In this document: in pieces, positions 1 through 35,955 of the stretch
How positions within the stretch are numbered: position 1 is the stretch's first letter
Layout: every line of letters starts with the position of its first letter
NCBI GenBank assembly: GCA_019232625.1
Contig: JAFANP010000056.1
Span: forward strand, 1 to 35,955
Length of the DNA: 35,955 nt
Source of the DNA: Alphaproteobacteria bacterium
GTDB taxonomy: Bacteria > Pseudomonadota > Alphaproteobacteria > Sphingomonadales > Sphingomonadaceae
Direction of reading: 5' to 3'
Program-made: the position numbers and the translations under genes
The notes under the pieces: generated by a model
Seen by the model: only the letters and a program-made list of their open reading frames with translations
Databases searched by the model: none
Told to the model about the DNA's origin: nothing

Positions 1-23
1 TCCACTTTCTTCGTGTCGAACAT
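1..23 (-). CDS. pnp: Polynucleotide phosphorylase, 5' end only (partial)
   Basis: Only the first seven codons lie in the window, reading MFDTKKV on the minus strand, with the rest beyond position 1. This start matches the usual N-terminus of alphaproteobacterial PNPase (MFD..KVE), and pnp normally follows rpsO directly. An AAGGA ribosome binding site sits about eight bases before the ATG. PNPase is a 3'-5' exoribonuclease of the RNA degradosome. The identification rests on a very short peptide plus synteny, so it is strong in context but weak on sequence alone. Confidence 0.8.
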
Positions 24-41
24 TCGTTTTTTCCTTCAACG

Positions 42-92
42 CCCGCGGCCGGATGCCGCGGGGGCCTGTGCGGCTCCAGTTTCGTTGGAGCC
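42..92 (-). promoter_or_regulatory. Hairpin pair in the rpsO-pnp leader
   Basis: Two stems lie just upstream of the pnp start: CCCGCGGC (42-49) pairs with GCCGCGGG (55-62) around a five-base loop, and GGCTCCA (72-78) pairs with TGGAGCC (86-92). In enterobacteria the rpsO-pnp intergenic RNA is folded and cleaved by RNase III as part of PNPase autoregulation. The position suggests a comparable leader structure here, but that role is inferred. Confidence 0.5.
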
Positions 93-171
93 ATTGCGGG
101 CTGATTCCCGCGTTTTCGGGCCTGAATTGGCCCACCAGGCGCCGCCGGATTGCGGTCGCCCGATATGCGAA

Positions 172-190
172 GCGGCCCGCGTGGGGCCGC
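172..190 (-). terminator. GC-rich hairpin after rpsO
   Basis: GCGGCCC (172-178) pairs with GGGCCGC (184-190) immediately after the rpsO stop codon at 197 on the minus strand. No U-run follows, so it may be a partial terminator or an mRNA-stabilising 3' stem rather than a full intrinsic terminator. Confidence 0.45.
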
Positions 191-196
191 CTCAGA

Positions 197-466
197 TTAT
201 TTGCGAAGACCCAGCTTCGCGATCAATTCGCTGTAGCGCTCGGCGTCGGTCCTGCGAAGATAATCGAGGAGCGAGCGGCGCTTGTTGACCAGCATCAGCA
301 GGCCGCGCCGGCTGTGATTGTCCTTGGCGTGGGTCTTGAAATGCTCGGTCAGATTGTTGATCCGCTCGGTGAGGATCGCGACCTGCACCTCGGGCGAACC
401 CGTATCGCCCTTCGACTGGGCATTGTCCTTGATGATGTCCTGCTTGCGCTCGGCGGTCACCGACAT
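197..466 (-). CDS. rpsO: 30S ribosomal protein S15
   Basis: The product has 89 residues, the standard length of S15, a primary 16S rRNA binder of the small-subunit platform. Typical S15 segments are visible: a GDTGSPEVQ stretch near residue 20, [11 protein letters not shown], and [20 protein letters not shown] in the second half, the last being the rRNA-contacting helices. The start is well set by an AAGGAG site that overlaps the TAA stop of truB, with ten bases between the two genes. It is followed by pnp, the arrangement seen in most proteobacteria. Confidence 0.98.
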
Positions 467-476
467 CGTTCACTCC

Positions 477-1376
477 TTATGTCTCAATGTTGAAGCCGCG
501 CACCACCCGAAGCGACCCTTCGGCAAGCTCCACGAGGGCAACCGGAACAGACCCTTCGGTTGCAAGATGGAGCCCTGGCTTTGCGGCGGTCCCGGCGATC
601 CGGCGCCCCTCGCGGAGCGCCCTTGCCTCGTCGGGCGTGACGGGCAGAGCCGGGATGTCGTCCAGCCCCGCCGTCAGCGGCAAGAGTGCCTGTTCAAGCT
701 CGCGCGCCTTAGCGAGTTCGCCCAATTTGTCCAGCGAAATCGCCCGTTCCAGCGTGAACGGCCCCGCCTTCAGCCGTCTCAACATGGTGACGTGGCCGAC
801 GCTTTCCAAGGCGCGCGCGATGTCGCGGGCGAGGGAGCGTATGTACGTACCTTTCGACACGCGGGCGGTGAGGGTGAGGGAGGGAAGAAGTCCGCCCTGC
901 GCCTCCCCGGTCGCCGTGAGATCGAAGATCGTCACCCGCCGGCTCTGCATCTTGGGCCCGGCACCGGCCCGCGCCAGGTCGTAGGCCCTCCTGCCGTTCA
1001 CCTTGAGCGCCGAGAAAGCCGGGGGGACCTGGTCGATCTCCCCGAGGAAGCGCCCGAGCACCGCCTGCGCCGCCTCCACGGTCGGGCGCACGTCGGAGCG
1101 CGCGACCACCGCGCCTTCCGCGTCGAGCGTGTCGGTCTCCTCGCCGAAGCCGATCGTGAACCCGTACAGCTTGTCCGCGTCGAGCATGCGGCCGGCGAGC
1201 TTCGTCGCCTCGCCCAGCGCCACCGGCAGCACCCCGGTCGCCAGCGGGTCGAGGGTTCCGCCATGGCCCACCTTCACCTTGGGATAGCCGCCGTCGCGAA
1301 GCGCCCGCTTGACCGCGGAGACGATCTGCGTCGAGCCCAGGCCCGCCGGCTTGTCGATCACCAGCCAGCCGTGCAT
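477..1376 (-). CDS. truB: tRNA pseudouridine(55) synthase
   Basis: The 299-residue product is close to the usual TruB length. It isomerises U55 in the T-loop of most tRNAs. The N-terminus carries the family signature with GWLVIDKPAG and then HGGTLDPLATGVL, in which D43 is the expected catalytic aspartate. Later segments such as VPPAFSALKVNGRRAYDLAR and SKGTYIRSLARDIA also match the family. The ATG overlaps the stop codon of the upstream thymidine kinase by one base (TGATG), which indicates translational coupling. Confidence 0.97.
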   Translation of the reverse strand: MHGWLVIDKPAGLGSTQIVSAVKRALRDGGYPKVKVGHGGTLDPLATGVLPVALGEATKLAGRMLDADKLYGFTIGFGEETDTLDAEGAVVARSDVRPTVEAAQAVLGRFLGEIDQVPPAFSALKVNGRRAYDLARAGAGPKMQSRRVTIFDLTATGEAQGGLLPSLTLTARVSKGTYIRSLARDIARALESVGHVTMLRRLKAGPFTLERAISLDKLGELAKARELEQALLPLTAGLDDIPALPVTPDEARALREGRRIAGTAAKPGLHLATEGSVPVALVELAEGSLRVVRGFNIET

Positions 1377-2008
1377 CAGCGCGGCGTCGCAATCTCGCTC
1401 GCAAGCCCCAGGGAGCGCTGGCGATCCTCGGCCTCACGCAACCGGCTCATGAAGTGGCGGCGGCAGAGCGCGATGTAGCGGTCGTTTCCGCCGATCTCGG
1501 TCTGGGCGCCGGCGCGCACCGCAAGGCCTTGCGCATCCACCCGCAGGTTCATCGTCGCCTTGCGGCCGCATTCGCAGATCGCCTTCAGCTCGACCAGCTT
1601 GTCGGCGAGCGCGAGCAGGGCGGCGCTGCCTTCGAACAGGCGCCCCTGGAAGTCGGTGCGCAGGCCGTAGCAGAGCACCGGCACGTCGAGCTCGTCGCAG
1701 ACCGAGGCGAGCTGGAGCACCTGGCCTTCGCCGAGGAACTGCGCTTCGTCGACCAGGACGCAATGGAGCGGCCCGCGCTCCAGCTCATCCTCCACCTCCG
1801 CCCTGAGGTCCGTCGCGGCCTCGAAGGTATTGGCCGGGGCGGTGATGCCGATGCGGCTGTCGATGATCCCGTAGCCGGAGCGGTCGTGTATGCCCGCCGT
1901 CCAGAGCATCGTCCCCATGCCGCGCTCGCGATAATTGAAATCCGTCTGCAGCAGCACCGTCGATTTGCCGGCGTTCATCGAGGCATAATAGAAATAGAGC
2001 TTGGCCAT
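1376..2008 (-). CDS. tdk: Thymidine kinase (type II)
   Basis: The 210-residue product phosphorylates deoxythymidine in the pyrimidine salvage pathway. It has a P-loop ASMNAGKST (residues 9-17), the VDEAQFL segment holding the expected catalytic glutamate E88, a lasso-region GGNDRYIALC, and candidate zinc ligands C145, C147, C182 and H185, all as in the bacterial type II enzymes. The ATG at 2008 is chosen because it follows an AAGGAGGGGG site directly and begins the conserved KLYFYYASMNAGK sequence; longer in-frame extensions upstream are arginine/alanine-rich and implausible. It sits between an M50 protease gene and truB, which is unusual company for a salvage enzyme. Confidence 0.96.
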   Translation of the reverse strand: MAKLYFYYASMNAGKSTVLLQTDFNYRERGMGTMLWTAGIHDRSGYGIIDSRIGITAPANTFEAATDLRAEVEDELERGPLHCVLVDEAQFLGEGQVLQLASVCDELDVPVLCYGLRTDFQGRLFEGSAALLALADKLVELKAICECGRKATMNLRVDAQGLAVRAGAQTEIGGNDRYIALCRRHFMSRLREAEDRQRSLGLASEIATPR

Positions 2009-2040
2009 CCCCCTCCTTGTAGCGCGTCGCCGCCGCGACG

Positions 2041-2721
2041 CTAGCCAAGCCCCGCGAACGACGCGATCAGCCCGGTGAGGAAGCGCACCGGCGGGAGGAC
2101 CAGGCGATCGACGACGTGCGCCGCCGGGAACAGCATCGGCAGGACCAGCAGCAGGAAGATGAGCAGGAGGAATCCGAAACGGCGAAGCTTGGCGAAGTGG
2201 ACGGCGAGCGGGCGCGGCAGCAGCCCCTCCACCACATGGCCGCCGTCGAAGGGCGGGATGGGCAGGAGGTTGAACACGGCGAGGAAGACGTTGATCGTCA
2301 GGAAGTTGATCAGGTTGGCCACGACGAAGGCCCAGGCGACCGTCTCCGCGGGCCGGAGCCATTGGAGCCCGGCCAGCGCGAAGGCGGCCAGCAGCGCCAT
2401 CAGCAGGTTCATGCCCGGGCCGGCGAGCGCGACCAGCATCATGTGGAGGCGCGGGTTGCGCAGCCGCTCGGACACCACCGGAACGGGCTTGGCCCAGCCG
2501 AAGACCGGCGCCCCCGTCACGGCGAGGATCAGGGGCAGCGCCACGGTGCCGATGGGATCGACGTGGCGCACCGGATTGGGGCTCAGCCGTCCCCGCTCGC
2601 GCGCCGTCGGGTCGCCGAACGCATTCGCCACCCAGCCGTGCGAGATCTCGTGGAAGACGATCGCGAAGACGAGCGGGATGAGCCAGGTGGCGACCTGGAA
2701 GACCATGTTGTCAGGACCCAC
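2041..2721 (-). CDS. M50 family site-2-type membrane metalloprotease
   Basis: The 226-residue product is a polytopic membrane protein with the zinc motif HEISH (H24, E25, H28) in the first membrane segment and the second family motif NLLPIPPFDGG (D159) in a later one. This is the compact, PDZ-less branch of the M50 family (COG1994), related to SpoIVFB and sporulation/SREBP proteases. Substrates are unknown. A GTG start at 2721 is favoured because a GGAG site lies eight bases upstream and the N-terminus then aligns with relatives from memory; an ATG at 2706 is the alternative. With the GTG start it overlaps the preceding GNAT gene by 11 bases. Confidence 0.9.
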   Translation of the reverse strand: MGPDNMVFQVATWLIPLVFAIVFHEISHGWVANAFGDPTARERGRLSPNPVRHVDPIGTVALPLILAVTGAPVFGWAKPVPVVSERLRNPRLHMMLVALAGPGMNLLMALLAAFALAGLQWLRPAETVAWAFVVANLINFLTINVFLAVFNLLPIPPFDGGHVVEGLLPRPLAVHFAKLRRFGFLLLIFLLLVLPMLFPAAHVVDRLVLPPVRFLTGLIASFAGLG

Positions 2722-3235
2722 CCGCTTCGCTCCATTCCCCGGCCAGTATCGAGAACAAGATGGTGTCGCGGACGTGTCCCGTCCAGGTGATGCGCTCGGC
2801 GCGGATGCAGCCTTCCCGCACGGCGCCGAGCTTCGCCATCGCCGCCTGGCTGCGGGCGTTGCGCGCGTCGACGCGGAACTCGATCCGCCGGAAGCCGCAG
2901 GCGACGGCGCGGCCGATCATCAGGTCCTTGACCCTTCGGTTCAGCCCCGTCCCCCGGAGGCGGGGGATGTAATAGGTGTTGCCGATCTCGAGCACGCCCC
3001 GCTCCGGCTCGATGCCGAGATAGGCGCTCATGCCCACCAGTTCGTCGTCGAGCAGGACCGCGAAGGCCTGCCCGCCGGCGCGCGACCTGAGGCGTGCGAA
3101 GCTATCGTCGAAATGCTCCGGGTCATAGGAGATGGCGTAGATCGGCCATATCTCCCGGTCCTCGGCGCAGGCCGCCCTGAGCGCTTCCCTGTGCGCCTCC
3201 GCCAGCGGATCGAGGCGAAGCCCGCCCTCCGCCAT
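2711..3235 (-). CDS. GNAT family N-acetyltransferase (RimJ/RimL-like)
   Basis: The product is about 174 residues with the RimJ/RimL-type acetyltransferase layout: an N-terminal RLDPL..AH segment, a central LEIGNTYYIPRLRGTGLNRRVK stretch holding the acetyl-CoA pyrophosphate loop (RGTGLN), and a C-terminal EFRVDARNARSQAAMAKLGAVREG segment typical of the subfamily. The acceptor is unknown; relatives acetylate ribosomal protein N-termini or small molecules. The ATG at 3235 is used here; an in-frame TTG at 3253 would overlap the rbfA stop by four bases and add six residues. The gene is cotranscribed with rbfA and the M50 protease. Confidence 0.88.
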   Translation of the reverse strand: MAEGGLRLDPLAEAHREALRAACAEDREIWPIYAISYDPEHFDDSFARLRSRAGGQAFAVLLDDELVGMSAYLGIEPERGVLEIGNTYYIPRLRGTGLNRRVKDLMIGRAVACGFRRIEFRVDARNARSQAAMAKLGAVREGCIRAERITWTGHVRDTILFSILAGEWSEAGGS

Positions 3236-3249
3236 CGGCGCGGCAAGGG

Positions 3250-3648
3250 TCAATTTTCGTCGTTTCCCAGGTCCTGCGCGACCTTGGGGGCGCGGAGCAG
3301 GGCGTCGATATGGCTGCCCTCGTCGAAGCTCTCGTCGGCGAGGAACTTCAGCTTGGCGGCATATTTGGTGTTCACCCGGGCCGCCACCGAGCGCTGGAGG
3401 AAGGCGGTATGGGTGCGCAGGGCCTTGAGCACCACCGCCTCGTCCTGGCCGAGCAGCGGCTTCACGAACACGGTGGCGTGGCGCAGGTCGGGCGACATCC
3501 GGACCTCGGTGACGGAGACGAGATGGCTTGCGAGCACCTCGTCGTGAACGTCGCCGCGCATGAGTATGTCGGACAGCGCGTGGCGCACCTGCTCGCCGAC
3601 GCGCAGCAGGCGAACCGACTTTCCTTCAGGGCTTTCGTTGCGTCTCAT
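3250..3648 (-). CDS. rbfA: 30S ribosome-binding factor A
   Basis: The 132-residue product is a small KH-fold protein that binds immature 30S subunits and helps mature the 16S rRNA 5' end. Family features are the [13 protein letters not shown] helix, [25 protein letters not shown] and the [28 protein letters not shown] segment near the end. Its place after infB is the standard gene order. A hairpin-rich repeat fills the 97 bases between infB and this gene. Confidence 0.97.
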
Positions 3649-3660
3649 CGCCTACCGTCG

Positions 3661-3733
3661 CCCCGGCAAAGGCCGGCGCCTCAAGATGCCTGGTCGCGGT
3701 CTGATCCCGCGAGATCCCGGCCTTCGCCGGGAT
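3661..3733. repeat. Inverted pair of REP-like GC hairpins between infB and rbfA
   Basis: Two near-identical units face each other. The right one is a perfect stem, ATCCCGGC (3714-3721) with GCCGGGAT (3726-3733) around a CTTC loop. The left one (3661-3676) is a slightly diverged inverted copy built on CCGGC-AAAG-GCCGG. The CCCGGCGAAGGCCGGG core is a type of dispersed intergenic element I associate with sphingomonad genomes. It may also modulate infB-rbfA transcription or mRNA stability. Confidence 0.6.
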
Positions 3734-3745
3734 GTCGCCTAGCCG

Positions 3746-6280
3746 TCACAAGGTCCGCTCGCGCTGCTCGACCTCGAACACCTCAAGGTGGTCGCCCGCC
3801 TTGATGTCGTTCGTGTCGGCCAGCAACACGCCGCATTCGAGGCCCGCCCGGACCTCCGGCACGTCGTCCTTGAAGCGGCGCAGCGACGAGATGGTCGTCT
3901 TGGAGACGATGACGTCCTCGCGGGTGAGCCGCGCGTGCAGCCCCTTGCGGATGACGCCTTCGAGCACCAGCAGGCCCGCCGCCTTGTCGCGCTTGCCGGC
4001 CGGGAAGACCTCCTTGACCTCGGCGCGGCCGAGCACGTTCTCGATCATCAGCGGCCCGAGCTCGCCCGCCATCGCCGAGCGCACCGCGTCGGTGAGGTGG
4101 TAGATGACGTCGTAATATTGGAACTCGACCCGGTTGCGCTCGGCCACCTCGCGCGCCTTGGCATTGGGACGCACGTTGAAGCCGATGATCGGCGCGCCCG
4201 AGGCGGAGGCCAGGATGACGTCGCTCTCCGTGATCGCGCCGACTCCCGAATGGAGGATGCGGACCTTGATGTCGTCGTTGGAGATGCGGTTCAGCGCATT
4301 GACGATCGCCTCGGCCGAACCCTGCACGTCGGCCTTGACGACGAGCGGATATTCGACGGTGGTGGAAGCCTTCGAGGCGAACATGTTCTCCAGGCTCACC
4401 GGCGCGCTGGTGGTCCGCTTGCGGTCGATCAGGCCCTGGCGGTAGGCGGCGACCTCGCGGGCCCGCGCATCGTTCTCGACGACGGTGAGCGTGTCGCCCG
4501 CCGACGGCACGCCGGACAGGCCGAGCACCTCGACCGGCACCGAGGGGCCGGCCTCCTTCACCTGCTTGCCCTTGTCGTCGATCATCGCGCGGACCTTGCC
4601 CGGCACGGCGCCGACGACGAAGACGTCGCCCACCTTCAGCGTTCCGCGCTGGACGAGCACCGTCGCGAGCGGCCCCCGGCCCTTGTCGAGCTTGGCCTCG
4701 ACGACCGCGCCCTCGGCGGGCCGGTCGGGGTTGGCCTTCAGCTCGAGCAGTTCCGCCTGGAGGCTGATCGCTTCGAGAAGCTTGTCGAGATTGGTCTTCT
4801 TCAGCGCCGAGACCTCGACGTCCTGCACGTCGCCGCCGAGATCCTCGACCACGATCTCGTGCTGGAGCAGCTCCTCGCGGACCCGCTGCGGACGGGCGCC
4901 CTCCTTGTCGATCTTGTTGATCGCGACGATCATCGGCACGCCCGCGGCCTTGGTGTGGTTGATGGCCTCCACGGTCTGCGGCTTGAGGCCGTCGTCGGCC
5001 GCCACCACCAGGACGACGATGTCGGTGACGTTGGCGCCGCGCGCGCGCATCTCGGTGAACGCCTCGTGGCCCGGCGTGTCGAGGAACGTGATCTTCGACT
5101 TGTCGGGCAGGCTCACCTGATAGGCGCCGATATGCTGGGTGATGCCGCCCGCCTCTCCGGAGACGACGTTGGCGCCGCGGATGGCGTCCAGCAGCGACGT
5201 CTTGCCGTGATCGACATGGCCCATGATGGTGACGACCGGCGGCCGGGGCTGCAGCGTCTCGGGCGCGTCGACGTCGGCATCGGCCTGGATGTCGACGTCG
5301 GATTCGGAGACGCGAACCATGCGGTGGCCGAATTCCTCGATGAGGAGCTCCGCCGTATCCTGGTCGATCGTCTCGGTGACGGTCACCGGCGTGCCCATCT
5401 TGAACAGCGCCTTGACGAGATCGGCGCCGCGCTCGGCCATGCGGTTGGCGAGCTCCTGGACGGTGATCGCATCCGGCACGACGACGTCGCGGACCTGCTT
5501 CGCGGCGGGGCCGGCCTGCATGTGGTGGCGCCGCTCCTTCTCGCGGGCGCGGCGAAGCGCGGCGAGGCTGCGGGCGCGGCTGTCGTCCTCGTCGGAAAGG
5601 GCGCGGGTGACGGTGAGCTTGCCGGCGTGCCGGCGGTCGTCGCGGCCTCGGCCGGGACGGGCGGGCTCGGGGCGCTTGGCGGCCGGCGCGTGCGGCTTGG
5701 GCCGGGCATGGGCGGGACGACGATCGTCATCCTCCTCGTCGGCGGCCGGCTGCGGCTGGGCGCCCTGCGCCTCCGCGGGCTTGGCGGCGTCCTCGGCGGC
5801 GCGGCGCGCGGCCTCGGCCTCTTCCTCGGCGCGTTGCTTGGCCTCCTCCTCGGCGCGGCGATTTTCCTCGGCGCGGCGGCGCTCTTCCTCGGTCGCCTCC
5901 TGCGCCTGGCGGTCCTCGCGCCGGCGCGCTTCCTCGAGCGCGGAGAGGCGCGCTTCCTCGGCCTCGCGGAGCAGGCGGTCCTGCAGCTCGCGGCGGCTCG
6001 CCGTGTCGGTCATCGGCCGCTGCGGCGGGGCGGCGGGCCGCGGCGCGGGCTGGACGGGCGCCCTCGCGACCGGCTGAGGCGCCGGCGCCGGCTCGGGCTT
6101 CGGCGCTTCCGGCGCGGGATCGCCCGGGCGGCGGAGGGTGCGCGCCTTCTTCGTCTCGACGATCACCGTGTTCGAGCGGCCGTGGCTGAAGCTCTGCTTC
6201 ACCTTCCCCACCTCGACGGTGCGCTTGAGGCCCAGCGGCGCCCTGGCCCCCAGCTTCGGCTTGTCAGTCGTATCGCTCAT
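3746..6280 (-). CDS. infB: Translation initiation factor IF-2
   Basis: The 844-residue GTPase places initiator fMet-tRNA on the 30S subunit and promotes subunit joining. After a lysine-rich start, residues of about 60-230 form a low-complexity linker rich in proline, then an alanine/glutamate/arginine coiled region, as in other alphaproteobacteria. The G domain begins with GHVDHGKTS near residue 353, followed by DTPGHEAFT and NKIDK. Domains II-IV follow, including [17 protein letters not shown] and the fMet-tRNA binding C-terminal domain. An AAGGA site precedes the ATG, and only one base separates the stop of ylxR from this start. Confidence 0.98.
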
Positions 6281-6281
6281 A

Positions 6282-6965
6282 CTATCCTTCGTTCACATCC
6301 ACAGCCGACGCATCCGGCGTGCCCGCCGTCGCGGCGCTTAGCCCAGAGTCAGGTCCGATAAAAGCGCGCCACCGGTCGAGCGCTTGGCGCACGCGGGCGG
6401 CAGCCCCACGATCGATCAGGGCGATATGTACCACATTCTGCCGCCCCAGCGCCAACGACAATATGGCCCTTTGTAGTGGAATAACCAGACCTTGGGCCTC
6501 CGTCCCGGGCGAAGTCGAGGGGCCCCCGCCGACTCGCCAGGCCTGGTCGAGCTTGCGGTTGCCGTCGCCGCCGGCATCGGCGGCGTGGAGGAGGAGGCGG
6601 ACCTCGCCCTTGCGGCAGGCCGCCTCGATCTTCTCGGAGCCGGTGAGGAGCGTGCCCGCCCGCGCCTCGAGGCCGAGCCTGTCGAGCGCGGCCTGGCGCA
6701 GGGCCGCCTCGATGCGGGCTGAGAGGTCGTCCGGCACGCGCACCGGCGCGCCCTTGAACGCGCGCGCCAGCGCGCCTTTGAGACGGCCCTTCGCCTGGGC
6801 CTCCTCGAGGGTGTGCCGATCGACCCCGATCCAAGCCCCCCGCCCCGGGGCCTTGGCGCGCACGTCGGGGAGAAGCTCCCCGTTCGGGGAGAGGGCAAGG
6901 CGGATCAGCCCCTCTCGAGGCCGCGTCTCGCGCGAGAGGATGCAGGTGCGTTCGGGCTCGCTCAT
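6282..6965 (-). CDS. ylxR: YlxR-family RNA-binding protein with L7Ae-like C-terminal half
   Basis: The 227-residue product combines an N-terminal YlxR (DUF448) domain, with the RTCILSRE opening and the GRGAWIGVDR signature around residue 45, and a C-terminal half that resembles an L7Ae/L30e-like RNA-binding fold (RAGTLLTGSEKIEAACRKG). This two-part form is common in alphaproteobacteria between nusA and infB. A role in nucleic-acid binding near the transcription-translation interface is known only in outline. The ATG at 6965 gives the MSEPERTC start; sequence upstream in the same frame is not conserved-looking. Confidence 0.93.
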   Translation of the reverse strand: MSEPERTCILSRETRPREGLIRLALSPNGELLPDVRAKAPGRGAWIGVDRHTLEEAQAKGRLKGALARAFKGAPVRVPDDLSARIEAALRQAALDRLGLEARAGTLLTGSEKIEAACRKGEVRLLLHAADAGGDGNRKLDQAWRVGGGPSTSPGTEAQGLVIPLQRAILSLALGRQNVVHIALIDRGAAARVRQALDRWRAFIGPDSGLSAATAGTPDASAVDVNEG

Positions 6966-7050
6966 AGCCCCGTCCCCGAATACAGGGATGGGCCGGAGGT
7001 GGGTACGTCTCCACCCGCAGCGACTCTTCCGGATACGCACCCACCCCCGG

Positions 7051-7074
7051 CCCCTCCCTGCGAGCAGGGAGGGG
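7051..7074. repeat. Perfect GC hairpin between nusA and ylxR
   Basis: CCCCTCCCTG (7051-7060) pairs perfectly with CAGGGAGGGG (7065-7074) around a four-base loop in the 144-base gap between nusA and ylxR. The same CCCTCCC...GGGAGGG theme recurs at 13756-13786. It could attenuate transcription into infB, or be one copy of a dispersed intergenic hairpin. Confidence 0.55.
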
Positions 7075-7109
7075 AGAGTTCGGCGCTTCTGTCGTCAGCC
7101 CCTAAGGTC

Positions 7110-8741
7110 TCATTGGGAGGTTTCCGCAACCGCGTCCTCCCCCTTGGGCTCTTCGTCCTCGAACCAATGCGCGCGGGCGGCCATGATGATCTCGTTGCCC
7201 TGCTCGTCGCTGAGGCCGTATTCGGCGAGGATCCCGCCCTTGTCCTCGCTGCGGTTGCTCTCCCGCTGGCGGCGCTGCTCGGGGCGCTTCTTCTGGACCA
7301 ACTCGTCGGTGGCCAGGTCGGCGAGGTCGTCCAGCGTCTTGATGCCGGCCTTGCCGAGCGTCACCAGCATCGCCTCGGTGAGGTAGGGCATGTCGGCCAG
7401 CTCGTCGGAGACGCCGAGCGCCCGCCGCTCCTCGCGCGCCGCTTCCTCGCGCCGCTCCAGCGCCTCGGAGGCGCGGCTCTGCAGCTCCGTCGCCAGCTCG
7501 TCGTCGAAGCCCTCGATCGAGGCGAGCTCGTCGAGCTCCACATAGGCGACCTCCTCGAGCGCCCCGAAGCCCTCGGCGACCAGCAGCTGGGCGAGGGTCT
7601 CGTCGACGTCCAGCTCGTTCTGGAACATCTCGGAGCGCTCGATGAACTCGCGCTGCCGCTTCTCGCTCGCGTCCGCCTCGGTCATGATGTCGATCGCAGA
7701 GCCGGTGAGCTGGCTGGCCAGCCGCACGTTCTGGCCGCGCCGGCCGATCGCCAGGCTGAGCTGGTCGTCGGGCACCACCACCTCGATCCGGCTCTCCTCC
7801 TCGTCGATGACGACGCGGCTGACCGTCGCCGGCTGCAGCGCGTTGACGACGAAGGTGGCGAGGTCCTCCGACCAGGGGATGATGTCGATCTTCTCGCCCT
7901 GGAGCTCCTGGACGACCGCCTGGACGCGGCTGCCCTTCATGCCGACGCAGGCGCCGACCGGATCGATCGAGCTGTCGTAGCTGATCACGCCGATCTTGGC
8001 GCGGCTGCCCGGGTCGCGCGCCGCGGCCTTGATCTCGATGATGCCGTCGTAGATCTCGGGCACTTCCTGGGCGAACAGCTTCTTCATGAAGTCGGGATGG
8101 GCGCGCGAGAGGAAGATCTGCGGCCCCCTGTTCTCGCGGGCGACGCGCAGGATCAGCGAGCGCACCCGGTCTCCGACGCGGACGACCTCGCGCGGGATCT
8201 GCTGGTCGCGGCGGACGACGCCCTCCGCACGGCCCAGGTCGACGACGACGTGGCCGAACTCGACCCGCTTGACGACGCCCGTGATGATCTCGCCGACGCG
8301 GTCCTTGAACTCCTCATATTGCCGCTCGCGCTCGGCGTCGCGGACCTTCTGGAAGATGACCTGCTTGGCGGCCTGCGCGGCGATCCTGCCGAACTCGATC
8401 GGCGGCAGGGGGTCGACGATGAAGTCGCCCAGCACGGCGCCGGGCTGGAGCTTCTGGGCGTCCTCGAGGCTGACCTGCTTGAAGTAATCGTCGACCTCGC
8501 TGACCACCTCGACGACCCGCCACAGGCGAAGGTCGCCGCTCGTGCCGTCGAGCTTGGCGCGGATGTCGTTCTCGGCGCCGTAGCGGGCGCGGGCGGCGCG
8601 CTGGATCGCGTCCTCCATCGCCTCGATGACGATCGCCTTGTCGATCAGCTTCTCACGCGCGACGGCGTCGGCGATGGCGAGCAGCTCGGCCTTGTTGGCG
8701 GAGACTCCGCCCTGCGAGGCGGCGCTTGCATTGGTGGCCAT
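7110..8741 (-). CDS. nusA: Transcription termination/antitermination factor NusA
   Basis: The 543-residue product binds RNA polymerase and nascent RNA and controls pausing, termination and antitermination. An N-terminal polymerase-binding domain (NKAELLAIADAVAREK) is followed by an S1 domain (VGEIITGVVKRVEFGHVVVDLGRAEGV), two KH domains (VGACVGMKGSRVQAV and SLAIGRRGQNVRLASQL), and a C-terminal acidic region with helix-hairpin-helix-like repeats (LLVAEGFGALEEVAYV; MPYLTEAMLVTLGKAGI). The ATG at 8741 is four bases from the rimP stop. The last 60 residues are charged and variable. Confidence 0.98.
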   Translation of the reverse strand: MATNASAASQGGVSANKAELLAIADAVAREKLIDKAIVIEAMEDAIQRAARARYGAENDIRAKLDGTSGDLRLWRVVEVVSEVDDYFKQVSLEDAQKLQPGAVLGDFIVDPLPPIEFGRIAAQAAKQVIFQKVRDAERERQYEEFKDRVGEIITGVVKRVEFGHVVVDLGRAEGVVRRDQQIPREVVRVGDRVRSLILRVARENRGPQIFLSRAHPDFMKKLFAQEVPEIYDGIIEIKAAARDPGSRAKIGVISYDSSIDPVGACVGMKGSRVQAVVQELQGEKIDIIPWSEDLATFVVNALQPATVSRVVIDEEESRIEVVVPDDQLSLAIGRRGQNVRLASQLTGSAIDIMTEADASEKRQREFIERSEMFQNELDVDETLAQLLVAEGFGALEEVAYVELDELASIEGFDDELATELQSRASEALERREEAAREERRALGVSDELADMPYLTEAMLVTLGKAGIKTLDDLADLATDELVQKKRPEQRRQRESNRSEDKGGILAEYGLSDEQGNEIIMAARAHWFEDEEPKGEDAVAETSQ

Positions 8742-8745
8742 GATA

Positions 8746-9291
8746 TCAGTCTTCCTCTGTCTCGGTCGGTTCGGTCTCGTAAATCTCGTCGGCGTCGCCG
8801 GCATCTAGCGGCGCGGTCGCCTCGATCAGCCGGTCGGTCATCACCAGCTTGGCGGAATGGAGGGCGGCGAAGGGGACGCCGGCCGCCCCCAGGCCGGGAA
8901 CGTCGAGGAGGATCGTCTCCCCCTCCGTGCCGAGCAGCACGCCATTATATTGCTTGCGGCCGTTGAGCGGCTCGGCCAGCGCGACCCTCGCCTCGTGGCC
9001 CTTCCAGTCGTCGAAGTCGGCGAGGCGGGTCAGCGGCCGGTCGATGCCGGGCGAGCTCACCTCCAGGCGGTAGGCGTGCTCGATCGGGTCGGCTTCGTCG
9101 AGCAGGTCGGAGAGGCGCCGCGACAGACGCGCGCAATCCTCGAGAGTCAGCTGCCGGGTCCTGGGATCCTCGGCCATCACCTGCAGCGTCGGGTCCGACG
9201 CGCCGCCGAGCATCTTCACCCGCACCAGCGCCAGCCCCTCGGCTTTGGCCGCGGGCTCGATCAGCTCGGTCAGTCCAGCAAGGTCGGTCAC
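8746..9291 (-). CDS. rimP: Ribosome maturation factor RimP
   Basis: The product, 181 residues from the chosen GTG, acts in 30S subunit assembly. Conserved stretches are LIEPAAKAEGLALVRVKMLG, TLEDCARLSRRLSDLLDE and the diagnostic YRLEVSSPGIDRPL motif. The GTG at 9291 is preferred because a GGGAGA site lies just ahead and because the family normally begins a few residues before LIEP; an extension to 9405 would add unconserved sequence. It is the first gene of the rimP-nusA-infB operon, with an acidic, glutamate/threonine-rich tail. Confidence 0.95.
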   Translation of the reverse strand: MTDLAGLTELIEPAAKAEGLALVRVKMLGGASDPTLQVMAEDPRTRQLTLEDCARLSRRLSDLLDEADPIEHAYRLEVSSPGIDRPLTRLADFDDWKGHEARVALAEPLNGRKQYNGVLLGTEGETILLDVPGLGAAGVPFAALHSAKLVMTDRLIEATAPLDAGDADEIYETEPTETEED

Positions 9292-9495
9292 GCCGTCTCC
9301 CAGGCAAAAACCCTCTCGCGCCGGCCCCGTCCCCGGGACCAGCCTCAACGTCTGACGATGTCGAGGAGGTAGGCCGCATATAGGTGAGGCCGGGCCACGA
9401 GACAAGCGTCGAATGCAAATGTCGCCAGGGCTTTAGGAAGCCTCAACAATTGCCGCGTTAACCCCGTGCCCGGAACATCGGGGGGGAAACGCGAC
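9292..9495. other. Divergent intergenic region rimP / repeat protein
   Basis: These 204 bases separate two divergently oriented genes and should hold the promoter of the rimP operon (minus) and that of the repeat protein (plus). I see no convincing -35/-10 pair, tRNA or long repeat. A GGGGGGAAA purine run just before 9496 serves as ribosome binding site for the plus-strand gene. Confidence 0.5.
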
Positions 9496-12400
9496 ATGCC
9501 GAATTATATCCGTTGGGGGGCGCCGATCTCGGTCAACACCCAGACCGCAGGCGACCAGCTGAAGCCGAGCACCATCGGCCTCGCCGACGGCAGCTTCCTC
9601 GTCGTGTGGCAGACGAACAGCACGACCGCCGACGGCAGCCTCGGCGCCGTCAAGGGCCAGCGCTACAGCGCCTCGGGCGCGGCGATCGGCACCGAGTTCC
9701 TGATCAACAGCGCCGCCGCAGGCAACCAGCTCTACGTCCGCGGCGCGAGCCTCCCCTCCGGGGGCTTCGTGCTCACCTGGGAATCCACCGACACGCTCCA
9801 GGACGGCAGCGGGACGGCGGTCAAGGCCCAGCTCTACGACGCCGCCGGCGCCAAGGTCGGCGCCGAGTTCAAGGTCAACACCGCGGCCGCGCTCGACCAG
9901 CAGCAGCCCACCGTCGCCAGCCTCGCCGACGGCGGCTTCGTCGTCGCCTGGCACACCACCGACACGACCCAGGACGGCGCCGGCTGGGCGGTCAAGGCGC
10001 AGCGCTTCGACGCCGCCGGCACCAAGGTCGGCAGCGAGTTCCTCGTCAACACCGTCACCTTCGGCAGCCAGTACAATATCGACGTCGCCGGCCTCTCCGG
10101 CGGCGGCTTCGTCCTCACCTGGCAGACCGGCAACGACGTCAACGCCGAGGTCTACGCCCGCGCCTACAATGCCGACGGCACGCCCTTCGGCGCCCAGTGG
10201 CAGGTCAGCACCGACTACGGCTCCCAGATCGGCGGCCGGGTCGCCGCGCTGACCAACGGCGGCTTCGTCATCACCTGGTCGACCGGAGGCGGCACGATAA
10301 ACGGCATCCGCACCGCGATCTACGACGCCAGCGGCACCAAGATCGGCGCGGAGTTCGCCGCCAACACCACCTCGGGCGGCGGGCGGCCGGACATCGTCGC
10401 GCTCAGCGACGGCGGCTTCGTCATCGGCTGGGACACGACCGGAACGTCGACGGGCATCCGGGTGCAGCGCTTCGACGCGGCCGGCCAGCGCATCGGGACG
10501 GAGACGATCGTCGCCGAGGACTCGGCCTCGAACTCGGTCCTCAGCGACGGGTCCATCACCGCTCTGTCCGGCGGCGGCTTCGTCGTCGCCTGGAACCAGA
10601 TGCTCTTCACCGGCAGCAACGGCTTCGACATCCGCGCCCAGCGCTTCCTCTCGGACACGACGCCCAACACCGCGCCCGAGCTCGGCGCACCGACCCTGGC
10701 CGTGTCGGTCGCGGAGAACGGCACCGCGGTAACCACCCTCACCGCCACGGACGACAACGCGCCTCAGCCCGTCTCCTACTCCATCTCCGGCGGGGCCGAC
10801 GCCGCCCTGTTCGCGATCGACGCGGTCACCGGCCAGCTCCGCTTTCTAACCGCCCGCGACTACGAGGTCCGCGCCGACGCCGACCGCAACAACGTCTACG
10901 AGGTGATCGTCCGAGCCAGCGACGGCCTCCTCTTCGACACCCGTGCGGTCTCCGTGACCATCACCAACGTCAACGAGGCGCCGGTCATCACCACCAACGG
11001 CGCCGGCAACACCGCCGCCATCTCGATGGGCGAGAACGCGACCTTCGTGACCACGGTCCGCGCCACGGATCCCGAGAACAGCGCCGTCACCTATTCGATC
11101 CAGAGCGGCACCGATGCGGCCCGCTTCACCATCAACGCGACGACCGGCGTCCTCAGCTTCATCGCGGCGCCCGACTACGAGGCGCCGTCGGACTCCGACC
11201 ACAACAACACCTATCAGGTGACGGTGAGGGCCAGCGACGGCAGCCTCGCCGACACGCAGGGGATCACCGTCACCATCACCAACGTCAACGAGCCGGTGGT
11301 GATCACCTCGAACGGCGGCGGCGACACCGCGGCCTTGTCGGTGACCGAGAACGGCCTTGCGGTCGCCACCGTGGCCGCCACCGATCCCGAGAGCGCCGCC
11401 ATCGCCTATTCGATCGTCGGCGGCGCCGACGCCGCACGGTTCACGATCAACGCCGCGACGGGGGCGCTGAGCTTCGTCGCCGCGCCCGATTACGAGGCGC
11501 CCGCCGATGCCAACGGCGACAACGTCTACCAGGTGACGGTTCAGGCCGGGGACGGCACCTTCGTCGACACCCAGGCCCTTTCCATCACCGTGACCAACCA
11601 GGACGAGGCGCCGGTGATCGGCTCCAACGGCGGCGGAGACACCGCCGCGGTGTCGGTGGCGGAGAACGGCACCGCCGTGACCACCGTCGCCGCCACCGAT
11701 CCGGAACACGCGGCCATTTCCTATTCGATCGTCGGCGGCGCCGATGCGGCACGGTTCACGATCAACGCCTCCACCGGCGCGCTCAGCTTCCTCGCAGCGC
11801 CCGATTACGAAGCGCCCGCGGATGCGAACGGCGACAACGTCTACCAGGTGACGGTCCGTGCCGGCGACGCGAGCCTCGCCGACACCCAGGCGCTGTCCGT
11901 GACCGTGACCAACCAGAACGAGGCGCCGGTGATCGGCTCCAACGGCGGCGGAGACGCCGCCGCCGTGACGGTGGCGGAGAACGGCAACGCCGTGACGACC
12001 GTCGCCGCCGCCGATCCGGAGCACGCGGCCCTCTCTTATTCGATCGCCGGCGGCGCCGACGCCGCGCTCTTCTCGATCAACGCTTCCACCGGCGAGCTCA
12101 GCTTCATCTCCGCGCCGGACTACGAGGCGCCCGCCGACGCGAACGGCGACAACGTCTATCAGGTGACGGTGCGCGCCGGCGACGGCAGCCTCGCCGATAC
12201 CCAGGCGCTTTCGGTCACGGTCGGCAACGTCGTCGAGGGCGTCGCCATAACCTCCGACGGAGGCGGCGACACGGCCGCGATCGCGGTCGAAGAGAACGGC
12301 GCCGCCGTCACCACCGTGATCGCGGTCAACGGAGAAGCCGGCGCGCCCGCTTACGCGATCGCCGGCGGGGCCGATGCCGCCCTGTTCGCGATCGACGGGG

Positions 12401-12696
12401 CGACCGGCGGGCTCACCTTCCTCGCGGCGCCCGACTACGAAGCTCCGGGCGATGCCGACGCGGACAATGTCTACGAAGTAATCGTCAGCGCCGGCAACGG
12501 AACCTACACGGACGTGCAGACGCTGTTCGTGTCCGTTCTCGACTCGGACGACATGGCGCTGGGTGTAGCCTTCGACGCGTTCGATCCCATCGGACCCTTC
12601 ACCTTCAGCGAGTCTCCGAACAGCGGCTCTGCGGACGCGCCCTACGGCGCCACCCTGGCCCATCTCGGCGGCGAAAGCGGGTTCATCCTCGCCTGA
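9496..12696 (+). CDS. Large repeat protein: propeller-like repeats plus six cadherin-like domains
   Basis: The 1066-residue product has no obvious N-terminal signal peptide. Residues up to about 390 hold seven repeats of 50-60 residues with the pattern DGGFVVAW...AQRFDAAGTKVGSEF, which may close a beta-propeller. From about 391 to 1016 come six cadherin-like repeats of about 105 residues, each with VAENG..VTTV.ATDPE, DAA.F.IN..TG.LSF and PDYEAP.D...DN.Y.V. These carry acidic calcium-type positions. The last residues end in a hydrophobic SGFILA tail, which fits, without proving, type I secretion. Such proteins are typically surface or biofilm adhesins. The ATG at 9496 follows a purine-rich site; an earlier ATG at 9466 lacks one. 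No ABC/HlyD transporter genes lie nearby. Confidence 0.85.
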   Translation: MPNYIRWGAPISVNTQTAGDQLKPSTIGLADGSFLVVWQTNSTTADGSLGAVKGQRYSASGAAIGTEFLINSAAAGNQLYVRGASLPSGGFVLTWESTDTLQDGSGTAVKAQLYDAAGAKVGAEFKVNTAAALDQQQPTVASLADGGFVVAWHTTDTTQDGAGWAVKAQRFDAAGTKVGSEFLVNTVTFGSQYNIDVAGLSGGGFVLTWQTGNDVNAEVYARAYNADGTPFGAQWQVSTDYGSQIGGRVAALTNGGFVITWSTGGGTINGIRTAIYDASGTKIGAEFAANTTSGGGRPDIVALSDGGFVIGWDTTGTSTGIRVQRFDAAGQRIGTETIVAEDSASNSVLSDGSITALSGGGFVVAWNQMLFTGSNGFDIRAQRFLSDTTPNTAPELGAPTLAVSVAENGTAVTTLTATDDNAPQPVSYSISGGADAALFAIDAVTGQLRFLTARDYEVRADADRNNVYEVIVRASDGLLFDTRAVSVTITNVNEAPVITTNGAGNTAAISMGENATFVTTVRATDPENSAVTYSIQSGTDAARFTINATTGVLSFIAAPDYEAPSDSDHNNTYQVTVRASDGSLADTQGITVTITNVNEPVVITSNGGGDTAALSVTENGLAVATVAATDPESAAIAYSIVGGADAARFTINAATGALSFVAAPDYEAPADANGDNVYQVTVQAGDGTFVDTQALSITVTNQDEAPVIGSNGGGDTAAVSVAENGTAVTTVAATDPEHAAISYSIVGGADAARFTINASTGALSFLAAPDYEAPADANGDNVYQVTVRAGDASLADTQALSVTVTNQNEAPVIGSNGGGDAAAVTVAENGNAVTTVAAADPEHAALSYSIAGGADAALFSINASTGELSFISAPDYEAPADANGDNVYQVTVRAGDGSLADTQALSVTVGNVVEGVAITSDGGGDTAAIAVEENGAAVTTVIAVNGEAGAPAYAIAGGADAALFAIDGATGGLTFLAAPDYEAPGDADADNVYEVIVSAGNGTYTDVQTLFVSVLDSDDMALGVAFDAFDPIGPFTFSESPNSGSADAPYGATLAHLGGESGFILA
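11311..12240 (+). repeat. Tandem 315-bp DNA repeats encoding cadherin-like domains
   Basis: The central cadherin-like units repeat at nucleotide level with a period of exactly 315 bases (105 codons); for example the AACGGCGGCGGAGAC block recurs at 11626 and 11941. Identity is highest among the three central copies, which suggests recent duplication or gene conversion within the gene. Copy number is therefore likely to vary between strains. Confidence 0.75.
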
Positions 12697-12704
12697 CGTC
12701 CGTG

Positions 12705-12743
12705 CCCCTTCCCCCGCCGGCTCAGCTCGGCGGGGAGAAGGGG
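12705..12743. terminator. Bidirectional terminator hairpin between convergent genes
   Basis: CCCCTTC and CCCCGCCG (12705-12719) pair with CGGCGGGG and GAAGGGG (12728-12743) with one bulged base and an eight-base loop. The hairpin lies nine bases after the repeat-protein stop and covers the last codons of the convergent gene ending at 12722, so it can serve both. Confidence 0.7.
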
Positions 12744-13738
12744 ACCAGCGCGCTTATGACCCCGATCACGAACAGCGGCGGCAGCGCGCCGCCTTGCGCC
12801 TGGAGGGGAAAGGGGCCGAGCGAAACCGGCGCTGAGCCGGCGGAGCTGAGGGCGGCGCTGTCGGACGGGCCCCAGACCGCGTCGACCTGGACCTGGCGCC
12901 CGACGAGGAAGCAGGTCGGGGCGAGCGGGAGCAGCCCCGGATTGCTGGTCGTCTCGCCGCTCGAGCAGGCGCCGGCCTGCATCGAGGCGACCGACCAGCC
13001 GGCGAGGCTGAACAGCGTCGGCGAGAACCACGACCGCTTGAGCACGACCGCTTGAGCCTTGAGGGTGATCGCCTTGACGCTCGTCCCCGGGTCTGGCGGC
13101 AGCGCGGGCGTGGTCCCGACGCGCAGCGCCAGCGCATCCGCGCCGCCGAGGATGGTGAAGTTGCCGTTGCCGGAATCGAGCAGGTCCAGGCTTATGTCCT
13201 GGAACTGGCCGGGCACGCTCATGTCCCACCACGTCGGCGGATTGGCCTCCACCAGCCGCCAGGAGGCGTCGGGGGTTCCCGTCAGCGGCGCCAGGGCGGC
13301 GGCGTTGAAGGCTCTCTGCGCGTCGGCCAGCACGCTCTGGGTTATCCCCGGGAGAGCGTTAGCGTTGCGCACGATCGTGCCGTAGACGCTCTCGAACGAG
13401 CTTCCGGACGGAAAATAATGCTGCTGGAACAGCGGCACCGGATCGACCAGCTGGCGGAACGCATAAGCGGCGCGGAAGTCGCCGTTGGTGTTCGAGCTGC
13501 TGAACGCGTTCTTGTAGAGGGCCGGGTTGATGGTGATCGGCAGCGCCGCGGTCTGCAGCACCGGCTTTGGCGGCGCGGGTGCCGCGGCTGGCCCTACGCC
13601 GATCCCTGCGCCGACCATCGGCCCCCGGGGAGGCGCCGGCACGCCTTCGTTGGGCGGGGATGGACCGGGCTGCGCGAAAAGCGACAGGTCGAGATCCGGC
13701 ACGACCCGCGCCAGAGCGGTGGTGATGGGGTCCGCCAT
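12722..13738 (-). CDS. Uncharacterised protein, shorter paralogue of the 456-residue neighbour
   Basis: I do not recognise this 338-residue protein. It has a proline/glycine/alanine-rich N-terminal stretch (about residues 22-62) and then aligns with its upstream neighbour: KNAFSSSNTNGDFRAAYAF matches ANAFSPVNPNGDMRAAEAF, VYGTIVRNANA matches VYNTIVRNANS, and near the C-terminus SWFSPTLFSLAGWSV and GLLPLAPTCFLVGRQVQV match PWYNPILFQMQNWSV and GLMPLVPTALIVARNFQL. Both end in a VIG.......PSPP-type tail. It lacks the Ser/Thr/Gly-rich region of the longer copy. There is no signal peptide. An AGGA site precedes the ATG, and a perfect hairpin separates the two genes. Confidence 0.8.
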   Translation of the reverse strand: MADPITTALARVVPDLDLSLFAQPGPSPPNEGVPAPPRGPMVGAGIGVGPAAAPAPPKPVLQTAALPITINPALYKNAFSSSNTNGDFRAAYAFRQLVDPVPLFQQHYFPSGSSFESVYGTIVRNANALPGITQSVLADAQRAFNAAALAPLTGTPDASWRLVEANPPTWWDMSVPGQFQDISLDLLDSGNGNFTILGGADALALRVGTTPALPPDPGTSVKAITLKAQAVVLKRSWFSPTLFSLAGWSVASMQAGACSSGETTSNPGLLPLAPTCFLVGRQVQVDAVWGPSDSAALSSAGSAPVSLGPFPLQAQGGALPPLFVIGVISALVPFSPPS

Positions 13739-13755
13739 GCCTGTTCCTGAAGTGG

Positions 13756-13786
13756 CGCCCTCCCGCTCCGGCGGAGCGGGAGGGCG
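13756..13786. terminator. Perfect 15-bp-arm hairpin between the two paralogues
   Basis: CGCCCTCCCGCTCCG (13756-13770) is followed, after one base, by its exact reverse complement (13772-13786) in the 57-base gap between the two minus-strand paralogue genes. It resembles an intrinsic terminator without a clear U-run, or an attenuator limiting expression of the downstream 338-residue gene. Confidence 0.6.
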
Positions 13787-13795
13787 GCCTCTATC

Positions 13796-15166
13796 CTAGC
13801 TCGCCGCGGGCGGCGAGGAGGGGGTGACGGAGTTTACGTAGCCGATCACCTGGATGCCCGGGACGGTGATGGTCGTCCCGTCGAACGTGGTGTTGAGCCG
13901 GTCGTGCGATTCGCTGTGCGAATAGCTGCCGCCGACCTGGAACGGACCCCAGCCGACGCTCGCCCCGCCGCTCACCGCCGACTCTATGTGGGATTTCTCC
14001 TCCGTCGAGAAGGTGCCGCTGAGCTGGAAGTTGCGGGCGACGATCAAGGCCGTCGGCACCAGCGGCATCAGGCCGCCGCCCTTGCCGTCGGAGATGCCGT
14101 CGGTCGGGATGCCCTCGACCGACCAGTTCTGCATCTGGAACAGGATCGGGTTGTACCAGGGGCGGTAGATGCGCACGACGCCGATGGTCGCGGTGAGGTT
14201 GAAGCTCGTCGCCTGGCTCTGGAAGGTCTGGGTGCTCGAGCTGCCGCTCGCGCTCCCGCCCACCGACCACAGGCCCCAGCCGCCCGAGGCGCCCGAGGAC
14301 CAGCTGTCGAACGAGGAGTCGGCCGACTGGTTGAGTGTGCTCGAGCTGATGCTCATCGTCGTCATGTTCTGCGCCTCGCTGGCGTCGGCCCAGTCGGAAG
14401 GCGTCGCGTAGGCGAGATACCAGGGCGGGCTGCCCACCGTCATCGAGGCGAGCGCGGCGTTGCGCATCGCCTGCTGCGCCTGGCTGATGACGTCGCGGCT
14501 CGCCGAGTTCACGGTCGTGGTGAGGGCGTTCAGCGCCTGGATGACGAGCGGCGCCCCGCTCTGCTGGAGGTTGTTCCAGGCGGCGTTGACCGCGGCCGAA
14601 AGCACCGGCTCCTTGGCGATCCACTCACGCTGCTGCTTCGGGTCCGACAGGTCGTAATTGTTGAAGGTGAGCCGGTAGGAGGAGATGGCGGCGATGTAGC
14701 TCTGCAGATTGACCTGGTAGGTCTTGTAGATCCCGCTCGGCACCGTCTGGGTCGTCGAATTGCCCATGAAGTCGGTCATGGTCTGCGTCGTGTTGAGGAA
14801 GTTGAAGGCCATGTTGTAGGTCTTCAGCTGGTTCGGATCGACGGCGGCCGTGCTGTTCGCATTGCGGACGATCGTGTTGTAGACGTCGGAGACCCGCTTG
14901 GTGGAGTCCGACCACAGCACCTGCGGCGCCGGCACGACGTCCACCATCCGCGAGAAGGCCTCCGCGGCCCGCATGTCTCCGTTGGGATTGACGGGTGAAA
15001 AGGCATTGGCGAAGTCCGCCTCCCTAATCGCCTGGTTCGAGGCGAACTGGATCATCGACGAGGTCTTGTCGAATGGCGCTGGCTGGTCCGAAGTGGGAGC
15101 GTAAGTGATTGTACTGAAAAGATTATTGTAAAGGGTGTGCATCACCTGAAGATCGGTCCCGGCCAT
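13796..15166 (-). CDS. Uncharacterised Ser/Thr-rich protein, longer paralogue
   Basis: I cannot place this 456-residue protein in a known family. Residues of about 50-105 and 330-445 align with the shorter neighbour. A predicted helical middle (about 110-245) leads to a Ser/Thr/Gly-rich beta-prone section. A motif occurs twice: GWGLWSVGGSASGS (about 297-310) and GWGPFQVGGSYSHS (about 405-418), each followed by alternating polar and apolar residues and ending in a hydrophobic strand (TATIGVVRIY; GIQVIGYV). This internal duplication could form paired amphipathic strands. There is no signal peptide or membrane helix. A strong AGGAGAG site fixes the ATG. Composition (rich in N, S, T, Q) differs from the neighbouring genes. 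Confidence 0.85.
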   Translation of the reverse strand: MAGTDLQVMHTLYNNLFSTITYAPTSDQPAPFDKTSSMIQFASNQAIREADFANAFSPVNPNGDMRAAEAFSRMVDVVPAPQVLWSDSTKRVSDVYNTIVRNANSTAAVDPNQLKTYNMAFNFLNTTQTMTDFMGNSTTQTVPSGIYKTYQVNLQSYIAAISSYRLTFNNYDLSDPKQQREWIAKEPVLSAAVNAAWNNLQQSGAPLVIQALNALTTTVNSASRDVISQAQQAMRNAALASMTVGSPPWYLAYATPSDWADASEAQNMTTMSISSSTLNQSADSSFDSWSSGASGGWGLWSVGGSASGSSSTQTFQSQATSFNLTATIGVVRIYRPWYNPILFQMQNWSVEGIPTDGISDGKGGGLMPLVPTALIVARNFQLSGTFSTEEKSHIESAVSGGASVGWGPFQVGGSYSHSESHDRLNTTFDGTTITVPGIQVIGYVNSVTPSSPPAAS

Positions 15167-15463
15167 TCTACTCTCCTGTAGGCGAGCGCGCCAACGAACA
15201 TGACGCTCCCCTCCGCCTGATGGAGCGCGAGACTACACCGTCGCCGCACTTAGACAAGCGGCCTAGACCGTGATCGCTTCAGGCTGAATCAGCCTGAGGC
15301 GTGAATCATGGTCCAGACATATTATCGAGAGCCTGATTCACGCCTCAGGTTGAAACGCCGCCGGCGTTTCAACCTAGGACGACCAGCTCTCGGCTCTTCT
15401 TCGCACGCTATATTTCCACGATTGCAGGGCCGGCTGGCCGAAAAGCATTGCCGCCGCACAAGA
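15167..15463. other. 297-base intergenic region with inverted repeats
   Basis: This gap lies between the 456-residue gene and the WD40 gene, both on the minus strand. It holds no plausible gene. Its right half is a compact block of inverted repeats (15281-15375, listed separately); the left part, next to 15166, should contain the promoter of the paralogue pair. Confidence 0.6.
15281..15375. repeat. Nested inverted-repeat block
   Basis: Three perfect dyads sit within 95 bases. AGGCTGA/TCAGCCT (15281-15295) has one central base. CCTGAGGCGTGAATCA (15293-15308) is repeated inverted at 15334-15349 across a 25-base spacer. AGGTTGAAACGCCG (15347-15360) is followed after one base by its exact reverse complement (15362-15375). 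The outer arms overlap the third dyad, so the RNA could fold in alternative ways. It may be a dispersed intergenic element or a terminator for the WD40 gene. Confidence 0.75.
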
Positions 15464-16516
15464 TCATCCGGCCGGACTCAGCGCCCAGAGCGTCACCTTC
15501 CCGTCTTCGTCCGCCGCCACGATATTCCGGCCGTCGGGCGAGAAGGCGACGTAGAGGGCATCCTCCCGCAACTTGAGCGCCGCGACGAGCGCGCCGTCGG
15601 CCACGCGCCAGAGCCGGACGACGTCGGTCTCGCCGCCGAAGCCGGTGAGCTGGTGGAGGAAGGTGCCGACGCCGCCGCGGGCGCGGCCGGCGCTGGCCAG
15701 CCATCGGCCGTCGGGGCTGAAGGCAAGCTTGTAGACGTGGTTGCCGGCCGCGATCCGCCGGAGCGGCGCGCCGTCGGCGCCGCGGCGGAGGAAGATGGTC
15801 GAATCGTCGCCGCCGGTGGCGAGCAGGCGCCCGTCGGGGCTCCAGGCGAGGCCGACCACCGCCTCCTCATGCTCCCTTCCGACGGCGAGAGGGCGCCCCG
15901 TCGCGGCGTCCCACAGCCGCGTCGTCGTGTCGAAGCTGCCGCTGGCGAGGCGGGCGCCGTCGGGGCTGAAGCGCACCTCCCAGATGTTGCGGCCATGACC
16001 CGACAGCCGCAGGACCGGACGTCCCGCCGCCACGTCCCACACGTGGATCGTCTTGTCCTCGCCGGCCGCGGCGAGGCGGCGGCCGTCCGGGCTCGCCGCC
16101 ACCGTCCACACCGTTCCGGCGGCCCCGTCGAGACGGCCCGTCGGCCGGCCGCTCGCCGGGTCCCAAAGGCGCACCTTGCCGTCATATCCGCCGGTGGCGA
16201 GCCAGGATCCGTCGGGCGCGAAGACGGCGCTCGTCGCGCCGCCCGGATGGCTGAGCCGCCGGACGAGGACTAGGCCCGGGAGACGGCGGACCGCGACGGG
16301 GCCGGCGGCGCTGGTCGTCGCCAGCAGCCGCCCGTCCCGGCTGAACGCCGCCTCGCGCGCCGGGGCGCGGTCGTCGCTGAAGACCGCGACCCTCCGCGCC
16401 TCGAGACGCGGACCGGCCGTGACCGGCACCGGCGTCGCCGAGGGCCAGGCCAGCCCCGCGACGGCGGCCAGCATCGCCGCTCCGGCCGCCCATCCCACCG
16501 CCTGCTTCGCCTTCAT
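15464..16516 (-). CDS. Membrane-anchored or exported seven-repeat WD40 protein
   Basis: The product has 350 residues from the ATG at 16516, which follows a GGGAGG site. The N-terminus (K-A-K, then a hydrophobic alanine-rich stretch to about residue 25) looks like a signal peptide or membrane anchor. Seven repeats follow, each with an F/ASPDGR.LA...D..+.LWD core, enough to close one seven-bladed beta-propeller. One blade (repeat 6) has an insert with GTFLHQLTGFGGETD before its last strand. WD40 propellers act as binding scaffolds; no enzyme domain is fused. No partner gene is obvious, although the adjacent unknown paralogues and the repeat protein may share its accessory island. Confidence 0.85.
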   Translation of the reverse strand: MKAKQAVGWAAGAAMLAAVAGLAWPSATPVPVTAGPRLEARRVAVFSDDRAPAREAAFSRDGRLLATTSAAGPVAVRRLPGLVLVRRLSHPGGATSAVFAPDGSWLATGGYDGKVRLWDPASGRPTGRLDGAAGTVWTVAASPDGRRLAAAGEDKTIHVWDVAAGRPVLRLSGHGRNIWEVRFSPDGARLASGSFDTTTRLWDAATGRPLAVGREHEEAVVGLAWSPDGRLLATGGDDSTIFLRRGADGAPLRRIAAGNHVYKLAFSPDGRWLASAGRARGGVGTFLHQLTGFGGETDVVRLWRVADGALVAALKLREDALYVAFSPDGRNIVAADEDGKVTLWALSPAG

Positions 16517-16674
16517 CCGATCCCTCCCGCTTCGCGGCGCTTGTCCCCTTCTTGGCATGTGCGATTCGCCAATCGGTTCCATTTCGAGTACGATCGGGCA
16601 TCGTCGCCAACTGACTCAAGCCAGCGATGACCGAGAGAGACTGGAGAGCTCCCGCTTGTAACGAGGAGCGCCGT

Positions 16675-16887
16675 ATGTCCCAAGGTTCTGAATCCACGTC
16701 GAACGTGGTGTCCATCGGAACGTCCGAAGCCGAACTGATACTCAGCGACCTCCGTCGGCTGCGGGAGCGAATCATCACCGCTTGGTTCGAGCGCGGCGTG
16801 ATGCTGACGCTGGACGAGCAGGCGCGGCTCCGCGACGAGATCAGGCAGACGTGCTCTTTGCTGACGGACCTCACCGCCAGCTCCTAG
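16675..16887 (+). CDS. Small hypothetical helical protein
   Basis: The predicted 70-residue product is not recognised. After a polar N-terminus, residues of about 20-65 form an amphipathic, probably helical segment (LILSDLRRLRERI and LDEQARLRDEIRQTCSLL). The ATG at 16675 is preferred over one at 16627 because GAGGAG lies six bases upstream. It diverges from the WD40 gene and has no close partner. A coding function is plausible from the ribosome binding site and sequence character but unproven. Confidence 0.55.
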   Translation: MSQGSESTSNVVSIGTSEAELILSDLRRLRERIITAWFERGVMLTLDEQARLRDEIRQTCSLLTDLTASS

Positions 16888-16972
16888 CCAGCCTTCGGCC
16901 GGTTTCGCCCTCACCTACACGTTCAACGTCCGCCGCTGACCTTCCGGACCGTTCGGACCTGTCGCCCCCGGC

Positions 16973-17209
16973 TCAGCGGCCGACCACCGCCTCGCCGGCG
17001 TAGAGGATCGCCGCATAGGTGGCGCGGGCGGTGCGTGCGGCGACCGTCGCGATCATCGCAGCGGCGGCCCATGCCGCGACGAGCAGGGTCCAGGGCAGCA
17101 TCGCCGCGGCGGCGACGAGCGTCACCGCCAGCCCGGCGCCGAGCTTCAGCGCCAGCGGCCTGGGCTTCACCGGCGTTGCGGCGGCGGCCTCGATCCTGTT
17201 CATGAACAT
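16973..17209 (-). CDS. Small two-helix membrane protein, hypothetical
   Basis: The product is 78 residues from the ATG at 17209, which follows a GGGAGA site. It opens with MFMNRIEAAAATPVKPRP and then shows two hydrophobic, alanine-rich stretches (about residues 24-40 and 42-57), probably membrane spans separated by a short turn, then a positively charged C-terminal part (RTARATYAAIL). It lies 62 bases downstream of the gtrA-like gene on the same strand and may be the last gene of that unit. No function can be assigned. Confidence 0.6.
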   Translation of the reverse strand: MFMNRIEAAAATPVKPRPLALKLGAGLAVTLVAAAAMLPWTLLVAAWAAAAMIATVAARTARATYAAILYAGEAVVGR

Positions 17210-17271
17210 CGGCGTCTCTCCCTTTGACCGGGAAGGTGCCGCAACAAGGTTAACCAAAGCCTAAGATCGGC

Positions 17272-17721
17272 TCAGGCCGCCTCGAACACCCAATAGCGGT
17301 TGAGGAGGAAGCTCGCGAGCGGGGTCACGAACATCATCGCCGGCACCGGCGCAAGCGGCGGCAGGTGGAGGAGCCCGGTGGCCACCCACACCCAGAAGCT
17401 GTTGAGGGCGAGCGCGAAGCCCGAGGCCATCAGGAAGCGCACCACCATCACGCCCTCGCCCTTGTCCTTGTCGGCGGCGAAGCTCCAGCGGCTGTGGACG
17501 GCGTAGCCGACGCCCACGCCGCAGATCCAGCTGAGGCTGTTGGCGAGGAGCGGCCGGACGTGAAGGAGGGTGGCGGCGGCCGAATAGACGAGCACCGAGA
17601 AGAGCGTGACGCCGAGCCCGGCCGCGACGTAGCGGACGAGCTGGCGGAAGGCCTCGCTTCCGAAGGCCGGATGGACCCCCTCCAGCGTCGTCCAGAGACG
17701 GCCGATCCGCTCCACCGTCAC
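17272..17721 (-). CDS. GtrA-like membrane protein
   Basis: The 149-residue product has four predicted membrane helices (RYVAAGLGVTLFSVLVYSA; LLANSLSWICGVGVGYAVHSRW; a third near RFLMASGFALALNSFWVWV; a fourth ending in FLLNRYWVF). The HSRWSF and LLNRYWVF segments are typical of the GtrA/DPMS1-like flippase-type family that carries polyprenyl-linked sugars across the membrane. The GTG start overlaps the stop of the upstream glycosyltransferase by four bases (GTGA), so the two proteins are very likely made together. Confidence 0.9.
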   Translation of the reverse strand: MTVERIGRLWTTLEGVHPAFGSEAFRQLVRYVAAGLGVTLFSVLVYSAAATLLHVRPLLANSLSWICGVGVGYAVHSRWSFAADKDKGEGVMVVRFLMASGFALALNSFWVWVATGLLHLPPLAPVPAMMFVTPLASFLLNRYWVFEAA

Positions 17722-18542
17722 GCCGCCGTCCGCTGCAGCCTTGCCTCCATCGCCGCCGGCAGGTCGCTCACCGCGATGGCGGGCGCCAGGCGGGATTCGG
17801 TCTCGGGCCGATAGAGGCGCGGCGCCTTCAGGCCCCAGCGGCAGAGGCGATAGTCGATCGCCGTCCTCAACACGCCCAGGCCGTAGATGCAGGATCGGCG
17901 GAAGTTGATGCTGGAGGCCTCGGGGAAATATTTGGTCGGGCACGATATCTCGCCGATCCGGAAATCGTGCCAGGCGGCCTGCGCGATCATCTGGTTGTCG
18001 AACACGAAGTCGTCCGAGCAGGCGAGAAGGGGCAGCTTCTCGAGCACGTCCCGGCTCCAGGCGCGATAGCCGGTATGATATTCGGAGAGCTTCTGCCGCA
18101 TCACCAGGTTCTGGAAGGCGGTGAGGAGCCGGTTGAAGACATATTTGTAGCGCGGCATGCCGCCGTCGATGGCGCCCCGGCCCAAGATGCGCGAGGCGAA
18201 GACGGCGTCGTAATGGCCCGACGCGATCATGCCCGCCATCGCGGTGACGAGGCGCGGCGAATATTGATAATCCGGGTGGAGCATGACGACGATGTCGGCG
18301 CCGCGCGCCAGGGCCGCCGAATAGCAGGACTTCTGGTTGGCGCCGTAGCCCCGGTTGCGGTCGTGGACGATGGTGTGGAGGCCGAGCTCGCGGGCCACCC
18401 CGATCGTGTCGTCGACGCTGCAATCGTCGGTGAGGATGATGTCGTCGACCACGTCCCGCGGTATCTCGGCGCAGGTCTGGCGCAACGTCTTCGCCGCATT
18501 ATAGGCCGGCAGCACCACCGCTACCTTGCGACCGTCGATCAT
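17718..18542 (-). CDS. Family 2 glycosyltransferase (dolichyl-/polyprenyl-phosphate sugar synthase type)
   Basis: The 274-residue product has a GT-A fold: VAVVLPAYNAAKTL at the N-terminus, TDDCSVDDT (D39/D40), DRNRGYGANQKSCYSAAL and the metal-binding HPDYQYSP (D91). NRLLTAFQNLVM and SEYHTGYRAWSRDVLEKLP follow, as in enzymes of the DPM1/GtrB group that load a sugar onto a polyprenyl phosphate. Unlike GtrB it has no clear C-terminal membrane helices, a role perhaps filled by the coupled GtrA-like protein. The ATG at 18542 follows AGGAAGAGG. Confidence 0.9.
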   Translation of the reverse strand: MIDGRKVAVVLPAYNAAKTLRQTCAEIPRDVVDDIILTDDCSVDDTIGVARELGLHTIVHDRNRGYGANQKSCYSAALARGADIVVMLHPDYQYSPRLVTAMAGMIASGHYDAVFASRILGRGAIDGGMPRYKYVFNRLLTAFQNLVMRQKLSEYHTGYRAWSRDVLEKLPLLACSDDFVFDNQMIAQAAWHDFRIGEISCPTKYFPEASSINFRRSCIYGLGVLRTAIDYRLCRWGLKAPRLYRPETESRLAPAIAVSDLPAAMEARLQRTAA

Positions 18543-18691
18543 CCTCTTCCTCCCACCTGTCCGCCGGCTGTCCTCCGGCGCCGGCCCCGAACGGTTAAGC
18601 AAGGGTGGTTAACAAGCTCCTACGGTCCGGCAAAAAGTAGGGGCTTTGCAAGGCTAAGCGGGCTAGGGACCCGCGGCAAGGGGAGGACGTC
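18543..18691. promoter_or_regulatory. Divergent promoter region, GT2-gtrA-like / GT-C-like genes
   Basis: The 149 bases between divergent start codons should hold promoters for both directions. A relatively AT-rich patch lies at about 18592-18640 (GGTTAAGCAAGG, GGTTAACAAGC). The repeated GGTTAA(G/C) element could be a regulator site or part of a promoter; I cannot assign boxes with confidence. Confidence 0.4.
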
Positions 18692-20299
18692 TTGGAGCTT
18701 GCGGTTCCGAATGGGTTGAGCGCAGTCCAGAAGAGGGTGCGGCTTGCCCTCTTCCTCGCCTGGCTGGCGCTCCTCCTCGTCCTCGCCTCCCGCCACGTCT
18801 TCTGGCGCGACGAGGTTCGCGCCTTCTCGATTGCCCTTGCCGGCGACGGGATTGGCGGGATGCTGCGCGGCCTCCACGGCGAGGGACATCCCGCTTTGTG
18901 GTACCTCCTGCTCCGCGGAGTCCATGCGCTGGTCCCGGTCCGCGAGGTGTTGCCGGCCGTCGCCGCCCTGGTCGCGGCGGGGGCGATGGCCCTGCTCGCC
19001 TTCCGCTCGCCCTTCAAAGCGGGGCTGATCGCGCTCATCCTCTTCGGTCAGTTCGGCCTGTTCGAATATGCCGTGACGGCGCGCAACTACGGGATCAGCA
19101 TGCTGCTCCTGTTCGCGATCGCGGCGCTCTACCCGCGCTGGCGCGACCGGGGGGTGACGATCGGCGCTCTGCTCTTCCTCCTGTGCAACACCAACGTTCC
19201 CTCGGCCCTCCTCGCCGCCGCCTTCTGCCTGTTCTGGCTGATCGAGATCACCGCCGAGGAAGGGCTGCGCTGGACCCGCAAGCACAGCCTCTTCGCGTTG
19301 AACGCGGCGCTCGCGGCGCTCGGCGCCCTCGCCTGCTTCCTCACCGTCTTTCCCACCGTGCACGACGCCGCGGTGGTCCAGCATCCGGGCGGGATCACGC
19401 TGAGGACGGTGGCCTCGGCCATCCTCTTCCCCGCCGAGTCCTTCCCCAACCTCGCGCCGGACCTGTTCGCCGGCAGCGCGGCGATGAGCACGGGCCTGGC
19501 CGTCATCCTCGTCGGAAGCCTGTTCGGGCTCATCCGCCGGCCCGCCGCCTTCCTCCCGAGCGCGCTCGTTCTGGTCGGCTTCGAGCTGTTCTTCCGCCTG
19601 GTCTATCCCGGCAGCTACCGGCACCAGGCGCTGCTCCTCGTCTGGCTGATCGCCGCCTATTGGCTGGCGTCGCGGGGCCGCGGCGGCGCATGGCCGGCCC
19701 GCTGGCGGATCGGCGAGCGCACGACCGCCGTCGCCGCCGTCGGCGCTGCGCTGTTCGTGCTCCTCCTCGCGCTGCAGCTCCCCAACAGCCTCCTCCTTCT
19801 CCAGCGCGAGGTGCAGGGCGTTCCCTACAGTCAGTCTCGCAACCTCGGCCGCCTCCTCGTCCGCGAGCGGCTTCAGGATGCGACGCTGATGGCGGATCCC
19901 GACGTGCTGCTCGAGCCGATCCCCTATTACGCATCCAATCCGATCTTCCTGCTGCGCGAGCGGAAGTTCGGGAAGGTGGTGCGCTTCACCCGTCACGCCC
20001 GAACCGGCCTGACTCTGGCCGACCTGCTCGCCGACGCCCGAACGATCCGCGCCCGCAGCGGCCGTCCCGTCGTCATCCTCCTCCACCACCTGCTCGACGA
20101 GACCGCGCCCCATATTGCCGACGAAGGTTATCTCGGCACCTTCTCCACCACCCCGGCATCGGTCCGCGACTTCCTCGCGTCGACGCGCAAGCTCGCGACG
20201 CTGTCGCCCTCGGTGAGCGACGAGATATACGACGTCTATCTGCTTCCGGTGGACGGCGGGGCGGCGCCCGGCATTGCGGGGCGCGCGCCGGGACCCTAG
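18692..20299 (+). CDS. Multi-spanning GT-C-like glycosyltransferase, putative
   Basis: The 535-residue protein has roughly nine to eleven hydrophobic membrane segments between residues 16 and 370 and a soluble C-terminal part of about 160 residues. The first extracytoplasmic loop carries [12 protein letters not shown] (D40/E41) followed by [14 protein letters not shown], the layout of the acidic catalytic loop in GT-C enzymes (PMT/ArnT-like) that use polyprenyl-phosphate sugars. Acceptor and sugar are unknown. The start is a TTG at 18692, supported by a GGGAGG site; no better ATG exists nearby. It is divergent from the GT2/GtrA-like pair, which could supply its lipid-linked donor. Confidence 0.8.
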
Positions 20300-20328
20300 A
20301 GCCGCGCGGTCCCCCCGGAGACCCGCTC

Positions 20329-21459
20329 ATGCCGCTCAAGCTTCGCCTCGCCGCCTTCGCCGCCCTGATCCTCGCCGCCTGCAACGGCTCCGGCGACGCC
20401 GCCCCCGCGGCTTCGGGGGGCGCAAGGCCCTTCGCCGTCCGCGCGCTGGCCCGCTTCGAGGAGCCCTGGGCGATGACCTTCCTGCCCGACGGCCGCGCCC
20501 TGGTCACGGAAAAGGCCGGACGGCTGCTGATCTGGAAGGAAAGCGGGTCGCCGGTCCCGGTTGCCGGGGTCCCCAAGGTCGCCTATGGCGGCCAGCTCGG
20601 CCTCGGCGACGTCGTCCTCCACCCCGCCTTCGCGCGCAACCGTCTCGTCTATCTCAGCTGGTCGGAGGAAGGCCCCGGCGACACGCGCGGCCCGGTGGTC
20701 GGCCGGGCGCGGCTCGTCGAGGAGAAGGGCTCGGCCCGCCTCGACGGCCTGCAGGTGATCTGGCGCGCCGAGAAGGTCGACGGGCGCTACCACCATAGCC
20801 ACCGCATCGCCTTCTCGCCCGACGGGAAGCTGTTCATCACCAGCGGCGAGCGGATGAAGTTCACCCCCGCGCAGGATCTCAATTCCAGCCTCGGCAAGGT
20901 CATCCGCCTCAACGACGACGGCTCGGTTCCGGGCGACAACCCCTTCGCCTCGCGCGGCGGCGTCGCCGCGACGGTCTGGTCGCTCGGTCATCGCAACCTG
21001 CTCGGCCTCGCCTTCGACGCCGGCGGACGCCTGTGGGAGGACGAGATGGGCCCCAAAGGCGGCGACGAGGTCAACCTCATCGAGCGTGGCGGCAATTACG
21101 GCTGGCCGGCCGTCTCCAACGGCGACAATTACGACGGCAGCCCGATACCGGACCATCCCACCCGGCCGGAGTTCGCCGCGCCGAAGGTCTTCTGGAACCC
21201 CTCCATCTCGCCCTCCAGCCTGATGATCTACTCGGGACGGCTGTTTCCGGAATGGCGCGGCAGCGCCTTCATCGGCGCCCTCTCGGGCAAGGCGCTGATC
21301 CGCGTCGCCCTTGACGGCAGCAACGCCCGCAAGGCCGACCAATGGGACATGGGCCAGCGCATCCGCGAGGTCGAGCAGGGCCCCGACGGCGCCATCTACC
21401 TGCTGGAGGACGCCCCCGGCGGCCGGCTGCTGAGGCTCACGCCCGCTGGCCGGAGGTAG
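20329..21459 (+). CDS. PQQ-dependent aldose sugar dehydrogenase-like lipoprotein
   Basis: The 376-residue product begins with a lipoprotein signal peptide ending in the lipobox LAAC (C18), so it is probably anchored in the periplasm. The rest matches the soluble glucose/sorbosone dehydrogenase propeller family (YliI/Asd type): [86 protein letters not shown], and [13 protein letters not shown]. The histidine in HSHR is the expected catalytic base. Such enzymes oxidise aldoses with PQQ as cofactor. A GGAG precedes the ATG; the gene starts 29 bases after the GT-C-like gene. Confidence 0.92.
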
Positions 21460-21483
21460 TCCCGATCCGCTCAGCCCGATCCT

Positions 21484-22176
21484 TCAAAGGCTTTGGGTCC
21501 GGCGGTAGCGGAAGTACCAGACCTCGTGGCCCTTGCGGCGGGCCTTGGCTTCGTAGCGCGTCTCGGGCCAGCCGCCGGGGCGGGTGAGGAAGTCCTTGGC
21601 GCTCTCGGCCAGCCACTCGAAGTCGCGGCGGCGGTTCATGATCATCATCGACCAGCGGCAATAGGTCGGATCGTCGGTACCCAGGCGGAACTCGCCGCCC
21701 GGCTTGAGCTTGGCGGCGATGAGGTCGAGCGGGCCGTCGTTCACCATCCGCCTCTTGGCGTGGCGGGCCTTGGGCCAAGGATCGGGGTGGAGCAGGTAGA
21801 CCATGGTCAGCGCGCCGTCGGGCACCCGTTCCAGCACCTCCAGCGCATCCCCCATGTGCAACCGGACGTTGGCGAGGCGCCGGTCCCGCACGTGGCCCAG
21901 CGCCCCCACCACGCCGTTCAGGAAGGGCTCCGCGCCGACGAAGCCGTGATCGGGCAGCAGGTCGGCGCGATAGGCGAGGTGCTCGCCCGAGCCGAAGCCG
22001 ATCTCCAGGTGGAGCGGCCGGTCGTCGCCGAACAGGTTGCGGGAGTCGACCCGGCCCTCGTCGGGGACCGAGATCGCCGGCAGCAGCTGCTCCAACAGCG
22101 CCGCCTGGCCCTGCCTCAGCTTGTGGCCGGAGCGGCGGCCGTAGAGACGGCGCAGAGTGGTGGGGTCGCCGCTCAT
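21484..22176 (-). CDS. trmB: tRNA (guanine-N7-)-methyltransferase
   Basis: The 230-residue product methylates G46 in the tRNA variable loop using S-adenosylmethionine. The SAM site LHLEIGFGSGEHL lies near residue 55, FVGAEPFLNGVV follows, and the TrmB signature DPWPKARHAKRRMV and the TDDPTYCRWSM segment appear in the second half. It follows metK with a 26-base gap, so the enzyme that makes SAM and a user of it are probably cotranscribed. It converges with the sugar dehydrogenase gene. Confidence 0.97.
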   Translation of the reverse strand: MSGDPTTLRRLYGRRSGHKLRQGQAALLEQLLPAISVPDEGRVDSRNLFGDDRPLHLEIGFGSGEHLAYRADLLPDHGFVGAEPFLNGVVGALGHVRDRRLANVRLHMGDALEVLERVPDGALTMVYLLHPDPWPKARHAKRRMVNDGPLDLIAAKLKPGGEFRLGTDDPTYCRWSMMIMNRRRDFEWLAESAKDFLTRPGGWPETRYEAKARRKGHEVWYFRYRRTQSL

Positions 22177-22202
22177 CGCGCCGGCGCCGCGCCGCGTCTC
22201 TC

Positions 22203-23408
22203 CTACACCGCCGCCTTGAGCCTCTCGACCAGGTCGGTGCGCTCCCAGGGGAAGAAGTCCCCCTCCGCCTTGCGGCCGAAATGGCCGTAGGCGGCGGTCT
22301 TCTCGTAGATCGGCTTGTTGAGGCCGAGATGGGTGCGGATGCCGCGCGGGGTGAGGCCGCCGAGCTCGGTCAGCGACATGATCGCCTTCTCGATCGCCTG
22401 GTTCTCCACCGCGCCGGTGCCGTGGGTATCGACGTAGAGGGAGAGCGGCTCGGACACGCCGATCGCGTAGGCGAGCTGGATCGTGCAGCGGCGCGCGAGG
22501 CCGGCCGCGACGATGTTCTTGGCAAGGTAGCGCGCGGCATAGGCCGCCGAGCGGTCCACCTTGGTCGGGTCCTTGCCCGAGAACGCGCCCCCGCCGTGCG
22601 GCGCGGCGCCGCCATAGGTGTCGACGATGATCTTGCGGCCGGTGAGGCCGGCGTCGCCGTCGGGCCCGCCGATCTCGAAGCTGCCGGTCGGGTTGATGTG
22701 ATAGACGGTGCCGTTGGCGAGCAGCTCGCCCGGAAGGACGTCGGCGACGACCTCGCGGACGTAAGACTTGAGCTCGGCCTCCCGGTCGCCCTCGTCATAG
22801 CCCTTGCCGTGCTGGGTGGAGACCACGATGGCGGTTGCGGCGACCGCCTTGCCGTCCTCGAACTTCAGAGTCACCTGGCTCTTCGCGTCCGGCTCCAGGA
22901 AGGGGGCTCGGCCGGAATGGCGGTCGGCGGCCATGCGCTCGAGGATCTTGTGGCTGTAATAGAGCGTGGCGGGCATCAGGTCCGGCGTCTCGTCGCAGGC
23001 GAAACCGAACATGATGCCTTGGTCGCCGGCGCCCTCGTCCTTGTTGCCGCTCGCATCGACGCCCTGCGCGATATGCGCGGACTGGCCATGGAGGTTGTTC
23101 TGGAAGCGGAAGCTCTCCCAGTGGAATCCCTCCTGCTCGTAGCCGATGCGGCGCACCGTCTCGCGCACCGTGCGCTCGATCTCCTCCTGCGCGCCCGGCG
23201 CCCATTCCTCGTCCTCATAGACGCCGCGGCAGCGTATCTCGCCGGCCAGCACGACGAGCTGGGTGGTGGTCAGGGTCTCGCAGGCGATGCGCGCCTCCGG
23301 GTCCTTGGACAGGAAGAGGTCGACGATCGCGTCGGAAATCTGGTCCGCAACCTTGTCCGGGTGACCCTCGGACACCGATTCGGACGTGAAGAGATAATTG
23401 CTGCGCAT
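22203..23408 (-). CDS. metK: S-adenosylmethionine synthetase
   Basis: The 401-residue enzyme makes SAM from methionine and ATP. It begins [22 protein letters not shown] (active-site H16) and carries [26 protein letters not shown] and [23 protein letters not shown], all family signatures; length is normal. The ATG at 23408 has an AGGAAGG site about 12 bases upstream, a rather long spacing. A perfect 28-bp palindrome lies 42 bases upstream and probably controls the gene; no SAM riboswitch fold is evident in the short leader. Confidence 0.98.
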
Positions 23409-23449
23409 CGGGAGAAACGGCCTTCCTGAAGCTTCGAATCGGGGGGAAT

Positions 23450-23477
23450 GCGGATATAAGGATATCCTTATATCCGC
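23450..23477. promoter_or_regulatory. Perfect 28-bp palindrome upstream of metK (putative SahR-type operator)
   Basis: GCGGATATAAGGAT (23450-23463) is followed directly by its exact reverse complement. It lies just upstream of metK and contains the lnt stop codon. The ATATAAnGATATCnTTATAT character resembles the operators I recall for SahR, the SAH-responsive ArsR-family repressor of methionine-cycle genes in proteobacteria. The palindrome is seen; the regulator is inferred. Confidence 0.7.
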
Positions 23478-24994
23478 CCGTAGCGCGTCCGGCGGCCGAC
23501 TGCAATCGCCACCGCGCCGAGCAGAAGCGCAAAGACGAACGGCGCGAAGTTCCCGAGCAACGCGAAGGGGGTAGGCCGCTTCGGCGGCGGAAGGCGCGCG
23601 TCGATCACCCCCATGGTCCGCCACGGAAGGCTGGCGGCGAGGCGGCCGTCCGCGTCGACCGCGGCGCTGATTCCGGTCGGGGTCGCTCGAAGGACCGGCA
23701 GCCCTTCCTCCAGGGCCCGCATGCGCGCCTGGGCGAGGTGCTGGGGCGGACCCCACCGACCGAACCAGGCGTCGTTCGACGGGTTGAACAGGAAGGCGGG
23801 ACGATCCTTGGGATCGACCACCTCGCCGGAGAAGATGATCTCGTAGCAGAGCTGGAAGCCGACCTTGCCGACGATCGGCAGGTCGAACGTCCGCGGTCCA
23901 GGGCCGGGGACGAAGTCGGTGTCGCCGGGGGCGAGGCGGGAGAGGCCCAGGGCCGAGAGGAGCGGCCGCATCGGCAGATACTCGCCGTAGGGGACGAGGT
24001 GCGCCTTGTCGTAGCGGGCGAGGATGCGGCCCTCGCGCGTCATCGCGAAGACGCTGTTGGTGGCGCTCGTCACCCTCACCCCGTCCTCGGACTGTGCCGT
24101 GTCGCTGCCCGTGAGGAGAAGGTCTCCCGGCCCGACCAGCCGCCCCACCGCCCGCCTCAGCCTCTCCGTCTCGGCCTGCGCATAGGGATCGGGGAGGCCC
24201 ACCTCGAGCGGGCGGGTGACGGCGGATTCCGGCCAGAGGACGGCCCGCGGCGTCGCCGGATCGTGAGCCGAAAGCCGTCCCAGCCGCTCCAGCGTGGGCG
24301 CCACCACGCCCTCCTCCCATTTGACGTCCTGGCCGATGTTCGGCTGAACGATGCGGATCGCCGGCCCCGGCGGCGCCCGCTGCGGCGGGCTTGCCAGCAG
24401 CCCCGCCAGCGCTACGGCGCAGGCTCCCGCGACGAGCGAGGCGCCGCTCCGCCAGCGGCGGCCGGCCAGCTGCCAGAGCGCGCCGCCGAGCAGGACGGCG
24501 AGGCCGGAGGTGCCGTAGGTCCCGACGAGGGTCGCCGCGCGCGCCCAGAATGTAGGGAGGAGGGCGACGCCCGCCGGGTTCCAGGCGAAGCCGGTGAACA
24601 TCGTCGCCCGCAGCCATTCGGTGGCGATCCAGCCGGCCGCGAGGACGAGCGTCAGGCGAAGCGGGTCGCCGCGGCCGTGCCGCCAGGCCAGGCCGCAGGC
24701 GAGCGCCGGGTAGACGGCGAGGTAGAGCGAGAGGAGCACCACCGCCACCCAGCCCAGCCAGGCCGGCATCGCCGACTGGTAGGTGAAGGCGGTGGCGATC
24801 CAGTTGAGGCCGAGGACGAAGTTGCCGAGGCCGAACCACCAGCCCCGGGCGAGCGCGGCCCGAAGCGAGGCCGCCCGGTCCAGCCCGTGCAGGAGGAAGC
24901 CGAACGCCGCCGGCATCAGCGGCCAGAGGCCGAACGGCTGGAAGGCGCAGGCGGCGGCGAGGCCGGCGAGAAAAGCGTAAAGGTGCGGCCTCAT
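23468..24994 (-). CDS. lnt: Apolipoprotein N-acyltransferase
   Basis: The 508-residue inner-membrane enzyme adds the third acyl chain to bacterial lipoproteins. About six N-terminal membrane helices, including [10 protein letters not shown], precede a nitrilase-type domain. The catalytic triad fits the family: E256 in WPESAV, K330 in [14 protein letters not shown] and C383 in LCYEIIFSG, close to E267/K335/C387 in E. coli. A final membrane helix and a short basic tail (RRTRYGRI) end at a stop codon inside the metK palindrome. The gene order lnt-metK-trmB suggests one transcript plus an internal metK promoter. Confidence 0.97.
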
Positions 24995-25114
24995 CGAGCG
25001 CCGCTTATCGGGACGATGGCCTGCCGGTTCAATGACGATGATCGCGGCGCGGCGCCGCCCGGCCTCGCGCGGATCGGCTTACCTTCGGGCGTTCGACGTT
25101 CTAAGGCGCTCTCC

Positions 25115-25534
25115 ATGACGCTGCCGCCCTTCCACCTCGCCTTTCCGGTCCACGACATCGAGGCGGCCCGCGCCTTTTACGGCGGCCTGCTCGGCTGCCC
25201 GGAGGGCCGGAGCGCGCCCGAATGGGTGGATTTCGACTTTTTCGGCCACCAGATCGTCGCCCATCTCGATCCCACGCTTCGCCCTCCGGCGCATCGCAAT
25301 CCGGTCGACGGCCACGACGTGCCGGTGCCTCATTTCGGCGCGGTGCTGCCCATGGCGCAGTGGCAGGTCCTCGCCGACCGGCTGACGGCGGCCGGGACCG
25401 ACTTCGTCATCGCCCCCACCGTCCGCTTTCGCGGCGAGCCGGGGGAGCAGGCGACGATGTTCTTTCTCGATCCGTCGGGGAACGCGCTCGAGCTCAAGGC
25501 GATGGCGGATCCGGCGAACCTGTTCGCCAGATAG
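25115..25534 (+). CDS. VOC-family (glyoxalase/dioxygenase fold) protein
   Basis: The 139-residue product has the paired beta-alpha-beta-beta-beta modules of the vicinal oxygen chelate superfamily: [23 protein letters not shown] at the N-terminus and [15 protein letters not shown] near the C-terminus. H7, a middle histidine (for example in HFGAV) and E132 are possible metal ligands. The substrate cannot be deduced. An AAGG lies ten bases before the ATG. It converges on the UXS-like gene with 15 bases between stops. Confidence 0.88.
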
Positions 25535-25549
25535 GGTAGCCGCCGCGCC

Positions 25550-26590
25550 TTATTCGGCGGCCACGCCCAGCGACAGGCGGCGGGCCTCGGCGGCCTCGCT
25601 CTCCCCCTCGGCATCGACCGGCTCCGCCGAGTCCCGCTCCTGCGCGAACCAGGCGGCGGTGGCTTCGAGGCCCTGCTGAAGCGTCACCTTGGGTTCCCAG
25701 CCGAGCAGCGCCTTGGCCCGGCCTATGTCGGGGCGGCGGCGGCGCGGATCGTCGATGGGCAGCGGCCGATAGGAGATCCGGGAGCGGGAGCCGGTCATCC
25801 GAAGCACCCGTTCCGCGAGGTCGCTGACCGTGAGCTCCACCGGATTGCCGAGATTGACCGGCCCGTCCCGCACGTCGCTCGCCATCAGCCGCATCAGCCC
25901 ATCGACGAGGTCGGAGACGTAGCAGAAGCTGCGGGTCTGGCTTCCGTCCCCGTAGATCGTCACGTCCTCGCCGGCGAGCGCCTGGCAGATGACGTTCGAG
26001 ACGACGCGGCCGTCGTCGGGCCGCATGCGCGGGCCGTAGGTGTTGAACAGGCGCGCCACCCGGACGTCGGCGCGGCGGAGGCGCTGGAAGTCGAAGGCCA
26101 GCGTCTCCGCCGCGCGCTTGCCTTCGTCATAGCAGGCGCGCGGGCCGGTGCAGTTCACCCAGCCGCGATAGCTTTCCGTCTGCGGATGCTGCTCCGGGTC
26201 GCCGTAGACCTCGCTGGTCGAGGTGAGGAGGAACCGGGCGCCCTTCTCCTCCGCCAGGCGGAGGAGGTTGCGGGTGCCGACCACGTTGGTCAGCATCGTA
26301 TGCTCCGGGTCCATCTGGTAGTGAGGCGGCGAGGCGGCGCAGGCGAGATTGTAGACGTGGGAGAACCGGCGCCGCGACACGGCGGCGGGAAGCTCGTCGA
26401 TCACGTCGGCCTCGACGAAGTCGAACCGGGATTCGCCGTGCAGGTGCCTCAAATTGCCGGGCCTGCCCGTCGTAAAGGAATCGAGGCAGACGACGGTCGC
26501 CCCCTCGGCCAGCAGCGCATCGACGAGGTGCGAACCGATGAAGCCGGAGCCGCCCGCAACCAGTGCGATCTTTGAATTTGCAGTTCTCAC
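25550..26590 (-). CDS. UDP-glucuronate decarboxylase (UDP-xylose synthase)-like enzyme
   Basis: The 346-residue short-chain dehydrogenase-type enzyme has the NAD-binding GGSGFIG (13-19), the UXS-specific NLACAASPPHYQMDP stretch, TSTSEVYGDPEQHPQ, and RACYDEGKRAAE with the catalytic pair Y154/K158. The sequence RLFNTYGPRMRPDDGRVVSN also fits UXS. The expected reaction is UDP-glucuronate to UDP-xylose and CO2 in the cytoplasm. The start is GTG with an AAGGAG site. It is the last gene of the minus-strand glycan operon, 57 bases after the third CgeB-like gene. The C-terminal 25 residues are acidic and not conserved. Confidence 0.92.
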   Translation of the reverse strand: MRTANSKIALVAGGSGFIGSHLVDALLAEGATVVCLDSFTTGRPGNLRHLHGESRFDFVEADVIDELPAAVSRRRFSHVYNLACAASPPHYQMDPEHTMLTNVVGTRNLLRLAEEKGARFLLTSTSEVYGDPEQHPQTESYRGWVNCTGPRACYDEGKRAAETLAFDFQRLRRADVRVARLFNTYGPRMRPDDGRVVSNVICQALAGEDVTIYGDGSQTRSFCYVSDLVDGLMRLMASDVRDGPVNLGNPVELTVSDLAERVLRMTGSRSRISYRPLPIDDPRRRRPDIGRAKALLGWEPKVTLQQGLEATAAWFAQERDSAEPVDAEGESEAAEARRLSLGVAAE

Positions 26591-26647
26591 AGCCAGCTCC
26601 TTAGCTCGTTAATCCGGAAAACGGCAGCAGGCTTTGCGCCGTCCTGA

Positions 26648-27742
26648 TCATCCCGCCGTCTCCAGCCGCAGCCCCACCTTGGGACGGGCGGCTTCGGCGA
26701 GGTACGATTCCAGCTCGCCGGCGCGGTGGGCGGCGGTGTGCGCGGCGAGCACCCTGGAGCGCGCCGCCGCGCCGATCGGCGCCGCGAAAGCCGCGTCGCC
26801 GCGCTCCAGCAGGGCGACGACCTCGCCGGGGCCATCGGCGAGCACTATCTCCCGCCCCGGCACGAACAGCTCGCTCAAGCCCTCCCACCGGTCGGAGACG
26901 ACGGGGACGCCGCAGGCCGCCGCCTCGAACAGACGGACCGACGGCGACCAGCCGGCGGCGATCATGTCGGCGCGGGTGACGTTGAGGGTGAAGAGCGACG
27001 CGGAATAGAAGGCGGGATGCCCCGCCGGCGGCAGATGCTCGATCCGCTCGACGTTCGCGGGCCAGGCGATGTCGCCGGGATATTGCGGCCCGGCGACGAC
27101 GAACCGCCGCCCGGGAAGGCGCCGCGCCGGCTCGATCAGCAGCCGCTCGAGGGTCGGCTGCCGGTCGGGGCTGTAGGTGCCGAGATAGGAGAGGTCCCAG
27201 CGCTTGGGGATGTCGAGCGGCGGATAGGCCTCGGGATCGACCGAGCAATAGAGCGCCCGCGCCGCCGGGCTGTGGAAGCGCCGCTCGATGTGGCGCAGGG
27301 TCGGCCCGCCGGTGAACGACAGATAGAGGTCGAAGCCCGGTATCACTTCGGGCGAGAGATATTCGAAATCGCCGCGCTCCAGCTTCGCCAGGGTGACGGG
27401 CGTGTCGATGTCGTAGAAGGCGGCGACGCCGCGGGCATGGTCCTGCACGAAGCGGGCGACCGCGACTCCTTCGGGCACGTAGGAGCCGACCATCACCGCG
27501 TCGGCCTCCGCTATCTCCCGCCGCCAGAGCTCCAGCCCTTCCAGGTCGGCATAATATTCCAGCCGGCAATAATCGGGCCGGGTGACGTCGCGATGGTCGC
27601 GGTACCAGGGCATGTCCCGCTCCAGGAACATGATGTCGTGGCCGCGGGCGGCGAACGCCTTGAGCAGCGCGCGGAACGTCGTCGCGTGGCCGTTGCCCCA
27701 GCTCGACGACAGCGAAAGGCCGAGGACGACCAACTTCATCAC
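26648..27742 (-). CDS. CgeB-like glycosyltransferase (third in tandem)
   Basis: The 364-residue product belongs to the CgeB-like group (COG4641) of GT-B proteins. The N-terminal half has a Rossmann-like start (KLVVLGLSLSSSWGNGHATTFRAL) and a KRWDLSYLGTYSPDRQP segment; the C-terminal half has the nucleotide-sugar site RADMIAAGWSPSVRLFEAAACGVPVVSDRW. It overlaps its upstream paralogue by four bases (ATGA). The donor and acceptor are unknown. It resembles the two genes upstream but is clearly diverged, so it likely adds a different residue to the same glycan. Confidence 0.85.
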   Translation of the reverse strand: MMKLVVLGLSLSSSWGNGHATTFRALLKAFAARGHDIMFLERDMPWYRDHRDVTRPDYCRLEYYADLEGLELWRREIAEADAVMVGSYVPEGVAVARFVQDHARGVAAFYDIDTPVTLAKLERGDFEYLSPEVIPGFDLYLSFTGGPTLRHIERRFHSPAARALYCSVDPEAYPPLDIPKRWDLSYLGTYSPDRQPTLERLLIEPARRLPGRRFVVAGPQYPGDIAWPANVERIEHLPPAGHPAFYSASLFTLNVTRADMIAAGWSPSVRLFEAAACGVPVVSDRWEGLSELFVPGREIVLADGPGEVVALLERGDAAFAAPIGAAARSRVLAAHTAAHRAGELESYLAEAARPKVGLRLETAG

Positions 27743-28827
27743 GCGGCGCTCCGCGCGGGCTGGCGCGCTTCGCGGAACAGTGCGTCGACCTGCTCGCCGC
27801 GATGGGCGTAGCTATGCTCGGCGCGGACGCGCGCCAGCGCCGCACGGCCGATCGCCCGCGCCCGCTCGGGCGTCAGCGACTCGACGATTTCCGCGACATC
27901 CCGGCCGTCGCGGGCGACGAGGACCTCCTCCTGCGGCGCGAGGAACAGCTCGATGCCTTCCCATGCGTCGGTGATCAGGCAGGCGGCGGCGCCGGCCGCC
28001 TCGAAGACTCGGGTGGCCGGCGAGAAGCCGACATGGGCCATCGAATCGCGCGCCACGTTGAGCACCGCCAGAGGCGTGCAGTTGAAGGCGTTGTGCTGGT
28101 GCGTGTAGACGTGGCCGAGGTGCCGGACGTTGCCGGGCATCGCCTTCGACTCCCAGCCGTTGCCGCCGATCAGGAAGCTCCGCTCGGGCTGCAGGGCGGC
28201 GGCGCGGAGGAAGAATTCCTCCACCCGCGCCTCCCGATCCGGGAGGCGGTTGCCGAGGAAGGCGAGGTCGGCGAAGAAAGCGGGATCGGGCGCGACGGGG
28301 TGGTGGGTCGCCGGATCGAGCGCATTGTAGACGGGGACGCAGCGGCGCGCGCCGAAGCCCTGATAGGCGTCGATCACCGGCGGCCCGCCGCCGTAGGTCA
28401 GGACCATGTCGAGGCTCGGCAGCACCCGGCGGACGACGTGGCTCTCGTCGGCGCGCATCTCGTCCAGGGTCGCTGCGGCATCGACGTCCCAGAAGAGCCG
28501 CAGCGCGCCGTCGCGGCTATGCTCGACTATGCCTTCCAGCAGCTCCGTGTCGAAGACGCCGACGCCGCTCGCCTTGACGACGATATCGGCCTTGCGGGCG
28601 TCCTCGAGGACTTGCCGGAGCCCTTCCGGAGTCGCCGGATAGACGATCGATCTCGCCCACTCGGGGGGATCGATGTCGCGATGCCGCTGACGCTCGAACG
28701 CGTCGGGCTCGTAGAAGGTGATGTCGTAGCCGCGCCCGGCAAGGTCGCGCAGCAGCCCGCGATAATAGGTCGCAGCGCCGTTCCAGTAGGAGGAAAGAAG
28801 GCTGGAGCCGTAGAAAGCGATCTTCAT
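27739..28827 (-). CDS. CgeB-like glycosyltransferase (second in tandem)
   Basis: The 362-residue GT-B protein starts KIAFYGSSLLSSYWNGAATYYRGLL, has DLAFLGNRLPDREARVEEFF in the middle and ARDSMAHVGFSPATRVFEAAGAAACLITDAWEG as the C-terminal donor site. This matches the COG4641/CgeB-like architecture. The ATG overlaps the stop of the preceding gene by four bases (ATGA), and its own stop overlaps the next start. The sugar is unknown. Its opening and donor loops are closest to those of the 26648-27742 product. Confidence 0.85.
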   Translation of the reverse strand: MKIAFYGSSLLSSYWNGAATYYRGLLRDLAGRGYDITFYEPDAFERQRHRDIDPPEWARSIVYPATPEGLRQVLEDARKADIVVKASGVGVFDTELLEGIVEHSRDGALRLFWDVDAAATLDEMRADESHVVRRVLPSLDMVLTYGGGPPVIDAYQGFGARRCVPVYNALDPATHHPVAPDPAFFADLAFLGNRLPDREARVEEFFLRAAALQPERSFLIGGNGWESKAMPGNVRHLGHVYTHQHNAFNCTPLAVLNVARDSMAHVGFSPATRVFEAAGAAACLITDAWEGIELFLAPQEEVLVARDGRDVAEIVESLTPERARAIGRAALARVRAEHSYAHRGEQVDALFREARQPARSAA

Positions 28828-29936
28828 GCGGTGAGCCTCAATTCGGCGGGCGCGGCGAAGCGCGCGACGATGGCGATCAGCTCGTCGGCGCGGTGGCCGC
28901 AGGTGTGGCGGGCCCGGATCGTCTCCAGGCCGCTTCTCGCCAGCGCCGCCCGCAGCTGCGGATCGTCGCGGAGCGCCAGGAGGTGACGGGTCATCTCCTC
29001 GCCGTCGCGGGCGACGAGATAGTCTCGGCCGGGCCGGAACAGCCCCTCTTCATCCTCCCAGGGAGCGGAAACGAGCGGGATGCCGCACGCCATCGCCTCG
29101 AACGGCCGGATCGTCGGGATGCCCGGCAGCAGCTTCGTGTAGTAGCGGCGCGGCACGTGCACCGTCGCCAGGTGGCGGGCGAAGACCTCGGGGGCGCGGG
29201 CGTTGGGAAGCCAGCCGTGGTAGCGGCCGCCGTAGCGGCGGACCGTGGCCTTGGCCGTCTCGTGGTAGCGCACCCCGTAGACGTCGAGGCCGAGGCCGGC
29301 GGCGCGGGCGGGCCGGAAGAGGAATTCCTTGAGCTCCTTGGTGCGCTCGCCCTCCCCCCAATTGCCGATCCAGACGAGGCCCGAGCGCGCCACCTCCTCG
29401 GCCGGGGGATGGAAGCGGCGGATATCGGCGGCCTCGTGCCAGACGAAGACGCGGTCCCCCCAGCCCCAGCGGCGATAGACCTGGGCGAGCGTCTCGCCGA
29501 AGGCGAGGACGCCGTCATAGGCGCCAAGGTCGTAGGCGCGCATCTCGGCCCGCGCCGAGACCGCGCGGTGATGAGTGTCGTGGAAGAGCAGGGTGAAGCG
29601 GCCGCCGGCGGCGCGCAGGCGCCCTAGCCCGGCGACCAGCGCCGGATCGTTCCACTCATGGGCGATGACGAGGTCGGCGTCGCCGACCATCGCGCGAAGA
29701 TCCGCGTCTTCGCCATAGGGCCGCGAAGACAGCTCGGGGTAGAGCCGTCGATAGGAGTCCAGCCCCTCCTCGCCATGGTCCTTGAGGAGGTTCTCGAGGC
29801 TCCAGGCGCCCTCAGGCTCCCAGACCTCCACCTGATGGCCGCGCGCGCCAAGCTCGCTGAGGACGCCGCGCAGGAAGTGGGCGTTGCCGTGATTCCAGCA
29901 TGAGGCGAGGGAATGGGTGAAGTAGCGGATCCTCAC
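28824..29936 (-). CDS. CgeB-like glycosyltransferase (first in tandem)
   Basis: The 370-residue GT-B protein opens RIRYFTHSLASCWNHGNAHFLRGVL and contains SGLVWIGNWGEGERTKELKEF and the donor site LPGIPTIRPFEAMACGIPLVSAPWED. It is the most diverged of the three CgeB-like proteins. The start is GTG, overlapping the stop of the GT4 gene by four bases (GTGA). It sits in a chain of genes with 4-base overlaps from 31051 to 27739, which implies tight translational coupling and one assembly pathway. Confidence 0.85.
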   Translation of the reverse strand: MRIRYFTHSLASCWNHGNAHFLRGVLSELGARGHQVEVWEPEGAWSLENLLKDHGEEGLDSYRRLYPELSSRPYGEDADLRAMVGDADLVIAHEWNDPALVAGLGRLRAAGGRFTLLFHDTHHRAVSARAEMRAYDLGAYDGVLAFGETLAQVYRRWGWGDRVFVWHEAADIRRFHPPAEEVARSGLVWIGNWGEGERTKELKEFLFRPARAAGLGLDVYGVRYHETAKATVRRYGGRYHGWLPNARAPEVFARHLATVHVPRRYYTKLLPGIPTIRPFEAMACGIPLVSAPWEDEEGLFRPGRDYLVARDGEEMTRHLLALRDDPQLRAALARSGLETIRARHTCGHRADELIAIVARFAAPAELRLTA

Positions 29937-31047
29937 GCCGCCCTCGCGGCCAGGACGGGGCGACGCACGGCGGGGAGGAGGCGGCGGTAGAGCGAGGCCA
30001 TCTGCGCCGCCATCGCGTCGGGCGTGTAGCGCGCCGCGCGCTCGGCCGCGGCGGCACCGCGCACGGAACGCTCGAAATCGTCGCTGACGAGCCCGGAAAC
30101 GGCCTCGACGTAGGCCTTCTCGTCACGCGCGGGCACGTACAGGGCAGCCTCCCCCCAAAGCTCGCGGAAGGTCGGGATGTCGGAGAGGATGAGCGGGCAG
30201 CCCGCCGCCGCCGCCTCCAGCACCGCCAGCCCGAACGGCTCGTAGAGCGCCGCGGAGACGAACACCGGCCGCGCCGACAGCCAGCGCGCCATCTCCTCCT
30301 CGCCCAGCGCGCCGAGGCAGTGGATATGATCGAACATGACCTCGGCGCCGTTCGGCCCCTTGAGCGGACCGGCGGCGCGGACTGGAACCGCGACCGACCC
30401 TGCCGCGGCGTCGACGGTGGCGAGGTTCTTGCCCTCGTCCCAGAGACGGCCGGCGGTGAAGACGAAATCGTGGACGGCGCCGCGCCTCAGCGTCAGCGGC
30501 GTGCGGCCGTTGTGCACCGTCGCCGGCGCCGCCGCCAGGCCGTAGAGGCGCCGGACGCTCTCGCCGAAGGCGGCCGTCGGCGTCACCACCGCCTCCACCT
30601 TGCGCAGCGCCGAGCCGACAAGCGCCGTCCGCCAGGCGAAGTCGGCCGGAAGCGCGGTGCCGTGCACCGCCTCCCACCAGGTCGCGACGCAGCTGTGATG
30701 GACCGCCACCACCGGCACCGGGAAATCCGCCAGCGCCGCCAGCGCCGGCGCGTTGAGCTGGACGAGGTCCACCTCCGTCTCGCGGGCGAGCGCGGCGATG
30801 CCCTCGGCCGCCTGCCGAAGCGCCGCCTCGTTCTCGGCGAGCCAGTCGAGCGCAAGGCCGGTGTCGACGAGCTTGAGGCCCGGCACCGTCGAGGCCGACT
30901 GCCTCTGCTCCTCGGACGGCGAGGGACCGGTGACGGCCAGGACGGTGGCGACGCCGAGGCGGGACAGTCCGCGCGCGAGGTCGATCGAATATTGCCACAC
31001 CCCGCCCACCGCGTCGGCGGTGACGAGGACCCGCAGATGGGCGGCGG

Positions 31048-31051
<4 letters not shown>
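29933..31051 (-). CDS. Family 4 (GT-B) glycosyltransferase
   Basis: The 372-residue product has the N-terminal donor/acceptor domain start LRVLVTADAVGGVWQYSIDLARGL and the C-terminal retaining-enzyme signature EPFGLAVLEAAAAGCPLILSDIPTFREL (E-x7-E). FTAGRLWDEGKNLATVDAAA marks the second Rossmann domain. A family 4 retaining transferase using a nucleotide-sugar is expected; the substrate is unknown. The GTG at 31051 overlaps the stop of the upstream epimerase gene by four bases (GTGA). Confidence 0.9.
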
Positions 31052-32175
<1,124 letters not shown>

Positions 32176-32230
32176 CGGGTTGCTCTCCGGCTTCGGCAGG
32201 GAAAGGGAGGACGGGGCGCCGCGCGCGCGC

Positions 32231-33346
32231 TCACGCCACGAGCCCCCGGGACTCGAGCTCGGCCCGGGCCTGGTCGACGCGGTCGTCGGCGGTCTGCGCG
32301 GCGACCCATTCGGCGAGCTCGGCCAGACCCTCGCGGAAATCCTTGCGTGCCCGGAAGCCGAGGCCTGCCTGCGCCCTCGCCGTGTCGCAGAAGCAATGGC
32401 GGATGTCGCCGATGCGGGTCTTCCCGACGATCTGCGGCGCGATGTCGTTCTTGCCCATCGCGCGGGCGAGCTCCTGAGCCACCTCCGTCACCGAGCGGTC
32501 CTCGCCCGAGCCGACGTTGAACACGCCGCCCGCGGCCTGCGGCAATTCGAGCGCGTCGGCGAAGGCGCGCGCCACGTCGCCGACATAGACGAAGTCGCGC
32601 CGCTGCCCGCCGTCCTCGAAGATCATCGGCTGCTGCCCGTTGAGAAGGCGCGAGGCGAAGATGGCGAGGACGCCGGTATAGGGATTGGAAAGCGCCTGGC
32701 CGGGCCCGTAGACGTTGAACAGGCGCAGGCAGACGCCTTCCATCCCATAGGCTTCGCTCATGATGAACGTCGTGCGCTCCTGCACATATTTGCCGAGCGC
32801 GTAGATCGAGGCGAGATCGGGCCGCTTCCATTCCGGCGTGGCGACGGGGATGAGCGGACGGCCCCCGGCATCGACCGGATCCCAGCCCTGGGCGTCGCCG
32901 GTGCGGGGCAGGCGCTTCGCGTCCTCGACGGCCTTCCCGTCGGGATCGAGATAGAGGCCCTCGCCGTAGATGCTCATCGAGGAGGCGGTGACGACGCGGC
33001 GGACGGGCCTGTCGATCAGCTTCTCGAACAGCACGGCGGTGCCGACGTCGTTGACCGACGTATAGCGCTCCACAGCGTACATGGACTGGCCGACGCCCAC
33101 CTCGGCGGCGAGGTGGACCACGCTGTCGACGCCCTTCAGCGCCCGGGTGACGGCATCTCCATTGCGGACGTCGGCGCGGATCAGCTCGACCCCCGGATCG
33201 AGGCCCTCGGGACGCTCCCGGTCGCCGTGCACCTGCTCGATCAGCGAGTCGAGGATGCGGACTTCATGACCCCTGGCCTGAAGCTCCCTGGTGACGGCAC
33301 GGCCGATGAATCCGGCGCCGCCGGTGATCAGAATCGTCTCCGGCAA
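32231..33346 (-). CDS. NAD-dependent nucleotide-sugar epimerase (dTDP-rhamnose 4-epimerase-like)
   Basis: The 371-residue product has TGGAGFIG (8-15), the VHLAAEVGVGQSMYAVERYTSVN region, TASSMSIYGEG and YALGKYVQER as the Y-x3-K site. GQRRDFVYVGDVARAFADAL and the LRLFNVYGPGQALSNPYTGVLAIF stretch fit the extended SDR epimerases such as those acting on dTDP-rhamnose. The substrate is not certain. The start appears to be a TTG at 33346 directly before PETILITGGAGFIG. It is the first gene of the minus-strand operon, reading away from the shared promoter region. Confidence 0.85.
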   Translation of the reverse strand: MPETILITGGAGFIGRAVTRELQARGHEVRILDSLIEQVHGDRERPEGLDPGVELIRADVRNGDAVTRALKGVDSVVHLAAEVGVGQSMYAVERYTSVNDVGTAVLFEKLIDRPVRRVVTASSMSIYGEGLYLDPDGKAVEDAKRLPRTGDAQGWDPVDAGGRPLIPVATPEWKRPDLASIYALGKYVQERTTFIMSEAYGMEGVCLRLFNVYGPGQALSNPYTGVLAIFASRLLNGQQPMIFEDGGQRRDFVYVGDVARAFADALELPQAAGGVFNVGSGEDRSVTEVAQELARAMGKNDIAPQIVGKTRIGDIRHCFCDTARAQAGLGFRARKDFREGLAELAEWVAAQTADDRVDQARAELESRGLVA

Positions 33347-33543
33347 AGTAGAACCCCCAATCCATTAATCTATGTTATTAATGTATATTTATCAGTAACT
33401 TGCATCTTCTTCTTCAACCGTGGCGAAACACGGCCGCCTGTTCTTTGTTCCGCCCGCGCGCCCGTCGCGGGGGAGGGAACAAGCGCCCGCCGCGGACGGT
33501 TTGGCGGCCGCAGCTGAATCGTTTCAGGACGGTATCGAAAGGC
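33347..33543. promoter_or_regulatory. Divergent promoter region of the glycan locus
   Basis: The stretch at about 33360-33410 is strikingly AT-rich (ATTAAT repeated at 33364 and 33375, then TATATTTATCAG) in an otherwise GC-rich window and lies between the two divergent operons, so it probably holds both promoters. Further right, TTGTTCC (33445-33451) and CCCGCG (33453-33458) pair with CGCGGG (33467-33472) and GGAACAA (33476-33482), a hairpin in the leader of the plus-strand operon. Confidence 0.55.
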
Positions 33544-34143
33544 GTGACCGCGACCCTCCTCCTCATCCGCCATGCCGCCCATGTGGAGCTGGGGCGGACG
33601 CTCTCCGGACGCAGGCGCGACGTGGCGCTGAGCGGCGAGGGGCTCGAGCAGGCGGAGATCGTTTCCGACCTGCTGGCGGTCGAGCCGCTCGTCGCGGTCT
33701 ATTCGAGCCCGCGCGAGCGCGCCTGGTACACGGCCCGGGCGATCGCTGACGCCCATGAGCTCCAGGTCGACGTGGCCGACGATCTGGACGAGGTCGATTT
33801 CGGCGACTGGACGGGCATGTCGTTCAACGACCTGGAGGGCGATCCGGCCTGGAACGCCTGGAACGAGGAGCGCGCCACCGCCCGCCCGCCGGGCGGCGAG
33901 AGCATGGCGGAAGCGGTGGCCCGCGCCGCCGCCGCGCTGCAGGCGATCGCCGCCGCGCACCCCGGCGGCACCGTCGCGTGCATCAGCCATTGCGACATCA
34001 TCCGCGGCCTCATCGCGCATTATCTCGGGCTGCCGCTCGGCAACCTGCTGCGCTTCGACATCGACCCCGCGTCGGTCTCCCGGCTGGCGCTGGGAAGCTG
34101 GGGCGCCCGCATCATGACCGTCAACGAGAGGCTCTATCAATGA
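33544..34143 (+). CDS. Histidine phosphatase family protein
   Basis: The 199-residue product belongs to the phosphoglycerate mutase-like histidine phosphatases. It has LLLIRHAAH with the phospho-accepting H10 (RHA instead of the usual RHG), SSPRERAWYTA, E83 in DEVDFGDW as the likely acid, and ISHCDIIRG with H149. A phosphorylated sugar or inositol is an attractive substrate in view of the neighbours, but this is inference. The GTG at 33544 gives the best family start; its ribosome binding site is weak. Its stop overlaps the next start (ATGA). Confidence 0.85.
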   Translation: MTATLLLIRHAAHVELGRTLSGRRRDVALSGEGLEQAEIVSDLLAVEPLVAVYSSPRERAWYTARAIADAHELQVDVADDLDEVDFGDWTGMSFNDLEGDPAWNAWNEERATARPPGGESMAEAVARAAAALQAIAAAHPGGTVACISHCDIIRGLIAHYLGLPLGNLLRFDIDPASVSRLALGSWGARIMTVNERLYQ

Positions 34144-34922
34144 ACGTCGCCGCCCGAACCCTCCAGCCGGACGTTCGCGGGATCAGGGAAAAGGTCGACG
34201 CGCTCGGCCCCTGGTTCCACAATATCGACCTCGGCGGCGTCTGGACCGCGCCCGACCACTTCCTAGGCGACTATCCGGGGGTGAAGTTCCGGCGCTTCGC
34301 GCCGCACCTCCCCGACGACCTCTCCGGCAAGAGCGTGCTCGACATAGGCTGCAACGCCGGCTTCTATTCGATGGAAATGATGCGGCGCGGCGCCGAGCGG
34401 GTGGTCGGCATCGACAGCGACGAGCGCTATCTCGCCCAGGCCCGCTTCGCCGCCGAGACGCTGGGCCACGCCCGTATCGAGTTCCGCAACCTCTCCGTCT
34501 ACGACGTCGGCGCGCTCGGCGAGCGGTTCGACCTCGTCATCTTCATGGGCGTCCTCTACCATCTTCGGCACCCCCTGCTGGCGCTCGACCTCATCCACGA
34601 GCATGTCGCCGCGGACATCCTCCTCTTCCAGTCGATGCAGCGCGGCTCGGCGCGGGTGCTTCCGCTCGAGGAGGATTATCCGTTCGAGGAGACGGCGACG
34701 TTCTGGGAGACGGGCTTTCCCAAGCTCCACTTCATCGAGCGGGAATATGCCCACGACTGGACCAATTGGTGGGTGCCGAACCGCGCCTGCGCCGAGGCCA
34801 TGCTGAGGGCGTCCGGCTTCCGCATCGAGACGCGGGCGGAGGAGGAGGTCTACATTTGCCGCCGCGCGGAAATGCCTTATGGGGCGTGGGGCACGGGCGC
34901 GGTCTATCCGCGGAAGGGGTGA
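34140..34922 (+). CDS. SAM-dependent methyltransferase (Rta_06860/TIGR04290-like)
   Basis: The 260-residue product has the class I SAM motif VLDIGCNAGFYS (66-77), GIDSDERYLAQARFAAETLG as the following acidic segment, and FDLVIFMGVLYHLRHPLLALD as a third motif. It closely resembles, from memory, the methyltransferase family TIGR04290 (Rta_06860 family), seen beside glycan genes in several proteobacteria; this assignment is unverified. The acceptor is unknown. It shares a 4-base overlap with the phosphatase gene and lies three bases ahead of the glycosidase-like gene. Confidence 0.88.
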   Translation: MNVAARTLQPDVRGIREKVDALGPWFHNIDLGGVWTAPDHFLGDYPGVKFRRFAPHLPDDLSGKSVLDIGCNAGFYSMEMMRRGAERVVGIDSDERYLAQARFAAETLGHARIEFRNLSVYDVGALGERFDLVIFMGVLYHLRHPLLALDLIHEHVAADILLFQSMQRGSARVLPLEEDYPFEETATFWETGFPKLHFIEREYAHDWTNWWVPNRACAEAMLRASGFRIETRAEEEVYICRRAEMPYGAWGTGAVYPRKG

Positions 34923-34925
34923 GAC

Positions 34926-35843
34926 TTGTCCATCGAAGCGGCGATGATCTGGAACGAGCCCAACAACAAGTCGCATTGGGACCCCGAGATCGACCCCGAA
35001 TGGACGATGTTCGGCGACACCGTGACCGCCGCGGCCAAGGCGATCGCCTCCGTCAACCCGGCCGTGAAGCGGGTGCTCGGCGGCATCTCGCCGATCGATC
35101 CCTTCTTCATCCGGCGCCTCGAGGGCTACGGCGTGCTCGACCATGTCGAGGTGATCGCCGTCCACGGCTTCCCGCTCGACTGGAACCTGTGGCCGATCGA
35201 CGCCTGGCCCGACAAGATCGCCGAGATCGAGGCGGTGGCGCCCGATCACGAGATATGGGCGACCGAGGTGGGCGTCGGCAGCTTCGGCGCCGAGGAGGTC
35301 CAGCTGTTCGGCGTCGAGCGCACCGCCGAGCTGCTCGTCGGCCGCGTGCCGCGGGTCTTCTGGTATTCGCTGTTCGACCTGCCGCAGAGCTGGGGCGCGA
35401 CGACGCGCCACCGCGAAGCCGAGGGATCGAGCTATTATCGCCACTTTTACATGGGTTTGATCCGCGAGGACGGTACGCCGAAGCTTGCGCTGGAGCGCTT
35501 TCGGGCGCACAGCCCCGCGATGGGCATCATGCAGTGGTTCCACTTCGAGGATCCGCGGCTGGACGACGCCGTCCGGTGGCTCCGGCGGCTCGGCGTGACC
35601 CATCTTCGCACCGGCCTCAGCTGGGCGGACAGCTACCGCCCGGGGTGGGAAGCCTGGTTCGACCGGCAGATGGAAGCTTTAGAAGAGTTTGAAACGACCG
35701 TGACTTTCTGCTTCACGCCCGACTCGCAGGGGATCGCCCCCCACCACACCAGTCCCCCGAAGGATCCGATGTATTTCGCTGATTTCTGTGCCCGCATGAT
35801 CGAGCGCTACGCCCCCGCCCAGCAGCAGAAGGCCGTCGCCTGA
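34926..35843 (+). CDS. Glycosidase-like (GH-A barrel) protein with apparent circular permutation, annotated as beta-xylosidase type
   Basis: The 305-residue product contains clan GH-A-like motifs in an unusual order. IWNEPNN near the N-terminus supplies the expected acid/base E11, and WATEVGVGSF supplies a nucleophile-like E114. A terminal-strand segment VFWYSLFDLP and EDGTPKLALERFRAH follow, which usually mark the end of such barrels. Then comes a segment that usually starts a barrel: DDAVRWLRRLGVTHLRTGLSW and TVTFCFTPDSQGI (about 213-275). So strands 1-3 appear to follow strands 4-8. No signal peptide is visible. The start is TTG, with GGAAGGGG seven bases upstream. It may act on, or only bind, the cluster's glycan. 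Confidence 0.85.
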   Translation: MSIEAAMIWNEPNNKSHWDPEIDPEWTMFGDTVTAAAKAIASVNPAVKRVLGGISPIDPFFIRRLEGYGVLDHVEVIAVHGFPLDWNLWPIDAWPDKIAEIEAVAPDHEIWATEVGVGSFGAEEVQLFGVERTAELLVGRVPRVFWYSLFDLPQSWGATTRHREAEGSSYYRHFYMGLIREDGTPKLALERFRAHSPAMGIMQWFHFEDPRLDDAVRWLRRLGVTHLRTGLSWADSYRPGWEAWFDRQMEALEEFETTVTFCFTPDSQGIAPHHTSPPKDPMYFADFCARMIERYAPAQQQKAVA

Positions 35844-35955
35844 TGAGTCTGCATGACCCCAAGGCGATCAACGTCGCCATCGTCGGCGTGGGCAACTGCG
35901 CGAGCTCGCTCGTGCAGGGCCTTGCCCATTACCAGAATGGCGGCGCCAACGAGCA
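35843..35955 (+). CDS. ino1: myo-Inositol-1-phosphate synthase, N-terminal part (partial)
   Basis: The first 37 residues lie in the window: MSLHDPKAINVAIVGVGNCA, then SSLVQGLAHYQNGGANE. The VAIVGVGNCASSLVQG motif is the NAD-binding start of the prokaryotic (actinobacterial-type) inositol-3-phosphate synthase, which converts glucose-6-phosphate to 1D-myo-inositol 3-phosphate. The ATG overlaps the glycosidase-like gene's stop by one base (TGATG). The gene runs off the window, so full length and active-site residues cannot be checked. Confidence 0.85.
   Translation, partial: MSLHDPKAINVAIVGVGNCASSLVQGLAHYQNGGANE

Follow-up and report, generated by a model that had tools for sequence, protein, structure and literature searches.

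What do two divergent operons rich in glycosyltransferases and nucleotide-sugar enzymes make, and do their genes belong together at all? The window, that is, the whole stretch of 35,955 nucleotides that was analysed, is the entire contig G000:C21, and the operons fill its positions 25550-35955. The original prediction had placed at least eleven genes there in two compact divergent operons, and all eleven are found where it put them, tightly packed: adjacent genes of an operon either overlap by a few bases or leave a gap of fewer than 60.

The left operon, on the reverse strand, starts with gG (32231..33346), a GalE-like epimerase (SDR3) recognised by domain or family profiles and phmmer searches. 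It continues with gF (31048..32175), a nucleotide-sugar C2-epimerase-like protein (SDR2); with gE (29933 to about 31051; PF13692/PF13439), a GT4 glycosyltransferase whose start is probably the GTG at 31051, because of its overlap with gF; and with three CgeB-like glycosyltransferases that match PF13524, gD (28824..29936; 8.7e-36), gC (27739..28827; 7e-38) and gB (26648..27742; 2.2e-40), the last conserved across loci. It ends with gA (25550..26590; PF01370/PF16363 and phmmer), a protein similar to UDP-glucuronate decarboxylase, or UXS (SDR1). The right operon, on the forward strand, comprises gH (33544..34143; PF00300, 5.9e-49), a histidine phosphatase of branch 1; gI (34140..34922), a SAM-dependent methyltransferase of family TIGR04290 (375.9 bits against a cut-off of 300); gJ (34926..35843), a PslG/GH39-like glycosidase; and gK (35843..35955), the first 37 codons of an inositol-3-phosphate synthase (Ino1), recognised through full-length relatives and cut by the contig end, the gene of this strain being split between contig ends. 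The left flank of the locus looks like housekeeping, with ORFs that we named by eye as Lnt-, MetK- and VOC-like.

Neighbourhoods from 11 other genomes were compared first, and 10 of them show the same layout with most of the genes; consequently, the layout is not due to chance. Among these ten loci, L044 has no match to gA, gE or gH, and the compared stretch of L034 stops inside gB; the eleventh genome, G024, shows only the methyltransferase and gJ, on a contig of 13.8 kb. A wider sample consists of the best 80 named loci found through a methyltransferase profile, and the layout agrees in most of them. Of the 80, 57 have four or more of the seven left-operon genes, 73 have gJ, and 50 have the phosphatase, Ino1 and gJ together. 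Some of these loci have extra genes: a polysaccharide pyruvyltransferase in 8, a GT9-like protein in 21, and an F420-hydrogenase-beta-like protein in 9. The eleven neighbouring genes are one co-conserved unit, as originally predicted, and occur in many alphaproteobacteria. The set also lies on pSymB of Sinorhizobium meliloti 1021, at about 242.4-260.4 kb; a term search of PMC6180224 for pSymB gene numbers gave no match.

Among the nucleotide-sugar enzymes, gA is closest to proven UXS: phmmer gives 4e-102 to human UDP-glucuronic acid decarboxylase 1 and 2.6e-47 to the next family, and gA stays under the cut-off of each NCBIfam model listed. The proposal that the locus supplies xylose is thus supported, as a predicted supply of UDP-xylose, though only 34 of the best 80 loci showed gA. 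The two proteins described simply as other epimerases can be specified for gF, by a wide margin nearest to CDP-tyvelose (paratose) 2-epimerase (1.3e-82, against 2.2e-34 for the next family). The likeness does not extend to the CDP-paratose pathway: no other gene of that pathway was recognised in the set, and elsewhere the gF orthologue is fused to a glycosidase domain. The methyltransferase gI falls in the NCBI family TIGR04290; this model and TIGR04295 (B12 radical SAM, “oligo”) are both “hypothetical equivalog” models. A relative of TIGR04295 occurs in 17 of the best 80 loci, and the window copy has none. Our literature search found no paper mentioning either family, and nothing on CgeB with EcfG, or on CgeB with inositol-3-phosphate synthase and a glycosyltransferase.

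That gJ is glycosidase-like had been proposed and holds, and the description can be refined: gJ is a PslG/GH39-like (beta/alpha)8 barrel circularly permuted between strands 3 and 4, with the catalytic glutamate positions conserved. Alignment, profile and AF2 model all bear on this. In all 73 loci with gJ the barrel begins at strand 4 and follows the order 4-5-6-7-8-1-2-3, residues 3-194 or so forming strands 4 to 8, and residues 197-297 or so strands 1 to 3. In an alignment with a canonical relative, rotating gJ at residue 192 raises the score from 247 for the native order to 368; shuffled sequences reach 62 at most. PslG is the best profile match of gJ, and a single HMM profile matches it twice with the order swapped: positions 200-295 on PslG 25-130 (a weak match, 8.8 bits), and 3-153 on PslG 132-301. 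The AF2 model, built on 37 rather similar sequences, has a pLDDT of 89 and forms a barrel of eight alternating strands and helices. It has no full-length sequential match among the 50 PDB entries listed (TMq at most 0.49); for the poorer model of the canonical relative, PslG ranks first, with a TMq of 0.61.

Two residues, Glu11 after strand 4 and Glu114 after strand 7, are invariant in the 37 aligned gJ sequences, a set that includes Sorangium and shares 62-81% identity with the window protein; the counterparts of the two residues are Glu120 and Glu227 in 7 canonical relatives. We take the glutamate of WNEPN, after strand 4, to be the acid/base, and that of TEVG, after strand 7, to be the nucleophile. 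These motifs and the barrel are shared with the retaining glycosidases of PslG/GH39 type (clan GH-A), from which gJ differs by its strand order, its length of about 305 amino acids, and the lack of an accessory domain or a visible signal peptide. The canonical-order relatives were found in other genomes, as glycosidase domains fused to the gF orthologue; the methyltransferase profile drew mostly on permuted-form loci, so the 80 may contain too few of the canonical form. Annotated plasmid records automatically name gJ “beta-xylosidase” or “glycosyl hydrolase”. No paper joining PslG with circular permutation was found in our literature search.

The two forms differ in their association with inositol synthesis. 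Of the 28 genomes that carry the permuted form, 27 also have Ino1, G582 being the exception, and of the 7 with the canonical form only, none does; these counts ignore relatedness, ten of the 28 genomes belonging to the genus of the window and five to another single genus, and three of the seven to one genus. Among close relatives, Ino1 is found in 11 of 11 genomes with the locus and in 16 of 48 without it, so it also exists independently of the locus. The protein has about 368 amino acids in relatives (the L039 frame is interrupted by a stop); as the window holds only 37 codons, its family was checked in relative L035, which scores 126.3 bits against a cut-off of 27 for PF01658. Seven genomes with the left operon have no Ino1, and in six of them the methyltransferase adjoins this operon; inositol is therefore probably not universal to the system. 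The idea of an inositol-containing product is thus strengthened for the permuted form, which Ino1 tracks genome-wide, and probably does not extend to every carrier of the locus. An ADH/Gfo pair whose best names are inositol-related was rejected as proof of inositol oxidation: its best scores lie far below the cut-offs, and the pair also adjoins the canonical-form locus of L072 (genome G324), which is free of Ino1. In the window genome, the pair has a nearby promoter-like motif on the opposite strand only. A DSP-type phosphatase was likewise rejected as a stand-in for the histidine phosphatase, since L034 and L077 hold both.

How is the unit controlled? The two operons do share one intergenic region (33347-33543), as predicted; it is AT-rich only in its left third, and the promoter-like sites lie in the GC-rich part. 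Both operons carry, upstream of their first gene, a match to GGAAC-N17-20-GTT, published as the EcfG motif of Sphingomonas melonis (PMC6599016): a GGAAC-N17-GTT site precedes gG-gA on the reverse strand (33427..33451), and a GGAAC-N18-GTT site precedes gH-gK on the forward strand (33476..33501). GGAAC-N17-GTT is also the top de novo dyad among operon heads. With spacers of 17 or 18, the motif occurs in 72 of 142 heads, against a mean of 0.82 and a maximum of 4 in 50 shuffles; these counts, like the Fisher tests, ignore relatedness. An earlier count gave 70 of 205 heads (mean 1.7 and best 14 for 89 control motifs), a sample that took in 58 gE heads, artefacts of a variable N-terminus, which the recount left out. 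With divergent promoters, the counts on the opposite strand (43 in the earlier run, 40 in the later one) do not make a clean control.

By locus, the motif is present in 47 of the 67 with an examinable head, the window included; the other 20 are mostly Acetobacteraceae, with some Sphingomonadales and Methylobacterium. It is present in 4 of 8 canonical-form loci, in only 2 of 15 dehydrogenase (ADH) heads, and in 0 of 3 non-alphaproteobacterial loci, with taxon bins assigned by hand from record titles and one Allosphingosinicella locus left in the “?” bin. The genome of the window encodes a NepR-type anti-sigma factor (PF18557, one match, 28 bits against 25.7), and stress-type genes (manganese catalase, DUF892, topoisomerase IB) adjoin some copies of the locus. 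These features recall the EcfG/RpoE2 general stress regulons of S. melonis Fr1 and S. meliloti, with the difference that the gene set is not named in the portions of PMC6599016 and PMC3616915 consulted. S. melonis has published EcfG-regulated glycosyltransferases (#3505-3509) which, going by their listed names, probably do not match the present gene order. On the evidence of motif and neighbourhood, the locus probably belongs to the general stress regulon.

It is thus natural to conjecture, and we hold it to be the fairly probable reading, that the locus encodes a stress-controlled cytosolic pathway leading to an O-methylated glycoside that contains pentose and, in the Ino1 lineages, which are most of those seen, inositol, with gJ permuted from a canonical relative. 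Stress would free sigma EcfG from NepR, and the sigma factor would then drive transcription of both operons. UDP-xylose would come from gA, a C2-epimerised nucleotide sugar from gF, and a C4-epimerised one from gG; in Ino1-bearing lineages, gK followed presumably by the phosphatase gH would provide inositol. The four glycosyltransferases gB-gE would build a short glycoside, to be O-methylated by gI, and gJ, a cytosolic enzyme of the retaining clan GH-A glycosidase type, may trim or transglycosylate an intermediate. It would have arisen by circular permutation at strands 3/4, its canonical kin surviving in fusion with the SDR2 of the gene set. The order of these steps is conjectural, and the product would be a small soluble or lipid-linked glycoside and not a polymer; the evidence speaks neither for nor against the glycolipid originally suggested. 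Bradyrhizose, the inositol-like sugar in Bradyrhizobium LPS, is one further idea.

The same genes could make a cell-surface polysaccharide or glycolipid, with lipid carrier and export encoded elsewhere in the genome. CgeB-family and GT4 enzymes often take part in making surface glycans, and exopolysaccharide synthesis is the setting of PslG, the solved protein nearest to gJ; the extra pyruvyltransferase, GT9-like and F420-hydrogenase-beta-like proteins of some loci would suit such a role. However, a simple hydropathy scan of the 11 core proteins, with Ino1 taken from a relative, predicts no membrane span, and the core shows neither an obvious signal peptide nor an initiating phosphoglycosyl transferase domain. 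Polytopic ORFs make up 31 of 670 neighbours, in 22 loci, and no Wzx, Wzy, Wzz or ABC exporter was recognised in the 25 neighbour clusters listed as most widely shared, eight of whose representatives were searched and the rest inspected. Nor was a flippase, polymerase or chain-length gene seen among the scanned genes of the window, which stops at the contig end; in what was scanned, the locus shows no sign of being a standard capsule or LPS locus, in line with the original view. We regard the surface product as somewhat unlikely.

An inositol-based low-molecular-weight cofactor of mycothiol type is far less credible, close to dismissal. The Ino1 of a relative is indeed of actinobacterial type (closest solved structure 1gr0, 1.5e-121), and gE is weakly similar to MshA, but both stay below the curated cut-offs of the mycothiol models: 38.5 against 462.5 for the window GT4 with TIGR03449, and 448.7 against 638 for the Ino1 of L035 with TIGR03450. 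The conserved set has no recognisable deacetylase or Cys ligase, and at least four glycosyltransferases with three nucleotide-sugar enzymes exceed the needs of such a pathway. Finally, gJ might be no working permuted enzyme at all but a degenerate relic or a scaffold, and the GGAAC/GTT sites promoters in name only; we consider this improbable. Window gJ stays below every Pfam cut-off (best PF01229, 10.7 bits against 26), reaching no curated glycosidase family, and the exact motif is missing from 70 of the 142 heads; against this stand an arrangement and a length (294 to 337 residues) kept in all 73 copies, glutamates invariant as far as Sorangium, and a motif frequency well beyond chance.

If the stress-controlled glycoside pathway is the right reading, the whole of it can be placed in the EcfG regulon by sequence; in S. 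melonis, according to PMC6599016, about 40% of the EcfG-dependent genes have no assignable function. More tentatively, and with doubts that outweigh our confidence, its product may be a new general-stress metabolite, a methylated cyclitol glycoside, made by a pathway common to Sphingomonas, Methylobacterium, Bradyrhizobium, Microvirga, Roseomonas and Sinorhizobium meliloti; on its extension to inositol, a GH39-like glycosidase may have been freed from an epimerase fusion and permuted, which would be the first known case of natural circular permutation among glycosidases of this group. The reading would correct the automatic names of gJ. It can be tested immediately in S. meliloti 1021, which has the gene set and for which PMC3616915 reports an rpoE2 mutant as well as rpoE2 transcriptomes. 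With the permuted barrel, nature has provided an experiment of its own: canonical and permuted versions of one domain occur in the same gene set, and inositol synthesis tracks the permuted one.

The window is a complete contig, C21, and its region at 25550–35955 holds eleven genes in two divergent operons whose genes overlap, and domain and family searches found them just as the original prediction had listed them. The leftward operon encodes a GalE-like protein (gG), a CDP-tyvelose 2-epimerase-like protein (gF), a GT4 transferase (gE), three CgeB-like proteins (gD, gC and gB) and a UXS-like protein (gA); the rightward operon, a histidine phosphatase (gH), a TIGR04290 methyltransferase (gI), a glycosidase-like protein (gJ) and Ino1 (gK), truncated by the contig end. 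A simple hydropathy scan, with Ino1 taken from a relative (L035), predicted no membrane span in any of the eleven proteins. The gene families are individually known already, and the names of the NCBI models TIGR04290 and TIGR04295 (the latter '_oligo') suggest that curators were already aware of parts of the cluster; in the portion of the openly available literature examined, we found no description of the locus as one unit.

Co-conservation of the gene set, on which the original prediction was made to depend, is borne out. TIGR04290 scores above cut-off in 12 of 60 genomes (the window's own and 59 relatives), and ten of the eleven other neighbourhoods have most of the genes in the same layout, counting L044, without gA, gE and gH, and L034, whose stretch ends inside gB; the eleventh, in G024, is a short contig showing the methyltransferase and gJ. 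Of 398 genomes in a phylum-wide sample, 14 match gJ, 12 (the window's own among them) strongly and over the full length, and their neighbourhoods have the gene set in common. A scan of named genomes for relatives of the methyltransferase, by profile, yielded at least 590 stretches, at least 575 of which encode a relative at E 1e-3, Sphingomonas parva, Sphingosinicella and Allosphingosinicella being among the closest. We analysed the best 80, a set skewed towards the window's kind because only the best matches were kept, and whose counts are lower bounds because some contigs are short and flanks stop at 10 kb: gJ 73, gB 66, phosphatase 64, gF 61, gG and gE 60 each, gD and Ino1 57 each, gC 56, and gA just 34. 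Of the seven left-operon genes, four or more occur in 57 of these 80 loci, and in 51 of the 66 that reach 17 kb. Other frequent members are a zinc dehydrogenase and a Gfo/Idh/MocA oxidoreductase (both in 33 of the 80; in the window's genome the pair sits on another contig), a nucleotidyltransferase (25), a GT9-like protein (21) and a relative of TIGR04295, a B12 radical SAM protein (17).

Beyond Alphaproteobacteria, Sorangium has the methyltransferase, a permuted gJ, CgeB and the nucleotidyltransferase; two short Acidobacteria loci have the methyltransferase, CgeB and the nucleotidyltransferase, without gJ. Among plasmids, 146 records match gJ, in 97 cases across 80% or more of its length, and among the matches listed an annotated TIGR04290 gene often adjoins it; none of 50,697 phage records matches. 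Three plasmid neighbourhoods were inspected in full: Sphingobium yanoikuyae pKN1, a S. meliloti p_2 and S. meliloti 1021 pSymB. The flanks of the pKN1 copy (L191, 806–1336 and 18862–26713) carry manganese catalase, DUF892, DUF4142 and peroxiredoxin genes, and look like a plasmid-borne stress island. Four loci (L138 and L141, from Methylobacterium, L081 and L114) have the methyltransferase without gJ or the left operon in the stretch fetched; in the last two its neighbours are genes for GT9 and DUF6165, which may reflect a second role of the methyltransferase. A conserved protein of about 600 amino acids adjoins the locus in Sinorhizobium, Roseomonas, Sphingosinicella and others (L062:14919–16718, L034:11977–13812, L194:11927–13603), sometimes next to a DSP-type phosphatase; the two copies tested match no Pfam family. 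The GT4 and SDR3 genes of L036 and L078, both from a single genome, each match as three separate pieces, which suggests frameshifts or sequencing errors.

The window's divergent region carries one GGAAC-N-GTT site per strand, with spacers of 17 and 18 bases, one for each operon. The motif of the general stress sigma factor EcfG has been published for S. melonis as GGAAC-N17-20-GTT (PMC6599016). In a search region reaching from 250 bases before the first gene to 20 bases inside it, we found the motif in 72 of 142 operon heads of the window and the best 80 loci, a count that takes no account of kinship; dinucleotide-shuffled heads averaged 0.82 and never exceeded 4. By head, the counts are gG 25/53, gH 14/31, gK 19/31, gI 12/12 and dehydrogenase 2/15. 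Among all dyads of a 5-mer and a 3-mer with gaps of 13 to 20, GGAAC-17-GTT ranks first (48 heads); the exact site is missing in 20 of 67 loci. An earlier, slightly different head set gave, by loci, Rhizobiales 16/18, Sphingomonadales 25/32 plus one locus binned '?', Rhodobacterales 1/1, the Acetobacteraceae/Rhodospirillales/Azospirillales group 4/16 and non-alphaproteobacteria 0/3. In the 32 kb of the pSymB copy the motif occurs eight times: gG has two sites in front of it, the dehydrogenase, Ino1 and a pyruvyltransferase have one each, another falls within Ino1, and two lie outside the gene set; control of this copy may already be published. The window's own genome encodes NepR. This motif evidence points to regulation of the locus by EcfG. 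Three loci with the canonical form of gJ described below (L174, L175, L176) have a topoisomerase IB-like gene adjoining gA, in two of them between gA and the methyltransferase; topoisomerase IB is listed among EcfG-regulated genes of S. melonis in the same paper.

The N-terminus of gJ starts at WNEPN, the acid/base motif found after strand 4 in clan GH-A, and its final 100 residues resemble strands 1 to 3. This permuted order holds in all 73 of the best 80 loci that have gJ, and the canonical form in none of the 80; relatives in G373 and G324 carry the canonical order, and a further search added five full-length relatives and a weaker one. Aligned with the G373 domain, gJ scores 247 in native order, 368 when rotated and at most 62 when shuffled. 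Searched with a profile built from 37 gJ sequences, PslG gives two hits whose order is exchanged (overall E 9.5e-7), the shorter of them weak by itself at 8.8 bits. The AF2 model of gJ is a confidently predicted eight-stranded barrel. None of the 50 structures listed for it by Foldseek matches sequentially over the full length (TMq at most 0.49); for the poorer model of a canonical relative (pLDDT 67), PslG ranks first (TMq 0.61). We found no account of a PslG-type circular permutation in the portion of the openly available literature examined.

A tree built from rotated sequences puts all 90 permuted tips in a single clade that excludes the 8 canonical tips; because the root is the midpoint, this is no more than compatible with a single permutation event. 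The canonical domain shares one stop-free frame with an SDR2 (gF-type) domain in all four cases tested; the range tested in L179 contains a stop. The motif lies upstream of gG in four of eight canonical-form loci (L071, L072, L178, L179). In a tree of 85 SDR2 sequences, a clade with support 0.92 unites seven fused genes with an unfused one from S. meliloti and another from L128; with L179 included, the clade grows to 20 tips and its support falls to 0.35. Since both unfused genes come from genomes whose loci have permuted gJ, the tree suggests that the two forms have displaced each other.

Ino1 is absent genome-wide from all seven canonical-only genomes and present in 27 of 28 permuted-form genomes, the exception being G582 (G764, with both forms, is tallied as permuted). 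The nominal Fisher p of 1e-6 ignores kinship: three of the seven share a genus, and among the 28 one genus supplies ten and another five. Among the 59 relatives, Ino1 occurs in 11 of 11 genomes with the locus versus 16 of 48 without (nominal p 5e-5); the own genome was left out because its Ino1 is split across contig ends. Inositol synthesis thus tracks the permuted-form module rather than the left operon. Comparing contigs C19 to C22 of the window's genome, we saw that 35809–35955, the last 147 bases, are identical to the end of C20, with no gJ seen upstream there, and that the Ino1 C-terminus lies at the ends of C19 and C22. This points either to a second, near-identical Ino1 stretch in the genome or to a tangle in the assembly graph at this place. 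In G023 (L039:11512–12621), a stop breaks the Ino1 frame after 105 codons.

The shared gene set contains no recognised gene for export, a flippase or a lipid carrier, which favours a small compound over a capsule as the product, if not decisively. We propose that EcfG, set free by stress, would drive transcription of both operons. Going by family resemblance, the most likely chemical steps are that cytosolic enzymes would produce UDP-xylose and other nucleotide sugars, and inositol where Ino1 is present, and that the four transferases would assemble a short glycoside, which would then be O-methylated, with gJ acting on an intermediate.
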